Source: Bdellovibrionales bacterium
GTDB lineage: Bacteria; Bdellovibrionota; Bdellovibrionia; Bdellovibrionales; Bdellovibrionaceae
Length of the DNA: 64,000 nt
Direction: 5' to 3'
Assembly: GCA_018266295.1 (NCBI GenBank)
Contig: JAFEAQ010000011.1
Span: 657,626-721,625, forward strand
Made by a program: the position numbers and the translations under genes. This document shows positions 1-64,000 of this stretch, one piece after another (position 1 is the first letter of the stretch; the number at the start of each line of letters is the position of its first letter). The notes below the pieces were generated by a model. The model was given only the letters and a program-made list of their open reading frames with translations. It was not told the DNA's origin and did no database searches.

Positions 1-472
1 CCGGGCCGATACCGAAACCGAAATAGAGCGGAAACTTCGAAGCCGCATCCGGAAAAGTAATGAGTGGCAAGATCGACATCTTCAAAGGCTTCTGCTCGCC
101 CTCGCCATCGACTTTGTATTGAATGAAATCAATGCGCAAATTGAGGTCCATGGAGTTATGCCATTCACCGATGCGGTAAGTGAGGCCCGCCGTGAAGTCC
201 CCCACATCCGTTTGTTTATTCGGAGTGCCCCACTCGTAAGAAGTGGAGCTCATCATTTTGCCATAGTGAATGGCTAAGTAATGGGCACTATCGCTGCCGG
301 AAGTGCTCTTCGTCGCTGGCGCGTTGTTGGTTTCTTCCTCTTCGCTCGCATCGGGACTGCGCTTTTCGAAGTATTTGGCTGCCGCACCACGGCCTACGCG
401 AGGCGCCTCGTCAGCATGGGAAAAAGACTGGAACCCTAGGAAAACAATCAGAAAAGGAAGAAGTTGTTTCAT
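1..472 (-). CDS. Secreted outer-membrane-type protein, partial (3' end beyond left edge)
   Basis: The reverse strand is open from an ATG at 472 to the window edge. The product starts with a clear signal peptide (MKQLLPFLIVFLGFQSFSHA, then DEAPRV). A short acidic, low-complexity stretch (about residues 40-55, SPDASEEEETNN) follows. After that come alternating polar and hydrophobic segments such as HYLAIHYGKMM, FTAGLTYRIG and SMDLNLRIDFIQYKV, which look like transmembrane beta strands. I infer an outer-membrane beta-barrel or similar surface protein; no specific family is recognised. The gene is divergent from nrdR and the two share the 473-613 intergenic region. The C-terminal part is not visible, so length and function are open. 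Confidence 0.75.
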   Translation of the reverse strand, partial: MKQLLPFLIVFLGFQSFSHADEAPRVGRGAAAKYFEKRSPDASEEEETNNAPATKSTSGSDSAHYLAIHYGKMMSSTSYEWGTPNKQTDVGDFTAGLTYRIGEWHNSMDLNLRIDFIQYKVDGEGEQKPLKMSILPLITFPDAASKFPLYFGFGIGP

Positions 473-553
473 ACTTTTATGATATGCAAAGTCTCGGCGC
501 CATGTAAGCAAATGACTCACATGGTCACACTATGGGTTTTCTGACGGCCTTGA

Positions 554-583
554 TTGACGCCCCTTTCACGGTTTTCGTAGTCT
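554..583 (+). promoter_or_regulatory. Candidate promoter of the nrdR operon
   Basis: TTGACG (554-559) is a good -35 match. The best -10 at an 18-base spacing is TAGTCT (578-583), which is poor. The element lies 30 bases before the nrdR start and is the only -35-like box in this divergent intergenic region. The call rests mainly on the -35 match. Confidence 0.3.
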
Positions 584-613
584 AGAAACTAGTAGGAAAC
601 GAGACTTTAGACC

Positions 614-1180
614 ATGAAATGTCCTTATTGCAGTCACAGTGAAGACAGAGTTTTAGACACGAGAGTGCAGAAAGACGGCTCGATTCGACGCCGTCGCGAA
701 TGCCTTGAGTGCAAAGCTCGATTCTCAACAATGGAAACATTGATGTTGAGCTTCCCGTTCGTGATCAAAAAAGACGGACGTCGTGAGCCTTTCAGCAAAG
801 AAAAAATTCTGAAAGGGTTGCAAGCTGCTTGTCAAAAGCGCCCTGTGAGTCTCGCGCAAATCGAAAACGTTGTTGAACGCATCTCTTCGTGGATCATTAG
901 CCGCGGTGACAATGAAGTCCCTGCTCGCTTGCTCGGTCTGCGGGTGATGGCGGAGCTGAAACAACTCGACGATGTCGCCTACATTCGTTTCGCCAGCGTC
1001 TATCGGACGTTCAAAGATGTTCAGGAGTTTGTAGAAACTCTCGAAGATCTGGAAATGATCGACCTTGCTGATCCGAACAATCCGCAATTGCCATTAACCT
1101 CTGTGAACTATTCTGGAAAGCCTGAAGAAGATGAGAAGACAATCCCGGGAACTCGCACTACAAGTCCTCTTTCAAACTGA
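614..1180 (+). CDS. nrdR: Transcriptional repressor NrdR
   Basis: NrdR is an ATP/dATP-sensing repressor of ribonucleotide reductase genes. The N-terminal zinc ribbon is complete (C3, C6, C30, C33, with the family sequence around VLDTRVQKDGSIRRRREC). The ATP-cone domain follows at about residues 46-136, starting VIKKDGRREPFSKEKI. The protein is 188 residues, longer than the usual 150-160; the extra C-terminal tail is polar and its last 50 bases overlap the start of nusB in another frame. The gene leads a compact run with nusB, two unknown genes and ppsR, so coupled translation with nusB is likely. No NrdR-box pair was identified in front of it. Confidence 0.95.
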   Translation: MKCPYCSHSEDRVLDTRVQKDGSIRRRRECLECKARFSTMETLMLSFPFVIKKDGRREPFSKEKILKGLQAACQKRPVSLAQIENVVERISSWIISRGDNEVPARLLGLRVMAELKQLDDVAYIRFASVYRTFKDVQEFVETLEDLEMIDLADPNNPQLPLTSVNYSGKPEEDEKTIPGTRTTSPLSN

Positions 1181-1526
1181 GTTTGCGCCGCAAATTTCTA
1201 ATTCTGATTTGATGGAGGTCCTTGGGGCTGCCGTCGAACCTGAAGTGGTGACTTTTGCCACGGACATTATCCGTGGTGTTCAGGCACAAAAATCAGCGAT
1301 TGATTCTAAAATTCAATCTGCCAGCGCTCACTGGAAACTCGAGCGCATGGCAACCATCGACCGCAATATTTTGCGTATTGCGGTTTACGAAATGCGTTTT
1401 GCACCGAATCCACTGAAAGAAAACATCGTTATTAACGAAGCTGTCGAGATCGCGAAAAAATTCGGAACGACCGAGTCTGCCAGCTTTGTGAACGGTCTTC
1501 TGGATCAGGTCGCTAAGGCTCACTGA
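1131..1526 (+). CDS. nusB: Transcription antitermination factor NusB
   Basis: NusB binds boxA RNA with S10 (NusE) to support rRNA antitermination. The 131-residue all-helical protein has the family start (MRRQSRELALQVLFQTEF) and the conserved C-terminal half, with RMATIDRNILRIAVYEM and INEAVEIAKKFGTTESASFVNGLLD. Length is normal. The start overlaps the nrdR tail by 50 bases, and its TGA overlaps the ATG of the next gene (TGATG), consistent with one transcript and coupled translation. Confidence 0.96.
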   Translation: MRRQSRELALQVLFQTEFAPQISNSDLMEVLGAAVEPEVVTFATDIIRGVQAQKSAIDSKIQSASAHWKLERMATIDRNILRIAVYEMRFAPNPLKENIVINEAVEIAKKFGTTESASFVNGLLDQVAKAH

Positions 1527-1972
1527 TGAATATTTTGTCTTCGGCGAGTGCCTTTAACCCTGGCTCGGATCTCTGGATTGTTCCAGACTCTGCCAGCTGT
1601 CATTGGGTACAGAAGCTCGACTGGTATCTGAATTTTCAGATCGTCAAAAGCCAAAGACATCTCAGCCCTGAAACACGCAATTTTACAAAATACATTCAAA
1701 AGGAATCTGGTCTCGAGACTTATGAGATCAGTTTGCCAAAAGACGCGCCTTTGATGATTACCTCAGAGGCCTTCTTTCCGAATAAGTGGGTTGTGGTCGT
1801 TCCAATGACCGCGAACTTCGGCATCTGGGTCCGCGAAGTTTTAGGCATCTGGGAAAACCTGAAACAGCCGTCTTTGCGCATTTTCCTGCCCACTGGACAA
1901 AATGCCGGGTCCTTCAACAAAGAGTGGCAGAAGCTTCATAACTTCGAAGATTTCACCGTCGTGCTTGATTAA
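1526..1972 (+). CDS. Conserved-looking unknown protein in nusB operon
   Basis: A 148-residue soluble protein without signal peptide or membrane segment. Translation probably couples to nusB through the overlapping TGATG. It has a mixed alpha/beta look (DLWIVPDSASCHWVQKLDWYL near the start; NKWVVVVPMTANFGIWVREVLGIWE in the middle). No family motif is recognised. Position between nusB and ppsR suggests a housekeeping role, but that is only context. Confidence 0.75.
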   Translation: MNILSSASAFNPGSDLWIVPDSASCHWVQKLDWYLNFQIVKSQRHLSPETRNFTKYIQKESGLETYEISLPKDAPLMITSEAFFPNKWVVVVPMTANFGIWVREVLGIWENLKQPSLRIFLPTGQNAGSFNKEWQKLHNFEDFTVVLD

Positions 1973-1999
1973 TCTCCTCAAACTTGAGGAAATAAGAGC

Positions 2000-2536
2000 A
2001 TGAACATCATCACCCATCTGCAAAAACGCATTGAATCTATTCTTGATCACGATCTGGAAACTCCGAGTGAGGAAGTTCTTCTTGCGAAGAAAAATTTCGA
2101 AGTGCTCACCGATCCTCGCCTGCTCCGCGGTCTTGCGGAAAGCCTGCCAAATGACAACACCGACAAAGCGGTGATCTTGTTTTCACGCTTGGCTTTGTAT
2201 TTTGATGCCGGCGTGTTTTTGGAAGCTGACAAAACTCAGTGGGAACCGCAAGCGCAGTTTCATCGTGGCCATGTGAGCGTGTTGAAACCGGCGCAGAAGA
2301 AAAAGATTTCTCTGCCGAAGTCCGACCTGATGAGTGTTTTGCGCACGGATGCAAAACCTTTATTACAAAAAATGGATTTAAAGAATTTGGATGCGGAAGG
2401 AAGAACGGTTTGTCTGTTCATTCGTCCGGGAACTGACTTTGCATTTTTATTATTCTCTTCTTTGCCGGATCTTTGGTTGAAAGACCATATCCGCGCAGTC
2501 ACAGAAGCTATTCACCGCGGAATTAACAACGAATGA
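2000..2536 (+). CDS. Unknown cytoplasmic protein upstream of ppsR
   Basis: A 178-residue protein with no signal peptide. It follows the preceding gene by 27 bases with an SD-like GAGGAA at 1986-1991. The middle has a long hydrophobic stretch (KAVILFSRLALYFDAGVFLEA) and the C-terminal third contains RTVCLFIRPGTDFAFLLFSS, suggesting an alpha/beta fold. Its stop overlaps the ppsR start (ATGA), so the two are probably translationally coupled. I do not recognise the family. Confidence 0.75.
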   Translation: MNIITHLQKRIESILDHDLETPSEEVLLAKKNFEVLTDPRLLRGLAESLPNDNTDKAVILFSRLALYFDAGVFLEADKTQWEPQAQFHRGHVSVLKPAQKKKISLPKSDLMSVLRTDAKPLLQKMDLKNLDAEGRTVCLFIRPGTDFAFLLFSSLPDLWLKDHIRAVTEAIHRGINNE

Positions 2537-3372
2537 CTATGACAACGTGGACGATTTATATTTTGTCGGATGGTACGGGCGAAACCGCTGCTACGATGAT
2601 TCGTGCGGCTCTCGTACAGTACGCCAACAAAGATATTAATATCGTCCGTTGTAAAAACGTCCGCACTGAAGCGCAGATTGAATCCATCATTGACGAATGC
2701 TTCGAGCGCCGTGGCTTTATCGCCTACACCGTCGCGAGCCCTGGTATGCGTAAAAAGATTCACGAGCTCGCCTCCGCGAAGGGTCTGCCTTCTTTCGACT
2801 TGCTGGGACCATTGCTGAATACACTCGACAGTTTCTTCGGCGTCGAGAATACAAGTACCGTGAACGTGCTTCGCACGGTGGACGAAACTTACTTCAAGCG
2901 CATTGAAGCCATCGAGTACACAGTTAAACACGACGACGGAAAGACACTCACGCATTTGGATAAAGCAGACATCGTGCTCGTTGGCATCAGCCGCACGAGT
3001 AAGACACCGCTTTCGATCTTTCTAAGCCACAAGGGCTGGAAGGTTGCTAACGTTCCTTTGGTTTTGAATACACCATTGCCAGAAGAATTGTTTAAGGTGG
3101 ATCAGCGTCGCGTGGTGGGTTTGATTATTGATATCGATAGTCTTCACCGCATTCGCAAAAACCGCCTTGAGAAGTTCGGTCAGGATCCTGGTGGCGAGTA
3201 CGCATCGGTTTCACACATCGTCAAAGAGATCGAGTACGCGCATCAGATCTTTAAGGTGAATAAACGCTGGCCGGTCTTTAACGTCACTGAACGTGCGTTG
3301 GAAGAAACTGCGGGAGAGATCGTTCGTATTATCTCTGCCCGCTTAGGTTTGCCGGACTCAGTTCTGTTCTAA
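2533..3372 (+). CDS. ppsR: Phosphoenolpyruvate synthase / PPDK regulatory protein (bifunctional kinase-pyrophosphorylase)
   Basis: Members of this family (DUF299) switch PEP synthase or pyruvate phosphate dikinase off and on by ADP-dependent phosphorylation and phosphate-dependent dephosphorylation. The diagnostic N-terminus is present (IYILSDGTGETAATMIRAAL). The nucleotide-binding segment around residue 150 reads DIVLVGISRTSKTPLSIFL, and a conserved NTPLPEELF segment follows. The 279-residue length is normal. It is the last gene of the nrdR run and overlaps its neighbour by four bases. Neither ppsA nor ppdK is in the window, so the substrate cannot be told. Confidence 0.92.
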   Translation: MTMTTWTIYILSDGTGETAATMIRAALVQYANKDINIVRCKNVRTEAQIESIIDECFERRGFIAYTVASPGMRKKIHELASAKGLPSFDLLGPLLNTLDSFFGVENTSTVNVLRTVDETYFKRIEAIEYTVKHDDGKTLTHLDKADIVLVGISRTSKTPLSIFLSHKGWKVANVPLVLNTPLPEELFKVDQRRVVGLIIDIDSLHRIRKNRLEKFGQDPGGEYASVSHIVKEIEYAHQIFKVNKRWPVFNVTERALEETAGEIVRIISARLGLPDSVLF

Positions 3373-3391
3373 CCAAGCCCGACCCTTTATC

Positions 3392-4390
3392 TTACGGAGT
3401 CTGCACAGAACAATTTAGCGGCTGCTCCTCTACGCTCGTAGATGGATAATTTTGCGAAAGCCAGGAAATATAATATTTAGGCATTTGGTATCCAGGAATG
3501 ACTTGCCCTGAATTATAATCTTTGAGAGCTTCCCATCGCTTCGTGATGGTTACAAGATCTCCATCTTCAAAATTAGAGCTGATCGTCATGGACATTTTAG
3601 TGCTACTTCCAATTCGGTCCTCGCCTTTAACAATGGGGAATGTCTTAGCCTCTGTTAAATCGAATTCACCGTTGGAACCAAAGATGATTCCTTGCGTTTC
3701 GCTCATACGAATATGCCCACCAAGCACTTGAAAATTCAGTACCCATGAATCTCCCTGAGGATATGCGACAAAATAATTTCCTTTAGCAAAACACTTAAGA
3801 CCATTTTGCGGCATCTGAATTTGCGGTTCATTCCAAACAGTACCAGGGTCAAAAAGGCTTGCAACAACATGACGTGATCTTTGGGAATCAGTAGCACCAT
3901 ATAGGCGCGCTGCTTTATAGACAGCCTCGTGCAAAATCAGTGCGGCGCGATTCGACTCTGTCATTCGATCCCAAATATCCCCATTCACCAAGATATTTGT
4001 GTCAGAAAAATAGTTAGCAAGCTGCTCGGCCTGACAACCCTGCGGAAGCGCTACAACCAAGGCGTCGTCGACCGGCTGAAGCTCCACGCCATGAACTAGC
4101 CGCATATTCTGTTGTACACTTTTCGCATAACCTTCAATAAGTGGCCTTACACTCTTCGGAATAACTCCGAAAGCATGATTTAACTGCGTTTCCATCGTCA
4201 CTTTGTTGAAGACCGGAATATTCAGACCGTAAAGAACTCTTCCTTCGTAAATATCCAAAGTTTGGGCCGATGCGATCGCCCCGGAAGGATCACGACAAAC
4301 GACACCCTTACCTCCACCGCCGCTAATAGCACCGGTAGCATGTGCGTGCATCCCTGCGAGTAACAAACCTGTCACAAAAATCTTCTTCAT
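3392..4390 (-). CDS. Secreted unknown protein with GGGGKG-Cys and HE motifs
   Basis: A 332-residue exported protein. The signal peptide is MKKIFVTGLLLAGMHAHA; the mature chain begins with TGAISGGGGKGVVCRD. Around residues 150-175 there is RAALILHEAVYKAARLYG, with an HE pair in a helix but no second histidine at HExxH spacing, so a metalloprotease call is not supported. Four cysteines (in VVCRD, GCQAE, LKCFA and LNCSV) could form two disulfides. The C-terminal half looks beta-rich. It is divergent from the TIGR02147 regulator at 4542 and shares its AT-rich intergenic region, so that regulator may control it. Confidence 0.75.
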   Translation of the reverse strand: MKKIFVTGLLLAGMHAHATGAISGGGGKGVVCRDPSGAIASAQTLDIYEGRVLYGLNIPVFNKVTMETQLNHAFGVIPKSVRPLIEGYAKSVQQNMRLVHGVELQPVDDALVVALPQGCQAEQLANYFSDTNILVNGDIWDRMTESNRAALILHEAVYKAARLYGATDSQRSRHVVASLFDPGTVWNEPQIQMPQNGLKCFAKGNYFVAYPQGDSWVLNFQVLGGHIRMSETQGIIFGSNGEFDLTEAKTFPIVKGEDRIGSSTKMSMTISSNFEDGDLVTITKRWEALKDYNSGQVIPGYQMPKYYISWLSQNYPSTSVEEQPLNCSVQTP

Positions 4391-4471
4391 AACTCCCCCG
4401 TTTTTATTTTTACAGAGCTATCCTTGTCTCTGGCAACTTTAGTATCGATGTCTCGCAAAAAAAGAATAGAT

Positions 4472-4510
4472 TTAATTTATAAAATAAGTATATTTAATTT
4501 TATAAATTAA
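4472..4510. promoter_or_regulatory. Perfect 14-bp inverted repeat, candidate operator
   Basis: TTAATTTATAAAAT (4472-4485) and ATTTTATAAATTAA (4497-4510) are exact reverse complements separated by 11 bases. The element lies 31 bases before the TIGR02147 regulator and about 80 bases before the divergent secreted protein gene. The AT-rich arms could include promoter -10 boxes for either gene. A dimeric or tetrameric regulator site is the simplest reading; an autoregulatory site for the adjacent regulator is inference. Confidence 0.55.
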
Positions 4511-4541
4511 TAAAATTAAAACCATTTCGCGAGATGTTTTC

Positions 4542-5366
4542 ATGGACTTAAGCATTTTTGATTTTAAGAGTTATAGACCCTACCTTCTGAAGGTTTTCGG
4601 CGACAAAGATCAAAGAAAAGGCCTCAAGTCTCAAGCGGCCAAATCAATTGGCTGCCATACTACACTGATATCTCAAGTACTCCACGGACAAGTGACTTTA
4701 AATTTAGAACAAGCAGAACGCATGAACGAATTTCTTGGCCACAGCGAAGAAGAATCTCACTACTTTCTTTTACTTGTTCAAAAAGAACGAGCCGGCACAA
4801 AGTCTCTCGAAAGCTATTTCTTGGCGCAAATGACCCAGGTTTTAAAAAATCGCCAGAATATAAAAAAACGGGTTGGCAAAACAGACTTTATTTCAAGTGA
4901 TGAAGAACTTCGCTATTATAGCTCTTGGCAGTTCGCCGCTATTCATGTGGCTCTTTCTATTCCGGAGCTTTCAAATCCAGAAGCTCTCTCGAAAAATCTA
5001 AATGTTCCTCTCCAGCAAGTGCGCGCGATTCTTGAATTCTTGACTCGAATAGGGCTGGCAAAAGCCAAAGACCTTCGCACTTTTGAAATCGGGCCAAAAC
5101 ATATTCACCTAGGATCTGATTCACCTCAAATCCGTAATCACCACCTCAATTGGCGACTCAGAGCTATGGAGGCCATCGATCACGATCCTAAAAATAACCT
5201 GCACTACTCCTCAGCCGTCACCCTTTCACGGGAAGACGTTGCAAAAATCAAAGAAATTTTGATTCAGAATCTGACGACTATGAACAAAGTTATTCAAGTA
5301 TCAAAAGAAGAAGAAATATACGGATTAAATTTCGATTTTTTTAATCTCACACCGAAAAATATCTAA
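4542..5366 (+). CDS. TIGR02147 family transcriptional regulator
   Basis: The 274-residue protein has the layout of the TIGR02147 family found in Bdellovibrio and Fibrobacter. The N-terminus (MDLSIFDFKSYRPYLLKVF) leads into a Cro/C1-like helix-turn-helix at about residues 27-60, containing QAAKSIGCHTTLISQVLHG and then LNLEQAERMNEFLGH. The conserved EESHYFLLLVQKERAGTKSL segment follows, then a second winged-helix-like region with IPELSNPEALSKNLNVPLQ. Ligand unknown. A second member is at the right edge (63294-64000), sharing RAGTKSLE, EEDQ/ELRYYS-type W-AAIHVA and HH.LNWRL-AM-AID elements. Probably autoregulated through the inverted repeat in front of it. Confidence 0.88.
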   Translation: MDLSIFDFKSYRPYLLKVFGDKDQRKGLKSQAAKSIGCHTTLISQVLHGQVTLNLEQAERMNEFLGHSEEESHYFLLLVQKERAGTKSLESYFLAQMTQVLKNRQNIKKRVGKTDFISSDEELRYYSSWQFAAIHVALSIPELSNPEALSKNLNVPLQQVRAILEFLTRIGLAKAKDLRTFEIGPKHIHLGSDSPQIRNHHLNWRLRAMEAIDHDPKNNLHYSSAVTLSREDVAKIKEILIQNLTTMNKVIQVSKEEEIYGLNFDFFNLTPKNI

Positions 5367-5374
5367 CAAAAACA

Positions 5375-5878
5375 CTATTGAAATTTCGAGAAGAAAAACG
5401 CGGGAACTGGATTTCCGCGATGTGCACACGCCTTGGCCACGCTATGGGCGTCTTTGAAGATTTCTGCGTGGATCGCACTTGATTTCATTGCCCAGAAAAT
5501 CTGAAGATAATCCGCTCCGCTGAGTTCACAGAAACCTGTTTTAACGTAGCAACCTGCGTGACTTTCAAAACCGTCGCCCTTAATTTCGCTACAAGTGCGT
5601 CGCGAATTTTCAATATCTGCTTTTGCGAATTCTTCCATCAAGCAAACACGTACACGGCGAAGCCATGTATGGGCTGCCGGTGAATAGTTTTTTTCGCTGT
5701 GGAGATAGATCTGACAGAACTTAAAACCAAATCCAACTGGATAACCTTTTGAGCCGCAATGATGAGATTTTTCTTGGCACAGATAAAAACCGCACGAGTC
5801 GACATTCGGCTCGCAAACATCGCTGGCCATTGAGACCAGCGGGGCTAATAGTAGGAACAAGCCAAGGATGAATTTCAT
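5375..5878 (-). CDS. Secreted cysteine-rich protein, unknown
   Basis: A 167-residue protein with signal peptide MKFILGLFLLLAPLVSMAS. The mature part contains ten cysteines spread over about 125 residues (VC, SC, LC, HC, FC, VC, TC, GC, FC and AC contexts), enough for five disulfides, so it is likely a disulfide-stabilised periplasmic or exported protein. There is no catalytic motif I recognise. It is convergent with the TIGR02147 gene with only 8 bases between the stops, and not part of the downstream operon, which runs on the other strand. Confidence 0.7.
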   Translation of the reverse strand: MKFILGLFLLLAPLVSMASDVCEPNVDSCGFYLCQEKSHHCGSKGYPVGFGFKFCQIYLHSEKNYSPAAHTWLRRVRVCLMEEFAKADIENSRRTCSEIKGDGFESHAGCYVKTGFCELSGADYLQIFWAMKSSAIHAEIFKDAHSVAKACAHRGNPVPAFFFSKFQ

Positions 5879-6085
5879 GAATTGAGAATTTAATCGATTT
5901 TGTCCCCACCCGCATCCGGGGCCTAAGATTTTGTAATGATTATCTAAACTAAATCCTGAGTCTGTCCAAAGTTTTAACAGCCCAGTGACAATATGAGGAT
6001 GGGCCGTGGAGTGTCCCGATGCTCCCCCGCTGGAGTCGCTTTAAAACTCTGGAACCGGGCTTTCTTTTTGCTCTAACCCGTTGGT

Positions 6086-7606
6086 ATGAAGACACACTTC
6101 TCAATCACTGCTATTGTCCTTTTGTTCAGCTTGCATGCTGTTGCGGCCCCATTCTCATTTCGAGACACTCGCGATGAGCTGATCTACCGCCAGCTCTTAA
6201 AAGAGTTCCCCGTAGAGGTTAAAGGCTTCGATCAAACCAAAGAGCCACCAGAGGTGGTTGCTGCCTTTTCCGCAGACTGGGCGGCCTTTATTAGCGGCAA
6301 AAGACCCCTCCCACCGAAGTGGCTCGAGGGCTATAGCTGGTCCCGTTATTTAAATGCCTTCCTTTTTGAAGGCTCCTCTGCGCCTTTAAAGATTATGCCG
6401 GATGATAATGAGCGACTGAAAGTAAAGATCAATACAACGGCGGCTCATTCCATTGAGGATGCTGCCCACTATTCTGAAGAGCGCGTTGGTGGTGAAATTG
6501 CCAAAGCTTTGCAGCAGAATAAAATCACCGCATCTATTTACGGTGGGACGAAAGAATCCGTCGCCAATGCTTTAAAAGTCGACGGCAAACAGATCAAGTA
6601 TCTGCCATCCCCTTATGATGCTTGGGGTATTCACAAGGCTTACATTCCTTCGACAGCGACTCTCGATAAGAAAGCACGCTACCTGATGGTTATTCCACCT
6701 TCCCGTCAGTATGTGATTCACTATGCGGCTATTTTTAACTTCCTTAATATCAACGTTGAAAATGCGATCCTGAATCACACCGATCAGCGTCGCCAAGTCG
6801 AGCGCCTTCGCCTCGAGTTCCAACGTGTGGCTCTGCAACTCCCAGCCCCAGTGGATGTGCTTGCCTTGGGTTACTATAATGTCATTCAAGAAAACAAAGA
6901 TGGTTTGAAGGCTATTTCCCCGGAAATTCCGATGAGCGACGGCCTCACAGTGCAAATGATCGAAGAAACCCGCATCGCTGACAAACCGGTCCGCTATCTT
7001 ATTATTAAATCTGATATGGCCATCTGGGGCGAAAGCAGCTCCTTGATGGTTGAAGCCGCCATGAGCTTAAAACCAAGAGCCGTCGTATTTATGGGTTCCG
7101 CCGGCGGTATTCGCGAAACAACTCGTCACTATGATATTTCTGTTCCTTCTTCTTTTCAATTGGGCGACCGCACCATTGATATTAAAAACGCGGCGATGGA
7201 GGGAATGTACGCTGTTTCAGGCCCTTGGCGTTCAACCGTCGTAGACGTCAAACACGGGCACACCAACAGCCCTATTGAGCAAACCAAGGCTTATGTTGAA
7301 AAACGCGTGAACTCTCAGATTGATTCTTACGATGTAGAGCAGAATCTGATCGCCGAAACCATCGCGGAGTACAATAAGAAAGCGGCAATGCCGGCATCTT
7401 TCATCGCTTTAAACTTAATTACGGATAAACCTAGCAGCTACACCCATGACTGGAAATCTGACCATGATTTGAGCCGTGTAAATAAAGAGCTCAAAGCCGA
7501 TGCTCGCCGCCGCGCTGTGAACTTGGCTCTCATGTCCGTTCGTAGTTCAGCAACGATTAGTAAAGCTTTATCAACTATCACTTGTGACCGTGCGCTTTTG
7601 CCATAA
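6086..7606 (+). CDS. Secreted nucleoside phosphorylase/nucleosidase-like protein
   Basis: 506 residues with a signal peptide (MKTHFSITAIVLLFSLHAVA). The C-terminal half shows motifs of the PNP/MTA-SAH nucleosidase superfamily: a buried strand then glycine turn RAVVFMGSAGGI (331-342), followed by HYDISVPSSFQLGD where this family has GDIVVP. Further on are SYDVEQNLIAE (414-424), where the family has a DME-type ribose-binding segment, and ALNLITDKP (441-449). The N-terminal about 190 residues have no recognised domain. The only cysteine is C500, seven residues from the end. It heads a four-gene run of secreted proteins. The fold assignment is from motifs alone; enzymatic activity is unproven because E replaces M and Q replaces E in the DME-like motif. 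Confidence 0.62.
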   Translation: MKTHFSITAIVLLFSLHAVAAPFSFRDTRDELIYRQLLKEFPVEVKGFDQTKEPPEVVAAFSADWAAFISGKRPLPPKWLEGYSWSRYLNAFLFEGSSAPLKIMPDDNERLKVKINTTAAHSIEDAAHYSEERVGGEIAKALQQNKITASIYGGTKESVANALKVDGKQIKYLPSPYDAWGIHKAYIPSTATLDKKARYLMVIPPSRQYVIHYAAIFNFLNINVENAILNHTDQRRQVERLRLEFQRVALQLPAPVDVLALGYYNVIQENKDGLKAISPEIPMSDGLTVQMIEETRIADKPVRYLIIKSDMAIWGESSSLMVEAAMSLKPRAVVFMGSAGGIRETTRHYDISVPSSFQLGDRTIDIKNAAMEGMYAVSGPWRSTVVDVKHGHTNSPIEQTKAYVEKRVNSQIDSYDVEQNLIAETIAEYNKKAAMPASFIALNLITDKPSSYTHDWKSDHDLSRVNKELKADARRRAVNLALMSVRSSATISKALSTITCDRALLP

Positions 7607-7620
7607 TCAGAGGAAATATT

Positions 7621-8973
7621 ATGAACACTGCTTCACTCAAAACTATTTCTAAAAAAATGACCCTGATGGGGCTTGCGTTCTTGCCACTCGTGGCCTTCGC
7701 GCAAGAAAAGAGCGCTGACGACATCCGCCGCGAGCTCATCGTAAAAGCATTCAATACTTATTCACAAGAATTCGTGGGCACTCTTACTGCGGACGACGTC
7801 AAAATCAAGGACGGCATTGGCCGCGTCGATGTGAATAAAGAAGTAAAATACTCCTATTACATTCAGACCGAAAATCCCGCAGATCCCAAGAGCCCGATCA
7901 CTCTGATTCCAATGGCAACGAGCCGCTATGCTCCGACTTATTATCAAACCGACGAGTGGTGGGATGCTCATAAAGCTGAAATCGACGAAGCCAAGCGCAA
8001 AGGCATGCGTCCGCCTCAACAAGACTCAGCGGAAGTGGCAGAGTGGTTGAAAAAGATGAAACTTTCTACGAACCCGATAGTTTTGCAGATTGATGCAAAA
8101 CAAAAAGTTTCAAGCGTTCGCTTGCAACAGTTTCTTTCCGAGTACTACATGAAGAACTTCGTTCAAGACGGCAAAGTTGTTCTCTATCGCGGTGGTGAAC
8201 GTGCGACCGAGACCGGCGACTGGTTGCGCGGCGTGCGCCCAAAAGGCTCTCGCTACTGGACACCAACCGCAAACTATGGCTGGAGATACGCACGTAAGAA
8301 CGCAACTTTCTTACAAGAACTGATCGACGGAAAACCGCCTATTTATGTGTTTGAAGTTCCGTTGGCAGAGTTTAAACGCCTGACTCAAGAAGGTCGTTGG
8401 CCGGATTTGACTTTAGGAACCGAGCTGACAAAGCAAGCACATAACAACTTTGATATGCGCGGCACTTTCACTGACAATATCGGTGGCGGTTTGGATTACA
8501 TGGGTATCGGTAAGATCGGCGTTGAGTTCGAAATTCGCTCGAACTCTGCCGGCGCGAACTCGATGTCTCGTTACTTTAAGCGTGTGGTCACAATTCAAGA
8601 ATTAGTTACTGACCGCGTGAAAATTATCCGCGAGACTTCGGCCCGCGTTCAACAAATGCGACCGCAGAATGCAGACGCCACTCGTGCTGCGTTTCTTGCT
8701 CGTGAAGAAAAAACAATCTTAGAAGGTAAGCTCCTTTACGCGGTTCAGAATGGTTTTTCGCAAGAAACGGCGAAGTACATGCTGACAGCGATGCAACAGG
8801 CCCGCGGTCCGGCAGAACTCACGGACTCTTTGAGTGGCGAGAACTTCATTAGCTTGATTCAACAAAGAATCGCGAGACTTGCTTCAAGACCGGCTCAGAT
8901 GAATGAAGAACTGCAAAAGCTTGAAGCGGCATTTGCTAAATCTGCAATGACTTGCAACGGCGTATTTCACTAA
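7621..8973 (+). CDS. Secreted ADP-ribosyltransferase-fold-like protein (Arg type)
   Basis: 450 residues, signal peptide ending near LPLVAFAQ, and SD AGAGGAAA before the ATG. Residues 187-305 resemble an ART core. Strand VVLYRGG (R190) matches the first conserved arginine strand. RYWTPTANYGWRYARKN (211-227) matches the STS-type strand and helix. IYVFEVPL (241-248) is a core strand, and GVEFEIR (300-306) offers an E-x-E pair at 302-304. The N-terminal about 180 residues and a helical C-terminal region are unassigned. The sole cysteine is C445, in MTCNGVFH. Second gene of the cassette, 14 bases after the first. ART fold is an inference from motif order, not a database match; it could be another alpha/beta enzyme. 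Confidence 0.5.
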   Translation: MNTASLKTISKKMTLMGLAFLPLVAFAQEKSADDIRRELIVKAFNTYSQEFVGTLTADDVKIKDGIGRVDVNKEVKYSYYIQTENPADPKSPITLIPMATSRYAPTYYQTDEWWDAHKAEIDEAKRKGMRPPQQDSAEVAEWLKKMKLSTNPIVLQIDAKQKVSSVRLQQFLSEYYMKNFVQDGKVVLYRGGERATETGDWLRGVRPKGSRYWTPTANYGWRYARKNATFLQELIDGKPPIYVFEVPLAEFKRLTQEGRWPDLTLGTELTKQAHNNFDMRGTFTDNIGGGLDYMGIGKIGVEFEIRSNSAGANSMSRYFKRVVTIQELVTDRVKIIRETSARVQQMRPQNADATRAAFLAREEKTILEGKLLYAVQNGFSQETAKYMLTAMQQARGPAELTDSLSGENFISLIQQRIARLASRPAQMNEELQKLEAAFAKSAMTCNGVFH

Positions 8974-8983
8974 GGCCTATGCC

Positions 8984-10105
8984 ATGAGAAGCCTCAAGTT
9001 TATTTTTATGATTTTGATTCTTCTGTCTATCGCAAATGCAGCGATGGCGCAGGAGTATATTTTCAAAGTCGACAACATGAACCAGGTTTGGATCACTCCA
9101 CCTGGTGCTTCGACATTCCTAGCCGGAACCATCGAGACGATTCCCAAAGGCACCCTGCTCTATCACTGGGGTAAAGCCACTCCAGAACAAGCGAAGGCAT
9201 GGGATGAAGCCGGTAAGATCTCACCGGACCTCTTGGAGCGTCTAAAGCAGGGCCAAGGCTTCGTCGGCGGTGGCTTCTATGTTTCAAAGGATCCTACCGA
9301 CTCTAGCTCCTACGGCAATGTTCAAGTTGTCGTTGAGCTGACAAAAGATATCCAAGTGATCAAGAGCGAACCAGGCGTCACCTGGGGCATGAGACTCTGG
9401 CCAACTCTGGAAAAAAATGGAATTTCAGGAGTGGGAGTGACTCATACACACACATGGATGAATATTATCGATGCTGAAGCCCTTACAAAAGAGTTCGTGG
9501 CAACGAGCGAATTTTATAAAAAGAATCACCTCAAACAGCTGACAACGCGCGAACGATTCACCGACTTTATGAGTAAGTTTCCTGAATTGGAGGCGGATCC
9601 ATTTTATCAAGAGTTCGGACAAAAAATCGACAAACTTGCTACTGACATCATGTCGACAGACAGACCAGCAGCCATTGCCGCATTCACGGAAGTTTTTGAG
9701 CACGGAAACGATTTAAGCAAAACGAAGGCTCTCAGCAGTACTTACATGAATCAAAGATACGCTGCCCTAAGCGATAAGAAGACCGTGGATTACGCATTAA
9801 AGGCTTTAAAAGGGAACAATACATTGGCCCAAGAGGCCCAGTATGCTTTGGCTTATCTCGTCAAACAGCCCCGACAAATCAATAACTATGTTTTTGCTAA
9901 TGCAACGAAGAATCTCTTACTCATGACTGATCTTTTAGCGCCGATGAAACATCAGCTGTCATCTGATAGATATTCCGCACTTCTCCAGGAAGCTAAATAC
10001 TATTTAGCGAAAGAGAATCCTTACTACATTAGAAAAGCCATCGAAGATCTAAAAGAAAAAGGCCGATGGAATCCGCCAATGATGTGTGAGCTGGTCTTCC
10101 GATGA
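8984..10105 (+). CDS. Secreted ADP-ribosyltransferase-fold-like protein (His-Tyr type), paralogue 1
   Basis: 373 residues with signal peptide MRSLKFIFMILILLSIANAAMAQ. The first domain has motifs of the H-Y-[DE] class of ARTs: GTLLYHWG (H61), GGGFYVSKDPTDSSSYGN (Y99 and a second tyrosine at 110), core strand VQVVVEL, and TWMNIIDAEAL with D163 as possible third residue. Residues 200-360 are helical and carry HEAT-like helix pairs (for example TVDYALKALKGNNTLAQEA). The next gene is a clear paralogue over the full length. The lone cysteine is C368 in MMCELVFR. Only 10 bases follow the previous stop, so it is in the same operon. Activity is untested; the position of the third catalytic residue is uncertain. 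Confidence 0.58.
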   Translation: MRSLKFIFMILILLSIANAAMAQEYIFKVDNMNQVWITPPGASTFLAGTIETIPKGTLLYHWGKATPEQAKAWDEAGKISPDLLERLKQGQGFVGGGFYVSKDPTDSSSYGNVQVVVELTKDIQVIKSEPGVTWGMRLWPTLEKNGISGVGVTHTHTWMNIIDAEALTKEFVATSEFYKKNHLKQLTTRERFTDFMSKFPELEADPFYQEFGQKIDKLATDIMSTDRPAAIAAFTEVFEHGNDLSKTKALSSTYMNQRYAALSDKKTVDYALKALKGNNTLAQEAQYALAYLVKQPRQINNYVFANATKNLLLMTDLLAPMKHQLSSDRYSALLQEAKYYLAKENPYYIRKAIEDLKEKGRWNPPMMCELVFR

Positions 10106-11118
10106 AACACTTGCCTCTTTCCATCCTCATTATTAGCCTCTTCGTTTTTTTGGCATCCTCACCAAGCCAGGCACAATCCCCGCGCGTTGAGATTGTAAGT
10201 AAAAACGGCGGACAAGAGGCATGGCTTCACGACGGACGTGTAGAAACTCTTCTTGGCAAAATTGAAGTTTGGAAAAAAGGCATGTTCTTGTTTCACTGGG
10301 GCGACGCCACACCCGAGCAAGCAAAAGCTTGGAACGATGCCGGCCGAATCTCTCCGGAACTTTTAGGCTATCTAAAAACACAGGAAGGATTTTCCGGCGG
10401 AGGATTTTATGTCTCGACCAGTCCGGTCGACTCCCATGGCTATGGCAATACTCTTGTGGTCATTGAACTTCCAAATGACATCCGCGTGCTCAAATCCCAT
10501 GTGACCGGCACGATTGATTGGAACCGATTGCATTCTCAACTTGAGGGCTTTCATATTTCTGCCATCACAGTTTCCCATATGGAATCCTGGGCGACGATTC
10601 TCGACTCTGAGGCACTGACAAGAGAACAAGTTGCTGATGCACAGTTTTTTAAAGCCTATCATTTCAATAAAATTCCAAGAGCCGATATGCTTGCAGACTT
10701 CGAAAAAAAGATTCCCGGCTTAAAAAACGAACAAACTTACAAAGACCTCGTTACTGAGCTAAAGCAGTTAAAAAAAGATCTTAAGTCCACTGATATCGAA
10801 AAAGTAACCGCGGCCACGGAGAAATTGATTTCAAGGGGTGAGCAAAGACTGATTGAAGAAAGCCTTTTTGAATTTCGTCCGAAATACGCCAATGAAGAAA
10901 CCGTGGATTTAGTAGTTCCGCTGCTGAAATCAAAAAGCCGTCTTTCAAGCTCGGCTGTACAACTTCTTTGGAAAGTCGTGAACAATAAAAAAGACCTCAG
11001 AATGTATACCTATACGAGCATCTTGAAAAACAGCGAAGAAGAAAACATCAGAGCCTTTGCCATCAAAGGCCTCGAAAAAATGAATGTCTTTATGTGCAGC
11101 CAGGTTTTCAGGCCTTAA
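10102..11118 (+). CDS. Secreted ADP-ribosyltransferase-fold-like protein (His-Tyr type), paralogue 2
   Basis: 338 residues, signal peptide ending SSPSQAQ. The start overlaps the previous stop (ATGA), so it is translationally coupled. Paralogue of the preceding gene with the same key elements: MFLFHWGDATPEQAKAW (H65), GGGFYVSTSPVDSHGYGN (Y103, Y114), core strand TLVVIEL, and MESWATILDSEAL giving E161 and D168 as candidates for the third catalytic residue. The C-terminal half has HEAT-like helices (TVDLVVPLLKSK, IRAFAIKGLEKM). The only cysteine is C332, in MCSQVFRP at the end. The retained E161, where paralogue 1 has H, suggests the two copies may differ in activity. Last gene of the cassette; convergent with the LysR gene. 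Confidence 0.58.
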   Translation: MKHLPLSILIISLFVFLASSPSQAQSPRVEIVSKNGGQEAWLHDGRVETLLGKIEVWKKGMFLFHWGDATPEQAKAWNDAGRISPELLGYLKTQEGFSGGGFYVSTSPVDSHGYGNTLVVIELPNDIRVLKSHVTGTIDWNRLHSQLEGFHISAITVSHMESWATILDSEALTREQVADAQFFKAYHFNKIPRADMLADFEKKIPGLKNEQTYKDLVTELKQLKKDLKSTDIEKVTAATEKLISRGEQRLIEESLFEFRPKYANEETVDLVVPLLKSKSRLSSSAVQLLWKVVNNKKDLRMYTYTSILKNSEEENIRAFAIKGLEKMNVFMCSQVFRP

Positions 11119-12020
11119 GCTTTTTCCTGAGTCGCAATTGTTTGATATAAAATCTCTGCGAGCTGACGTGCTTCCGATGTTTTGCGGAAGTAGTAAGTCA
11201 TGTCAATTTCGTAGTGGAACTCTTTGACGTGAACGTGATTCAAACGGCCTGAACGCACTTGCTTACGAATAGAGTGCGCCGGCAAAAATCCCCAGCCCAA
11301 TCCAGATTCGATCACGCGTTTTAAAGTTCCGACATTTGAAGATTCAAAAATCGGTTTTGGATTAATCCCCGCTTTACTCATCAGACTTTGTAATTTGTCA
11401 TTAAATCCAGGGAACTCATCAACGAAATTCACGAGTGGAAAGTGACTGAGTTCTTTGGCCGCGATCTGCGCTGGAATGTCCGTTTCTTTGCCAGAAACAA
11501 CAAGCCACATTTCTTCTTTCAGCAAAAACTTTTCTTCAACGCCTTCAAGCTCCAAACCAAACTCTTCTTGAAGCTGCGGCAAAATCAAAACGTCGAAGTT
11601 GCCTTTTTTGAAACCCTTCACAAGTTCATCACCGGATTTGTATTCGACTTTGATTTGCAGATCTGGATTGTGGCGCATCAATCGGCCCATCAATGGGCTC
11701 ATGATGTGAAGACCGATGGAGTTCAAAGTTCCGATACGAATTTGGCCTTTCAGTTCTGCGCCGATAGATTTGATAGCGATTTCCGTTTGCTGTGCCAATT
11801 GGAGAATTTTACGAGCGTGCTCGAAGAGCACTTCACCTTGTGGAGTGGCCTTAATTTGACGAACGCCTCTGACCAGAAGTTCAACACCTAGATCTTCCTC
11901 CAGGTTTCTGATCTGCTGACTGACCGCTGGCTGGGTCAAATAGAGTTTATCAGCTGCTGCGGTCATACTGCCTTCGCTAATGACGGTAACAAAAGTCGTA
12001 AGCTGATAAAGGTTCATCAT
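11115..12020 (-). CDS. LysR family transcriptional regulator
   Basis: 301 residues. The N-terminal winged helix is typical (LYQLTTFVTVISEGSMTAAADKLYLTQPAVSQQIRNLEEDLG), followed by the linker helix and a periplasmic-binding-protein-like effector domain starting at GQIRIGTLNSIGLHI (about residue 90). No neighbouring metabolic gene points to the ligand. It overlaps the 3' end of the ART-like cassette by four bases convergently and is divergent from the secreted protein at 12091, with 70 bases between starts. That spacing suggests it controls itself and the 12091 gene, as LysR proteins often do. Confidence 0.93.
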   Translation of the reverse strand: MMNLYQLTTFVTVISEGSMTAAADKLYLTQPAVSQQIRNLEEDLGVELLVRGVRQIKATPQGEVLFEHARKILQLAQQTEIAIKSIGAELKGQIRIGTLNSIGLHIMSPLMGRLMRHNPDLQIKVEYKSGDELVKGFKKGNFDVLILPQLQEEFGLELEGVEEKFLLKEEMWLVVSGKETDIPAQIAAKELSHFPLVNFVDEFPGFNDKLQSLMSKAGINPKPIFESSNVGTLKRVIESGLGWGFLPAHSIRKQVRSGRLNHVHVKEFHYEIDMTYYFRKTSEARQLAEILYQTIATQEKA

Positions 12021-12090
12021 GAGTTTTCTCCTTTGATCAGAGCCCTATTATTCCTTATACTTATATCTAAACCACGATTGAGGTCCAAAC

Positions 12091-12816
12091 ATGAAGTTTC
12101 TCAACTATTCTCTGATTGCTTTGCTGCCTATCTTACTCACAAGTGTGGCTCAGGCCAAACCTTTTCGTAATGCCTATATCTCCTTCGAACTTCCCCCTTC
12201 TTGGAACTGTAATCTAGAACAAACGGAGTGGGTTTGCCGCAGTGAAAGCTCTAAAGAATCCAAAGAGGCCATCATCATCCTCACCGCAAAAGAAGTTGGA
12301 CCAACGGATTCTTTTCCACAATACGAAGCTCACTTAAACAGTCCGATCACAATGAATTTGAAAACCGGTGGGACCGCAGAATCTAAAATCGTCTACAAAG
12401 CAAAAACAGTTCAAATCAACGATCAACCGTGGATTGACGGCCTTCACATGGGGAGCGAAGTTCCGAACTACTTCACTCGTTACTTGGCAACAATCAAAGG
12501 CCGCATTGCTGTTCTCGTGACATTCAGTGCGCACAAACAGTTCTACACAAAATACAGCAACGACTTCTTTAAAGCTGTGATGAGCTTGCGCGTGATCGAG
12601 ACTAAGAATCTCAATAACAACCCTGAAATTCGCCCGGGCAGCGGCGGTCCTCTTGGCCCGGGCAGCTTCCAGAACGCCATGCCGGCAGATATGGCGAACC
12701 CCGACGATATGGGTGGCAATGGCGGTAAGGGCGGCAATAAGATGATGCTCTTGCTGGTCGCGGTGATCCTCGCGGCAGCCGGTATTTATATCTTCCTGAA
12801 GAAACGCAAAAAGTAA
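12091..12816 (+). CDS. Exported protein with C-terminal membrane anchor
   Basis: 241 residues with a signal peptide (ending SVAQA). A globular domain (about 22-175) begins FRNAYISFELPPSWNCNLEQ and has two nearby cysteines. A glycine/proline/asparagine-rich linker (about 178-215) leads to a single transmembrane helix (MMLLLVAVILAAAGIYIFL) and a final KKRKK. This is the layout of a periplasmic domain tethered by a C-terminal anchor, formally similar to sorting signals, though no GG, PEP or LPxTG motif is present. Divergent from the LysR gene, a possible regulator. Function unknown. Confidence 0.75.
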   Translation: MKFLNYSLIALLPILLTSVAQAKPFRNAYISFELPPSWNCNLEQTEWVCRSESSKESKEAIIILTAKEVGPTDSFPQYEAHLNSPITMNLKTGGTAESKIVYKAKTVQINDQPWIDGLHMGSEVPNYFTRYLATIKGRIAVLVTFSAHKQFYTKYSNDFFKAVMSLRVIETKNLNNNPEIRPGSGGPLGPGSFQNAMPADMANPDDMGGNGGKGGNKMMLLLVAVILAAAGIYIFLKKRKK

Positions 12817-12972
12817 GACCTTAGACCAGGTCAGGGTGTCTAATCCACCGACACCCTGACTGATTTCGTCCCCTCGTCGAAGCCTTTGTCAGTAAAACTC
12901 CTTCTAATTTCCAATAGTTGAACTCATGTTGGCGCCCCGTTTGCTATGAATTCCTGCAAACGAGGTATCGTT

Positions 12973-14079
12973 ATGCTTTTCCAAGTACGTACTTTCCTAA
13001 TGGCTTCTTTGCTTTTGGCCTTCACAAGCCCTGTGATGGCTTCAACACTCCACAATTCAGAGTCTACCGACCAGGACCTCATTGTGACCAATGTGCGCGA
13101 GACCTCGCCGGCATCAGACATCCTGCAAGCCAGTGATCCTGCACTCTTGGATCAGGACTTTGCATTTACTTACGACCCTAAAGACTTCGACGGTGAAACA
13201 GATACCTCCGGCACCAAGGAACAACTGCTCAAATCTTTACGCGAAGAAATGAACACCGCTCGCGATCAGAAAGATCTTTATGTCCCTCGCGCGCCTGTGA
13301 GCGCCGAGCTTCTCGAAAAACTTTCGAGTCTTTCTGAGCCGGAGTTGCAATCCTTTTTGGGTAAAAAACAAAAGTTCCTCGAGAGAATGGCAAAAGCGCT
13401 TCTCTTCTTGCGCTTGAAACCGAAGTTTGTGAATAAGGTTTTGGCAGAAGTAAATACCAAGTTTTATAACTCTTCCCGTCTGATTGCCAATAGCAACTCC
13501 GCGGGCGTTGCTGTGATGTTCTCAGTTTCTGGGGGCCTTGCCTTGCCGAGAAAAATCGTTGAGAAATTGCAAACCCGTTCGCTCGGAAAATTTATTCCAA
13601 AAACCGGAGGCTTCGCTTACTTGCTTGGTCTTGGTGTTGGCATTTCCCGCACGATGAAAGAAGACGGACGTCCCCACTGGGTTCTCGACGTCTTCGTTGA
13701 TACAGAGAAATTGAAATCAACTATGACCGGCATGCTGGAAGTCTCTGCAGCCGGCACTTACGGAGTGGTTTATGAATTGCGCGAAGGCCACTTCAAAACA
13801 CAAACCACAGAAACTTCATACGGTGGCGTGGCCGGAGTTTTCCGCCAAGGCACGAACCAATTCGGTTGGGCGGCTTCAACGGGCATGAGCTTCCCACCAG
13901 CAATCGGCGCGATCCTCGTTTTCACAAACGAAACAAAGCGCCACTATATTTTCAGATTGGATTTCACGAAGTTTGCGGGTGACCGTCTTGAAACCTCGAA
14001 GGCCTTCATCCTCTCTTGGATGCAAAGAACCGGCATGAAAACAAAAGCCTCTGCGCTGAACTGCTCAGAAGTGTTCTAA
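12973..14079 (+). CDS. Secreted unknown protein with lone C-terminal cysteine
   Basis: I choose ATG 12973 over an in-frame ATG at 12946 because GAGG lies seven bases before it and the signal peptide then starts cleanly (MLFQVRTFLMASLLLAFTSP). The 368-residue product has an acidic N-terminal region and a helical segment (about 75-160). A glycine-rich, beta-looking second half follows (SAGVAVMFSVSGGLALP, FAYLLGLGVGISR, AGTYGVVYELREG). The only cysteine is C364 in the end sequence ALNCSEVF, closely resembling the ends of the 7621-11118 proteins. No family recognised. It is followed by a strong bidirectional terminator shared with the M16 genes. Confidence 0.75.
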   Translation: MLFQVRTFLMASLLLAFTSPVMASTLHNSESTDQDLIVTNVRETSPASDILQASDPALLDQDFAFTYDPKDFDGETDTSGTKEQLLKSLREEMNTARDQKDLYVPRAPVSAELLEKLSSLSEPELQSFLGKKQKFLERMAKALLFLRLKPKFVNKVLAEVNTKFYNSSRLIANSNSAGVAVMFSVSGGLALPRKIVEKLQTRSLGKFIPKTGGFAYLLGLGVGISRTMKEDGRPHWVLDVFVDTEKLKSTMTGMLEVSAAGTYGVVYELREGHFKTQTTETSYGGVAGVFRQGTNQFGWAASTGMSFPPAIGAILVFTNETKRHYIFRLDFTKFAGDRLETSKAFILSWMQRTGMKTKASALNCSEVF

Positions 14080-14085
14080 TAAAAA

Positions 14086-14112
14086 AGCCCACACCTCTTC
14101 AAGATGTGGGCT
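14086..14112. terminator. Bidirectional intrinsic terminator
   Basis: The arms AGCCCACA and TGTGGGCT flank a short loop, with six A on the left side and a weaker T-containing flank on the right. It sits between two convergent genes and can serve both, most convincingly the minus-strand M16 operon because of its T-run on that strand. Confidence 0.75.
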
Positions 14113-14140
14113 TCATTAAAATCTAAAAAATTATTCGCGA

Positions 14141-15571
14141 CTATTTCACTTTTTCAACAACTGGTTTGTATTCCTTCAGCTGATCGCCGACTTTCTTTTC
14201 GTCAGCATAGACAAGCACGCGGAGCTTCTTTGCATCCAGATGCTTTTGAATTGTCTGGTTTACATCCGCTAATGTCATCGCAGCGACATTCTTATTGAAA
14301 TCCTGCAAGTAACTGAGTGGAACGCCATAGTAATTCAAGATCAAAATATTATACGCCAAGCGGTCCGCAGTCTCGATCGCACGTGGGAATTGACCGAGCA
14401 TTTGCTCTTTGGATGCTTTAAACTCAGCTTCAGTCAGACCCTTTTCTACAAAGTCAGTAAAGACCTTCAAGCTCTCGTCGAGAGTTTTGCCGATCGTTTC
14501 GTTCTTCGTGAATGTATTGATGGCAAACGCGCCACGATCGGCACGAGCATCAAAGTAAGAGTAAATAGAGTACGTCAAACCGAGATCATCACGTACATGC
14601 TGATTCAAGCGGCTACCGAATTCTCCACCCAATGCCACGTTCGCCAAACGCAATTTCAAGAAGTCCGGATCGTTACGGCGAATACCGAACTCACCGATAC
14701 GGATTTGAGCCTGCTGCAAGCCCGGCTTGCTCAGCACTTTGACTTCCAAACCTTCGATAGGCTTTAACTCCGGTGTCGTGAAATCGCGGATCGGCTTACC
14801 TGACCACTTTTTGAATGCCTCGCCCACTTTTGCCTCGAAAGCCTTATCAAAGCGGCCCACCACGGCAAGTTGTGCATTGTTTGGACGATAGTTATTCAAG
14901 TAGTGCCGGATAATATCCTGCTTCGTGATCTTTTTCACCGAAGCCGGAGTTCCCGTGACATCATTTGCATATGGATGACCTTTGAACAAGAACTCATCAA
15001 ACGCGTCGTTCGCGTAAGCAGAAGGGTTATCCACCTTCTTCTGCTGTTGAGCGATCGTCTGAGCTTTCGCACGAGCCACCTCAGCATCCATGAACGCCGG
15101 GTTCATTACGATGTCGGAATACAAAGACAAAAGCTTATCTGAAGAGTTCACCAACGCGTCCATCGCAATCACTGTGAAGTCATTGCTTGGCTCGATATTA
15201 ATTTCAGTTCCGAGCTGACCGAGCTCATCGGCCACCACGGTGGCGTTTTTAGACTGGGTCCCCTGCTCAAGCAACTGGGCTGCCAAATTGTTGAGACCTT
15301 CCTTGCCTTGTGGATCTTGACGGGCTCCTACTTTCACCAGCATTGTCATGCTCACACGCGGTAAAGTGTTATCCGTGATAAATAGAATGCGCAAGCCGTT
15401 TTCAAGTTGCACTTCGCGCATCGGGCGGAGTTTAAAGCTCCCCGCAGAAGCGGCCACGGCAGGCTTTTCTTCTTTATTCACAATCTCGGTTTTCTTTTCA
15501 GCAGAACCACAAGCCGCCAATGTCGTTACGACCATCAAGCTTGGAAGAGTTTTTATTGCAAACTGTTTCAT
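14141..15571 (-). CDS. M16 family peptidase-like lipoprotein lacking the zinc motif
   Basis: 476 residues. Lipobox LAAC near residue 21 predicts a lipoprotein. The chain has the two-lobed M16 layout: MREVQLENGLRILFITDNTLP start, MTMLVKVGARQD strand, and a second-lobe segment with LGLTYSIYSYFDARADRGAF. Where active M16 enzymes have HxxEH it reads LNNLAAQLLEQGT, so it is probably the non-catalytic partner of the next gene. Such active/inactive M16 pairs work together in degrading or processing periplasmic proteins. The active partner lies three bases upstream in the same operon. Confidence 0.9.
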   Translation of the reverse strand: MKQFAIKTLPSLMVVTTLAACGSAEKKTEIVNKEEKPAVAASAGSFKLRPMREVQLENGLRILFITDNTLPRVSMTMLVKVGARQDPQGKEGLNNLAAQLLEQGTQSKNATVVADELGQLGTEINIEPSNDFTVIAMDALVNSSDKLLSLYSDIVMNPAFMDAEVARAKAQTIAQQQKKVDNPSAYANDAFDEFLFKGHPYANDVTGTPASVKKITKQDIIRHYLNNYRPNNAQLAVVGRFDKAFEAKVGEAFKKWSGKPIRDFTTPELKPIEGLEVKVLSKPGLQQAQIRIGEFGIRRNDPDFLKLRLANVALGGEFGSRLNQHVRDDLGLTYSIYSYFDARADRGAFAINTFTKNETIGKTLDESLKVFTDFVEKGLTEAEFKASKEQMLGQFPRAIETADRLAYNILILNYYGVPLSYLQDFNKNVAAMTLADVNQTIQKHLDAKKLRVLVYADEKKVGDQLKEYKPVVEKVK

Positions 15572-15574
15572 GGA

Positions 15575-16906
15575 CTACTCCTTCTTCGCTTTCGGCTCAA
15601 GAACGACGATCGATCTTTGATTTTGATTGAGGTATTTATTAGAAACGTCCTTCACCTGCTCTGCAGTGACAGCATTGTACTTATCCAGATCTTTGAAGAG
15701 ATTCTCGTACGAACCCGTCATGATCTCATTCACCGCCAAAGCGCGCGCTTTGCCGTCGATTGTTGTCAAACCATCGACCATTTCTTTCATGACCTGAGTC
15801 TTCGCTTTTGCAAGCTCTTCATCGGTCACAAGCTTATTACGCATTTTCCAGATTTCTTGATACACAAGATCGAGGCTTTCTTGCATTGCTACACCTGGCT
15901 TCAAGTTCACACCCACGGCAAAGACACCTTGGTCTTGCATAGTGGAATCATACGAATAGGCGGATGTCGCCGTTTGCTTTGCATAGACAAGGCGCTTGTA
16001 CAAGCGGCTCGAGCTGCCATTGCCAAGAATGTTCGCGGCAAGATCCAAAGCATACATATCCGGATGCGCATTCGGCACACCACCGAAAGCCACCGTGAAT
16101 GAAATCCCTTGAACGTCTTTTTTCACGCTCGCATTTCTTTGCGTATCTTGAGTCGTCTCGCGCGGATACTCACGGCGAGGCATCGGGCGATAGGCCACAG
16201 GGCCGTAATACTTCTCGATCAATCTCTTTGCTTCAGAAGTTTTAAAGTCACCCGCCAAAACCAAGATCGCGTTGTTCGGCACATAGTAAGTGCTGTGGAA
16301 ATTTCTGAGAGTCTCGATTTTGTAGTCAGAAATATCTTTCATCGTCCCAATCACCGGCCAGCGATAGTTCGAAGTCTTAAACACCGTGCCCATCACTGTT
16401 TCCATCAACAAGCCCATCGGGTTGTTGTCAATACGCCAGCGACGCTCTTCTTTCACGACTTCACGTTCGCTCTGGAGATCATCCGGATTCAGGTTCAGGT
16501 TGCTCATGCGATCAACTTCGATCTGCATCATCATCTCAAGCTTTGAACTTGGCAAAGTCTCATAGAATCCAGTGTAGTCGTAAGTAGTAAACGCATTGTT
16601 AACGATGCCGTTCTCATGCAAGATGCGGTCGAAAGACTTGCCAGGATAGTTCTTTGATCCCTTAAACATCATATGCTCGAGCATGTGAGCAGAGCCCGTA
16701 ATACCCGGAGCCTCGTCACGCGAGCCGACCTTGTACCATGTGTGGTAAGAGATCAGTGGTACCGAATGATCTTCATGCAACAAAACAGTCAGGCCATTTT
16801 GCAGCTTGTACTTCGTCACCGGCAGATTGATTTTCAGATTGTCTTTCTCTTGTGCGTGAGCCAAGGAAAGCATAAAGAAAAGAACAGACCAAACAAGGTG
16901 TTTCAT
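15575..16906 (-). CDS. M16 family zinc metallopeptidase, catalytic subunit
   Basis: I choose ATG 16906, preceded by GGGAG at proper spacing, over a TTG 12 bases upstream. The 443-residue protein has a signal peptide (MKHLVWSVLFFMLSLAHAQ). The inverted zinc motif is HMLEH (H74, E77, H78) with REVVKEERRWRID supplying the distal glutamate. The second-lobe Arg/Tyr segment is also present (RLVYAKQTATSAYSYDSTMQ). It is a periplasmic peptidase paired with the downstream zinc-less lipoprotein. Substrates cannot be told from the sequence. Confidence 0.93.
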   Translation of the reverse strand: MKHLVWSVLFFMLSLAHAQEKDNLKINLPVTKYKLQNGLTVLLHEDHSVPLISYHTWYKVGSRDEAPGITGSAHMLEHMMFKGSKNYPGKSFDRILHENGIVNNAFTTYDYTGFYETLPSSKLEMMMQIEVDRMSNLNLNPDDLQSEREVVKEERRWRIDNNPMGLLMETVMGTVFKTSNYRWPVIGTMKDISDYKIETLRNFHSTYYVPNNAILVLAGDFKTSEAKRLIEKYYGPVAYRPMPRREYPRETTQDTQRNASVKKDVQGISFTVAFGGVPNAHPDMYALDLAANILGNGSSSRLYKRLVYAKQTATSAYSYDSTMQDQGVFAVGVNLKPGVAMQESLDLVYQEIWKMRNKLVTDEELAKAKTQVMKEMVDGLTTIDGKARALAVNEIMTGSYENLFKDLDKYNAVTAEQVKDVSNKYLNQNQRSIVVLEPKAKKE

Positions 16907-17016
16907 AGGGACTCCCAATAATGTATTTATTTTAAGGAGTCCCGAATCAAAGGCAATGATTTTACAGGAAGCTGGCGGGCCTAAAGCCGAGTCTATTGAA
17001 CCAGATAACCTGCGTT

Positions 17017-17532
17017 CTACTGAACGACAAAATCAGAGAAGAAAACATCTTTCACGACACCCTCATGGAGGATGCTGTTTACTTCCATTGCGATGGTATC
17101 TTTGAGGAAGAGTTTTCCCTGAATGCTTTCGAGTTCATTGAAGGTCTTATCATTCAAAACACGCACGATCTTGTCACGGGCCTTCGCGCGGCTGTCGGGG
17201 CTCATGATTTCCTCGTAACCCTCTTTGCCGAGCATCTGCAAACTGACCTCAAGGCGGATACTGCGCTTAGGCTCTCCGTCCAGGTTCACTGTGAACTTTT
17301 CCATTGTGAAGATATACGGAGCGTAACGCTCATCCTCGGACTTTGATGACATCTCTGCTTCCAAAGCAGCTTCCGTGATTTTAGGGCTCTCCCACGCCAT
17401 TGTGGAAGAATAGACCAAGAAGGCTCCGCCACCTAAAACACCTAAATTCAGCACCGCGAAGATCGCCGTCAGAATCATACCGGTATTTTTTGGCTTCTCA
17501 GGCTGCTGTGCTTCGTCTTTTTTCTCTGCCAT
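17017..17532 (-). CDS. fliL: Flagellar basal-body-associated protein FliL
   Basis: 171 residues. A charged cytoplasmic start (MAEKKDEAQQPEKPKN) leads to one transmembrane helix (about 18-42) and a periplasmic domain with the FliL pattern: FTMEKFTVNLDGEPKRSIRL, LEVSLQM, then ARDKIVRVLNDKTFNEL and a final DVFFSDFVVQ. FliL supports stator function in flagellar motility. It is an orphan here: no other flagellar gene is in the window, unlike the usual fliL-fliM-fliN arrangement. Bdellovibrio-type bacteria are flagellated, so the role fits. Confidence 0.85.
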   Translation of the reverse strand: MAEKKDEAQQPEKPKNTGMILTAIFAVLNLGVLGGGAFLVYSSTMAWESPKITEAALEAEMSSKSEDERYAPYIFTMEKFTVNLDGEPKRSIRLEVSLQMLGKEGYEEIMSPDSRAKARDKIVRVLNDKTFNELESIQGKLFLKDTIAMEVNSILHEGVVKDVFFSDFVVQ

Positions 17533-17705
17533 AAAATCCTCGTTTCCTAAGGATTATATCGGCGTTCGTGACCTAGGTCTTAACAACCTAGGGCCTGGTT
17601 TTAAGCAAAAATATTTAACAGAAATTGTCGAAACTTTAAACAGGCCTGGGCCTCTGATAGAGCAGTATTGACAATACCTTGAGAGAATCATTCTAATATC
17701 TATAT

Positions 17706-18734
17706 ATGACCAGAAGATTCTATACCGGGATTATTTCGTGCGTTGCTGTAACCGCATCATGGGGACTTGTTACCTCGTCAGCTTTTGCCGCTGAGGAAAC
17801 CGCACCCATTTCTCAAAACAAGACAAACACGGACCTGCTTCCTTCAGACCTTCTGCAGATTTCAAGCACCGAGGCCTTTAGCAAATACGTGTTCCTGGTC
17901 GACAAATCAGAACGCCATCTCCAAGTCTACGAGCGCAAAGGCGAAACCATCGAGAAAATCCTCGACTTCCCGTCTGATATGGGAAAAGCAGCCGGCAACA
18001 AAAGCAAGCGCGATGACTTCCGCACTCCAGAGGGGATCTACTTTTTCGAAAAGAAATTGAACCAGCCTGAAATTCCTTACAACCTCTACGGCGAATTGGC
18101 TTTCACCACAGACTACCCAAATATCTTTGACCGCCGTGACAGCAAAACCGGCTCTGGGATCTGGCTCCATGCCGTTCCCGACACGGTTCCATTGACTCGC
18201 GGCTCCCGCGGCTGCGTGGTAGTTCGTAACGAAGTGATCCGTAAGCTCAAAGAATATATCAAGCTCAAAGAGACTCCGATCTTGATCTTCGATAAAGTCA
18301 GCTACGTTTCCAAAGAAGAACACGACAAGCGCCGTGTCGCTTTGAACGAGTTCATCGAGGGTTGGAGAAAAGCATGGCAGTCCCAGAACATTGATGAGTA
18401 CATGAAATACTATGATGCTCAGTTCAAAGCTCCTGGCTTTAACTATGACAGCTGGAAAGCCCATAAGAACAAACTAAAGAATCAGTACGAATACATCAAA
18501 GTTCAGCTCTCTCAACCCTTCTTGCTACTTCACAAAGATCAGCTCATCGTGAAGACCTTCCAACGCTACGAATCCAATGGTCACGCCGACTTCGGAGTTA
18601 AAACGCTCTATGCAGTCAAAGCTGACTCGGGGTATAAAATCATCCGTGAAGAATGGGTGCCAGTTCGAGAGAGTGTTGCCAATACAGCTTCAACAGTTTC
18701 TACGACCACACAACCCGCCGCTCCTACCAACTAA
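17706..18734 (+). CDS. L,D-transpeptidase (YkuD domain) with C-terminal NTF2-like domain
   Basis: 342 residues with a signal peptide ending SSAFA. The YkuD domain spans about 60-195 and has the catalytic motif complete: H155 (IWLHAVPD) and RGSRGCVVV with C170. The C-terminal part (about 205-325, starting FIEGWRKAWQSQNIDEYMKYY) looks like an NTF2/SnoaL-type domain, a common partner in Gram-negative L,D-transpeptidases. It acts in the periplasm on peptidoglycan: 3-3 cross-links, lipoprotein attachment or D-amino-acid exchange. No SD is visible before the ATG. TTGACA at 17668-17673 with TAATAT at 17694-17699 would leave almost no leader, so the mRNA may be leaderless. Confidence 0.9.
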   Translation: MTRRFYTGIISCVAVTASWGLVTSSAFAAEETAPISQNKTNTDLLPSDLLQISSTEAFSKYVFLVDKSERHLQVYERKGETIEKILDFPSDMGKAAGNKSKRDDFRTPEGIYFFEKKLNQPEIPYNLYGELAFTTDYPNIFDRRDSKTGSGIWLHAVPDTVPLTRGSRGCVVVRNEVIRKLKEYIKLKETPILIFDKVSYVSKEEHDKRRVALNEFIEGWRKAWQSQNIDEYMKYYDAQFKAPGFNYDSWKAHKNKLKNQYEYIKVQLSQPFLLLHKDQLIVKTFQRYESNGHADFGVKTLYAVKADSGYKIIREEWVPVRESVANTASTVSTTTQPAAPTN

Positions 18735-18759
18735 TTTATTGTTGAAACTCGCATAGAAT

Positions 18760-18806
18760 CCTCCTAGAAAGTGGAACCTTTCCACCGACCTCTAGGAGGT
18801 TTTTTT
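18760..18806 (+). promoter_or_regulatory. Terminator-like hairpin containing the downstream Shine-Dalgarno
   Basis: CCTCCTAGA (18760-18768) pairs with TCTAGGAGG (18791-18799). Inside it GTGGAA (18771-18776) pairs with TTCCAC (18780-18785). Seven T follow and end directly at the ATG (18807). The 3' arm is itself the AGGAGG ribosome site. Promoter-like hexamers TTGAAA (18742-18747) and TAGAAA (18765-18770), 17 bases apart, would start RNA inside the hairpin and leave the SD free. Read-through RNA from the L,D-transpeptidase would instead terminate or hide the SD. The dual role is inference. Confidence 0.6.
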
Positions 18807-19364
18807 ATGAAATTTTTAGCTCTCGCATTCACTCTCTTGAGCTTGCAGGCTCACGCAGCAGTGACCCAAGATTTCCTCGAAGTTCATGCCGCCGATCTTA
18901 AAGATCAAAACCTCATCCACATCCGCGACGTCGGTGTCGGCTTGATCAATACCCACAAACTTTCAACTCACCAGAATTCTTGTGGCGAAGCCCTCACGTT
19001 CCGTGGCCCGCAAGATAATATGAATCCAAAAAGCCTCCGCACTTGGATCCATGGCATCGGCGCTGAGTTGGCGGCCCTGAATCAGGATGAAGACTTGAAG
19101 TTGAATGCCGTGAAATTGACCTATAAAGATATCAACGAGAAGATCACTTTGCTGGCGGATAGAAACCGCCTCCTCGTCGATAAGTACGGCGTTGCCCAGT
19201 TAAGCACGGCCATTGCCCGCGAAGTTCAGAAAGACACTAAAAACTACTATGTTCTATTTGGCGACTATTTGGATGGTCAGACAGGCTGGATGACCGCCGT
19301 GATCCTCGTGAAGCTCTCATCCGGCGAAGCCGTGATGTTTGCGAACTCAAATGACTGCTTTTAG
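18807..19364 (+). CDS. Small secreted unknown protein
   Basis: The start at 18807 is set by AGGAGG seven bases upstream and by the signal peptide MKFLALAFTLLSLQAHA. The 185-residue product has two cysteines in the mature chain, in NSCGEALTF and in the final SNDCF, which could pair and fold the C-terminus back. No family is recognised. It lies behind the terminator-like hairpin described separately and before a similar-sized secreted gene with a similar hairpin. Confidence 0.75.
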   Translation: MKFLALAFTLLSLQAHAAVTQDFLEVHAADLKDQNLIHIRDVGVGLINTHKLSTHQNSCGEALTFRGPQDNMNPKSLRTWIHGIGAELAALNQDEDLKLNAVKLTYKDINEKITLLADRNRLLVDKYGVAQLSTAIAREVQKDTKNYYVLFGDYLDGQTGWMTAVILVKLSSGEAVMFANSNDCF

Positions 19365-19387
19365 TATTATTCTTTTATTGAATAACA

Positions 19388-19401
19388 AATAGAATTCTAT
19401 T
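19388..19401. repeat. Perfect 14-bp palindrome
   Basis: AATAGAATTCTATT is its own reverse complement. It lies 24 bases after the 18807 gene and about 60 bases before the 19465 gene, so it could be an operator or simply AT-rich spacer. Confidence 0.3.
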
Positions 19402-19433
19402 CATTTCATATCCACATCGCCCTTTGATAAAAG

Positions 19434-19462
19434 GTCCCTCATCAACAAAACACGTGAGGGAC
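19434..19462 (+). promoter_or_regulatory. Start-site hairpin carrying the Shine-Dalgarno
   Basis: GTCCCTCA (19434-19441) and TGAGGGAC (19455-19462) pair perfectly around a 13-base loop. The 3' arm contains the only SD-like sequence (GAGGGA) and ends two bases before the ATG. There is no T-run, so it would act on translation only. Weak promoter-like boxes TTCATA (19405-19410) and TAAAAG (19428-19433) end right at the 5' arm. Confidence 0.5.
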
Positions 19463-19464
19463 TT

Positions 19465-20007
19465 ATGAAACTTTTTAATCAAATTTTAGCTCTGACTCTT
19501 GTTACTTTCGCAGGCTTCACTTCTGCTCAAGCCGCTACTCCAGCAAACAATATCGAAACTCTTGTAAAAGCTTTGGCAAAAATCACTGACAGCGGTGTCT
19601 ATACTTACAAATTGCAAAAAGGCACAACGGCTCGTGCATTGATCGAAGAAGCTTACATGAAAGAAAATAAAATCTCTCAACTCGATGAGGATTTTGAATT
19701 CTCTGAGAATGTTGACAGTATTGAATACGCTGACGGTAACGGTTATGGTACTGCGACTGAAACAGCGACTCTCAATGCGATCTACGGTTTGCTGGATGCT
19801 TCTCAGCCAGATCTAAGCAAAGGCGATTACAACCTCATCACTTCACAAGCAGAAACTCTTCTTCAAAAACTTTCGCAAGAAGGCGCCGTATTCGGCTACA
19901 ATGCTGGCGGCTCAGGTGTTTGCGGCGTGAGCTATGCAACGATCTACGTGATCGACGTTAAAACCAAAGTGATCTACGAACTCACTTTCGTTAGCGGTGC
20001 TTGCTAG
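19465..20007 (+). CDS. Small secreted unknown protein
   Basis: 180 residues with signal peptide MKLFNQILALTLVTFAGFTSAQA. The mature protein is acidic in the middle (DEDFEFSENVDSIEYADG) and has two cysteines, in GVCGVSYA and at the final residue (FVSGAC), suggesting one disulfide near the C-terminus. No family recognised. It is preceded by an SD-containing hairpin and followed by a strong terminator, so it is probably a single-gene transcript. Confidence 0.75.
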   Translation: MKLFNQILALTLVTFAGFTSAQAATPANNIETLVKALAKITDSGVYTYKLQKGTTARALIEEAYMKENKISQLDEDFEFSENVDSIEYADGNGYGTATETATLNAIYGLLDASQPDLSKGDYNLITSQAETLLQKLSQEGAVFGYNAGGSGVCGVSYATIYVIDVKTKVIYELTFVSGAC

Positions 20008-20033
20008 TTATCGGAAAATAGCCAGACCAAAAT

Positions 20034-20064
20034 AAAAAACCCACGCTATAAACGTGGGTTTTTT
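20034..20064. terminator. Intrinsic terminator
   Basis: AAAAAACCCACG and CGTGGGTTTTTT pair perfectly around a 7-base loop. It follows the 19465 gene by 26 bases and, being symmetrical with A and T runs, can also end the convergent small gene at 20088. Confidence 0.9.
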
Positions 20065-20087
20065 ATGATCACTTAAAAACGAAAGAA

Positions 20088-20267
20088 CTAGTGTTGTTCT
20101 TGGCTTTCGCTGTCAGTGTCTTCAGACAAATCGATATTGTGAGCCATATCAGGCAAAGTCTTCAAGTAAGCTTCGAGTTCTTCTTTCGTCAACTGACCGT
20201 TGTTGATATACCATTCAGTCAAACGTTTATCGAATTTCAAGTTCTTCATTGCTTTAGCTAGAGACAT
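20088..20267 (-). CDS. Small acidic protein, unknown
   Basis: The start at 20267 is chosen because AAGGAG lies seven bases upstream; an in-frame start 18 bases earlier has no such site. The 59-residue protein (MSLAKAMKNLKFDKRLTEWY start, acidic tail LSEDTDSESQEQH) has no cysteine, signal peptide or membrane helix. The segment NNGQLTKEELEAYLKTLPD resembles a short helix-loop-helix. A near-perfect -10 box stands 25 bases upstream, so it is probably well expressed. It may be a small regulatory or binding protein; no function is assigned. Confidence 0.65.
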   Translation of the reverse strand: MSLAKAMKNLKFDKRLTEWYINNGQLTKEELEAYLKTLPDMAHNIDLSEDTDSESQEQH

Positions 20268-20291
20268 TAGCGGACTCCTTATCAAAGACCC

Positions 20292-20297
20292 ATTATA
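20292..20297 (-). promoter_or_regulatory. -10 box of the small acidic protein gene
   Basis: On the minus strand this reads TATAAT, a perfect -10 hexamer. Transcription would begin near 20285, giving a leader of about 18 bases that contains the SD. No convincing -35 is present at 17 bases. Confidence 0.4.
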
Positions 20298-20306
20298 TAT
20301 AAGAAT

Positions 20307-21065
20307 TCAGTTCCAATATCTAGGACCATTATCCGATTTTTTCGGATTTTCATTGTCTACTACAAGACGCAGATTACGGCCCTTCTTCTTACTCTTTTTA
20401 AAGTTTTCGTAGTTCTTCATGCGGCTCATGAGCAATAAAGCCACGTAGCCCGAAGCTAAGCCCCCAATGTGGGCCAAATAAGCCACTTCCCCGCCGCTGA
20501 CGCCAGAAGTCAGCATGGAAGCGATCTGAACCACCCCCATCACCATTACGAAATAGCGCATTTTCATTGGGAAAAGCATGAAGAAGTAGATAATACGCTC
20601 GCCGAACAAGATCCCCTGAGCGAGCATCAAACCAAAGATGGCACCCGAAGCCCCGACCACCGGTACCATCAACCCCGCCTGGGAGCCCGTCGCCGCCGCA
20701 TAAGCCGCCATCCCGCCACAATACAAGATCGCAGCCCCAATCCCTGTAAACAGATAAAAGAACAGGAAGTACTTCCCGCCCCAGCGCTGTTCCAATTCGG
20801 CGCCAAAGAACCAGAGCATCAGCATGTTAAAGAGGATATGCGTGATCTGCATCGAGTGCAGGAACATATAAGTGAAAAGTTCCCAAACGTGGAATTCAAA
20901 AATAACCCGCGCCGGAACCAGGCTCAGATAATGTGTGAAAGGAACTTTGAAAAAGCCCTCCACCAAAACCTGGAAAACAAACCAGATTGCCACGTTCACA
21001 ATCACCAGCCACTTCACGACTGGAGTGAACGGAAGTGCCATGCTCATTTGTGGTCCACGATTCAT
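20307..21065 (-). CDS. Rhomboid family intramembrane serine protease
   Basis: 252 residues with six or more hydrophobic segments. The catalytic motif GASGAIFG gives S140, and the last helix provides H199 in AHIGGLASG. The upstream HILFNMLMLWFFG segment contains the conserved H76 and N80, and the L1-loop-like YMFLHSM segment precedes it. It cleaves membrane proteins within the bilayer. A charged C-terminal tail (about residue 215 onward) is cytoplasmic. SD GAGGAGA precedes the start. It lies 12 bases after the HIT gene in the same direction and is probably co-transcribed with it and sppA. Confidence 0.95.
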   Translation of the reverse strand: MNRGPQMSMALPFTPVVKWLVIVNVAIWFVFQVLVEGFFKVPFTHYLSLVPARVIFEFHVWELFTYMFLHSMQITHILFNMLMLWFFGAELEQRWGGKYFLFFYLFTGIGAAILYCGGMAAYAAATGSQAGLMVPVVGASGAIFGLMLAQGILFGERIIYFFMLFPMKMRYFVMVMGVVQIASMLTSGVSGGEVAYLAHIGGLASGYVALLLMSRMKNYENFKKSKKKGRNLRLVVDNENPKKSDNGPRYWN

Positions 21066-21077
21066 GGAGATTCTCCT

Positions 21078-21692
21078 CTACGACTTCCTAGTAAAATAAC
21101 TCAAAAGGCGGTCATACGTCTGCTCTAGACTTTCAACAACGACCTTAGTCTCGGCAATCAACGGGAAGAAATTCAGATCCCCCGCCCAACGCGGAATCAA
21201 ATGGTAGTGTAAATGGTCCGGAATTCCGGCCCCTGCCACTGCGCCATGATTCAGGCCTACATTGACTCCACCAGGTTGATAGGTGTCTTGCAAGGCCTTC
21301 ATCGCCAAACGCAAAGTATCGTTCAAATCTGCATAAGCTTCTTTGCTAAGTGCCAAAAGATCGCCTTCGTGCTTTAGTGGAATGATCAAAAGATGCCCGC
21401 TGTTGTACGGAAACTTATTCAACACAATCATCGAATATTTCGATTTATAGACACAAAGAGTTTCAAAAGACGGCTCGCTTTTGGCGGCTTTACAAAAAAC
21501 GCAGCCTTCCGGCTTCATCAATTTACGGACGTACTTAAATCGATCCGGGCGAAAGAGCACATCACGTTCCATCGGCCAAAGATCTTTAGCTACTTTTAAG
21601 AAAGCCTCTTTCGGCGGCTGAAGCTTTTTCACTGCAACCGGCTTTGCTGTCTTTTTCGCAGATGTTTTCTTTGCGGCTTTCTTTTTTGCCAA
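21078..21692 (-). CDS. HIT family protein with lysine/alanine-rich N-terminal tail
   Basis: 204 residues. The histidine-triad motif HLHYHLIPRW starts at residue 160, with the upstream NKFPYNSGHLLIIPLKH segment typical of the branch that includes Ap4A phosphorylases and related nucleotide hydrolases or transferases. A CVFC pair near residue 64, with no second CxxC, is a partial zinc-like site. The first about 25 residues (MAKKKAAKKTSAKKTAKP) resemble the basic tails of histone H1-like proteins, unusual for a HIT enzyme. The gene sits three bases after sppA. Confidence 0.92.
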   Translation of the reverse strand: MAKKKAAKKTSAKKTAKPVAVKKLQPPKEAFLKVAKDLWPMERDVLFRPDRFKYVRKLMKPEGCVFCKAAKSEPSFETLCVYKSKYSMIVLNKFPYNSGHLLIIPLKHEGDLLALSKEAYADLNDTLRLAMKALQDTYQPGGVNVGLNHGAVAGAGIPDHLHYHLIPRWAGDLNFFPLIAETKVVVESLEQTYDRLLSYFTRKS

Positions 21693-21695
21693 AAC

Positions 21696-22670
21696 TTACT
21701 CCCAGAATCCCGGCATAATCAGCATCGGCTGATTCAAACCTTGAACGCGCAAAACCTTACGAATGGACGCCTCCATTCCTTTATCGCTTGAAAACTTCGA
21801 GAAGTAACGAGCCGCCTCTTCAGCAGAGTTCAAGTCATCGTCATCTTGTTGCTCCAGCAAATCCCAGAAGCTTGGCTTCTTTTTAGGCGCTTCAAAAAGT
21901 TTGTAATCCGTCCCAAGATTGGCCGCTTCTGCCGCCACCTTGATGGCATCATCCAGAGTTCCCAATTGATCGGCAAAACCCAAAGCCACAGCTTGCTTAC
22001 CGGTCATTACGCGTCCGTCAGCATATTGGCTCACGACTTCGTCTTTCATCTTACGTCCGTCAATCACGGCTTGCTTGAACTGACCATAAACGTCGTTGAT
22101 CAAATCTTGGAACAAAGCCTTTTCATCGGGTCTCATCGCGCGGTATTCAGCGCCCGAGTCCTTGAACTTGCCGGAGTTGATCGAGAAGCGAGAGATCTTT
22201 GCCCAGTCATAAAGTTTTTCAAGATTCGCAAACTCCATGATCACGCCGATCGAGCCCACCAGCGCCCCCGGAGCCACCACGATTTTATCGCACGCAACCG
22301 CCGTGTAGTAAGCGCCACTCGCAAGCAATCCCGATGAAGAACAAATCACAGGTTTTTTAGTTTCTTCTTTCAACGCTTTGATCGCAGCATAGAGCTCTTG
22401 TGAAGGACCAACCGCTCCGCCCGGAGAGTTGATATTGATAACGATCGCTTTGATCTTATCTTCATCTTTGTATTTTTTGAGCTTCTTCAGGAACTTCTTG
22501 CCGTTCATGATCACGCCTTCAAGATCCAATTGAAGAATGCTGTTCTTAGAAACCAGCATCGCTTCTTCAGAAGACTTCGAGCCAACCATTCCACTGATCC
22601 ATTTCACAGTGCTCACAAGACCAACGATCACAAGAATAACAATGATAAAACGTACGAAAGGATTTTTCAT
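21696..22670 (-). CDS. sppA: Signal peptide peptidase SppA (short form)
   Basis: 324 residues, the short single-domain form. An N-terminal membrane anchor (FVRFIIVILVIVGLVSTV) precedes the ClpP-like core: VININSPGGAVGPSQEL, CSSSGLLASGAYYTAVACD with the nucleophilic serine, and FSINSGKFKDSG with the general-base lysine. It degrades cleaved signal peptides at the membrane. SD GGAG precedes the start. It leads a three-gene run with the HIT and rhomboid genes and is separated from rpsA by a terminator. Confidence 0.92.
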   Translation of the reverse strand: MKNPFVRFIIVILVIVGLVSTVKWISGMVGSKSSEEAMLVSKNSILQLDLEGVIMNGKKFLKKLKKYKDEDKIKAIVININSPGGAVGPSQELYAAIKALKEETKKPVICSSSGLLASGAYYTAVACDKIVVAPGALVGSIGVIMEFANLEKLYDWAKISRFSINSGKFKDSGAEYRAMRPDEKALFQDLINDVYGQFKQAVIDGRKMKDEVVSQYADGRVMTGKQAVALGFADQLGTLDDAIKVAAEAANLGTDYKLFEAPKKKPSFWDLLEQQDDDDLNSAEEAARYFSKFSSDKGMEASIRKVLRVQGLNQPMLIMPGFWE

Positions 22671-22710
22671 AGGAACTCCATTAAGGAGTCTATTCTAGCA
22701 GCCAAAAAAA

Positions 22711-22734
22711 AAGGGAGTCCATGTGGACTCCCTT
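22711..22734 (-). terminator. Terminator of rpsA
   Basis: AAGGGAGTCC and GGACTCCCTT pair perfectly around ATGT. On the minus strand the T-run (rc of AAAAAAA at 22704-22712) follows, 50 bases past the rpsA stop. Confidence 0.85.
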
Positions 22735-22761
22735 TCGTGCTGCTTAGCGCAAGAAAACTAA

Positions 22762-24558
22762 TTAGTTTTTACCATCAGTTTTCATGTTTTTGAGCTGATC
22801 TGCGAACAAATCGCCCAAAGTCGACTTAGATGTCGCAGTCGCTTTCTTCACGTAATCGTCAACGTCCGCTTTTGATTCACGGAGTTTAACAAGTTTAGAA
22901 GAAAGACCGATCTTACGAGCGTCTTTATCGATAGAGATTACTTCTGCTTTCAAAACAGTCCCTGGTTTTACGAACTCTTCAGTGCTGTTGATTTTGTCAG
23001 TTGTAAGCTCAGAAATGTGGATCAAACCTTCGATATCAGATTCCAACTCAACGAAAGCACCGAAGTCAGCGACTTTAGTTACTTTAACATCGTGTTGTGT
23101 GCCGATAGCGTATTTGTTCTCGATGTTTGACCAAGGGTCAGACTCAAGCTGTTTGATACCCAAAGAGAATCTTTCGTTCTCGATGTCTACGCCCAAAACA
23201 ACCGCGCGAACTTTTTGGCCTTTAGCGTAGAGTTCGTTAGGGTGATTTACACGTTTAGTCCATGAGAAGTCAGAGATGTGAACAAGGCCGTCGATGCCTT
23301 CTTCGATACCGATGAAGATACCGAAGTCAGTAACAGACTTAACTTCACCTTCAATGATTGTTCCTGGAGCGTAAGATTCTTTCAACTCAACCCAAGGGTT
23401 AGCTTGGAGTTGTTTCATGCCCAAGCTGATGCGACGGTTTTCAGTGTCTACTTCAAGAACGACAACTTCAACTTCTTGATCAACCGCTACAACTTGAGAT
23501 GGGTGCTTCACGCGCTTAGTCCAAGACATTTCAGAAACGTGGATAAGACCTTCGATGCCTTCACCAAGTTCTACGAATGCGCCGTATTCAGCCAATGAAA
23601 CAACTTTGCCCTTAAGCTTAGTGCCTGGAGGGTAAGATGCTTTTACAGATTCCCAAGGATCAGGATGCAATTGCTTCATGCCCAAAGACACGCGCTCTTT
23701 TTCCTGGTCGTATTTCAATACTTTTACTTGGATTTCGTCGCCCACTTTCAACAATTCTGAAGGGTGCTTTACGCGGCCCCAAGACATGTCTGTGATGTGG
23801 AGAAGACCGTCCATACCGCCCAAGTCAATGAACGCACCGTAATCAGTGATGTTCTTAACAAGACCTGTAACGATTGAACCTTCTTTCATAGTATCAAGAG
23901 TTTCTGCTCTGAGACTGTCACGTTCTTCTTCAAGAAGAGCGCGGCGAGAAAGAACGATGTTGCCACGTTTTTTATTGAACTTGATAACTTTGAATTTGTA
24001 CTTCTTGCCGATGTAAACGTCCATGTTGCGAACAGGACGAAGATCGATTTGTGAACCAGGCAAGAATGCTTTAACGCCGATATCAACGCTCAAGCCGCCT
24101 TTAACCTTAGCAACAACAGTACCTTCAATAACTTCTTCGTTCTCAGCTGCTTTAGAGATATCAGACCAAGCGCGAAGCATGTCGGCTTTGTCCTTAGAGA
24201 GAACGATCATACCGTTTTCGTTTTCGATACGGTCGATCAACACTTCTACAGTGTCGCCGGCTTTTACTTCACGTACGCCGTCAACAACGCGGAATTCGTT
24301 GATTGCAATAAGTCCTTCAGACTTATAGTTGATGTCGACAAGAACGTAGTCAGATTGAACTTCGACAACTTTACCAGTAACAACGTCACCGATTTTGAAA
24401 TCTTGGTCTTTCATGGACGCTTCGAAAATCGAAGTGAACTCGCCTTTGTCTGTGTTTCCGTAGATTCCTGGGTTAGCAGCAACTTTAGAATCTTCTGCGT
24501 CCAAGAAAGCTAGAACTTTCTGCTTTTCTTGAGCGGCTTTGTTTAATTGTTTCCCCAT
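22762..24558 (-). CDS. rpsA: 30S ribosomal protein S1
   Basis: I choose ATG 24558 (MGKQLNKAAQEKQKVLAF), preceded by GGGAGGTA, over a longer in-frame extension that runs through the leader. The 598-residue product has six S1/OB repeats. The first starts near KIGDVVTGKVVEVQSDYVL; the central copies repeat the GDFGAFVEL/DYGAFIDLGGMDGLLHI pattern with SW-xxKRVKHPSQ, and the last ends IGLSSKLVKLRES. It binds mRNA on the 30S subunit and promotes initiation. The gene has its own promoter, leader and terminator; the leader is discussed separately. Confidence 0.97.
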   Translation of the reverse strand: MGKQLNKAAQEKQKVLAFLDAEDSKVAANPGIYGNTDKGEFTSIFEASMKDQDFKIGDVVTGKVVEVQSDYVLVDINYKSEGLIAINEFRVVDGVREVKAGDTVEVLIDRIENENGMIVLSKDKADMLRAWSDISKAAENEEVIEGTVVAKVKGGLSVDIGVKAFLPGSQIDLRPVRNMDVYIGKKYKFKVIKFNKKRGNIVLSRRALLEEERDSLRAETLDTMKEGSIVTGLVKNITDYGAFIDLGGMDGLLHITDMSWGRVKHPSELLKVGDEIQVKVLKYDQEKERVSLGMKQLHPDPWESVKASYPPGTKLKGKVVSLAEYGAFVELGEGIEGLIHVSEMSWTKRVKHPSQVVAVDQEVEVVVLEVDTENRRISLGMKQLQANPWVELKESYAPGTIIEGEVKSVTDFGIFIGIEEGIDGLVHISDFSWTKRVNHPNELYAKGQKVRAVVLGVDIENERFSLGIKQLESDPWSNIENKYAIGTQHDVKVTKVADFGAFVELESDIEGLIHISELTTDKINSTEEFVKPGTVLKAEVISIDKDARKIGLSSKLVKLRESKADVDDYVKKATATSKSTLGDLFADQLKNMKTDGKN

Positions 24559-24659
24559 AGTAATAATATGTACCTCCCACGAAATAGGTCCTCTCGGTGG
24601 CTTGCCCTGGGTGTTTAAAGGCTTGCCGGGTCCTACCCGTTTAATTATTGAAGAATGGT

Positions 24660-24686
24660 TGTATAGGCCCGATATCATTGAGTCAA
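24660..24686 (-). promoter_or_regulatory. Candidate rpsA promoter
   Basis: On the minus strand, TTGACT (24681-24686) and TATACA (24660-24665) are separated by 15 bases, a little short. The leader that would follow is about 95 bases and contains a repeated GGCAAGCC, a possible site for S1 autoregulation. Nearby upstream (24713-24726) is a palindrome, AGACGTTTACGTCT with a two-base centre. Confidence 0.45.
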
Positions 24687-24779
24687 TGCGGAAAGTTAAA
24701 CTCTGCGTTGTTAGACGTTTACGTCTTAATTTCATCAGCCATTCCAGAGGGGTTCACAGCCTTCCTGTAAACACAAGAA

Positions 24780-26033
24780 ATGCGATTTCTAACTCTGACA
24801 ACCGCCCTGATTTTGACTGCCGTGACGGCCCAGGCCCGGAGCTACCGGACCGAAATCCTCTCTGCCCTCAAGCACTTAGAGAGTTCTCAAGCCAAAACCA
24901 AAGGCGCTTACGAGCCCGGCCAGTGGCCCACTGTCGTGACGGCCATCTTGGCCCCAAGCCTCCTGGGCGTCGGCCGCTGGGGAAAGCCCTATCCCGAAGC
25001 CACGATCTTTACCACCTCGACGATTATTAATGTCCTTCGCCAAATCGAAGAGGACGGACCTGAGTACCGAAATGAAATCAATCCCCTTATCAACCGGGCG
25101 ATGGCGGGCTTTCCGGCCCACGCGGACCCGCCATTCTACAATTTCTACCCCCTCCGCCAACGCAACGGAGCCTGGGTGCGCGGGCCAAGGAATTTTTATC
25201 TAGCTCCCTACCTCCGCGGCCTGGCCAATGTTCCACCGGACGCCGATACCAACTCCGTCACTTACCTGGCACTGCGGAGACCAGTGCCTGACAAAGTGAT
25301 GGCGGCGTTTGCGCGCTTCCGCGATCTCGATCGTAAGCCGCACTACTATGATAAGGATTTAGGTATTATTAACTCCGGCGCCTTCATGACCTGGTTGATG
25401 GACGAAAAAGATCCTCAGATGCCACGCAAGTTCGGTCATCCCGAACTCGGCCAGCGCATTCCCTTCGGCACCAACGACGTTGACTGCGTGGTCAATGCCA
25501 ATGTTTTAAAGCTGCTCGCCTCGCAAGGAAAAACCCGCACCCCTGGCTATGAAGAAGCCTGCAGGCTGGTGAAAGACTCCATCGACCGCAATCAACTTGG
25601 CACTTGCGGCATCTATTACCCAAGCAACTATCAGCTGACCGTGCAGGTCGCAGAGATTGGAAATCTTGGCGGACGCTGCCTGCAAAGTTACGAAGCCAAA
25701 GTTCTGCAGTATGTGCTGGACACTCAGCACCCGAATGGCTCATGGAGCAACTCTCCGCCAAATAGACCCGACCGCATTCACGCAACGGCTTTAGCTCTGA
25801 ACGCTCTGATGATGCTCGGAAACCCCGCCAACCCAGAACATCGCCGCAAAGTACGCGGTGGTATCGAGTATCTCCTCAGCACATCTCGGCGTGATGAAAA
25901 TGGAAATTTATACTGGAAAGGCCAGGTGTTTTTCTCGGCCGTGGCTCAGGCGCGATTTTCAGTTGTCTGGAGATCAAGTTCCTATACAACGGTGCTGGCG
26001 GCTCGCGCGCTTCAGCTCGCCGAAAAATATTAA
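24780..26033 (+). CDS. Secreted alpha/alpha-toroid-like protein
   Basis: 417 residues, signal peptide MRFLTLTTALILTAVTAQA. The C-terminal half contains terpene-cyclase/prenyltransferase-like repeat motifs: TQHPNGSWSNSPPNRPDRIHATALALNALMMLG and VRGGIEYLLSTSRRDENGNLYWKG, the QDGSW and helix-pair pattern seen in alpha/alpha toroids. Four cysteines (DCVV, EACR, TCGIY, RCLQ) fit a secreted fold. No DxDD or other cyclase active site is seen, so I do not call it a cyclase; it could be a glycan- or protein-binding toroid. No clear SD before ATG. It is followed after nine bases by the holin-4-like gene with GGAGG. Confidence 0.6.
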   Translation: MRFLTLTTALILTAVTAQARSYRTEILSALKHLESSQAKTKGAYEPGQWPTVVTAILAPSLLGVGRWGKPYPEATIFTTSTIINVLRQIEEDGPEYRNEINPLINRAMAGFPAHADPPFYNFYPLRQRNGAWVRGPRNFYLAPYLRGLANVPPDADTNSVTYLALRRPVPDKVMAAFARFRDLDRKPHYYDKDLGIINSGAFMTWLMDEKDPQMPRKFGHPELGQRIPFGTNDVDCVVNANVLKLLASQGKTRTPGYEEACRLVKDSIDRNQLGTCGIYYPSNYQLTVQVAEIGNLGGRCLQSYEAKVLQYVLDTQHPNGSWSNSPPNRPDRIHATALALNALMMLGNPANPEHRRKVRGGIEYLLSTSRRDENGNLYWKGQVFFSAVAQARFSVVWRSSSYTTVLAARALQLAEKY

Positions 26034-26042
26034 GGAGGACCC

Positions 26043-26399
26043 ATGTCTGGTATTTTAATTCAATGGATCGTTTCAGCTTTGGTATTAATGGGGACCGCGT
26101 ACTTGCTGCCAGGATTCGAAGTGCGCAGTTTCGGAAGCGCCCTTTTGGCGGCGTTTGTGATTGGCTGCGCGAATGTGCTAGTAAAACCGATTTTGATTTT
26201 GCTGACGTTGCCAATCACCCTGCTGACCCTGGGTCTTTTCCTATGGGTGATCAACGCGATAATTTTAAAACTGTGCGCAGCGCTGACGCCGGGCTTTGCC
26301 GTGAACTCCTGGGGCACGGCCTTTTTAGGGGCGCTGATCATCGCCGTCCTAAGTTCTCTCGCGTTCTGGCTGCTGACACCGCCTCCGGGGGCGGTCTAA
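26043..26399 (+). CDS. Phage holin family 4 / YvlD-like membrane protein
   Basis: 118 residues with four hydrophobic segments. The pattern AYLLPGFEVRSFGSALLAAFVIGCANVLVKPILILLTLPIT is characteristic of the YvlD/holin-4-2 superfamily, followed by GLFLWVINAIILKLCAALTPGF. Despite the family name these are common chromosomal membrane proteins of unclear function. A strong SD (AGGAGG) precedes the start, nine bases after the toroid-like gene, so they probably share a transcript. No phage genes are nearby. Confidence 0.9.
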   Translation: MSGILIQWIVSALVLMGTAYLLPGFEVRSFGSALLAAFVIGCANVLVKPILILLTLPITLLTLGLFLWVINAIILKLCAALTPGFAVNSWGTAFLGALIIAVLSSLAFWLLTPPPGAV

Positions 26400-26406
26400 G
26401 CGCCGG

Positions 26407-27138
26407 TTACTCGGCGCTGTTGTCCTCAACAATGATGATCGTGTTCCAGGATTTTTTAGTCTTTACGTTGCCCCAAAGATCTTTTGCGATTTTACCTTCG
26501 CGGGTGAACACAGGGACTTCGCCCTGTCCTTCGCCAAGAACGAGATCATAAACGATTTTCGCGTTCTTCTTTTCAAGACGAACGCAGCCACCGGACGCGC
26601 GTGAGCCGAGCTCTTTATAATGATCCGGAGTCGTCGCGTGAGTCGCAATCCCACCCACGAAGAACACAGAGTATTCCATCCAGGCTTGCCACGTATTTGA
26701 CCAGTACTTTTCAAAAGTCTGCGTTGGCGCGTACCAGCCCACTGGAGTTACCGAGAAATACTTGCGACCACTTTTCGCGATTTCATCTTTTTCACGGCCG
26801 GTAGAAACCTTAAACGTATTCATCAAAACACCACGATGATAGAGCTTCATCGTTTGTGCACTGGGACCCTTCACCGCTTTATTCACAACCACCACAACTG
26901 GGAAGTACTGGAGCAGATCGAGCTTCGCTGTTTTATTGTGCTGCTCAAGTGACAACGGCAGGACTTGGTCCATTTCTATAGTCGGCTGTTCAAGGCCGAG
27001 CTCCGCCGCGACTTCATCTGGAGAAGCCACATCTTGCAAAGAATCCTGCTGAGGATTTGCATGCACGCGAATGCCATTTTCAGGTGAACAAGCAGCTAAG
27101 AAAGAAACCGTAGAAAGAAGAATCAACAAAGAACGCAC
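26407..27138 (-). CDS. L,D-transpeptidase lipoprotein
   Basis: 243 residues. The lipobox LAAC (C17) predicts membrane anchoring. The YkuD domain covers about 78-240 and has H167 in THATTPDHYKELGSRASGGC and C185 in GGCVRL. It modifies peptidoglycan in the periplasm and is the second such enzyme in the window; unlike the 17706 protein it is a lipoprotein without the NTF2-like domain. It lies convergently seven bases from the holin-4-like gene. Confidence 0.92.
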   Translation of the reverse strand: MRSLLILLSTVSFLAACSPENGIRVHANPQQDSLQDVASPDEVAAELGLEQPTIEMDQVLPLSLEQHNKTAKLDLLQYFPVVVVVNKAVKGPSAQTMKLYHRGVLMNTFKVSTGREKDEIAKSGRKYFSVTPVGWYAPTQTFEKYWSNTWQAWMEYSVFFVGGIATHATTPDHYKELGSRASGGCVRLEKKNAKIVYDLVLGEGQGEVPVFTREGKIAKDLWGNVKTKKSWNTIIIVEDNSAE

Positions 27139-27277
27139 AGAACCCTCCGGGACAACAAGATGAGATGGCTCTAGCTATCAATTATTGTGAATTTTCTGCA
27201 ACGGAATTATTACGAAATCGGCACAAGTTGTCCCGATCTTATGGCGCGTCGTCAGAACTGCGGACTTAAAATATTCT
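27139..27277. other. Intergenic region upstream of a structured RNA candidate
   Basis: No gene is supported here. A TAAAAT -10-like box at 27267-27272 could start the candidate RNA that follows; no matching -35 is seen. A reverse-strand reading frame across this region and the RNA has no family features, signal peptide or SD and is taken as chance. Confidence 0.4.
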
Positions 27278-27440
27278 GAGACACGTTCGCCCAGTGAGAG
27301 GAACAGCGATGGCCGTGCACAAACAACTCGAAGGGTCCTAGTGTACGGGAACCTGACGGCCCGGACGGCCGTCAGGAAGCGGAGCTCGAGGCGGAAGCCT
27401 CGATTGCATGGACGCAGAAATACCTGCGGAGCCACTACCA
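27278..27440 (+). ncRNA. Structured RNA candidate, weakly 6S-like
   Basis: Dense secondary structure in a gap without genes. A 10-bp stem CCTGACGGCC/GGCCGTCAGG has a 5-base loop (about 27351-27375); CGAGGC-GGAA-GCCTCG (27387-27402) and CGCAG/CTGCG (about 27413-27428) follow. Upstream CCGTGCAC pairs with GTGTACGG (27313-27347). The ends resemble bacterial 6S RNA: TCTGAGACACGTTCGC at the 5' side and ACCTGCGGAGCC at the 3' side, with GAAGC after the apical stem. I could not build the expected closing stem, so the family call is tentative and the ends are approximate. The strand is inferred from the resemblance. Confidence 0.4.
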
Positions 27441-27466
27441 AACTATAAATTATGAGCAGAGATTAA

Positions 27467-28120
27467 CTAAATCTTCCCGCGGACGAAGTTTTCAACTTTC
27501 GCCACAACCTCATCGAGGTTCAGCTCAGTGGTGTCCACAACAAGCGCGTTTTCAGGAACGGCCAACGGAGCCGCTTTACGAGTGGAATCCTGGTGATCGC
27601 GGACTTTTTGCTCTTCTTGCATCTTCTCTTGATCAAGTCCGAGTTCCGTCGCACGGCGAGCCGCGCGGTGTTCACTCGAAGCCGTCAGGTAGATCTTCGC
27701 TTGAGCCTGTGGGAACACCACAGTGCCACAGTCACGGCCCTCAGCCACGAGCCCCTGAGGGCCGGCGCTGCAATTGCGTTGAGCATCGAGCAAGGCTTTT
27801 CTAACTTCAGGATAATGAGAGATTTTACTAGCGATGTTGCCGACGTCTTCGTGAGAAATTTCGTCTGTCACATCTTGGCCTTCAAAGAAAACTTGAGTGC
27901 GGCTCTGAGCCATTTTCACCGCCCATTTGTCAGAATGAGCTAGGTCCATCAAAGCTTTCACATCGGTGATATCGATATTCGAATGAAGGGCGGCATAGCC
28001 CAAGCCACGGTAAAACGCACCCGTAGAAACCCATTGCCAGCCAAGACGCTGAGCAAGTTGGCGGCTTACGGTGGATTTTCCAGAGGCTGCAGGTCCGTCG
28101 ATTGTTACTACCATTCCCAT
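27467..28120 (-). CDS. cmk: Cytidylate kinase
   Basis: 217 residues. The P-loop GPAASGKSTV is at the N-terminus; GAFYRGLGYAAL, VAEGRDCGTVVFPQAQAKIYL and ASSEHRAARR follow as in CMP kinases. It phosphorylates CMP and dCMP. The gene is 24 bases after hisC in the same direction. In many proteobacteria cmk sits between aromatic/hisC-type genes and rpsA; here rpsA is further down the same strand, separated by several inserted genes. Confidence 0.96.
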   Translation of the reverse strand: MGMVVTIDGPAASGKSTVSRQLAQRLGWQWVSTGAFYRGLGYAALHSNIDITDVKALMDLAHSDKWAVKMAQSRTQVFFEGQDVTDEISHEDVGNIASKISHYPEVRKALLDAQRNCSAGPQGLVAEGRDCGTVVFPQAQAKIYLTASSEHRAARRATELGLDQEKMQEEQKVRDHQDSTRKAAPLAVPENALVVDTTELNLDEVVAKVENFVRGKI

Positions 28121-28143
28121 TTCATTCCTAAATCTGTGTTCGA

Positions 28144-29265
28144 CTATTTTACTGGTGAAATAGTTTTTAAAACTTCTTCCAACGCCTTCATTGCTGCCTG
28201 GTTTTCATCCTCAAGACCAACGCTCAGACGCAAGTGCGTGGCAAAGCCGTAGTTCTTAATCGGTCTCATGATGATCCCTTTTCGTAGAAGAGACTCATTG
28301 ACTTGAGCCGCGTCGCGAAGAGTATCGAACATCACAAAATTACCTTGGGATTCTATAAAAGGCAGCCCCATTTTTTGTAACTTCTCGTAGAAGTAATCAA
28401 GTCCTTTCCACACAATCTGTTGCGATGCCGCAATAAATTCCTGATCCTGCAAAGCAGCAACAGCCGCGACTTGTGCTAAATCATTGACATTAAAAGGCTT
28501 GCGCACGCGATTGAAAACTTCGATGACTTCCTTAGGGGCCACCATCGCACCTAAGCGAAGACCTGCCAAACCAAAGATTTTCGAGAATGTCCTCAGGGCT
28601 ACAACGTTGGAGTACTGACGCATAAATTCGTCTGCGTTTGCATAATCTTTTGCTCTGACAAACTCATTGTAAGCTTCGTCAAAAACAACCAACACGTCTT
28701 CGCGATTTCCAAGGCGAGACATGAACTCAGCCACTTCCGCACGGGTCGCATATGTTCCCGTTGGATTGTTGGGATTTGCGATAAAGATAAGACGGATTTT
28801 TGCTTCCGGATGAGCGAAGAAATAATCCGCCATCGCTTTTAAATTAAATTTGTACTCGGACGTTAATGGAACAGTGTGGACTTTAGCACGGTTCGCCTGT
28901 GCGCTGATCTCGTATGCTGAGAACGCCGCAACCGAAGTCAGCACGCCGTCTCCAGGCTCACAGTAAATTCTAGTCAGAAGATCAATCAACTCATCAGAGC
29001 CGTTGCCGAAGCCCAATTGGTTCGTCGGAAAGTTCCATTTTTTAGACAACACTTGGAGCAATTCGTACGCTGACGGATCTGGATAGCGATGCAATTGCTG
29101 TAAAAGATTCTTGATTGCAGAGATTGCTTTGGGACTTGGGCCTAGTGGGTTTTCGTTGCTCGCAAGTTTGATGACTTTTGTAAGTCCGTATTCTCGCTGA
29201 GTTTCTGAGATTGGCTTCCCTGGCTTGTAAGGGATCAGGCTAACAATTTCCGGTGAAACTTTCAC
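28144..29265 (-). CDS. hisC: Histidinol-phosphate / aromatic aminotransferase, HisC family
   Basis: 373 residues, GTG start with AAGGGG SD. Fold-type I PLP enzyme: IKLASNENPLGPSPKA start, ANPNNPTGTYATRAEV, VVFDEAYNEFV with the PLP aspartate, and TFSKIFGLAGLRLGAMV with the Schiff-base lysine. The C-terminal substrate-binding arginine is in HLRLSVG. The link to cmk and rpsA, and the absence of other histidine genes here, make an aromatic (tyrosine/phenylalanine) aminotransferase role possible. Enzyme family is certain; exact substrate is not. Confidence 0.93.
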   Translation of the reverse strand: MKVSPEIVSLIPYKPGKPISETQREYGLTKVIKLASNENPLGPSPKAISAIKNLLQQLHRYPDPSAYELLQVLSKKWNFPTNQLGFGNGSDELIDLLTRIYCEPGDGVLTSVAAFSAYEISAQANRAKVHTVPLTSEYKFNLKAMADYFFAHPEAKIRLIFIANPNNPTGTYATRAEVAEFMSRLGNREDVLVVFDEAYNEFVRAKDYANADEFMRQYSNVVALRTFSKIFGLAGLRLGAMVAPKEVIEVFNRVRKPFNVNDLAQVAAVAALQDQEFIAASQQIVWKGLDYFYEKLQKMGLPFIESQGNFVMFDTLRDAAQVNESLLRKGIIMRPIKNYGFATHLRLSVGLEDENQAAMKALEEVLKTISPVK

Positions 29266-29368
29266 AGGGGGCCCCTTTCGGACTACCTTTTGAGGTTCGC
29301 TTTAGTTATATTGGTTCCAAGTTTTACAACTATGCTTTAACAACAATCTTGCAGATATTCAAGGACCC

Positions 29369-30739
29369 ATGGCTCTAGCGGAAACGGATGTTAATTTAGC
29401 GCTCTACATTGGTGAATCTTTTGTAGAAGCTCACCTCTGCCATAATCAAAAAACAGTTCATTTCGGCCGCTGGTATCTCGGCAAAGAGGGCTTTAAAGCC
29501 GGTCTGCAGAGATTCTTCCAGGAAGCCAACGTCCAAAAGATCCATAAAGCCTACGTTGCATCCCGCTTCGTTGAAAAAATTCTCTCTTATCGTTTGGGCG
29601 GCAGTGTTGCGACCGTGACCACGAAAGGCTTTGAAAGCTGGGCGGGATTCCGCCAACCGCAAAATCAAAAAGTCGGCCCACTGTCGTCGACAGAGTTGAA
29701 TTTCAGCGTGGAAGAGCGTTGCAATGCTGCGGGCACCATCGAAAAAGAACTCGCCGACAGTGAAATCACCGAGCTCGTCGAGAAGCTTCGCCAGAAACAG
29801 GCCAAACGAGTTTGCATTCATTTCTTGAATGCCGGTAAAAATCCGCACAATCAGAACAAATTAAAAGAAGCTCTTATTAAAGAATCTTTTGAGGTCTTTG
29901 CCCCGGCATTCGACACCGCCAACTGTGACGAAGTTTCTCAATGGCGCAAAAATATTCTGAATGCCTCACTGAGCGGAACCTTCGAAGAAGTCCAAGAAGA
30001 GCTGAACGAAGGCCTCACCGGCATTTTGCCGGAAGGCGAACGTGCCGTGTTCTTCGGCGCTGACTGCCAATTCTTTGACAAAGAAAATCATCAGCGCCTT
30101 GGCAGCCTTTGGGGAGCAGCCGCTGCTTGGAGCCGCGCTTTGCAAAAACGCATCAAGGGCGAGTTCGATATTCTTTATCTCGGCCTTGAACAATTCAGCG
30201 TGATTACACCTCTTAAAGAGATGCAAAACTGGAACAGCCCATGGGGCATGATCCGTGCTCCACAAATTCAAAATGCCGTGCTGTCTTTACAGCCGACCAC
30301 TTCGATTGAAATTGGACCGTGGGGCGAACTCACTTACTCTCGCGACGTACTTGGCTACGAGCCGGGACCTATGTTCATGGGTCGCGGCCAAGTCCCAACT
30401 TTGATTGACTTGTGGGAAGAAAAAACCGCCTCTTTAAAGGGTGTCGGCGAAAGACGCTCTCCGCAGGGCGTTCAGAAGTTTAAAAATCAGCTTTTAGCGC
30501 TGAACAAAGCTTCGACTCAGAAAATTGATTCCGAAGAACTCCTCTTCTCGCACTTGCGGGAAGTGGCTTTACATAAATTGACTGTGGATATTGCCCTCAT
30601 GACCGAGAACTCGAAGGTTGTTTGCATGGGAGCCTTAGCTCCGCTATTCTTGCCGGAACTCAAGAAACGCCTGCCACAACTGCAGTTCGAACTTTTGCCT
30701 GAAACTGAAACTTCTCTTTTGTTGAATCAAGGTCACTAG
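29369..30739 (+). CDS. Shortened hydantoinase/oxoprolinase A-like protein
   Basis: 456 residues against about 650-700 for typical HyuA. The late segment TSIEIGPWGELTYSRDVLGYEPGPMFMGRGQVPTLIDL matches the conserved hydantoinase A region (PGPxCYGRGGxxPTVTDA), but several glycines and the aspartate are changed. The N-terminal ATPase-like region is not recognisable as functional. Strong SD (AAGGA). It is followed after one base by a B-like subunit, so the pair structure of ATP-dependent hydantoinases or oxoprolinases is retained. The shortening and altered motifs suggest a diverged function. Confidence 0.7.
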   Translation: MALAETDVNLALYIGESFVEAHLCHNQKTVHFGRWYLGKEGFKAGLQRFFQEANVQKIHKAYVASRFVEKILSYRLGGSVATVTTKGFESWAGFRQPQNQKVGPLSSTELNFSVEERCNAAGTIEKELADSEITELVEKLRQKQAKRVCIHFLNAGKNPHNQNKLKEALIKESFEVFAPAFDTANCDEVSQWRKNILNASLSGTFEEVQEELNEGLTGILPEGERAVFFGADCQFFDKENHQRLGSLWGAAAAWSRALQKRIKGEFDILYLGLEQFSVITPLKEMQNWNSPWGMIRAPQIQNAVLSLQPTTSIEIGPWGELTYSRDVLGYEPGPMFMGRGQVPTLIDLWEEKTASLKGVGERRSPQGVQKFKNQLLALNKASTQKIDSEELLFSHLREVALHKLTVDIALMTENSKVVCMGALAPLFLPELKKRLPQLQFELLPETETSLLLNQGH

Positions 30740-30740
30740 A

Positions 30741-32090
30741 ATGCTCTCAAGTTGGATTTTTGAATTCGCAGATCTATTTTTGAAAAACGAAAGAAGCGCC
30801 GCTTTACTTTCACGTGATGGAGAGATCTTGCACGCAAAATCCGATCTGGGATTTGAAGCTTCCAGTTTCAAAAATATCGCCGAAAGTTCTTTAAAGTATA
30901 TCGCATTGAAACCGGGCGAAATTCTTGTCACCAACGATTCTTATAGCGGTGGCAGTTTCTTACATCGTTATACGTTCTTGATGCCGCTTTCAAACGCCGT
31001 GGGCACTCAGCCGGGCGTTCTTTTGTGCGTGCGCCGCGAATTTGCGGCAGGTCTGAATCTCAGCGACAGGCTGGATAACGAAGGTCTTCGTATTCCACCG
31101 ACTCCTGTTTTCCAGAATGGTCAGTTGATTGCACCAATTATCGAAGCGATGTCTATGCACCCGCTTTGTCCTCAAGGCTTCCAGGCATGGTTACAAAGCA
31201 CTGTCGGCGATATGGCCGCTTACTATAAAAAATGGAGTCACGCTGAAAAGCACTGCAAACTGCCATTTACTGCTAATGAATTTAAAAAATACATCACCTT
31301 CTCGAAGAATTACGCGACAGAGAAAATTCTCGAAAAAGCACAAGGCGAAGCCCGTTCTGAAGTGGCTCTCGACAGCGGCGAAATTTTAAAACTTCACCTG
31401 GAAGTGAATAATGGCCTGGTTAAAGCCGATTTCAGCGGTACCACAGCAGGTGTGAAGACTTTCGTTCCGGACCTTGCGACGTTTGGCGCTTGTTATGAAG
31501 CCGTTGCTCAGTTCTACGAACTCAACTGCCTCAGAAACTCCGGTACATTCTCAGTCATGCAAGTGATTAAACCTTTAGGGTGCTTCTTGAATGCGAAGTA
31601 CCCTGCTTCAACACATCAAGGCATGCAAACTGGTGTGGCTGCGGTTCGCATGGCAATGACTTTAGCTTTACGCCAAATCGTGAAAAGCACTCAGCCGTTC
31701 GTTTCAGAAAATATGGCCGTGATAGAAGTCTCGTTTGCCGATGGTAAACGCTGGCTCAGCGCTTGGTCCGCAAAGAGATGCTGCGAAAGTGTTTCGTTGG
31801 AAAATATCGAAACTCAATTGCCGGTACAGTTCACACGCGTTGAGAAGAGCGCTGAGAAGATGCACCTGCAAATGGAATTCAAAGCCCTCGCCGCTTGCCA
31901 GATCCGCTGGTTGAGTGATTTCACCAAACAAACTCCTAAAATGCCAAAGGGCCTTAAAGCCCCTGAAGCAACTCAGATCGAAGTGCTAGCACCGAACGGA
32001 GAATGGACTGCGCTGCCTTCTCAAGGCAGCACGGATCTCGCCCCGGGGACAAGCTTGCGCTTGAACCTGTGGGGTCTTTACACTCAGTAA
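30741..32090 (+). CDS. Hydantoinase/oxoprolinase B-like protein
   Basis: 449 residues. Retained HyuB-type elements are GEILVTNDSYSGGSFLHRYTFL (where the family has NDPYxGGTHxxD), DFSGTTAGVKTFVPDLATF and IKPLGCFLNAKYPASTHQG. The acidic metal-binding residue after the histidine pair is not obvious. The protein is shorter than typical B subunits (500-600). It starts one base after its A-like partner; together they probably form a complex. Substrate unknown. Confidence 0.72.
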   Translation: MLSSWIFEFADLFLKNERSAALLSRDGEILHAKSDLGFEASSFKNIAESSLKYIALKPGEILVTNDSYSGGSFLHRYTFLMPLSNAVGTQPGVLLCVRREFAAGLNLSDRLDNEGLRIPPTPVFQNGQLIAPIIEAMSMHPLCPQGFQAWLQSTVGDMAAYYKKWSHAEKHCKLPFTANEFKKYITFSKNYATEKILEKAQGEARSEVALDSGEILKLHLEVNNGLVKADFSGTTAGVKTFVPDLATFGACYEAVAQFYELNCLRNSGTFSVMQVIKPLGCFLNAKYPASTHQGMQTGVAAVRMAMTLALRQIVKSTQPFVSENMAVIEVSFADGKRWLSAWSAKRCCESVSLENIETQLPVQFTRVEKSAEKMHLQMEFKALAACQIRWLSDFTKQTPKMPKGLKAPEATQIEVLAPNGEWTALPSQGSTDLAPGTSLRLNLWGLYTQ

Positions 32091-32261
32091 TTAAATTACA
32101 AAATTTCTTATGCCACTTATCCTGAAATGAGACATCAAATTCTCATCAATTTTCTATAAACTTAATTAATTTACAGAGAGTGTTCGACTCTAAGACGTAT
32201 AAACTTGCAACAATTCTAATACCATACTCGTTATATACTAAATGTCGGTATTGGAGGAACT

Positions 32262-33749
32262 ATGTACGTTTTAACTCCTTCTTTTAAATTGGTATTGGCT
32301 ATAGTTACTACTACTTCACTTCTAGGATGCTCTAAAAGCCTTCAAGATAGCGCATCTACGGAAGATGCCCTTGAATCTCTTGACGGTTACGAGATCACAT
32401 CCCTGGGCATTCAAACTGATGATAAAGGTCTCATGATGAAAAATGACTCAGAATCACAGCTGAGCGCTAATTCATTGCAGTTGAAATCCGCCGGAAGGGA
32501 TAATCAATACCTTTGGAGGCTCGATAAAAACTATCAATTAGTGCCGGCTGAAATGGAATTGAAAGATAAATCTAATAATAGCCGTACTAAAAAAGTATAT
32601 TTTCAAATTAGATACATAAAACAAATATCAGAGGATATTATCGGCGTCGAATTGACCAACAATGATCTCCTAATTTATGAGGTTAGCAAAAAGAGAATTC
32701 TCCGCTATCCTGGCTATAGCTTAAGAGAAACGAGTCTTGTGAACAATTGGCTATACACGATTAATACGTCGCAAGGCCTCTTAGCAAAAATCGATCTTTC
32801 TCTCAAAAAACCTGTCATCGTTCCGATTAACAATCCTTTGGGCGTATCGCTCAATACGGGCTTCCCGACGTTTATAGCACCTAGCTGGCTTAACTTTGAC
32901 TATTTGCATGTCATAGCCGGGACAGCAAACTATAGAGACTTCTTCGCTTCCGTGAATGTCGCTAGTCCCAACTATGCTGTCACCACAGAAGGCGTTATCG
33001 CCTTTACAATCACCTCCGACGGAAATTTGAGAGCAATGATATTCACAGATGCAGGGGCTTATGATCTGTCCGCTTACGAACTCTCGCATGTCGGCGGGGG
33101 CTTCCATGGCGGCTTTATTTCTTATTTAGGCGATCTATACCAAGTCGAGATAATCAATAGTCAAAACTGCTTAATAATACCCAAGCCGATTGACTGCGGC
33201 GATCATTTGAGAAAATGGAACATCACCAGCTGGATTACGGCCGCGCGCACAGACAATTGGATCAATCTCAAAACGACAGTAACAGAAATTGTTCCCGAAT
33301 CTAAAATGCAAGATTTTAAGAATAATCTGATCTACTTCACAACAGAAGATAAGATCACAGATACAAATCGCTATATTTTAAGCGAAAAAGGATTTCTCCA
33401 TACATATCTAGATACAAACTCGAATCTCACTATGGAGTGGGTTGATTTGAATCTTTCAGCCGTTCCGCGCGACTCAAGCTATGTGAACAATATAGTTCAG
33501 GTACATGGCGACTATCTGTATTGGAAAAACATTGATAATGAAATCTACGTTCAAAAGCTTGAAGCTGGAAGCACCGCTCAGTTATATACTTCTAGCAGCG
33601 AAACAATTCTCAATTTCTATGTTGTGTCAGGCGCGACAATGTACGACACCGCCGATGGCAGCTTTCTAGTGAAAACGCCAGGCGCAGTACCTGAAAAGGT
33701 ACACGATCAACCTGGAGCCATTTCGTTGCCTATCGGGCTTTCCCACTAG
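32262..33749 (+). CDS. Large lipoprotein, unknown
   Basis: 495 residues. The lipobox LLGC (C23) follows a hydrophobic stretch (FKLVLAIVTTTSLLGC). SD GGAGG precedes ATG. The rest is beta-rich with evenly spaced short strands (YLWRLDKNYQLV, ISEDIIGVELTNNDLLIYEV, YDLSAYELSHVGGGFHGGFISYLGDLYQVEII), consistent with a beta-propeller-like surface protein, although no repeat signature is clear. Lower GC than the neighbouring genes. Function unknown. Confidence 0.75.
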   Translation: MYVLTPSFKLVLAIVTTTSLLGCSKSLQDSASTEDALESLDGYEITSLGIQTDDKGLMMKNDSESQLSANSLQLKSAGRDNQYLWRLDKNYQLVPAEMELKDKSNNSRTKKVYFQIRYIKQISEDIIGVELTNNDLLIYEVSKKRILRYPGYSLRETSLVNNWLYTINTSQGLLAKIDLSLKKPVIVPINNPLGVSLNTGFPTFIAPSWLNFDYLHVIAGTANYRDFFASVNVASPNYAVTTEGVIAFTITSDGNLRAMIFTDAGAYDLSAYELSHVGGGFHGGFISYLGDLYQVEIINSQNCLIIPKPIDCGDHLRKWNITSWITAARTDNWINLKTTVTEIVPESKMQDFKNNLIYFTTEDKITDTNRYILSEKGFLHTYLDTNSNLTMEWVDLNLSAVPRDSSYVNNIVQVHGDYLYWKNIDNEIYVQKLEAGSTAQLYTSSSETILNFYVVSGATMYDTADGSFLVKTPGAVPEKVHDQPGAISLPIGLSH

Positions 33750-33764
33750 GTTGTTGGGAAGCCC
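33735..33764. terminator. Possible terminator between convergent genes
   Basis: GGGCTTTCCCA and TGGGAAGCCC pair with one bulged base, spanning the lipoprotein stop codon. No strong T-run follows on either strand, so termination is uncertain. Confidence 0.35.
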
Positions 33765-33783
33765 TCACTGTTAAATAATTAAA

Positions 33784-34986
33784 TTATAAAATTTTGCCGC
33801 CGGCTGCGATGAGTGCCTGCTTGATTTTTTGAATGTGCTCCGGGCTGCTGGTCTCAAGCACGAAGTCGATGCGTGTTTCGCGCAAGAACAAGCCCTGAGA
33901 AATACGGTCGTGATGCACTTCTAAGATGTTTGCCTTTTGTTCAGCAATGGCTTTTGTCAGGCGATTCAGATTGCCCGGCAAATCATCGACGACCACGGAC
34001 AGCTCCGCCAAACGACCGCGCTTGATTTGCCCTTTTTCGATGATCTTAGCAATCACATTGAGATCAACATTGCCACCACTCAAAATCACACACGTCTTTT
34101 TGCCGAGATTTAACTGACGATTCATAACAGCTGCCATAGCCGCAGCTCCTGAACCCTCGGTCATTGTCTTTGCTCTTTCCAGCAAGAACACGATGGCTTC
34201 CGCGAGTTCATCATCAGAAACGGTGACAACTTCATCGACATTCTTGGCGATGAAACTTTCATAGACGATCTTCGATGGTTTCTTAATCGCAATACCGTCG
34301 GCGATTGTTGAAATGCGTTTTCGATCTTCGGGTGTCTGGTGATGGAAAAGCTGAGACATGCCCGGAGCTTGCTCCGACTGAACACCGATGATACGGATTT
34401 TAGGATTCAAAGCTTTTAGCGCCGTTGAAATGCCGCTGATCAGGCCGCCACCGCCGATAGGCACGACGACGGAATCCAAATCCGGAAGTTTATCGTGAAG
34501 CTCCAAGCCAATGGTTCCTTGACCGGCAATGATGTAGGGGTCTTCGTAAGGATGAACGAAAACATAACCCTTTTCTTTCTCAAGATGGCGGGCATGTTCG
34601 TAAGCATCGTCATAGATTTCGCCATGAAGAATCACTTCAGCACCGTAACCGCGAGTCGCATTTACTTTTGTCAGAGGCGCGTTCTCTGGCATAACGATCG
34701 TGGCTTTAACTCCGGCAAGTGCCGCGCTCAAAGCGACACCTTGAGCATGATTACCGGCAGAGCTTGCAACCACTCCGCGCTTTTTTTCTTCGGGGGTCAG
34801 GTTGATGATTTTATTGTAAGCTCCGCGGATTTTGAAACTCCCAGTACGCTGAGTGTTTTCAAATTTCAAAAACACCTCACAGCCCAGCATCTTGCTGGCA
34901 CTGACTGAGTAATCAGTTTCTGTATTTTGTGAGATGTTTCTTAAAGTTTCGCGGGCCTTGCGGATATCCTCTAACGTGACCTTCAT
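33784..34986 (-). CDS. ilvA: Threonine ammonia-lyase with C-terminal ACT domain
   Basis: 400 residues. PLP lysine motif KTG-type RTGSFKIRGAYNKI, VASSAGNHAQGVALSA, and the phosphate-binding glycine loop VPIGGGGLISG are all present. The C-terminal about 75 residues (AELSVVVDDLPGNLNRLTKAI) form an ACT-type regulatory domain, in the shorter single-ACT arrangement. It deaminates threonine to 2-oxobutanoate, the first step to isoleucine, or can work catabolically. A single gene, convergent with the large lipoprotein. Confidence 0.95.
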   Translation of the reverse strand: MKVTLEDIRKARETLRNISQNTETDYSVSASKMLGCEVFLKFENTQRTGSFKIRGAYNKIINLTPEEKKRGVVASSAGNHAQGVALSAALAGVKATIVMPENAPLTKVNATRGYGAEVILHGEIYDDAYEHARHLEKEKGYVFVHPYEDPYIIAGQGTIGLELHDKLPDLDSVVVPIGGGGLISGISTALKALNPKIRIIGVQSEQAPGMSQLFHHQTPEDRKRISTIADGIAIKKPSKIVYESFIAKNVDEVVTVSDDELAEAIVFLLERAKTMTEGSGAAAMAAVMNRQLNLGKKTCVILSGGNVDLNVIAKIIEKGQIKRGRLAELSVVVDDLPGNLNRLTKAIAEQKANILEVHHDRISQGLFLRETRIDFVLETSSPEHIQKIKQALIAAGGKIL

Positions 34987-35008
34987 AAGTACTTTCTAAC
35001 AGTATTTT

Positions 35009-35239
35009 CTACCAGTAAGCTGTCAGCCCCCAAATCGGTGGATAAGATTTGAACGGCAGATTCGTTTCACGGTTCTGCAGCTCCTTACGAAGGGGCAGTC
35101 CCATGAAGATACTTTCATCGAAATAATGAAAGGGTGCAAGGTGCTTCCCGCAAGAGCTGCAATTTCCAACGAGTTGCCCGCTGGCTTCGTTTAGAGTTCC
35201 GCACATATGACAGCGCCTAAAGTGAATCTTTGTTTCCAT
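35009..35239 (-). CDS. Small zinc-ribbon protein
   Basis: 76 residues with two CxxC pairs: CHMCG (C10, C13) and CSSCG (C27, C30 approximately), forming a zinc ribbon, followed by a short tail with FHYFDESIF and YPPIWGLTAYW. SD GAGAGG precedes the start. It lies 22 bases after the ilvA start on the same strand. Function unknown; could bind nucleic acid or be a metal site. Confidence 0.8.
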   Translation of the reverse strand: METKIHFRRCHMCGTLNEASGQLVGNCSSCGKHLAPFHYFDESIFMGLPLRKELQNRETNLPFKSYPPIWGLTAYW

Positions 35240-35562
35240 AGTTTTTGAACCTCTCCCTGATCTTGTTACTTAGTCTTTGGTCTTGCAAGCCAAGGGGCCA
35301 TATCTAAGTACTTGAAATCCCGCAAAATAACGCATAATGACTTTACGCGTCAGACGCAAATTGCTGAGGTATTCACAGCTTGATGAAAAGCTCCGAACAC
35401 CCGCGTTTCCACAAAATAAACCCCTTTACTTCCCTAGCTGAGACGAGCCCCCTGTTCCATTGTGAGGCCTTGGTCCGGAAGAACGACTTATCCTATGGAA
35501 ATCACTGCAGAGGGCTTAAAATGAAAACAAGCAAAGATGGATTTTTGCTGAAAGGCTTCGCA
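35240..35562. other. Intergenic region, possible promoter
   Basis: Between the zinc-ribbon gene and the secreted protein gene starting at 35563. TTGAAA (35312-35317) and CATAAT (35333-35338), 15 bases apart, are weak promoter-like boxes. An in-frame upstream extension of the next gene covers 35380-35562, but it would bury the signal peptide. No other feature is seen. Confidence 0.4.
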
Positions 35563-37134
35563 ATGAAAAGATGGTTCCTGATCCCATTTTTAAGTTTAAC
35601 AATTTCCCTTCAGTCCTTCGCTCAAGCAACTCCGCAAAGCACTGAAGACGATGAAAATATTTTGTTAAACTACGAAGAGTTCTCGCAACTCACTTATGCT
35701 GAGAAAAAAACCTACGTAAAAAAACTCCGCGAGATCATGGTTGAAACGGCAAAGGCTTATCCAGAAATGGCCGAGACCATGTCAGCCCATTCTGAATTCT
35801 ATGCCCAGCTTTGGACATTCGTGGTTGCTTCAGCCGTCGGTGAAGACAGCAACTCCAACACAGGTGGCTACGTTCCAAACGATGATGCCAAGATGGAATT
35901 TCTCAAAAAGTTCAAACAATATACAGATTCTTACTTCAAAATGGTCGAATCGACAAAAACAGACCAGATGTCAGACGAGCAACGAGGACAGTACGTTCGC
36001 CAGTATCGCCAATTGCTGGTTTGGACTGGCATGGGCTCTGCTTGGGCTCACACCATTCAAGATCCTGCAAAACACAAAGAAGCTTTTGACTCCATCAATG
36101 CGGTAAAAAAACGTGTTGAGGACGACGAAGCCAGAGTCAAGAACGCTGCGGGAGCCGCTTCGTATGAAAAAGCAAAGCAATACATGGACCAAGCGTATAG
36201 CGGAAAATTCTCTACCGGCAGCATCCCCAATATCCAAAATACTCCTGAGAAGCTCATCGCTGCTGGCGAACGTCTTCCACCTTTGTCTATCAAGGCCGAT
36301 GGCACGGTTGTAAGTTCTGCGGTGGCAGCATCGGCCCCTGCCGTTGTTAAAGCTCTGCCAAAAGAAGAAAAGAAAACCGAGCCTGCGGTGGCTAGCAAGG
36401 ATAAGAAAAAAGAAGTAAAGAAAAAGGACGCCGATCCAAATAAAGACCTCGAGCGTGAAAAACAAAAAGCCGCGGAAGCAGCTCACAAAAACGCTAAGCC
36501 TGAAGCAACCACCACCAAGCAAGAACCGGCAACTGAGAGCGAACGTTCAGATGCTTTCTATCGCTGCATGTACGCCGGGTTCGTAATTAAGAATCACCCG
36601 TGTATGGCGCCGAGTGATTTGCCTTGGGATCTTAAAGGTCTCGATAATGCGAAATTTAAGTGCGACAAGGGTTCGGTCATGTGTAACCCGTTCCTGTTTG
36701 GCTTTAAAACCGCTTGTGATTGGTCTAAAGCAACCGATGAAAAAGGCACCGCCGCTTGCTTTCAAGATGCAAAACCTTTTTGCGTAAAACCCGGTTTGTA
36801 TGCAACCAAAAACTGCAATGACAACAGCACAAGTGATTCCGCAAAAGATGCCGCTGTTCACCTCATCGATAACAACCGAGAAGCGTTCAATCTCTACTCG
36901 AAAAGTTTCGGTGAGCTCTGCAACAAACAACTGATCAACTTCAACAGCTACGAAGGTCAGCACAAACCTAAAAACATGGCCCGCACAAAAGCGGATATCA
37001 AACGCACTTGCGATAATGCCCGTGTTCGTATGCAGGAAATCCGTACTCGTTACAGTCTCTTTAGAACACCTAAGAAAGACAGCCCTGCACCACCAACCAT
37101 GCCAGCAGTGAAAGAAAGTAAAGGCGCGAAATAG
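35563..37134 (+). CDS. Secreted cysteine-rich protein with charged low-complexity linker
   Basis: The start at 35563 gives a clean signal peptide (MKRWFLIPFLSLTISLQSFAQ); in-frame starts 42 or more bases upstream would place it inside the protein. 523 residues. A helical N-terminal domain (about 40-240) is followed by a lysine/glutamate/alanine-rich linker (KKEVKKKDADPNKDLEREKQ region). The C-terminal domain has ten or so cysteines (FYRCMYAGF, HPCMAP, FKCDKG, VMCNPFLFG, ACDWS, ACFQD, FCVKPG, NCNDN, LCNKQ, TCDNA), likely disulfide-bonded. Its middle lacks any catalytic motif I know. Convergent with lysC, two bases apart. Confidence 0.72.
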   Translation: MKRWFLIPFLSLTISLQSFAQATPQSTEDDENILLNYEEFSQLTYAEKKTYVKKLREIMVETAKAYPEMAETMSAHSEFYAQLWTFVVASAVGEDSNSNTGGYVPNDDAKMEFLKKFKQYTDSYFKMVESTKTDQMSDEQRGQYVRQYRQLLVWTGMGSAWAHTIQDPAKHKEAFDSINAVKKRVEDDEARVKNAAGAASYEKAKQYMDQAYSGKFSTGSIPNIQNTPEKLIAAGERLPPLSIKADGTVVSSAVAASAPAVVKALPKEEKKTEPAVASKDKKKEVKKKDADPNKDLEREKQKAAEAAHKNAKPEATTTKQEPATESERSDAFYRCMYAGFVIKNHPCMAPSDLPWDLKGLDNAKFKCDKGSVMCNPFLFGFKTACDWSKATDEKGTAACFQDAKPFCVKPGLYATKNCNDNSTSDSAKDAAVHLIDNNREAFNLYSKSFGELCNKQLINFNSYEGQHKPKNMARTKADIKRTCDNARVRMQEIRTRYSLFRTPKKDSPAPPTMPAVKESKGAK

Positions 37135-37136
37135 TG

Positions 37137-38504
37137 CTATTGGCCTTCAATAAACTTGTGATGAAGTTTTTGAATGGCCAAAGCCCCCTGCTCTTCGTTC
37201 ACGATAAAACAGAAGTTATGCTTACTGGCTCCCAAACAGATCATCCGAACATTGATATCTGAAATCGTTTCGAAGACCTGCTTACCCAATCCCGGCGTGT
37301 GGTTAATATTATTGCCTATCAAAGACACCAGCGCCAAATTCTCTTCGACCTGCACATCAGCAATCTCAGACAAATCCGCGATCAATTTTTTATTCAACAA
37401 TGTCGAATCATCCAAAGTCACACTGACAGAGATCTCTGACGTGGTAATCGCATCGATACTGACTTTGTGGTCGTTGAAGATCTTAAAGATCTGATACAAG
37501 AAGCCGTGTGCATGCAACATCTCAGGCGTTGAAAGCGTCACAAGGATTTGTTTCTTTCTCAATGCCATCGCGCGGATGAGCGGATGCGCTTCGACTTCTT
37601 TACGAACCCAGGTTCCCTTGGCTTCAGCATCAAAACTTGAACCCACGAATACCGGGATGTTCTTACGAATCGCCGGAAGCAATGTCGCCGGATGCAGAAC
37701 CTTCGCACCGAAGGTTGCAAGCTCAGAGGCCTCTTTGAATGAAATCTCATCGATCGGTTTGGCCTTCGGGCATAAACGTGGATCCGTCGTCGCAATCCCC
37801 GCCACATCCGTCCAAATTTCGAGAATGTCAGCATTCACGCCTTCAGCCAAAATTGCGGCGGAGTAATCACTGCCACCGCGGCCCAGAGTCGTTGTCATAC
37901 CGTCTTCGGTGCGACCGATATAACCTTGAGTGACCGTCACTGTCTTATGCTCACGAATGTGTTTTAATTTCTGCTGGCAAAGATTCGCAATTTCCGCCGT
38001 CAACGGGCGAGCTTTACTGAAAGTTTCATCGGTACGAAGCACCTCGCGCACATCAAAGAGTTCCGCCTTCAAAGCTGAACCCTTCTTCGCTAAGACTTGT
38101 TTCATGGCTTCAGCGAAAAGAACTGAAGACATACGCTCTCCCAAGCTCATCAAAGTATCGAGAGCTTTCACCGAGCAGTCTTTCAGCAAGTGAACACCGC
38201 GTGCGAGTGATTCCATCTCTTCAAAAAGAGTTTGCAACTTTGTATTGGAATCCGCAGAGATCTTGAGCTCGTCAGCAATCTTCATGTGTTTTTGACGGAT
38301 CTTTGTCAGAATCGCTTCCGCTTCGGCCCACGATTTGGTTTGAGAGGTCTTACCAAGTTCGATCAAATCGTTGGTCGTGCCGGAAGTTGCAGAAACGACG
38401 ACGATTGTGGAATTTTGTTTGAAAGACACTTCTGCACTTCTCAACATGCATGAAGCATCACCCATAGAAGTGCCACCGAATTTAGAGACGACGATTTTGC
38501 TCAC
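37137..38504 (-). CDS. lysC: Aspartate kinase (monofunctional, LysC type)
   Basis: 455 residues. The kinase start VSKFGGTSMGDA and later TTLGRGGSDYSAAILAEG and WTDVAGIATTDPR are diagnostic. Two ACT-type regulatory regions occupy the C-terminal third, including MALRKKQILVTLSTPEMLHAHGFL and LVSLIGNNINHTPGLGKQVF. It makes aspartyl phosphate for lysine, threonine and methionine synthesis. Layout matches the single-chain lysine-sensitive LysC of enterobacteria; no aspartate-semialdehyde gene nearby. Confidence 0.94.
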   Translation of the reverse strand: MSKIVVSKFGGTSMGDASCMLRSAEVSFKQNSTIVVVSATSGTTNDLIELGKTSQTKSWAEAEAILTKIRQKHMKIADELKISADSNTKLQTLFEEMESLARGVHLLKDCSVKALDTLMSLGERMSSVLFAEAMKQVLAKKGSALKAELFDVREVLRTDETFSKARPLTAEIANLCQQKLKHIREHKTVTVTQGYIGRTEDGMTTTLGRGGSDYSAAILAEGVNADILEIWTDVAGIATTDPRLCPKAKPIDEISFKEASELATFGAKVLHPATLLPAIRKNIPVFVGSSFDAEAKGTWVRKEVEAHPLIRAMALRKKQILVTLSTPEMLHAHGFLYQIFKIFNDHKVSIDAITTSEISVSVTLDDSTLLNKKLIADLSEIADVQVEENLALVSLIGNNINHTPGLGKQVFETISDINVRMICLGASKHNFCFIVNEEQGALAIQKLHHKFIEGQ

Positions 38505-38517
38505 AGAGTTCTCCGCG

Positions 38518-39588
38518 CTATTTTTTCGGCGGAGAATAACTTATCTGATAAACGACTCCCGCCTTATCATCTGATACCAGCAGAGAACCATCTTTGTATA
38601 TTTCTACGTCAACAGGACGCCCCCAAGCGTCATCACCCTGCAACCACCCTTCAGCGAAACCTTCGGCCTTCCCCGATTTCACAAGCGTCAGTCTATAACC
38701 TTGAGGTTTTGCTCTATTCCAAGAGCCGTGCTCAGCAAGAAAAATCTGGTTTTCATACTCTGCCGGGAACTGCTTTCCAGTATAAAAACGCATTCCTAAG
38801 GCGGCGACATGCGCCCGCAGCTCTACCTCCGGAGGCGTCTGTTCACCGCACTTCTTATTTTTAAATTCAGGATCAGGTGTGTCTTTGCCATGACAGTATG
38901 GAAAGCCAAAGTCCTGTCCCACCTTCGTTAGATGATTCAACTCATCCGGTGGCAGATCATCACCCATCCAATCGCGGCCGTTATCCGTGAACCAAAGCTC
39001 CTTGGTCACTGGGTGAAAATCAAAACCTACGGTATTACGCACCCCCGAGGCGATTTCTTCTTTGGCTGTGCCGTTCACGTCGATGCGATAAATGCGGGCG
39101 TACTCTTTCCCCGGATCACAGATATTGCAATTCGCCCCCACCGGCACATAGAGTTTGCCGTCAGGCCCGAAGCGAATGAACTTCCAGCCATGATGTGTAT
39201 CCGTGGGAAAGCGTTGGGGCAAAACTTTGGGATTCAAGTCTTTGCCGGTTTTATTTTCAGGATCCGTAAAGACCGTGATCTTATCAATATCCGCGACGTA
39301 AAGCTTGCCGTCTTTAAACGCCACTCCGTTCGGAGATTTAAAATCACTGGAAATGATATCCACTTTGCCATTTTTAATTCGATACACATTGTGTTCGCCA
39401 CCCAAGCCACGGCTGCCAACAAAGACAGTTCCTGACGGAGCGATCGTCAGCGACCTTGCCCCTGGAACTTCGGCAAAGACCTTGATCTTAAAACCTGGAG
39501 GCAAAGTGATTTTTTCTAGGGGAAGTTTTTTGGCGGCAGAGACTGTCGTTGCCGAGAAAAGAAGGCAAAGCAAAAACCATTTCGTCAT
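38518..39588 (-). CDS. Soluble glucose/sorbosone dehydrogenase-like protein (secreted beta-propeller)
   Basis: I choose ATG 39588, with GGAGG upstream, over an earlier in-frame start. 356 residues; signal peptide MTKWFLLCLLFSATTVSAA. The propeller pattern includes GFKIKVFAEVPGARSLTIAPSGTVFVGSR, HGWKFIRFGPDGKLYVPVGANCNICD and ASGVRNTVGFDFHPVTKELWFTDNGRDWMGDDLPPDELN, as in PQQ-dependent sugar dehydrogenases of the GSDH family. The residues that bind PQQ are not all assignable by eye. It may also be a non-enzymatic propeller. Next to lysC in the same direction, 13 bases apart. Confidence 0.85.
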   Translation of the reverse strand: MTKWFLLCLLFSATTVSAAKKLPLEKITLPPGFKIKVFAEVPGARSLTIAPSGTVFVGSRGLGGEHNVYRIKNGKVDIISSDFKSPNGVAFKDGKLYVADIDKITVFTDPENKTGKDLNPKVLPQRFPTDTHHGWKFIRFGPDGKLYVPVGANCNICDPGKEYARIYRIDVNGTAKEEIASGVRNTVGFDFHPVTKELWFTDNGRDWMGDDLPPDELNHLTKVGQDFGFPYCHGKDTPDPEFKNKKCGEQTPPEVELRAHVAALGMRFYTGKQFPAEYENQIFLAEHGSWNRAKPQGYRLTLVKSGKAEGFAEGWLQGDDAWGRPVDVEIYKDGSLLVSDDKAGVVYQISYSPPKK

Positions 39589-39662
39589 GGATCCTCCAAT
39601 AGAGACATCCCATAACAAAGGTCACTTTTGTTCAACGTCTTTTATAAGAATAAAAAAGGATA

Positions 39663-40451
39663 TTACTGGATATGTGAGAACTCAGCACTAAGACCGTAGT
39701 GATCTGAAATCCAGTTATCATGGAAGATCAAACCGGCTTTATTCACCTTCAGCTGGGCAGGCTGATACAAAATATAATCTAAACGCGTCGGACCGTATTT
39801 TTTGTCCGTCACGAGGGGGTTCGTATCAGGATTGTAAGTGAACTCTTTGCCATCCAAAGCATCTGTGTAGCCCACGTCTCTGAAAATCTTGAGCGTTTCA
39901 GAATCATAGCTATCATTGCAGTCACCAATGATGACCACCGGCAAGCCTTCGGATTTTTTTGCAATCATATAGAGAACAAACTTCGCCTGAATCAGGCGAT
40001 TCGGACGAGCTTCACTGAATGGGCTAAAGTGAACATTAACGACCATCACTTCACCGCTGTCTGTTTGGAAGATGCCCATGTTCATATACTGACGCGAGAA
40101 CATTTTTGTCGCCGGCAATTCAAACGACTCGAAGTTACGGCCCGGAAGCCCCCCGATCAGTGCAAGACCTTCATTCATCACACCAAACTCGTTGGTGTTC
40201 TGATAAATGCCCTTGTAGCCAGTAAGCCTTGTAAGTTCATCGAAAATGTTTTCTGAAAGAGACCAGCGAGCGGCTTCTTGAACACCCAAGATCTGAGGCA
40301 GAGTTCCCGTAGCAACTTCAGCGCGAAGATGCTCTAAGCGCGTGGGATAAGCAGTTCTGTAGTGATAAAGATTTTGGGTACCAACGCTGAAAGCTTGGGC
40401 CATAGACTGGAATCCTAGAATGAGGAGAACTGCAAGGAGAGCTCTTTCCAT
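39663..40451 (-). CDS. Secreted endonuclease/exonuclease/phosphatase family protein
   Basis: 262 residues with signal peptide MERALLAVLLILGFQSMAQA. The EEP-fold motifs are in order: FSVGTQNLYHY, LGVQEAARW (metal glutamate), VVNVHFSPFSEARPNRLIQ, VIIGDCNDSYDSET (catalytic DxN), RLDYILY and WISDHYGLS (catalytic SDH). The motifs appear complete, so it is probably an active periplasmic or exported phosphodiesterase or nuclease. Substrate could be nucleic acid, sphingomyelin-like lipid or inositol phosphate; not distinguishable. Confidence 0.9.
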   Translation of the reverse strand: MERALLAVLLILGFQSMAQAFSVGTQNLYHYRTAYPTRLEHLRAEVATGTLPQILGVQEAARWSLSENIFDELTRLTGYKGIYQNTNEFGVMNEGLALIGGLPGRNFESFELPATKMFSRQYMNMGIFQTDSGEVMVVNVHFSPFSEARPNRLIQAKFVLYMIAKKSEGLPVVIIGDCNDSYDSETLKIFRDVGYTDALDGKEFTYNPDTNPLVTDKKYGPTRLDYILYQPAQLKVNKAGLIFHDNWISDHYGLSAEFSHIQ

Positions 40452-40498
40452 GCCGGTACTGTCGAAAAACCCGGCATGGTTGTCAATTGCAATCCCGT

Positions 40499-41131
40499 TT
40501 AATATAGAACATTTCTCATCTGACGGACTTTTTTCAACGTCTTCTGCAATAGCTTGGATTTAGAGTAGTGCATTTCGACCTCCACCATCACGTCTTGTTG
40601 CTTTTCGGCAAAAGCTTGCTGGATAGCCACAAGGCGTCCATTGCCGTCAAAGACAACCGCATCCCCGTTGTCGGCACGAATGGCCCGCATGGAGTTTTTT
40701 GAAGGCATGATGGAGTTAAGAGTATTCTCATCCAAATGAATATGAGTGTCTGCAGCCTGAGGAAGCGTCTGAAGAGCCTTCGTGCGTTTATCGAGTTTCT
40801 CCAAAGCAGCTCCACGAGTGATCGGATGGATGGGCTTTAATTGACTCAGAGGAATCAGCTCTTTCTTCACTTCCTTTGTCGTCGACATAATCAGTCCGCG
40901 GAGCGCGACCGCATACGGGGCCGAAGAATCGAGTTCCTTCAACTCACGCATCTTATCAGCATAATAGGTCAGAGGGTTGTACTTACCAGGGGCAGTTTGA
41001 TTAAGCGTAATTGCCGGCGCAAAAGCCGAGTGGCAGGCCACCTCGGATTGGGCAAAAGCCAACGGAGCCAGGAGCAAAACCAGCATCAGAGCAATAAATC
41101 CGCGAAGGACGTTCATCAGAAAATTTCTCAT
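40499..41131 (-). CDS. Secreted unknown protein
   Basis: I choose ATG 41131 (MRNFLMNVLRGFIALMLVLLL...), which gives a signal peptide ending in LAPLAFAQ; a start 15 bases later is equally possible. 210 residues. Mature part begins SEVACHSAFAPAITL and contains a charged, helix-rich body with no cysteines after the first. No family recognised. The region between it and tpiA (41165-41240) contains no gene. Confidence 0.7.
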   Translation of the reverse strand: MRNFLMNVLRGFIALMLVLLLAPLAFAQSEVACHSAFAPAITLNQTAPGKYNPLTYYADKMRELKELDSSAPYAVALRGLIMSTTKEVKKELIPLSQLKPIHPITRGAALEKLDKRTKALQTLPQAADTHIHLDENTLNSIMPSKNSMRAIRADNGDAVVFDGNGRLVAIQQAFAEKQQDVMVEVEMHYSKSKLLQKTLKKVRQMRNVLY

Positions 41132-41240
41132 GCCCGGAGAGATGCAAGCCAAAGGCCCGACCATCTCAAATATATAATACTTGAAGGACCTTTAGCTGTT
41201 GATGCTCTTGGCGGTGAACAAAGATTGTCGTCGCTAACTA

Positions 41241-41975
41241 CTAGATACTACAGATTTTTTGGAAGGAAGCCACTTCCAGCGAAGCGCCCCCTACAAGGAA
41301 CCCATCGACGTGGGGAAGGGCCGCAAGGCCGCCAGCATTGTCCGGTTTTACACTGCCACCGTAGAGAATCGGCGCTGTAAAACCAAGGCCTTTCAGGATT
41401 TCAAAGACGTCTTTGTGAGTCTCTTGCACTTGCTCCGGCGTTGCCACTTTACCGGTGCCGATCGCCCAAACAGGCTCATAAGCCACCACGAGCGGCTTTG
41501 ATTTGTCCGCTTTCGCAAGCCCTTGAGTCAGCTGAGTTTTCAAAACGTCTTTGGTGTGGTTGCCTTCGCGCTCTTGCAAAGTTTCACCGATACAAAGCAT
41601 CGGGACAAGACCTTGGCTCTGTGTGAACGCCACTTTGTCGGCAAGCAGTTCGTTCTTTTCGCCAAACAACTGACGACGCTCACTGTGCCCGATCAGAACA
41701 TACTTCGCGCCGAGCTCTTTCACCACAGCGACCGAGTTTTCACCTGTGAAGGCACCCGTTGCTTGAGTGTAAGCGTTTTGCACGCCGAAATTGAGAGGGT
41801 ATTTTACATTGAGTTTTTGAATTGAAGTGCTTGCCGCCTCAAGAGAAATTGCTGACGGAAAAAACACCACTTCATTTTTGCCGCTACCCTGGAAAGCTTC
41901 ACCCCATTGAGCGAAAAATTCACGAGTCTCTTTGGGAGATTTAAAAAGCTTCCAGTTAGCAGCAAAAATTTTCAT
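41241..41975 (-). CDS. tpiA: Triose-phosphate isomerase
   Basis: 244 residues. Catalytic residues: K9 in ANWKLF, H97 in IGHSERR and E167 in AYEPVWAIGTGK. The phosphate loop ILYGGSVKPDN is present. It interconverts DHAP and glyceraldehyde 3-phosphate. Third gene of the gap-pgk-tpiA operon, 52 bases after pgk; length normal. Confidence 0.98.
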   Translation of the reverse strand: MKIFAANWKLFKSPKETREFFAQWGEAFQGSGKNEVVFFPSAISLEAASTSIQKLNVKYPLNFGVQNAYTQATGAFTGENSVAVVKELGAKYVLIGHSERRQLFGEKNELLADKVAFTQSQGLVPMLCIGETLQEREGNHTKDVLKTQLTQGLAKADKSKPLVVAYEPVWAIGTGKVATPEQVQETHKDVFEILKGLGFTAPILYGGSVKPDNAGGLAALPHVDGFLVGGASLEVASFQKICSI

Positions 41976-42027
41976 GTATTAATCCAGTTCCGGGCCTCTG
42001 GCCCTACACATCTTCGCTGTCGCGATC

Positions 42028-43236
42028 CTATCTGATACGTGCACGAAGAATTTCAAGACCTGGCAAACGATCCCCTTGGAGATATTCCAAGCTCGCGCCA
42101 CCACCTGTAGAAATGTGAGTCATCTTGTCTGCATAACCAGAAGCTTCCGCCGCCGCTGCAGAGTCACCGCCACCCACGATCTTGTTACCCGTGTTTTCTG
42201 CCAACGCTTTCGCAATGGCGAAAGTGCCTTTAGAAAACTCCGGAGTTTCAAAAACGCCCATAGGACCGTTCCAGAAAACCGTCGCCGCTTCACTCAACGC
42301 GACGGTGTAAGCACGTTGTGTTTTCGGGCCGATGTCGACACCCAGTTCATTGTCAGGAATATTCACATCGTTCGTCACATGTGCTGATTTTGTATCGCTG
42401 ATAGACGTCGTTACAACGTGATCCACAGGCAAAAGCAAAGTCTTGTCACGGGCTTCAATACGCTCGATCATTTGACGTGCGTAATTCAGCTTATCGGTTT
42501 CAACCAATGATTTACCGATGTTGTGGCCTTTTGCTTTCAAGAAAGTATAAGCCATCGCGCCACCGATGATGAAGCCATCAACGATATCAAGGAACTTCTC
42601 GATCACCGCAATTTTGTCAGACACCTTAGATCCACCAAGAACTGCCAAGTAAGGACGTTTTGGATTTTCCAAAAGGCTTTCCAACATTGTGATTTCTTTT
42701 TCGATCAAGAAACCAATCGCTTTTTCTTTCATGATATTTGGCAAAGCATGAATGCTCGCGTGCGCTCTGTGAGAAGCCCCGAAAGCATCGTTCACGTAAA
42801 CGTCAGAGTAGCCAGCCCATACTGTTGCCAACTCTTCGCTGTCTTTCGTTTCGCCCGGAGCAAAACGCACGTTTTCCAAAAGGAGCAACTGATTCTTTTT
42901 CAAGTTTTGCAAGAGCGCCTTGATACCGTCGCTCTCGATGTCTTCCCAAAGGATGACTTCCGACTTGAGGAGCTCAGACATACGCTTTGCTACCGGCTCC
43001 AAAGAGAACTGGCGATCGGCTTCAGATTTCGGACGGCCCAAGTGAGAGCACATGACGATCTTTGCGCCTTTTTCCATCAAGTACTGAACCGTCGGCAAGC
43101 TCGCTACGATACGAGTCTCGTCCGTGATTTTTCCGTCCTCGAGAGGAACGTTCAAATCCAAACGGAGGAAAACAACTTTCCCCGTTACGTCCATTTCACG
43201 AACTGTCTTAATCCCTTTAAGTCCCTTGTTTGCCAT
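42028..43236 (-). CDS. pgk: Phosphoglycerate kinase
   Basis: 402 residues. Conserved [25 protein letters not shown], and the C-terminal [43 protein letters not shown] nucleotide region are present, each in family order. It makes ATP from 1,3-bisphosphoglycerate. Three bases separate it from gap. Confidence 0.98.
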
Positions 43237-43239
43237 CGA

Positions 43240-44247
43240 TTACATTCCCTTAGAAGCCATGTATTGAGCAACGTCGACCATGCGGTTCGAGAAGCCAGTT
43301 TCGTTATCGTACCAAGCAAGAACTTTCACCATGCGCGGGCCTACAACCATCGTAGAAGCCAAGTCTACGATGGAAGAGTGTGTGTTGCCGTTAAAGTCGA
43401 TAGAAACCAATTCAGAAGTCTCAACCGCAAGGATGCCTTTCAAAGCGCCTTTAGAAGCTTCGATCAAAGCGTTGTTCACAGCTTCTTTCGTCACGTCTGT
43501 TTTGGCTTGGAAAGTGAAATCCACCAAGCTCACGTTCGGAGTTGGCACGCGCACAGAGGTGCCGTCGATTTTGCCTTTGAGTTCCGGCAACACAAGGCCC
43601 ACGTTTTTCGCAGCACCGGTTGTTGTAGGAATCATGCTCACCGCTGCTGCACGAGCACGGCGCAAATCTTTGTGAGGAGCATCCAAAATTTTCTGATCGT
43701 TCGTGTAAGAGTGGATCGTCATCATTGTGCCATGATCGATACCGAATTTATCATTCAAAACTTTTGCGAGAGGTGCCAAGCAGTTTGTCGTGCAAGACGC
43801 GTTTGATACGACTGTGTGTTTTGCAGCATCGTACTGAGTGTGGTTGATCCCGTAAACCAAAGTGAGGTCCGCACCTTTTTCAGCAGGGCCAGAAACCATG
43901 ACTTTTTTCGCGCCGGCTTGAATGTGTTGTGTGAACTCTTCTTTTGTTTTGAAAGCGCCTGTGCAATCCAAAACCAAGTCAACGCCCCACGCTTTCCAAG
44001 GAATCTCAGCAGGGTTGCGAGTTTTAGACACGTGAATCTTTTTGCCGTTCACGATCAAGTTTTCACCGTCGTGAGAAACATCCGCACCGAAACGGCCGTG
44101 AGCCGAGTCATACTTCAGCAAGTGAGCATCACCCTCGATGCTGTCCAACGTGTTGATACCGACGATGTCGAGTTTTTCAAAACCAGCTCTGAAAAATACA
44201 CGACCGATACGACCGAAACCATTAATACCAACACGCAATTTTGCCAT
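43240..44247 (-). CDS. gap: Glyceraldehyde-3-phosphate dehydrogenase
   Basis: 335 residues. NAD-binding start KLRVGINGFGRIGRVFFRA, catalytic cysteine in SNASCTTNCLAPLAKVL, and AAVSMIPTTTGAAKNVGLVLPELKGKIDG follow the family. The C-terminal end AWYDNETGFSNRMVDV confirms the glycolytic type. It leads the gap-pgk-tpiA operon; SD AGGAG precedes the start. Confidence 0.98.
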   Translation of the reverse strand: MAKLRVGINGFGRIGRVFFRAGFEKLDIVGINTLDSIEGDAHLLKYDSAHGRFGADVSHDGENLIVNGKKIHVSKTRNPAEIPWKAWGVDLVLDCTGAFKTKEEFTQHIQAGAKKVMVSGPAEKGADLTLVYGINHTQYDAAKHTVVSNASCTTNCLAPLAKVLNDKFGIDHGTMMTIHSYTNDQKILDAPHKDLRRARAAAVSMIPTTTGAAKNVGLVLPELKGKIDGTSVRVPTPNVSLVDFTFQAKTDVTKEAVNNALIEASKGALKGILAVETSELVSIDFNGNTHSSIVDLASTMVVGPRMVKVLAWYDNETGFSNRMVDVAQYMASKGM

Positions 44248-44454
44248 AGTTAGGACTCCTGAAAAAATAGGGATTTAAGTGGCCCCAATCTGAGCCAAAC
44301 CGCCCTAAAAATCAACAGAAGGTACACTGTTCCTTACTCGGATGCGCCGTGCCATTACGCTCTCCTCGACCCTGCCACCTAAGACTGGCGCTTTCCCCTG
44401 TAAACTGAGAGTATTTACCAGAACGTAGACACTGAATTCGGGACTGATTTTGAC

Positions 44455-45111
44455 ATGAAATGCATTCTCTGTGAGTCGACTAGAACTGCCGCTTTTGCCG
44501 TGGAAAAGAAACCGGCGCGCAATTACTTCCACTGCGACCAGTGCGACCTCATTTTTATGGATCCCGATGAGCGCCTGCTGCCTGAGCAGGAAAAAGCCCG
44601 CTACGACCAGCACCAGAACGAAGACACCAGCGGATACCGTCAGTTTTTAGCTCCTCTGATTCAGGACATTCAAAACTACAGCGTGATGCTTGGTAAACAC
44701 GCACCGGACGTGAAAATCCTCGATTACGGGTGTGGCCCGACAGCATTTTTGGGCTCGATGCTCAGCGAGCTTGCTTACAGGCCCGCGAACTATGACCCGT
44801 TCTACCTCACTGACCAGAAACCGCTGCAAACAAGCTACGACGTGATCACCAGCACCGAGGTGTGGGAACATTTCCATCACCCGCGCGAAGAAATCACTCA
44901 GCTCATGAAGATTTTAAAAACCTTCGGTTTGCTGGCCGTGATGACGGCCGCCCACCCGGGTGTTGGGCTTTTCCACGATTGGCAGTATCGCCGCGATTTG
45001 ACCCATGTGATTTTCTTTACTGAAAAAACCATGCGCTGGATCGCCGACCACTTCAATTTGGATCTGATCAAAGCGCAAACCCCATACTGGGTTTTCCAGA
45101 AAAAGGCTTAA
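44455..45111 (+). CDS. Class I SAM-dependent methyltransferase with N-terminal zinc-finger-like motif
   Basis: 218 residues. The start MKCILCESTRTAA with YFHCDQCDLIFMDP gives two CxxC pairs (about C3/C6 and C25/C28), a zinc-finger-like pair found before some methyltransferases. The methyltransferase domain follows with motif I VKILDYGCGPTAFLGS and a later STEVWEHFHHPREEI. Target unknown. Its stop overlaps the start of the PPC gene, so they are probably co-translated. Confidence 0.9.
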   Translation: MKCILCESTRTAAFAVEKKPARNYFHCDQCDLIFMDPDERLLPEQEKARYDQHQNEDTSGYRQFLAPLIQDIQNYSVMLGKHAPDVKILDYGCGPTAFLGSMLSELAYRPANYDPFYLTDQKPLQTSYDVITSTEVWEHFHHPREEITQLMKILKTFGLLAVMTAAHPGVGLFHDWQYRRDLTHVIFFTEKTMRWIADHFNLDLIKAQTPYWVFQKKA

Positions 45112-45518
45112 TGATGTCTCTGCAAACCTACGCCCTTCGCTTAAAACCCGGTCAGGATCTGAAAAAAGAACTCGCCAACTTCTGCCAAGCAAACAAACTA
45201 CAAGCGTCGACGATCGTCTCAGGAGTTGGCAGTCTCAAGGTCGCAGAAATGCGCCTCGCTGATGAAAAGCAGAAGGTTGTGCTGCAAGGACCGTTTGAGA
45301 TCGTGTCCCTGACGGGAACTCTGGGCTGTGAAGGTCTGCACCTCCACATCGCTATCGCCGATCGCGAAGGCAAAGTTGTTGGGGGGCATTTGCTCGATGG
45401 TTGCTTAATTCACACGACGGCAGAATTGGTTTTACTAGAAAATACCGAGATGATTTTTAAACGTGAGCAAGATCCAGCGACCGGCTTTAAAGAACTGGTG
45501 ATTGTTCCGCGTAATTAA
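45111..45518 (+). CDS. PPC/DUF296 domain DNA-binding-type protein
   Basis: 135 residues. Family pattern: MMSLQTYALRLKPGQDLKKEL, IVSGVGSLKVAEMRLAD, VSLTGTLGCEGLHLHIAIADREGKVVGGHLLDG, then TTAELVLLE. The PPC fold forms trimers; in plants it accompanies AT-hooks, in bacteria its role is unclear. The ATG overlaps the preceding stop. Its last 32 bases overlap the 3' end of the convergent truC-like gene. Confidence 0.93.
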   Translation: MMSLQTYALRLKPGQDLKKELANFCQANKLQASTIVSGVGSLKVAEMRLADEKQKVVLQGPFEIVSLTGTLGCEGLHLHIAIADREGKVVGGHLLDGCLIHTTAELVLLENTEMIFKREQDPATGFKELVIVPRN

Positions 45519-46203
45519 AAAGACTGTAAATCTTTTCCCACTTTTCACACGAGCGCGCTTCAATTTTGACGGCTTCGCCCGTCCATGGATGACGGAGCTC
45601 AAGAGTTTGCGCTTTCAAACACAAACCCGGAACGCCCAATTCATTGCGGAAAAAACGGTTCTGACGGCAGTCTCCGTGATCGGCGTCACCGATTAACGGG
45701 TGCGAAATGCGATTGAAGTGACGGCGCAACTGATGCCAGCGGCCGGTCACAGGTTTTGCTTCAACCAGCGAGTAACGCGAAGTCGGAAAGCGCTTCGCCA
45801 CACTCACCGGAAACTCCACGGTAGCCATACGTTTGTAAGTAGTCTTCGCCTCGACCAGATCGCCGGTGGAATCAAGTTCCAGTGGTAACTCAATATCCCC
45901 ACCTTCAGGCACATAGCCGCGGGTCACTGCGTGATAAGTTTTCTTAAGAGCTTTTTCAGCAAAAAGCTTACTGATCTCCCGTGCCGAATCCGATGACAGC
46001 GCAAAGAGCAATACGCCGCTGGTACCGGCATCTAAGCGATGCACCGGATACACGTGCTGACCCATCATATCGCGAGCGATGTAGAGACAAATCTTTTCAC
46101 GCGGCACTTTATTGCGGCGGTCTTCATGAGGATGAACATGAAATCCCGAGGGCTTATCCACGGCGATAAAGTGTTCATCTTGATAAAGAAGTTCGAGGCT
46201 CAC
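45487..46203 (-). CDS. truC: tRNA pseudouridine synthase TruC-like (RluA family)
   Basis: 238 residues. Catalytic HRLDAGTSG with D58, preceded by LLYQDEHFIAVDKPSGFHVHPHE as in TruC, which modifies U65 of tRNA. The RHFNRISHPLIGDADHGD segment and the length match. Family call (RluA class) is firm; the substrate is by closest resemblance. Convergently overlaps the PPC gene by 32 bases. Confidence 0.9.
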   Translation of the reverse strand: MSLELLYQDEHFIAVDKPSGFHVHPHEDRRNKVPREKICLYIARDMMGQHVYPVHRLDAGTSGVLLFALSSDSAREISKLFAEKALKKTYHAVTRGYVPEGGDIELPLELDSTGDLVEAKTTYKRMATVEFPVSVAKRFPTSRYSLVEAKPVTGRWHQLRRHFNRISHPLIGDADHGDCRQNRFFRNELGVPGLCLKAQTLELRHPWTGEAVKIEARSCEKWEKIYSLFNYAEQSPVL

Positions 46204-46207
46204 AGAA

Positions 46208-46714
46208 TTAAGGGGCCTTTACGCGGCAGACGAGATCCAAGATGTAATTATCCTGACCATCAGCCACTTCGAAGTGGCTTTGCACTTCAGGGTAACGAGG
46301 CGAACAGCTCGCAGATGATGTGAGCTTCACACCGTGGCTGTCGCACACGACTTGCAAGACGCCGAGCTCTTCACCCGGGTATGTCGGATCTTCTTTAGAA
46401 AGGATTTTCGTGCGGCAAACAGTATCGCCAACGTTGAATTCCAAGTTGTTGGCTTCCTCGTTCACCAAAACCTGGTCGACGTTATTTTTAGTTGCAACAA
46501 GCACAAACTTATAACCTTGAACTGTTAAGGCATCCACCGCCGTCAAAGCGCCTGGATCGACAGGATTCGTTTGAATCCCTTTTTGCGGAGCTGGGGTCGG
46601 AGCGGGAGTTTCAGATTGTGGGGGCTGCGAACCAGGAGCCGTCACATCGGTTTTGTTTCCCGAGCACGCAGCCAAGGTCACAACCGTGGCTAAAGCGAAT
46701 ACAAACTTTTTCAT
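46208..46714 (-). CDS. Small lipoprotein, unknown
   Basis: I choose ATG 46714, with GGGGG upstream. 168 residues; lipobox LAAC (MKKFVFALATVVTLAAC). A proline-rich segment (PGSQPPQSETPAPTPAPQ) links the anchor to a small domain with four cysteines (TVCRT, VVCDS, ASCSP, LVCRV), likely two disulfides. No family recognised. The start lies 9 bases after the tatD-like stop, so it is probably read through from that operon. Confidence 0.8.
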   Translation of the reverse strand: MKKFVFALATVVTLAACSGNKTDVTAPGSQPPQSETPAPTPAPQKGIQTNPVDPGALTAVDALTVQGYKFVLVATKNNVDQVLVNEEANNLEFNVGDTVCRTKILSKEDPTYPGEELGVLQVVCDSHGVKLTSSASCSPRYPEVQSHFEVADGQDNYILDLVCRVKAP

Positions 46715-46722
46715 GAATCCCC

Positions 46723-47496
46723 CTACCATTGGATTTTTGGGAACATCTTGAGGGCATTTTCGCGGGTCACTTTGGCAAGCTCCTCGACGGTAATGCCTTT
46801 CAGATCTGCCACGAATTTCGCAGTGTGAACCACGAAAGCCGGCGTGTTCTTCTTACCACGCATCGGCACAGGCGCCAAGAAAGGGGCATCGGTTTCAACA
46901 TGAATACGGTCTAATGGTAAAGACTTCACAATGGCGCGCAGGCTATCGGCGTTTTTAAAGGTCACAACCCCGCTGATCGAGATATTATAGCCCAAATCCA
47001 GAGCCTGATCCGCCAGCCACTGTGTTCCAGTAAAGCAGTGGATAATCCCCTTCACGCGGCCTTTGAATTCTTTCATGATCTCGATCGTGTCTTCGTCGGC
47101 ATCGCGAGTATGGATTTGCACCGGCATTCCGGTGCGGGCCGCAATCTCAAGCTGGGCGCGGAAGGCCTGTTTTTGCTCTTCATGCGGAGAATGCTCGTAA
47201 TAGTAATCAAGCCCGATCTCGCCCACAGCGATCACCCACGGTTTAGCGACATTGGCTTCGATGAAGGCGCCGATTTCAGGAGTATAAATCTGGCCTTCAT
47301 GCGGGTGAATGCCGAGAGTACAGAACACATCCGGATAATTCTTTTCAGCCAGTTCCAAAACCAGAGGCAAATCCTTCGGTTCAGTGCCAATGGTTGCAAC
47401 TTTCACAACTCCGGCTTCGCGGGCGATACGCAGGGCCTCGACGGGTCCTTCTTCAAGCATATTCAGATGTGCGTGTAAATCCATCCACTCAGTCAC
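46723..47496 (-). CDS. TatD family metal-dependent hydrolase
   Basis: 257 residues. Metal-binding motifs: DLHAHLNML (two histidines at 8 and 10), AVGEIGLDYYY with metal glutamate, PVQIHTRDADEDT, GIIHCFTG and VETDAPFLAPVPMRGKKNTP. TatD proteins are 3'-5' DNA exonucleases. Follows holB by one base, so the run tmk-holB-tatD is a likely operon, as in many bacteria. Confidence 0.96.
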   Translation of the reverse strand: MTEWMDLHAHLNMLEEGPVEALRIAREAGVVKVATIGTEPKDLPLVLELAEKNYPDVFCTLGIHPHEGQIYTPEIGAFIEANVAKPWVIAVGEIGLDYYYEHSPHEEQKQAFRAQLEIAARTGMPVQIHTRDADEDTIEIMKEFKGRVKGIIHCFTGTQWLADQALDLGYNISISGVVTFKNADSLRAIVKSLPLDRIHVETDAPFLAPVPMRGKKNTPAFVVHTAKFVADLKGITVEELAKVTRENALKMFPKIQW

Positions 47497-47497
47497 G

Positions 47498-48454
47498 TTA
47501 GGCCTCCGCAGATTGTTGACCGATCCAGAACTCTTCCATCAGCAATTGGACATCGCGATTGGCGAAGATCTCTTTTTCAGTCACGAGAGATTTGTCTAAA
47601 AGGTCCAAAACTTTCTCACGTGGACGGCTCGCCAGAGTTTTCAAAAACTCGCCCTGGTCTACATTCATAATTTGCTTTTTCTGATCTTCCTGAAAGTACA
47701 AAACATCTCGCAAGAACGAAATCCAGTAAGAAAGAATTCGTTGTGAACGCGCCCGCTCTTTGAACGAATCGCGCCAGCTATTATCAGTCAGAAATTCTTT
47801 ATCCTCGAGGAACTGCTGCAAAAGGGATAGAGCCTCGTTGCGGATTTCCTGCTCGGGACCTTCTTGCAATTGCGCGAGCTTTTCAAAACTGCCTTGGCTC
47901 GCACGCACAGCCCACTCCGGAGCACCCGGGGCCCCGCGGGAAATTTCCGCTGGCGACAAGGGCTTAAAGCTCACCGTGCGAGAGCGCGAACGGATCGTCG
48001 AAAGAACGCCCGCATTCGTCGGCGCAATCAAAAAGAAATAAGTTTCAGGAGGTGGCTCCTCGAGAGTTTTTAACAACGAATTCGCCGCTTGCAGATTCAA
48101 GCTCTGCGCTTGATCAATGACGATCACGCGGCGCTTGGTGATCCCTTGCAGGTTCAAGAACTCGATAACCTCGCGGCTTTCTTCGATCTTGATCTGTGGG
48201 CCTTCCGAAGCAATGACTTTCAAAGATTCATGGGCACCGGCTGCGACACGCAAGCATGAGCCGCAACTGCCGCAAGCCGAACGGGAATTTTCGCACAAAA
48301 GCGCCTGTGCAAGCCCCAGAGCAATCTTCTTTTTACCGATGCCGCTCGGGCCAACAAAGAGAAAGGTCTGCCCGGGTCTATCGCTGGCGAAAGTCCCGAG
48401 AAGCTTGGCAATCACATCTTTGTGACCAAACACTTGGTCTAAGAGACGAGCCAC
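47498..48454 (-). CDS. holB: DNA polymerase III subunit delta'
   Basis: 318 residues. Walker A GPSGIGKKK (35-43), zinc-binding cysteines C54, C61, C64 and C67 in the delta'/gamma pattern, and VIVIDQAQSLNLQAANSLLKTLEEPPPETYF (Walker B-like). The clamp-loader stator role fits. It overlaps tmk by 16 bases, and TatD follows, the common tmk-holB-tatD order. Confidence 0.95.
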   Translation of the reverse strand: MARLLDQVFGHKDVIAKLLGTFASDRPGQTFLFVGPSGIGKKKIALGLAQALLCENSRSACGSCGSCLRVAAGAHESLKVIASEGPQIKIEESREVIEFLNLQGITKRRVIVIDQAQSLNLQAANSLLKTLEEPPPETYFFLIAPTNAGVLSTIRSRSRTVSFKPLSPAEISRGAPGAPEWAVRASQGSFEKLAQLQEGPEQEIRNEALSLLQQFLEDKEFLTDNSWRDSFKERARSQRILSYWISFLRDVLYFQEDQKKQIMNVDQGEFLKTLASRPREKVLDLLDKSLVTEKEIFANRDVQLLMEEFWIGQQSAEA

Positions 48455-49080
48455 TTTTTCTCCTTCAAAGTTTGCAAAAGGATTTTAAGCATTTCTTCCG
48501 TTGAAGAGCGCGCATCGAGCACCAACCAGCCTGTCGGATCTTCTTTCGCCTGTTTCAGGAAAGAATCACGTACGAGCTGATGGAAAGAGTCTTTTTCAGA
48601 TTCAATGCGATCGGCTGCTTCGCCTGTTTGCGAAGTTCGCTGCGCTTGGCGCTGACGAGACTCCGCCACCGTCAGATCTAATAGTACCGTCAAATCGGCT
48701 TTGAGGCCACCCGTCGCAAAAGTGTTGAGCATCACGACATCTTCTTCACGAATCGCGCGACCCGCAGCCTGAAACGCCACGGAGCTTGCAGAAAAGCGAT
48801 CGCTGAGAACCCAAACACCTTCAGCAAGTTTTGGTTTGATGACTTCATCGACATGTTGAGCGCGGCTGACTTCGTACAAAAGCAGCTCCGCGCGTGGAAC
48901 TGGAACCGTGCCCTCTTGTTTGCGTAAAATCATATTTCGGACTTCATCGCCCAAAGGAGTGCCACCGGGTTCACGAGTCCGGTGAAATGAAATGCCTTTC
49001 TTGGAAAGCTCCGCTTCCAAGGCCCGCATTAGTGAACTTTTTCCAGAGCCATCAAGGCCTTCAAATACAAGAAATGCCAT
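48439..49080 (-). CDS. tmk: Thymidylate kinase
   Basis: 213 residues. P-loop EGLDGSGKSS, FHRTREPGGTPLGDEVRN and DRFSASSVAFQAAGR match dTMP kinases; LLDLTVAESRQRQAQRTSQTGEAADRIE follows. It phosphorylates dTMP to dTDP. It starts the tmk-holB-tatD run and is divergent from secG with 139 bases between. Confidence 0.97.
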   Translation of the reverse strand: MAFLVFEGLDGSGKSSLMRALEAELSKKGISFHRTREPGGTPLGDEVRNMILRKQEGTVPVPRAELLLYEVSRAQHVDEVIKPKLAEGVWVLSDRFSASSVAFQAAGRAIREEDVVMLNTFATGGLKADLTVLLDLTVAESRQRQAQRTSQTGEAADRIESEKDSFHQLVRDSFLKQAKEDPTGWLVLDARSSTEEMLKILLQTLKEKKWLVS

Positions 49081-49219
49081 GGAATTCTTATGACAGGCCC
49101 CCTATCCGGGTGTCAAAGTTAAAGTTTATGCCTTGCATCATAGCCAGGGGCGCGGATTTTAGGTGGACTTTTTCACCGCCTATTCAGTAAAGTGGCCCCC
49201 TTTAGGAGACTCATAAATC

Positions 49220-49612
49220 ATGACTACTTTCATTGCGATTATGCACGTTCTTGTAGCACTTATTCTTATTGGCTTGGTTTTGATCCAAGACTCTAAAGGC
49301 GGCGGCGCACTCGGTATGGGTGGTGGCGGCGGATCTAACTCCGTTTTGGGCGCAACTGGTGCTAGCACTTTGGCAGCTAAAATGACTCGCATCGCAGCGA
49401 TCATCTTCGCTCTGACTTCGATCGGTTTGTCTGTTCTTTCTTCTCAGCAATCTAAGTCCATCTTGGACAAATTGCCTGCAGCGTCTGCAGCTCCTACAGC
49501 TCCAGCGACTGCACCGGTTAACGCAGCTCCTGTTGAAAATGCAGCACCTGCGACTTCTGCACCAGCGGCTCCTGCTGCGCCTGCTGAAGCTCCGGCAAAT
49601 CCTGCAAAATAA
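49220..49612 (+). CDS. secG: Preprotein translocase subunit SecG
   Basis: 130 residues. Two membrane helices (about 3-24 and 53-75) around the conserved LIQDSKGGGALGMGGGGGSN loop. The C-terminal 50 residues are alanine/proline-rich (APTAPATAPVNAAP pattern), an extension seen in some proteobacterial SecG. It is part of the SecYEG channel. SD AGGAG precedes the start. Confidence 0.95.
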   Translation: MTTFIAIMHVLVALILIGLVLIQDSKGGGALGMGGGGGSNSVLGATGASTLAAKMTRIAAIIFALTSIGLSVLSSQQSKSILDKLPAASAAPTAPATAPVNAAPVENAAPATSAPAAPAAPAEAPANPAK

Positions 49613-49652
49613 TCCTGTCCACATCTCGGTTCTTCGCTATAATCTTTAACTT

Positions 49653-50456
49653 ATGGCGAAGAACAAGTGGTTCATACCTTCTCTCATTATTGCTGGTCTG
49701 TTTTTCATGAGCCTCTCTTGGTTCATGTCCTCCCGTCTTGAGAACCAGTCTGCTGGTCTTAAAGTTCTCGCCCGCATCGCCTACAACTCCGGCGAAGTCT
49801 ATGTTCTCCATAAAAATATGACTGAGAAAGAGACTCTGAAAAAGAGCGCGTCTTTGTATTACCTCGACACCGTTGAAACGGGACCGAATGGTGACGCGAC
49901 TTTCGAAATGGATGGCGGCTACCGTCTGCGTGTCCTCGACAATGCGCTCATCACTCTGGATCAAGAGGGCGAGAAAGCCATCCTGATTTTAAAACGCGGT
50001 GATGTGCAAGTCGAAGCTATGGGCCGCGACAAGACCGTGATGATTTCCAAGAACGGCCAACGCATGAGTCTGAGCGAATACGAAAGCCAGCTGCGAAAGG
50101 AAAATGCGGCGGCAGGCTTTCCAGAAATGGCTCCAGTTGTGGCAGATAACTCGCCGGCACCCTCTGCCGGGGATAGCTTGAGCTCGGACTACATCCAAGA
50201 CACGTTGAAACGACAGATTCCGGCGTTTGATAAATGCTACAAGCAGCTTTTGCAGCGCACTCCGGGAGTTGTCGGTCAGGTCGTTATGACCTTCACGATT
50301 GAAAGAAGTGGTAAGATCGTCAGCGCGGACGTGACGACCTCAACAATTAACAATGCCGATTTTAAACGTTGCCTGAGTGAGGCTCTTCGCCGCGTAGAAT
50401 TTAAATCATTCCGCGGCGATCCCATTACCAGCACATTCCCGCTGGGCTTTGAATAA
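49653..50456 (+). CDS. FecR-like / AgmX-PglI C-terminal domain membrane protein
   Basis: 267 residues. An N-terminal helix (FIPSLIIAGLFFMSLSWFM) anchors the protein. A FecR-like domain (about 35-140) contains NSGEVYVLHK and AILILKRGDVQVEAMG. The C-terminal about 90 residues, with DKCYKQLLQRTPGVVGQVVMTFTIERSGKIVSADV and FPLGFE, match the AgmX/PglI-type TonB-like domain known in myxobacterial gliding and in Bdellovibrio. It probably links the inner membrane to periplasmic partners; two cysteines (about 201 and 238) fit that family. It follows secG by 40 bases in the same direction. Confidence 0.88.
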   Translation: MAKNKWFIPSLIIAGLFFMSLSWFMSSRLENQSAGLKVLARIAYNSGEVYVLHKNMTEKETLKKSASLYYLDTVETGPNGDATFEMDGGYRLRVLDNALITLDQEGEKAILILKRGDVQVEAMGRDKTVMISKNGQRMSLSEYESQLRKENAAAGFPEMAPVVADNSPAPSAGDSLSSDYIQDTLKRQIPAFDKCYKQLLQRTPGVVGQVVMTFTIERSGKIVSADVTTSTINNADFKRCLSEALRRVEFKSFRGDPITSTFPLGFE

Positions 50457-52007
50457 TTAAAACCCGTCAGTGCCTGTCGCTTTGAGCTTGCGATCTTTCG
50501 CAGCTCGTGAGGCCGGCATCTGAATAACCTTTGCCGCAGGAGCCGTTTTCGCAACCGGGCTGCCGTTCGCGCCATACACCACTTGTTCTAAAATCGCGAC
50601 GTTGTTGCGAAGATTTTCCGATTGCGCTGAAAGCTCTTCCGCCGCCGCGGCTGTTTGTTCTGCTGCGGCCGCATTCTGCTGAGTCGTCTGATCCATCTGA
50701 TTCATCGCTTTACCGATCTGACCGATGCCATTGCTTTGCTCTTCGCTGGCTGTTGCGATCTCATTATTCAAGTCCGCAACCTTCTTGACAGAATCAACGA
50801 TCTCGGCAAACACGACGCCGCCTTGGTTCGCTTGTTGGCTGCCCACTTCGATTTTCGCGACACTGTTTTTGATGAGCTCGGCAATATCTTTCGCCGCTAC
50901 AGAACTACGCTGAGCGAGGCTTCTCACGGCGTCGGCCACAACGGCGAAGCCCTTGCCTTGTTCGCCGGCGCGCGCGGCTTCGACCGCGGCATTTAGCGCC
51001 AGCAAATTCGTTTGGAAGGCGATATCATCAATGACCGTCGTGATCTCTTCGATCTTCTTAGAATCTTCTGAAATACTATGAATGGAGTTGATGAGCGTCT
51101 TAATTTCAATCTCGCCCTTCACTGCGATATCGCGTGTGCTGACAGCAAGGGCCGCCGCCTGCTTGCCGTTCTCGGTATTCATACGAACCATCGATGTGAG
51201 TTCTTCCATTGTTGCAACTGTTTCCTCTAATGAAGACGCCTGCTCAGTGGCCGCGCCCGAAAGACTCTGTGAGGATTCGGCGATTTGGGTTGATGCCTGA
51301 GCCACTTGCTCAGAACCCAGTGAAAGATCTTTCGCCACGGCGCTGATCGCACGAGTGATATTACGGGCAATCACAAAGCCAATTGCCAGCCCCGAGCACA
51401 GGCCGAAAAGAATCACGAAGAGCGCCACTTGATTGCCAATCGACGCCGTCGCATGAGCCTCCGCTTCACGGGCCTTTAAAACGCCTTGATGGAATTCGAT
51501 CAAAGCCAGGATGTTCTCAGTATAAATTTTGGCGGCGTCAGGACAGTCTTTCAGAAAGATCGCAACCATTTTGGCGTGAGCTTCCGCTGTGCCTTCTTTT
51601 TGCAAAGTCAGCACCTTTTGACCGACGTCCTTGAACGCCTGCCAAGAGTCGTGAACTTTATCGAAAGCTTCTTTTTGGCCGGGAATAAAACCGTGTGAAA
51701 TATACTCCGCTTCTACTTTTTCGTATTCTGTCATCGCTTCTAAAGCGGACTTTACGGCTTCAGCCGCATCGACCTGTGACAATCCCTGTAGGCCCAGGGT
51801 TCTCAGGCGAATTCGAGTCGCACGATACTGCAACATCATTTCGTAACTGAGCTTGGTTTTTGGAACCACTTTGCTCAGAACGAAATCATAATCGCTGCTT
51901 GTTCTTTGATTGAAGTAATAAGACGTGGATCCGACGATAACGCTCATGCCAAGTAAAAACCCACATAACAATAATAGTTTAGTATTCAAACTGAAACTTT
52001 TGTTCAT
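50457..52007 (-). CDS. Methyl-accepting chemotaxis protein
   Basis: 516 residues. Two membrane helices (about 9-28 and 188-208) flank a 4-helix-bundle type sensor ([37 protein letters not shown]). After a short, weakly HAMP-like segment, the signalling tip [42 protein letters not shown] is nearly exact, with A in VVADAVR. Adaptation-type glutamines and glutamates flank the tip. Senses an unknown ligand. Convergent with the FecR/AgmX gene, whose stop abuts. Confidence 0.97.
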   Translation of the reverse strand: [516 protein letters not shown]

Positions 52008-52064
52008 AGCTGCTCTCTCTAAGTTGTTTTTCTAAAGTTGTGTCTTCAAATATTTGTTCGATAT

Positions 52065-52091
52065 CTTTCGACACAATTTTTTATTTATTTA
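52065..52091 (-). promoter_or_regulatory. Candidate sigma-28 (FliA) type promoter
   Basis: On the minus strand TAAATAAA (52091-52084), 11 bases, then GTCGAAAG (52072-52065), against the consensus TAAAGTTT-N11-GCCGATAA. The -10-type half matches five of eight positions, including CGA. It lies 58 bases before the chemoreceptor start, a gene class that FliA often controls. An inverted repeat TTGTGTC/GACACAA overlaps it. Confidence 0.35.
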
Positions 52092-52202
52092 TGGATGTTC
52101 ACGGAAATTGATATGAACAGTACGTAGGCCTAGCCCGGAACCGCCAGACAGCAGGACCTGTGACTGAACAAGGCTTGAGAAAATGCTTTGAAACCCTTGA
52201 GG

Positions 52203-53279
52203 TTAGCGGCTCTCGTGGAGGTAATCGACCCGCTCGAGAACCCACGGCTCATGCACGCCTTCCATCTCGAAAACCTTGCCATCAATGACATGCTTTTCCT
52301 TGAGAGGCGCCATGGAAGGAGCAAAGTCATGGAAGATCAAGCCCTTCTCTTCGAGGAACGGGCGAACACGCTCATAGCAAGCCTGGCCGATCACACCCCG
52401 GCGAATGAGTTCGTCGAAACTCTTCATCAGCTCCTCTGGTGAGAAACCGTAATTGTAAATCATGTCCTGGGCCACGGCGTAGAGACCTTCGAGTGACAAG
52501 CGCTGATCTTGCACAAGATCGAGGGCCACTTGATAAGTGTTGTAAGTCGCAAGAGTCCTGCGACCGAATTTGAGGTAGTAATCAGGATCCGTATCCGTCG
52601 CGAGATTGATATAGATTTTCTCGACAGGATCGTTCTCAGAAACCTGCGCTTGCAGCGTGAGGATCTGATCCACTTGTTCACCGGTGACGTGAAGCTTTTC
52701 AAGAATACTGCGAATCTCGTGCGGGCCAATACGGCGCGCGCAGATGTCAGAGTAAAGATTATAGATGATCGCATCCGACTCGCTGTCATCACCCCAGCAG
52801 ATCTGGCGCACGTTCGGATGAAGGCGCGTCCGCAACTGCATCAGCGCCTGGAGCTTGTAGCCAACCTGTTTTGTCAGGCGCCAGAAACGACCCGGGCGGA
52901 GGTTCTTAAGGTTGTCTTTGTAAAAGGAACCAAATGGATGAATCTCATCGATAGAAAATTTTTCGGAGATCCGCTCCTCCATCTGTGGCGGAGAAGCTGT
53001 AATAAAGTAAATGGGGAAGTACTTCTGCCCGCTCTGTTTTGCGCGGTACATGGAAAGAGCTCGGATCAGGGTGCTTGTGCCCGGGATGTTGCGCTTGTTC
53101 CAGGCCCGTTCAAGCACCGTCTGCATCAGGCCACGCAAGGAGTCGATGGTGGTGTCTAAATAGGTCTTATCCAGGTCCCAAATGAAGACCTCTTCGGAGT
53201 TTTTCTCCAGGCCGGCAGGTACGTAAGGGAAGAAGACCACGTCTGAATTGATCTCACTCCTCTGTTCCCAATCTGCCAT
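52203..53279 (-). CDS. App1-like phosphatidate phosphatase (DUF2183, HAD-type)
   Basis: 358 residues. HAD-type motif I IWDLDKTYLDTT (D35, D37), motif II-like YFITASPPQMEE (S95 region) and motif IV-like WGDDSESDA (163-169) occur in the order typical of App1 catalytic domains. The C-terminal about 150 residues are alpha-rich and unassigned. SD AAGGAGG precedes the start. It may dephosphorylate lipids. Divergent from the serine protease gene. Confidence 0.85.
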   Translation of the reverse strand: MADWEQRSEINSDVVFFPYVPAGLEKNSEEVFIWDLDKTYLDTTIDSLRGLMQTVLERAWNKRNIPGTSTLIRALSMYRAKQSGQKYFPIYFITASPPQMEERISEKFSIDEIHPFGSFYKDNLKNLRPGRFWRLTKQVGYKLQALMQLRTRLHPNVRQICWGDDSESDAIIYNLYSDICARRIGPHEIRSILEKLHVTGEQVDQILTLQAQVSENDPVEKIYINLATDTDPDYYLKFGRRTLATYNTYQVALDLVQDQRLSLEGLYAVAQDMIYNYGFSPEELMKSFDELIRRGVIGQACYERVRPFLEEKGLIFHDFAPSMAPLKEKHVIDGKVFEMEGVHEPWVLERVDYLHESR

Positions 53280-53369
53280 CCCCGGCCTCCTTATAATATA
53301 TAGACGCTGTAGACCCTAGTATTACCAGAGGTTTAGCCTTTGCCAAGCCCCAGTTCTGCTTCCACAATT

Positions 53370-53390
53370 GCCATAAGCAAATTTTATGGC
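53370..53390. repeat. Inverted repeat in divergent intergenic region
   Basis: GCCATAA (53370-53376) and TTATGGC (53384-53390) are exact reverse complements around 7 bases. It lies between the App1-like and protease genes with no T-run, so an operator is more likely than a terminator. Confidence 0.35.
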
Positions 53391-53507
53391 TCCCATTAAA
53401 AAATACTGCAAAATAAAGATTGCCCTCTGGTTCCAACTTGGGTACTTGTTGTCCACTTTTTATAGGGTCTTTGAGGGGTTTTAATCTTTTTTGAGGGGAA
53501 TCAAAAA

Positions 53508-54494
53508 ATGAAACTACTAGCACGTTCTCGTTCTCTCCTTGTTGTTTCTGCTTTCGCGGCTTTGGCTGTAGGTTGCTCTAACAATACATCTTCTAACGCA
53601 ATCAACACATCAGGCGCTCCTTCAATCATTGGCGGTACCGAAGTTGCTGAAGGCTCTACTCTCCATAAGAGCATCGTTGGTATCTACAACGTAACTGAAC
53701 ACGCTCTTTGCACGGGTTCTTTGCTTGAAAACAACATCGTTTTGACGGCAGCTCATTGCATCGGTGCAAACGCACAAGACCACATCATTATCTTTGCTGC
53801 GGACCTAGAAGCTGTTTTCAAAAGCCAAGATAGAAACTTCGTTCTTTCTAAAGTTCGTCGCGGTGTTAAAACTGTTGTGAACCCTAACTGGGGCAAAAAA
53901 CAAAAAGGTGCTGGCGCTCAAGCATGGGGCGACACTGCTTTGATCAAGTTCCAAGGCGATGTACCAGCTGGTTTCGAGCCTGCAACTCTGTTGGCTGACA
54001 ACAGCGTCTTGACTGAAGGTTCAACAATCACTGTTGCTGGTTACGGCGTGAACAGCGATAAATTGATCGAAATCGACAAAGCGACTTATCCTAACTTCAA
54101 AGAAAAACAAGCGAAGGGCGAAGTTTTCTGTGAGCAGTCTGAAGATGGCAAAACTGAAAAATGCTACGAAGAGCAATTGGATGGTTCTGGTATCTTGAGA
54201 ACAACTGAATTGGTTGTTGCTGGTAACTACAATGATACAGAAATCGCTTTTGACCAACGCAATGGCAAAGCTTCTTGCGAAGGTGACTCTGGCGGTCCTG
54301 CTTACGTAAAAACAAACCAAGGCTACCAGCTCTTCGGTGTTACTAGCCGCGGAACTCGTGGTTGCAACGGTTACGTATTGTACTCTGAAATCACTTCTCC
54401 GAAATTGATGACTTGGTTGGCTCAAGCTAAAGTTGAAGTTTCTCAAGTTCCTGCAGTACAAGATCAAAATACTGTTGCTAAAGCTACCAAGTAG
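53508..54494 (+). CDS. Trypsin-like serine protease, lipoprotein
   Basis: 328 residues. The lipobox LAVGC (C23) predicts an anchored enzyme. The chymotrypsin-fold triad is complete: H83 (LTAAHC), D142 (WGDTALIKF) and S261 (CEGDSGGPAY). SIIGG at 39-43 resembles the activation site, and cysteines support two or three disulfides. It acts outside the inner membrane. Two direct copies of TTTGAGGGG lie in its leader, the second serving as SD. Followed by a terminator-like hairpin before the next gene. Confidence 0.95.
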   Translation: MKLLARSRSLLVVSAFAALAVGCSNNTSSNAINTSGAPSIIGGTEVAEGSTLHKSIVGIYNVTEHALCTGSLLENNIVLTAAHCIGANAQDHIIIFAADLEAVFKSQDRNFVLSKVRRGVKTVVNPNWGKKQKGAGAQAWGDTALIKFQGDVPAGFEPATLLADNSVLTEGSTITVAGYGVNSDKLIEIDKATYPNFKEKQAKGEVFCEQSEDGKTEKCYEEQLDGSGILRTTELVVAGNYNDTEIAFDQRNGKASCEGDSGGPAYVKTNQGYQLFGVTSRGTRGCNGYVLYSEITSPKLMTWLAQAKVEVSQVPAVQDQNTVAKATK

Positions 54495-54524
54495 TTTTTA
54501 GCTTTGATTTAGAAATTGAATTTA

Positions 54525-54568
54525 GCCTCCATTTGCGACTATAGTTGCTACAAATGGAGGCTTTTTTT
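54525..54568 (+). promoter_or_regulatory. Terminator-like hairpin containing the downstream Shine-Dalgarno
   Basis: GCCTCCATTTG (54525-54535) and CAAATGGAGGC (54551-54561) pair perfectly (11 bp) around a 15-base loop. Seven T follow and end directly at ATG 54569. The only SD (GGAGG) is in the 3' arm. TTGAAT (54516-54521), 18 bases, TATAGT (54540-54545) form a candidate promoter whose -10 lies in the loop. RNA from it would lack the 5' arm, while read-through from the protease gene would terminate or mask the SD. Confidence 0.65.
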
Positions 54569-55114
54569 ATGAAACTGACTCAACTACTCGTTGCATCTTT
54601 TGCTCTTCTTTCTCTGGCTGCCTGCAAAACTGTTAAAATCAAAAATGGTGAAGTTCCAAGCCAATATCTTTCTCAAGCTAAAAAACTCGCTGGCACTTAC
54701 AAGGGTGACTTCGAAGGCGTTCCTGGAAATCTGATCGTTGATTTCAACGGTAACAAGCCCACGCTCGCTTACGTTAACAAGCGCGGCGAAGACATCTTGA
54801 ACAACAACTGCCACTCCGAATTCGGCAATATGTTGGATGTGACTATTAAAAATGAAAATAAAAATCCAACAGTGAGCTCGGCGACTTTTGCTTTCGATGC
54901 TGGCGGCTGCTCGTTGATGGTTCGTGGCCGTGATGCTTCTTTGAGCTTCAAACAGACTGACAAAGGCATGCGTATCAACGTTTCAATCTTAAGAGATCTC
55001 ATGCAACGTGAAGTATGCAGTTGGACTCCAGGCAATCCGCCAAACGTTCCGCCGGCACAAGTTTGCCACTGGGAACAAACTCCTGTGTACTTATACGGTA
55101 CTTTCTACCGCTAG
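54569..55114 (+). CDS. Small lipoprotein, unknown
   Basis: The start at 54569 is set by the GGAGG in the hairpin and by the signal peptide MKLTQLLVASFALLSLAAC. 181 residues. Mature domain beta-rich (YKGDFEGVPGNLIVDFNGNK, FDAGGCSLMVRGRDASLSF) with four cysteines after the lipid-bearing one (NNCHSE, GGCSL, VCSWT, VCHWE). No family recognised. It is followed by a strong terminator, so it is probably transcribed alone. Confidence 0.8.
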   Translation: MKLTQLLVASFALLSLAACKTVKIKNGEVPSQYLSQAKKLAGTYKGDFEGVPGNLIVDFNGNKPTLAYVNKRGEDILNNNCHSEFGNMLDVTIKNENKNPTVSSATFAFDAGGCSLMVRGRDASLSFKQTDKGMRINVSILRDLMQREVCSWTPGNPPNVPPAQVCHWEQTPVYLYGTFYR

Positions 55115-55140
55115 TATTGAGAATCAAATCTGAACCACCA

Positions 55141-55172
55141 AAGCGAGACGGGAAACCGCCTCGCTTTTTTTT
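55141..55172 (+). terminator. Intrinsic terminator
   Basis: AAGCGAG-A-CGG, loop GAAA, CCG-C-CTCGCTT, then eight T. It lies 27 bases after the lipoprotein gene. Confidence 0.9.
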
Positions 55173-55180
55173 GGGCCCTA

Positions 55181-56059
55181 TTAGAACTTCCAGTTGATGC
55201 GCTCTTTAGGAAAAGCAATCCAGTCTTCGGTTTTCGGAAAGCCCTTCGGGCGTGATTCCGTCTGGCCTTTGTACTCCAAGAAGGCCGTTATCGCGCAGAT
55301 GAAGGCTTCAAAGGCGTGATTGTTTTCAATCATCAGACGACGATCTTGATCGTAAACGAAAGCGATATTGTGCTCGCCGAGTTCTTTGAGAATTCCACGA
55401 CGGCTGTCTTCTCCGACTGCAGCATGTTTGTGTGAACGCAGGTGCGATTTCAAAACATGCAGTGACAAGCCAATGCGCCAGACCGAGAGCTTCGGATAAA
55501 CTTCAATCGCAGGAACATTCAAGCGGCGTAAAATAAACGAAGCACGCGCCAATAGCGGAGCGGCGTTGGCGCCCATCGCGTTTGACATTTGGAAAGGCTC
55601 TTCCAACTCGGTTGCTAAGTGCAATTCCACCGCACGCTGAGTGTACGGAGTAAAAAGTTTTTTCGGACGTTTCTTTGCGGTGTGCTCTTTATTGTATTCC
55701 CACATCCACTTGATGTGGTCTTCGCCGCAGGCTTCGTAACCTGGGCATTTCAATTTGCAGCTCATGCAATAAGGCACTTTCCACGGCGTATCGACCGCCA
55801 GGGTGTGAATCATGCCATCATATTGCTCGAGGATTTCGTGGATTTTCAGATCAGCAGAAATATTATCTTCGGTACGGATGCGCTCAAAGATTTTAGCAAG
55901 GAAGACCTTATGGTGTTTTGGATAATACTCCAAAATCGCCATGCATGCTTTGTCCGCTTTGCCGCCGCCCAGAGACAGACCGACAAAGCGGATCACATCT
56001 CCTACTGGAGAGGGTTCACGGGACGAGTTGCGAGTACTTGAAACCCGGCTTTTTGGCAT
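55181..56059 (-). CDS. DUF429 family predicted RNase H-fold protein
   Basis: 292 residues. IRFVGLSLGGGKADK, MIHTLAVDTPWKVPYC and KCPGYEACGED match the DUF429 group, thought to be RNase-H-like nucleases. Cysteines CMSCKLKC and EACGE could bind metal. SD AAGGAG lies eight bases before ATG 56059; the start overlaps the GHMP kinase stop by 58 bases. The C-terminal part contains HAFEAFICAITAFLE typical of the family. Activity unproven. Confidence 0.82.
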   Translation of the reverse strand: MPKSRVSSTRNSSREPSPVGDVIRFVGLSLGGGKADKACMAILEYYPKHHKVFLAKIFERIRTEDNISADLKIHEILEQYDGMIHTLAVDTPWKVPYCMSCKLKCPGYEACGEDHIKWMWEYNKEHTAKKRPKKLFTPYTQRAVELHLATELEEPFQMSNAMGANAAPLLARASFILRRLNVPAIEVYPKLSVWRIGLSLHVLKSHLRSHKHAAVGEDSRRGILKELGEHNIAFVYDQDRRLMIENNHAFEAFICAITAFLEYKGQTESRPKGFPKTEDWIAFPKERINWKF

Positions 56060-56994
56060 GCGCTCGCTACTCCTTCTTTCTTGTTTTCAGGGGTCCAAAC
56101 TAGGACACAGCCTCCGCCCCCGGCTCCACAAATTTTAACAGCATGAGCCCCGTTCTGCAAAGAAAGCTCATTCAACTTTTCGATTTCGGGGCTGGTGAAC
56201 GCCGGCGCTAATCTCACGCGGGCTTCGAACTCTTGACGGAATAAATCCGGCAGATCGCTCCAGCGGGACTCACGAACGACTTTCTCCGTTTTGTCCGCAA
56301 TAACACGGATATCTTTCAGAGCTTGAACGGTTCGAGGATCTTTGGCAACAGCTCCCTTCATCACTTCAAAGTTATTCATTCCGGAGTGATGGGTTTTGCC
56401 GGTGTAAACCAACAAAAAGTGTTGAGCGAGCGGAGAGTTTTCGATAGGCAACACTTCTTGAGTAATGCCGTCGTAATTATATTTCAAAATATTCAAACCA
56501 CCACTCACCGCCGGATAGTAATCTTGTGTTCCCGTCAGCGCATTGAGAATTTCTGCTTCAATATTGTGAGCCGTATGGACCATCTCGTGGCTGTCTTTAA
56601 AACTGCGGCCCGTGAACTGCGCAAACGCCTTCATAATTGAAATCGTTAAGCTGGAACTACCACCAAGTCCGCCGCCCACCGGGCTATCGGATTGAGTCGT
56701 GAGTTTAAAACCCTGCTTTGGCTGCCAGTAACGCAATTGTGTTTGCAACAAGATCATGCGTGGATCTGTATCGGCGAGGGCTTCGCTCAAACTCTTATAG
56801 TCTTTTTGTAAATTCAGATCTTTTGAATCCAACATCACGCGACCGTTATCCAACGACTCAATGATGGCGTGGGTGTAAATATCAATGGCCACATTCACGG
56901 TGCTCGCACCGCCAACAAAGAGATACAAAGGCCATAGATCTAGCGTCCCGCCCGCAAGATCAACACGCGTTGGGGATTTAATATGAATTTTCAC
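56002..56994 (-). CDS. GHMP family sugar kinase (heptose-kinase-like)
   Basis: 330 residues. KSPTRVDLAGGTLDLWPLY start, nucleotide loop DSPVGGGLGGSSSLTI and C-terminal ICGAGGGGCVLV form the three GHMP motifs. The layout resembles HddA-type heptose-7-phosphate kinases, but a mevalonate- or galacto-type substrate cannot be excluded. It overlaps the DUF429 gene by 58 bases and the DUF4340 gene by four, so all are read together with the Gld-type operon. Confidence 0.87.
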   Translation of the reverse strand: MKIHIKSPTRVDLAGGTLDLWPLYLFVGGASTVNVAIDIYTHAIIESLDNGRVMLDSKDLNLQKDYKSLSEALADTDPRMILLQTQLRYWQPKQGFKLTTQSDSPVGGGLGGSSSLTISIMKAFAQFTGRSFKDSHEMVHTAHNIEAEILNALTGTQDYYPAVSGGLNILKYNYDGITQEVLPIENSPLAQHFLLVYTGKTHHSGMNNFEVMKGAVAKDPRTVQALKDIRVIADKTEKVVRESRWSDLPDLFRQEFEARVRLAPAFTSPEIEKLNELSLQNGAHAVKICGAGGGGCVLVWTPENKKEGVASACQKAGFQVLATRPVNPLQ

Positions 56995-58346
56995 GGAGTT
57001 TCCTTTTGTGCTTTATCCTTAGTCTGCTCTACCGGCAGGAGTCCCATCAAGCCCCAAGCTTCGATCACCGTCGGATCCAGACCAAAAACGTCGTCGAACA
57101 AGCTCGTTTTTGCTAAAATTAGCTTCTTTTCTCCAACGAGGGCTTTTTTGCTAATCTCGGGGCCCCATTCAACGTCGAAGAGAACTTTTTGATCATCGCC
57201 TTTTAGAATAATCTTGTTCTGAGGATTCTTAAATGATGTCTGCTCTTTCTTATCTAGGTACTCGGTGACTCCCGTGTCGCTGAAACGAGTGATAAATGCG
57301 CGAACCGCATTTTGATCGATGTTCGCTTTTTCATTACCTTCCATCGTCCATTTGTCGCCAGCCTTAACCAATGCCATTTTCTTGAGCGTCGTATTGATTT
57401 CGATTTTACGAACCATCAGGTTTTGGAAATCAAATGGCTCTTTGCGATCACGAAGGCTCATCAAGGTCATGTTGGTGAATTTATCCACCTGCCCCGCTTC
57501 GAGCTTCAAGTTAAACACCGGCTCAGAAGTAACACCATAGAAAGTCTTATCCAGGCCCTGTCTGATTTCGCCGCTCCATGATTTATCTTTCAGTTTCAAG
57601 CTGATTTTAGCCAGAGCCGGTGCCGACGGCGCTTTATCCAAAAACTCCGTCGCATGAATTTCATTCAGCGAAGTCAAAATCTCACGCACTTTGTTTTGAT
57701 CCAACTTCAGCTTTGGATTTTTCTCGTTGATCCATTTGTTATCCTTGTTAACGAGCGTAAAATCATCTTTCTGAGATTTGATTTTAATTTCTTCGACACT
57801 GCCGATCTTGCCACGGAAGAAACGCTTATCGCGGAAATCCATCGGTGTTTTATTCGCCCGCAGTGCCCACTGCGACGTCGCCACAAGGACCTGATTCTCG
57901 GACCCACGTCTTAAGAAGCTATTACCTTCGAAGTTCTTTTTACTAGAGACATCCACCAGCACTGACTGCCCGGCCTGGTTCGTAAAGATCACTTTTGAAT
58001 ATTCTTTATCAAGGCCATAGACAGGCCAGTTGGTTTCACCTTCAGCGGCAATGGTGTCGATGCTCTTTTCGCTAACCAGGCCGTTAACGAAGTCTTCAGT
58101 GAATTGATTGTCGGCCCAGTCCTTAACTGGCTCTTCGAGACGCCAGCCCTCAGTATCTCGCTTGAGAAGAATCTTTCCGGTTTTATTTTGCACTTCGATC
58201 TGATTGATTTGATCAACCGGAAAGGCCACGATCCTGGCCGCGTCCGCTTTCTTGTTTTCTTCGCGGTTGGCTTGATAGAACTCAAAATAGTAAGTAGCCC
58301 CTACGAGGACAGCAACAAAAACTGCGAACCAGGTCGTTTTCTTCAT
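56991..58346 (-). CDS. DUF4340 domain protein of the Gld-type ABC system
   Basis: I choose ATG 58346 (MKKTTWFAVFVAVLVGATYYF), with AGGAG nine bases upstream and the A of TAATG shared with the preceding stop. 451 residues; one N-terminal membrane anchor, then repeated DUF4340-like units with DFRDKRFF and SLRDRKEPFDF motifs and GWRLEEPVKDWADNQF. Such proteins accompany GldG-like proteins. Presumably a periplasmic partner of the transporter. Function in this organism unknown. Confidence 0.87.
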   Translation of the reverse strand: MKKTTWFAVFVAVLVGATYYFEFYQANREENKKADAARIVAFPVDQINQIEVQNKTGKILLKRDTEGWRLEEPVKDWADNQFTEDFVNGLVSEKSIDTIAAEGETNWPVYGLDKEYSKVIFTNQAGQSVLVDVSSKKNFEGNSFLRRGSENQVLVATSQWALRANKTPMDFRDKRFFRGKIGSVEEIKIKSQKDDFTLVNKDNKWINEKNPKLKLDQNKVREILTSLNEIHATEFLDKAPSAPALAKISLKLKDKSWSGEIRQGLDKTFYGVTSEPVFNLKLEAGQVDKFTNMTLMSLRDRKEPFDFQNLMVRKIEINTTLKKMALVKAGDKWTMEGNEKANIDQNAVRAFITRFSDTGVTEYLDKKEQTSFKNPQNKIILKGDDQKVLFDVEWGPEISKKALVGEKKLILAKTSLFDDVFGLDPTVIEAWGLMGLLPVEQTKDKAQKETP

Positions 58347-59878
58347 TAAGCATGTCTCCTTCTCATCCACAGAGTAACGCTTGTACCGAGTAGTAATACC
58401 GGCAATGGAATGGCAAATAAGAATAAGAATAGATAGAAATTCGAATCCGTCATCTGTAGCTTCGTTACTTGCGCCTCGCGCGGAGTAATGCTGATCAAAT
58501 TGCTTTCTTTTGCGAGAGCCGCCACCGAGTTCAAAACCAAGTCACGGTTCAGGCTTTGCATTAAAAGCTGGTTCCCGAGAAAGTCAGCATCACCCGCGAC
58601 AATCAACTGAAAATCCTGGCCTTTGTTACCGGGGAATTTTCCTTTAGCTTCAGCGACGATTGTAAACGCCCCTTGAGGTCCTTGGTTTTTCAAATCCAAA
58701 TTTGTAAAGGACATTGAGTTTTCTTGAGTCTTCACCAGATCATCAATCGCCACACCTTCAGGAACTTTGCCACGCTTAAATGACATTGGGTTTCTGAAAA
58801 TCGTCGCTTCACTTTTACCAAAAACTTTTGTGATCTCATTCGTGCTAGAGAAAACTGTACCCAGAGTTTGCCCCTGCTGCACACCCTTACCCATCGGCGT
58901 ATCGACGAGGTTCATGATGTAGTTATTCATCGGCTCAAGACCGACTTGACTCAAGACAGCCTCGAGCCCTTGGGTTTGTTTTGACTTCAATGCCATCAAA
59001 AGACTGCCACCACGCTGGAGATAGTCCTCAAGAGCCTTGATCTCGTAATCCAGGAACTTTTGGGTTGGACCAATGATCATGACAACATCGGCGTCCTCAG
59101 GAATTTTTGCATTCAAGTTCGTCGCCTGAGTTTTAACCACATAGCGGTTGTTCTCGAGCATCACTTTCAGGGCGTTTAAGCCCGTTGCCTCTTTAGGTTC
59201 TTCCAGGTCGCGCTCGCCATGACCGACGACGAAGTAGATGTTCTTTTCTTTTTCACGGGTCACCTTTACAAGCGCTGTGGTGACTTCTTGCTCGTCGATT
59301 TTCTCGACACGATTACGGCGGCCTTTGTAATCCAAGAAGATCACACCGCTGCCTTTTGTGACACCGTACTCTTCAGCCAGATCCGGGCGCTCATTCACTT
59401 CAACAAACTCCAAACGGATGTTCGGAGTTTGATCTTGATATTTTTTGATCAGCTCACGGAAGTTTTTACGATTGTCCTCGTTACCTTCAACGCCTTTTTT
59501 ATAGAAAAAGCGAATCAGCAATTCCGAGTTCAAACTCTTTACCAGTTTAATGGATTGGTCAGACAGGGTATTGCTTTGTGCGCCCGAGAAGTCCCAAACT
59601 TTGTAATGCCGAACCGACAAGAAGTTCACAACCACCAGCACCACAAACACAAGCGCAATCAAAGCGCCCATGTTCATGCCGTGTTTTGTGGTCTTCATTG
59701 TCATAAACTCTGCAATGGTTCTTCTTTCTTGGATGATCGCACCGATAAAGCAACAAACGAAGAATGATAACGGAATCCAAAGGAATGGAATCCACACACC
59801 GACCAACAAACGAGTCACAATAAAGCACAGCAAACTAACGCCGGAGATGCCAAAGAGGATTTTACTGATTTTATTCAT
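58346..59878 (-). CDS. GldG-like substrate-binding/auxiliary protein of ABC system
   Basis: I choose ATG 59878, with GGAGG upstream. 510 residues. Three N-terminal membrane helices (about 7-90), then the periplasmic domain with FLSVRHYKVWDFSGAQSNTLSDQSIKLVKSL and VGHGERDLEE, as in GldG-type proteins, then a C-terminal helix (FYLFLFLFAIPLPVLLLGTSVTLW). It stands between the permease and the DUF4340 gene, overlapping its neighbour by one base. Confidence 0.9.
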   Translation of the reverse strand: MNKISKILFGISGVSLLCFIVTRLLVGVWIPFLWIPLSFFVCCFIGAIIQERRTIAEFMTMKTTKHGMNMGALIALVFVVLVVVNFLSVRHYKVWDFSGAQSNTLSDQSIKLVKSLNSELLIRFFYKKGVEGNEDNRKNFRELIKKYQDQTPNIRLEFVEVNERPDLAEEYGVTKGSGVIFLDYKGRRNRVEKIDEQEVTTALVKVTREKEKNIYFVVGHGERDLEEPKEATGLNALKVMLENNRYVVKTQATNLNAKIPEDADVVMIIGPTQKFLDYEIKALEDYLQRGGSLLMALKSKQTQGLEAVLSQVGLEPMNNYIMNLVDTPMGKGVQQGQTLGTVFSSTNEITKVFGKSEATIFRNPMSFKRGKVPEGVAIDDLVKTQENSMSFTNLDLKNQGPQGAFTIVAEAKGKFPGNKGQDFQLIVAGDADFLGNQLLMQSLNRDLVLNSVAALAKESNLISITPREAQVTKLQMTDSNFYLFLFLFAIPLPVLLLGTSVTLWMRRRHA

Positions 59879-59883
59879 GGACA

Positions 59884-60660
59884 CTACCTCCAACGAGAGG
59901 ATTCAACGACCCTCTCGGCCAAGAAACAAAATAAAGCCACAAGACTGACTAAGAACACCAACGCACTCGTACGGATGGTGCCCTCTACAAGGCTGCTTAA
60001 GTGTGTATTGATAGAAACATGTTCAATGATCTGACGGATGGTTTGGCTATCGGTCATCTCAACGCCGATGCCGACAAACCAGATCGAAACGTTGAAAACC
60101 ACCGAAGTCACATACGCAACCAAAGCATTTTCAGTGAGGCTTGAGCAAAATAAATTCATTGCTGCGTAAGCCGCACCGACCAGAAAGATTCCAAGGAAGG
60201 CTATCAAGAGCGGACCCCAGCTCAGCTTTGTCATTGTCGCCGTTGCAACCGGATAAGAAAGTGCTAACAAAACAATTCCGCCGACCGCTGCCAGCGCCGC
60301 CAAGTATTTGCCAAGAACGATGTCTGTGGAAGTTACGGGTGAGGTTAAGAGCAGATCAAAGGTACGCAGCTTCTTTTCTTCAGCCAGCAAACGCATCGTC
60401 AGTGCAGGGACCACGAAGATCAGCATCAGGTTCAAGTAAGAAAGATGTCTTAAGAACAAGCCATAATGGATGTTCAGTTGATTCATATTCGGCAAGTTTT
60501 GCTGGAACACGTAGTTCTGCAAAAGCTGCGAGAACAAGTTCAACTGAATCGGATACGACCAACTCAAGACTACAGAAACCAAGAAAGCGATCACATAAAA
60601 ACTTGGGCTTAAGAAAAAGCCTTTCAGTTCTTTTTTAAAGATCGTGATTGTTCCACTCAT
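59884..60660 (-). CDS. ABC transporter permease (GldF-like)
   Basis: 258 residues with six membrane helices. ABC-2 type pattern: IFKKELKGFFLSPSFYVIAFLV start, LRTFDLLLTSPVTSTDIVLGKYLAALA. It pairs with the ATPase gene, overlapping it by four bases, and is followed by the GldG-like gene. Substrate unknown; in Flavobacterium such proteins are needed for gliding. Confidence 0.93.
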   Translation of the reverse strand: MSGTITIFKKELKGFFLSPSFYVIAFLVSVVLSWSYPIQLNLFSQLLQNYVFQQNLPNMNQLNIHYGLFLRHLSYLNLMLIFVVPALTMRLLAEEKKLRTFDLLLTSPVTSTDIVLGKYLAALAAVGGIVLLALSYPVATATMTKLSWGPLLIAFLGIFLVGAAYAAMNLFCSSLTENALVAYVTSVVFNVSIWFVGIGVEMTDSQTIRQIIEHVSINTHLSSLVEGTIRTSALVFLVSLVALFCFLAERVVESSRWR

Positions 60661-61601
60661 GATTGCACCCCAGTTTGTTCAGCGCCATAGGTCAGCTTCA
60701 AGAAGACGTCTTCCAAATCCACTTTGTGAGGGCTGAGTTCTAATAATCCCAAGCCCTCCTTCACAACGCGCGCAGAAATAGCATCAACAACCGCATCGTC
60801 ACCGCGGAAGTTCACTTCCCAATCGCGACGGCTGCTGCCAGCTGCAACGGCAAGAACTCCTTCGATTCCGCTAAGAACTTTTTTGAAGTCTTCAACTTCT
60901 TTACGCAGTCGGATGGTCAGACGACTTTGACCACGCTCTTGGCTCGCAAGATTTTCGATACGGTCCTGAGCTACGATTTGACCTTGATTGATGATGATCA
61001 CGCGCTCACAAGTGGCTTGAACTTCGCTTAAGATGTGCGTCGACAGGATGACCGTGTGATGACCACGGAGTTCTTTGATAAGCTCGCGGATCTCAGCCAC
61101 TTGTTTTGGATCAAGACCGACTGTCGGCTCATCGAGAATCAGAACTTCCGGATTTGAAACCAGAGCCTGAGCAATTCCCACGCGCTGCCGATACCCTTTA
61201 GACAAGTTATGAATCAAACGCTTTTGGACGCTGCCGAGATTGGTTTTCTCTAAAGCATGGTCGACTTGTTTTTGAATATTCTCGCGCGGCACTTGTTTAA
61301 GCTCTGCCACGTAGGTCAAATAATCGCGAACATACATATCGGTGTACACAGGTGGAGTTTCAGGCAGGTAACCGATACGCTTCTTTACCTCCAAAGGACT
61401 TTCAAACACGTCAAAGCCAGCCACTTTCGCCGTGCCTGAACTTGGCGCCATAAAGCCTGTGATAATTTTCATTGTGGTGGACTTCCCCGCCCCGTTCGGG
61501 CCCAAGAAGCCAACGACTTCGCCTTTATTGATCGTGAAGTTGAGCTGGTTGATAGCTCTACGTGGACCGTAGTCCTTGGTGAGATCGCGCACTTCAATCA
61601 T
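60657..61601 (-). CDS. ABC transporter ATP-binding protein (GldA-like)
   Basis: 314 residues. Walker A GPNGAGKSTT, signature LSKGYRQRVGIAQAL, Walker B VLILDEPTVGLDP and the H-loop ILSTHILSE are intact. The C-terminal region (about 215-310) matches the extended ABC-2 exporter ATPases. It leads the operon (ATPase, permease, GldG-like, DUF4340, GHMP kinase, DUF429). A promoter with an inverted repeat is upstream. Confidence 0.95.
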   Translation of the reverse strand: MIEVRDLTKDYGPRRAINQLNFTINKGEVVGFLGPNGAGKSTTMKIITGFMAPSSGTAKVAGFDVFESPLEVKKRIGYLPETPPVYTDMYVRDYLTYVAELKQVPRENIQKQVDHALEKTNLGSVQKRLIHNLSKGYRQRVGIAQALVSNPEVLILDEPTVGLDPKQVAEIRELIKELRGHHTVILSTHILSEVQATCERVIIINQGQIVAQDRIENLASQERGQSRLTIRLRKEVEDFKKVLSGIEGVLAVAAGSSRRDWEVNFRGDDAVVDAISARVVKEGLGLLELSPHKVDLEDVFLKLTYGAEQTGVQS

Positions 61602-61620
61602 GTTCCGTCCTCTGTAGAAT

Positions 61621-61656
61621 AATAGAAAATTCTATTCTGCTGAGAGAGACAGTCAA
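61621..61656 (-). promoter_or_regulatory. Promoter of the Gld-type operon with overlapping inverted repeat
   Basis: On the minus strand TTGACT (61651-61656), 16 bases, TAGAAT (61629-61634), a good sigma-70 match. The inverted repeat AATAGAA-AA-TTCTATT (61621-61636) covers the -10. SD AGAGGA is near the start at 61601. Confidence 0.55.
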
Positions 61657-61691
61657 GGCATCGAGCTAGGAAGCAAAGGGTCAAGATACGA

Positions 61692-62972
61692 TTAAGCCGT
61701 CACCATGAATTGCTTCTCGGAATGATAGGTCACGCGGCCCAGTTTATCGCCCTTAATAGGACGAACAAAACGGCATTCCACAATGACAACCGCGTACTTC
61801 TCCCCCGGCATAAAGGTCTTTGACGAAAGAGACTCTTTTAGCACCCAAAGAGCCGCCTTTTGCAGCTCTTCGAATGGCAATTCCTGATCACGGGACCTAT
61901 GCACAATGGCGTGGGCCCCCGGATAGTCCTTCAGGTGCAACCAATAGTCCCACGCCTTTGCCCGGCGAAGAAGCGCCAGGTTGTCAGCCGCCGATTTTCC
62001 GCAGTAAACGATCGCACCGGATTCCAAATGAAGCTTACGTCCTTTGGCCTCCGTATTTTTCATCAGGTCATCTACTTTTGGGCGCGCGCCCTGATCGCGT
62101 TGACTCGATTCAAAGGTGCTTTTCTCGAGCTTTACAATCTCTTCCACAAGGATCTTACGGCGTTCTTCAGTCCCCTGAACTTTGTTCGCAGCCTGCTTGC
62201 CCTTTTCAAAAACCATTTCGATATTGGCAAAAAGTTTCTGCTTAAAATCTAGAAGTCCGTGCCACTCCGTCGGAACTTTTTTCGGAGTGAAGTCTTCAGG
62301 CGAAATAGATTTTAAATAACTCCCAAGCTCGTAGTATTTTTCGGAAGAATTCTCAGCCAGCGTCCTTTCGATTTCTTCAAGAGCTTTGCGCTTTTTCTCA
62401 AGATCTTTGGTTTTCTTTTTCTCCCACTGCGCGCGCGGATCAATCGACGGACGTGCACCACCTTGGAACTCGGCAAGCCACTCTTCGTGGATTTCTCCGA
62501 TATCGCGAGGCTCGGGAAGCTCACCGGTTTCAGTCTGTACTTGCAACTCGCGGGGTTTTTCCCAAGCGATACTTTTACCCTCGGACTCAACCAACATATT
62601 GGCTTGTCGTGGGATGAGAATCAGCTTGAGTTCGCAAACTTTCTGGCTATTGGCGAGTTCTATATGCAGGACGCGGCCGTAGTCCTCCGCGAGCCATATC
62701 TTGCGAAAGTACAGGTTTTTTCCATGGGAATTCAGGAATAATGCGATCGGTTTAGGCTTAGATCCTTTTTTGAAAGGACAATAGTCGGCAAAAACCAGAC
62801 AAAAGGGATTCGAAGGATTCATGTCGAGGGTCAGCCAGAAGTGCTGGGTCCCACGAAAGCCTAGAGCCAAGCCACGGTCATTGGAAATCACGTCCTGAAG
62901 TTGGGCATCCTCCAGCAGGCTTCCCAACTCGGTGACCAAGGTCCTAAGCTCTAATAAACTCATCGCTTTCAT
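61692..62972 (-). CDS. NFACT-R domain protein (RqcH/Fbp-like)
   Basis: 426 residues. The C-terminal about 100 residues, with IVYCGKSAADNLALLRRAKAWDYWLHLKDYPGAHAIVH and YAVVIVECRFVRPIKGDKLGRV, are the NFACT-R (DUF814) RNA-binding domain of RqcH-type proteins. The middle (about 175-280) is a charged coiled coil (KKTKDLEKKRKALEEIERTL), and the N-terminal half resembles the NFACT-N region but is short. Full RqcH is usually about 550 residues, so this is a compact version. It may act in ribosome quality control or in RNA binding. Confidence 0.85.
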   Translation of the reverse strand: MKAMSLLELRTLVTELGSLLEDAQLQDVISNDRGLALGFRGTQHFWLTLDMNPSNPFCLVFADYCPFKKGSKPKPIALFLNSHGKNLYFRKIWLAEDYGRVLHIELANSQKVCELKLILIPRQANMLVESEGKSIAWEKPRELQVQTETGELPEPRDIGEIHEEWLAEFQGGARPSIDPRAQWEKKKTKDLEKKRKALEEIERTLAENSSEKYYELGSYLKSISPEDFTPKKVPTEWHGLLDFKQKLFANIEMVFEKGKQAANKVQGTEERRKILVEEIVKLEKSTFESSQRDQGARPKVDDLMKNTEAKGRKLHLESGAIVYCGKSAADNLALLRRAKAWDYWLHLKDYPGAHAIVHRSRDQELPFEELQKAALWVLKESLSSKTFMPGEKYAVVIVECRFVRPIKGDKLGRVTYHSEKQFMVTA

Positions 62973-63006
62973 TCAGTTTCCCAACGCTTTACCGATAAAT
63001 CAGCAT

Positions 63007-63279
63007 ATGACAACAGATCTTCTCTTTCAAATCTTTCATCAGCATTTACATGATCCCGATTGCCAAATCGAGTCGCCAAAGGAACTGATCCAGAAGATCG
63101 TTGGCACTTACCTCGTTTTTATTTCCCGATCTGGAAATATTCCCGACGGCCATCTGCAAGATGTCATCGAAGACCTCGAAGCGGAAGTGCTAGAAATGTA
63201 CCGTAAAAAAACTTACGGCCATTACTCGCTTAAAGAATACCGCGACAGTGTTAAAAAAAAACTGGATGAGCAACCGTAA
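63007..63279 (+). CDS. Small unknown protein
   Basis: I choose ATG 63007; an in-frame start at 62932 would overlap the divergent NFACT-R gene start. 90 residues, soluble, with a charged C-terminal helix (EVLEMYRKKTYGHYSLKEYRDSVKKKLDEQP region). No SD is visible. Convergent with the TIGR02147 gene at the right edge. Function unknown. Confidence 0.6.
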   Translation: MTTDLLFQIFHQHLHDPDCQIESPKELIQKIVGTYLVFISRSGNIPDGHLQDVIEDLEAEVLEMYRKKTYGHYSLKEYRDSVKKKLDEQP

Positions 63280-63293
63280 TCTTTTACCAAAGA

Positions 63294-64000
63294 TTAAACC
63301 TCGAACCAGTCTAAGTTTAAACACGCCAAAGCCTCATCCTTAGAATCTTTCACACGATCGATCGCTTCTTCCAACAATACGGAAAGCCGTTCGCGCAGCC
63401 ACTCATAGTCATCCTTAGAAAGACTGATGACTCCGGAATAAAAAAGATCCGCGCTACGACGCCGCTGAATTGCATCGATGGCCTTTAAACGCCACTGAGT
63501 GTGATGCTGAGCCATCAGAGGCGACTCACGCTCGAGATGCAGAACTGGTTTTAAAACACGGAACTTTGAGCGATGCTCTTCAATCAATCCATGCTCAGTC
63601 AAAAACTCCAGTGCATTCACAATCTGCGGCAGGCTCAAATTAAAATAACGCTGAAGCGCTTCAATGGTCTGCAATTGCGGGATCAAGCAGGCCATGTGAA
63701 TGGCGGCGTAATGCCAGTTGCTGTAATAGATCATCTGATCTTCAGCGCTCATTTTTTCTTGGATCCGCAGGCGTTTTTTAAGCACCGTCTCCGCTTCACG
63801 CCGCTGAGAGATCTGTTTATTGATAAGATTTTCAAGACTTTTCGTGCCCGCCCGTTGGCGCACGACCAATAAAACAAAGAACTCCGTTTCATTGTCGTTA
63901 AGCCCCATCCAGCGCGCGCAGGCCTCTGCCTGCTCTAAGCTGAAATGATAGTGCCCGGTCAAAACGTGAGTAATAAAAGGGGTTTGGCATTGAATTGCCT
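63294..64000 (-). CDS. TIGR02147 family transcriptional regulator, partial (5' end beyond right edge)
   Basis: The frame stays open to the window edge; an apparent TTG start at 63962 is internal, because upstream codons continue the family pattern (IQCQTPFITHVLTGHYHFSLEQAEACARWMG), aligning with the helix-turn-helix of the 4542 regulator (IGCHTTLISQVLHG). The visible 235 residues include VRQRAGTKSLE, MIYYSNWHYAAIHMACLIPQL, and AQHHTQWRLKAIDAI as in the other copy. The C-terminal end CLNLDWFEV is intact. Target genes unknown; N-terminal start lies outside the window. Confidence 0.88.
   Translation of the reverse strand, partial: AIQCQTPFITHVLTGHYHFSLEQAEACARWMGLNDNETEFFVLLVVRQRAGTKSLENLINKQISQRREAETVLKKRLRIQEKMSAEDQMIYYSNWHYAAIHMACLIPQLQTIEALQRYFNLSLPQIVNALEFLTEHGLIEEHRSKFRVLKPVLHLERESPLMAQHHTQWRLKAIDAIQRRRSADLFYSGVISLSKDDYEWLRERLSVLLEEAIDRVKDSKDEALACLNLDWFEV

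Follow-up and report, generated by a model that had tools for sequence, protein, structure and literature searches.

The window analyzed here, a stretch of 64,000 nt, is part of contig C11 in the 4.22-Mb genome of a Bdellovibrionales bacterium whose family includes Bdellovibrio bacteriovorus HD100. Among the genomes compared, no second representative of its genus was found. Two neighboring genes on its forward strand are of interest. The upstream gene (53508..54494) encodes a protease of the trypsin family (PF00089, Pfam E-value 3.8e-23) with 328 aa and a lipoprotein-like signal. The downstream gene (54569..55114) encodes a lipoprotein of 181 aa, for which a Pfam search gave no match. Homologues of this lipoprotein are present in 27 of the 141 genomes of the order.

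Anatomy of the hairpin

A hairpin followed by a T-tract (54524-54568, forward strand) separates the two genes. The strands GCCTCCATTTG (54525-54535) and CAAATGGAGGC (54551-54561) form a perfect stem of 11 bp, which is extended to 12 bp by the closing pair A54524-T54562. The complete 5' arm, AGCCTCCATTTG (54524..54535), includes CCTCC and is the anti-Shine-Dalgarno strand. The complete 3' arm is CAAATGGAGGCT (54551..54562) and contains the Shine-Dalgarno (SD) sequence GGAGG (54556..54560), 8 nt from the start codon. The T7 tract (54562..54568) serves as terminator U-tract and as spacer between SD and start codon together, and runs directly into the ATG of the lipoprotein gene (54569-54571). Stem, GGAGG and T7 are thus located exactly as in the original prediction. 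The loop CGACTATAGTTGCTA (54536..54550) contains CGAC and GTTG, which are able to pair. In the RNA fold this inner CGAC/GUUG extension shrinks the loop to UAUA. Folding of the hairpin gave a z-score of -4.17, and none of 200 shuffled sequences was equally stable.

The region has the features of an intrinsic terminator. The G+C-rich hairpin with its stem of 11-12 bp is adjoined by a U-tract, and it begins at 54524, only 29 nt past the stop codon of the co-directional trypsin gene (54494). No other perfect hairpin of at least 9 bp is found between the trypsin gene and this hairpin, which is the sole terminator-like structure there. A simple terminator scan missed it because the scan was limited to loops of 8 nt. 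An Rfam covariance-model search of the whole window yielded no match at the gathering score.

Promoter-like elements and accessibility of the SD

A -35-like hexamer, TTGAAT (54516..54521), which matches by consensus only, is followed at a distance of 18 nt by the -10-like hexamer TATAGT (54540..54545) within the loop. The -10 is a consensus match as well, and analogous devices in relatives retain it. Together the hexamers match the consensus at 9 of 12 positions and form the only promoter-like site on either strand in the 2 kb from 53500 to 55500. The motif pair is present as originally described; taken alone it is not significant, since shuffled sequences yield 2.3 such sites against the one found. 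From the position of the -10, transcription is predicted to start at 54551-54553, the first bases of the 3' arm.

In RNA reading through from upstream, the unpaired probability is close to zero at all five bases of GGAGG, and opening them costs 14-18 kcal/mol (14.2-18.0). In RNA from the lipoprotein's predicted own promoter, which lacks the 5' arm (start set at 54552), the cost is 2-5 kcal/mol (1.8-4.7). A weak predicted pairing between the SD of this own transcript and the beginning of its coding region counts against the reading as a fused device. Devices of the NmrA- and ElbB-like families, described below, behave alike, with costs of 0-4.1 kcal/mol in their own leaders compared to 3-19 kcal/mol in read-through RNA.

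Other hairpins in the genome

The hairpin had been regarded as the second of one design. The first device, CCTCCTAGA/TCTAGGAGG followed by T7 and ATG 18807 (18760..18806, forward strand; arms 18760-18768 and 18791-18799), lies 25 nt past a YkuD L,D-transpeptidase gene. It shares the SD-T7-ATG layout, but the loop of its hairpin (18760-18799) has no -10. Here, the hexamer TAGAAT ends directly before the hairpin, and therefore the predicted start would fall within the 5' arm. No orthologues of the gene downstream of this first hairpin were found in the family. A third hairpin that buries an SD, GTCCCTCA/TGAGGGAC (19434-19462, forward strand), is followed by TT and ATG 19465 (feature 19434..19467) and has no U-tract.

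Several further structures were observed. On the minus strand at window position 16906, the hairpin GGGACTCC/GGAGTCCC, with TAAAAT in its loop and no U-tract, stops one base before the ATG of an ORF of 443 codons. Outside the window, at G000:C11:827780, the 12-bp hairpin AACTCCTTTTGC/GCAAAAGGAGTT buries the SD of a gene of 799 codons with a GTG start; its loop holds TATCAT and TAGAAT. Two overlapping palindromes composed entirely of A/T, with arms of 14 and 11 bp, occupy window positions 4472-4520. At least four sites in the genome carry the palindrome CCTCCTGAGCATCGTGCTCAGGAGG (G000:C4:194917, C11:1144512, C14:22485 and C19:203226; L049, L076), and an Rfam search at one of these loci gave no match.

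Excess over chance and orientation of the preceding gene

SD-burying stems were counted in 0.86 Mb of the contig carrying the hairpin and 0.8 Mb of HD100, with genes called mechanically and starts picked by their SD. Perfect stems of at least 8 bp with the 3' arm over the SD were included, and shuffling was confined to the bases ahead of the SD. Starts were classed as co-directional when the preceding gene on the same strand was 30-400 nt away. In the HD100 genome, a c-di-GMP-I riboswitch was additionally seen inside the published merRNA coordinates.

On the own contig there are six such stems behind co-directional genes, with 0.37 expected and a maximum of three among 60 shuffles, and none at divergent starts (0.42 expected). 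HD100 has four co-directional cases (0.52 expected) and one divergent case (0.53 expected). Pooled, this gives 10 co-directional stems against 0.9 (0.89) expected and one divergent stem against 0.95 (Poisson p = 4e-8 for 10 given 0.89; Fisher p = 0.008 for co-directional versus divergent). The excess over shuffled start regions that the original prediction implied is thus present in both genomes, and its argument against chance is borne out by these counts and by the stability of the fold. The excess is real and belongs where a transcript comes in from upstream. That it is restricted to starts with a co-directional gene in front of them suggests a role in termination and insulation and not in the regulation of particular genes. 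Several SD-burying hairpins lack a U-tract and are likewise in excess, so termination is not part of every package. A position of the -10 in the loop is found in 7 of 10 devices by a crude count over all devices (4.2 expected), which demonstrates no general excess. The original claim that a compact terminator-promoter-SD device recurs thus holds for SD-burying stems behind co-directional genes, but the -10 in the loop is not universal.

In 66 genomes of the family, the pattern CCTCC..GGAGG-N-TTTT..ATG has 62 matches compared to 9 for the reversed pattern, orthologues being counted repeatedly. A control with scrambled 5' arm has 19 matches under the same repeated counting, 10 of them inside real devices. 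Raw counts of the pattern across other phyla are not evidence, because plain terminators inflate a scan of all phyla.

The lipoprotein gene in related genomes

Strong SD-burying hairpins are present at three lipoprotein homologues, each behind a different co-directional gene: trypsin in the window, lon in G010 (TTCCCCGGCCT/AGGCCGGGGGG) and another gene in G067. The G067 hairpin, GCCCCCGCTAGTGCCT-ATGATCA-GGGCATTAGTGGAGGC, has TATGAT at the loop. The homologue in G071 has a co-directional neighbor with a separate terminator and no SD-burying hairpin. Among homologues with divergent neighbors no strong SD-burying hairpin was found; some of the neighbor orientations in this comparison derive from mechanical ORFs and are uncertain. 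A TATGAT/TGTGAT element is common to several Bdellovibrio homologues irrespective of whether the hairpin is present.

Devices at other genes

Corresponding devices occur in three other gene families. Their arms vary by species and yet pair, and a -10 is retained within the hairpin or next to it. Upstream of NmrA-like genes, GTAAGT-22/23-TAnnnT is kept in 16 of 21 Bdellovibrio species. Most of these genes have TAnnAT in the loop of a CCTCC..GGAGG-T-run-ATG structure with changed arms, and TAnnnT is retained within the strong hairpins of 14 Bdellovibrio species. The trio that includes HD100 has the same promoter, but with a stand-alone terminator in front of it and with an ordinary SD. The GTAAGT element of the Bdellovibrio sequences (L227-L245), at 22-23 nt from the conserved TAnnnT, is too distant for an ordinary -35 and is probably the half-site of a regulator.

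For ElbB-like genes, TTGCC[A/T]-17-TAnnnT is kept in 22 of 24 sequences. The hairpin is kept as well and exists in two forms. The long form has the -10 inside. In the short form the -10 lies just before the hairpin, which would place the start in the 5' arm. The SD is covered in either form. The hairpin shifts between orthologues relative to the conserved promoter and still covers the SD. In HD100, the ElbB-like gene (545543-546193) is on the minus strand, and a further candidate device is located at 2062031, at a nitronate-monooxygenase-like gene.

In the third gene family, 19 genomes (L319-L337) from a distant family of the phylum retain the device at a carboxyl-transferase gene. It mostly lies 23-44 nt past the preceding stop codon and has TAnnnT in the loop. 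The preceding gene ends in ..SRASLIMKVDKY.LDKRKKAA, and AACGCA is found upstream in many of the 19 genomes. Seventeen of these devices were aligned with one further device of that family (alignment A3). In A3, 94.8% of the cells pair, compared to 42-64% in slid controls. Double-sided changes number 18 versus 5.0 in shuffles (0 of 500 reached this number), and G-U pairs are frequent. This covariation argues for pairing at the level of RNA. It comes from gene families of relatives and not from the 54524 locus itself. A comparison of own with cross pairing gave 0.98 versus 0.60, a figure biased by the choice of helices, which were selected for pairing; the count from A3 is fairer. The proposal that architecture rather than sequence is conserved is therefore upheld in the relatives, where stems change with compensation and SD, T-run and -10 stay.

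Proposed function

Most likely (at a probability of roughly 70%), the site at 54524 is a terminator, an SD-hiding insulator and an internal promoter fused in one hairpin. RNA polymerase leaving the trypsin gene would make the hairpin and U7 and stop there, as at an intrinsic terminator. In any RNA that reads through, GGAGG would be locked in the stem, so that the lipoprotein would not be translated from the message of its neighbor. The lipoprotein gene would have a promoter of its own, whose -10 lies in the loop, and a start at ~54551-54553, past the 5' arm. Because its transcription would begin after the 5' arm, the own mRNA would be unable to form the hairpin, and the SD in its leader of ~17 nt would be free. 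With the SD buried in read-through RNA and free in the own mRNA, the lipoprotein would be translated only from its own promoter. Since the layout recurs in relatives, a coincidence seems less likely than a genuine device for insulation.

A more economical explanation is a plain intrinsic terminator whose GGAGG 3' arm doubles as SD because the genes are close, in an economical genome, with no promoter in the loop and no function in hiding the SD. The shape GCCTCC..GGAGGCTTTTT is indeed a common one for terminators. It has 83 matches in a scan of genome contigs across all phyla, most of them at ordinary gene ends, and only 19 of the 83 lead into an ORF of at least 60 aa from that ATG. The confinement of the excess to starts behind co-directional genes fits this explanation as well. 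However, SD-burying hairpins without a U-tract are also in excess, and orthologous hairpins still cover the SD although their position with respect to a conserved promoter shifts. Furthermore, unless transcription started inside the hairpin, the SD of the downstream gene would always be buried. A plain terminator is thus considered unlikely.

Alternatively, the two genes could be co-transcribed and the hairpin opened by a protein, an RNA, a ligand or temperature, which would switch the lipoprotein on. SD-sequestering hairpins are a standard form of regulation, and ANTAR-type elements near or over ribosome-binding sites (RBSs) are known (PMC3369931). Such a regulated attenuator is nevertheless very improbable: there is no Rfam match in the window, and apart from the -10 nothing conserved is seen that resembles an alternative pairing, an aptamer or a motif in the loop. 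The downstream genes (lipoprotein, NmrA, ElbB, carboxyl transferase) are unrelated, and the hairpin tracks the orientation of the neighbor, not the gene. Even less credible is a DNA palindrome that is bound by a regulator over the promoter and has no role in RNA. The palindrome does surround a promoter-like -10, but stems differ freely from locus to locus and among orthologues. Such compensated variation, with its many G-U pairs, is in keeping with an RNA and not with a fixed site for a protein.

Comparison with known systems

The proposed fused device is closest in operation to the arrangement at I-TevI, segB and mobE of T-even phages. There, a hairpin buries the RBS in RNA from upstream promoters, and a promoter immediately upstream gives a transcript too short for the hairpin, which frees the RBS (PMC2988022). 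Likewise, the RBS of the 54524 device is paired in read-through RNA and freer in the predicted shorter transcript. An internal promoter with its start past the 5' arm may be present: TTGAAT-18-TATAGT is in place and the -10 is conserved in relatives. The phage genes encode homing endonucleases under temporal control, and no role of their hairpin in terminating the gene before it is described. The 54524 device, in contrast, has U7 right after the stop of the preceding gene, is found in bacterial chromosomes and recurs at unrelated genes. As the downstream gene is chromosomal and encodes a lipoprotein without a Pfam match and not a homing endonuclease, the device works like the I-TevI type and is not a member of it.

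At the E. coli frd terminator/ampC attenuator and the B. pseudomallei nlpD1 terminator/penA attenuator, too, read-through is controlled by the terminator of the upstream gene, which is placed within the 5' region of the gene that follows (PMC6045580). In these systems the promoter precedes the terminator, and the gene's own transcripts must pass it; at penA, 25 nt separate the end of the terminator from the start codon (PMC6045580). In the 54524 device, transcription is predicted to start within the hairpin, and the stem includes the SD.

Protection against outside transcription at the level of translation is a likeness to IS10 and IS200. In these mobile elements, hairpins hide the SD of the transposase in read-through RNA and the own promoter lies inside. 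The terminator and the SD-hiding hairpin of IS200 are separate. No bacterial precedent for the full composite was found in the literature searched, which is weak evidence, most subscription journals lying outside its scope. As plain terminators of the shape GCCTCC..GGAGGCTTTTT are common across many phyla, the raw material is cheap and convergence is expected.

Possibly, though at slightly less than even odds, Bdellovibrionota repeatedly build fused terminator-promoter-SD hairpins between co-directional genes as a general insulator at two levels. These would be gained and lost with the orientation of the neighbor and conserved for long at some loci, for example at the carboxyl-transferase gene of the distant family. 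If so, a trick of phages and transposons would be used by ordinary bacterial genes, fused with termination in ~50 bases. There would be a clear rule to call such boundaries, and closely spaced co-directional neighbors need not be operons. The device would also be a compact part to insulate genes in synthetic constructs. Attack-phase and growth-phase genes are strictly separated in Bdellovibrio, and leak-proof boundaries would suit this separation.
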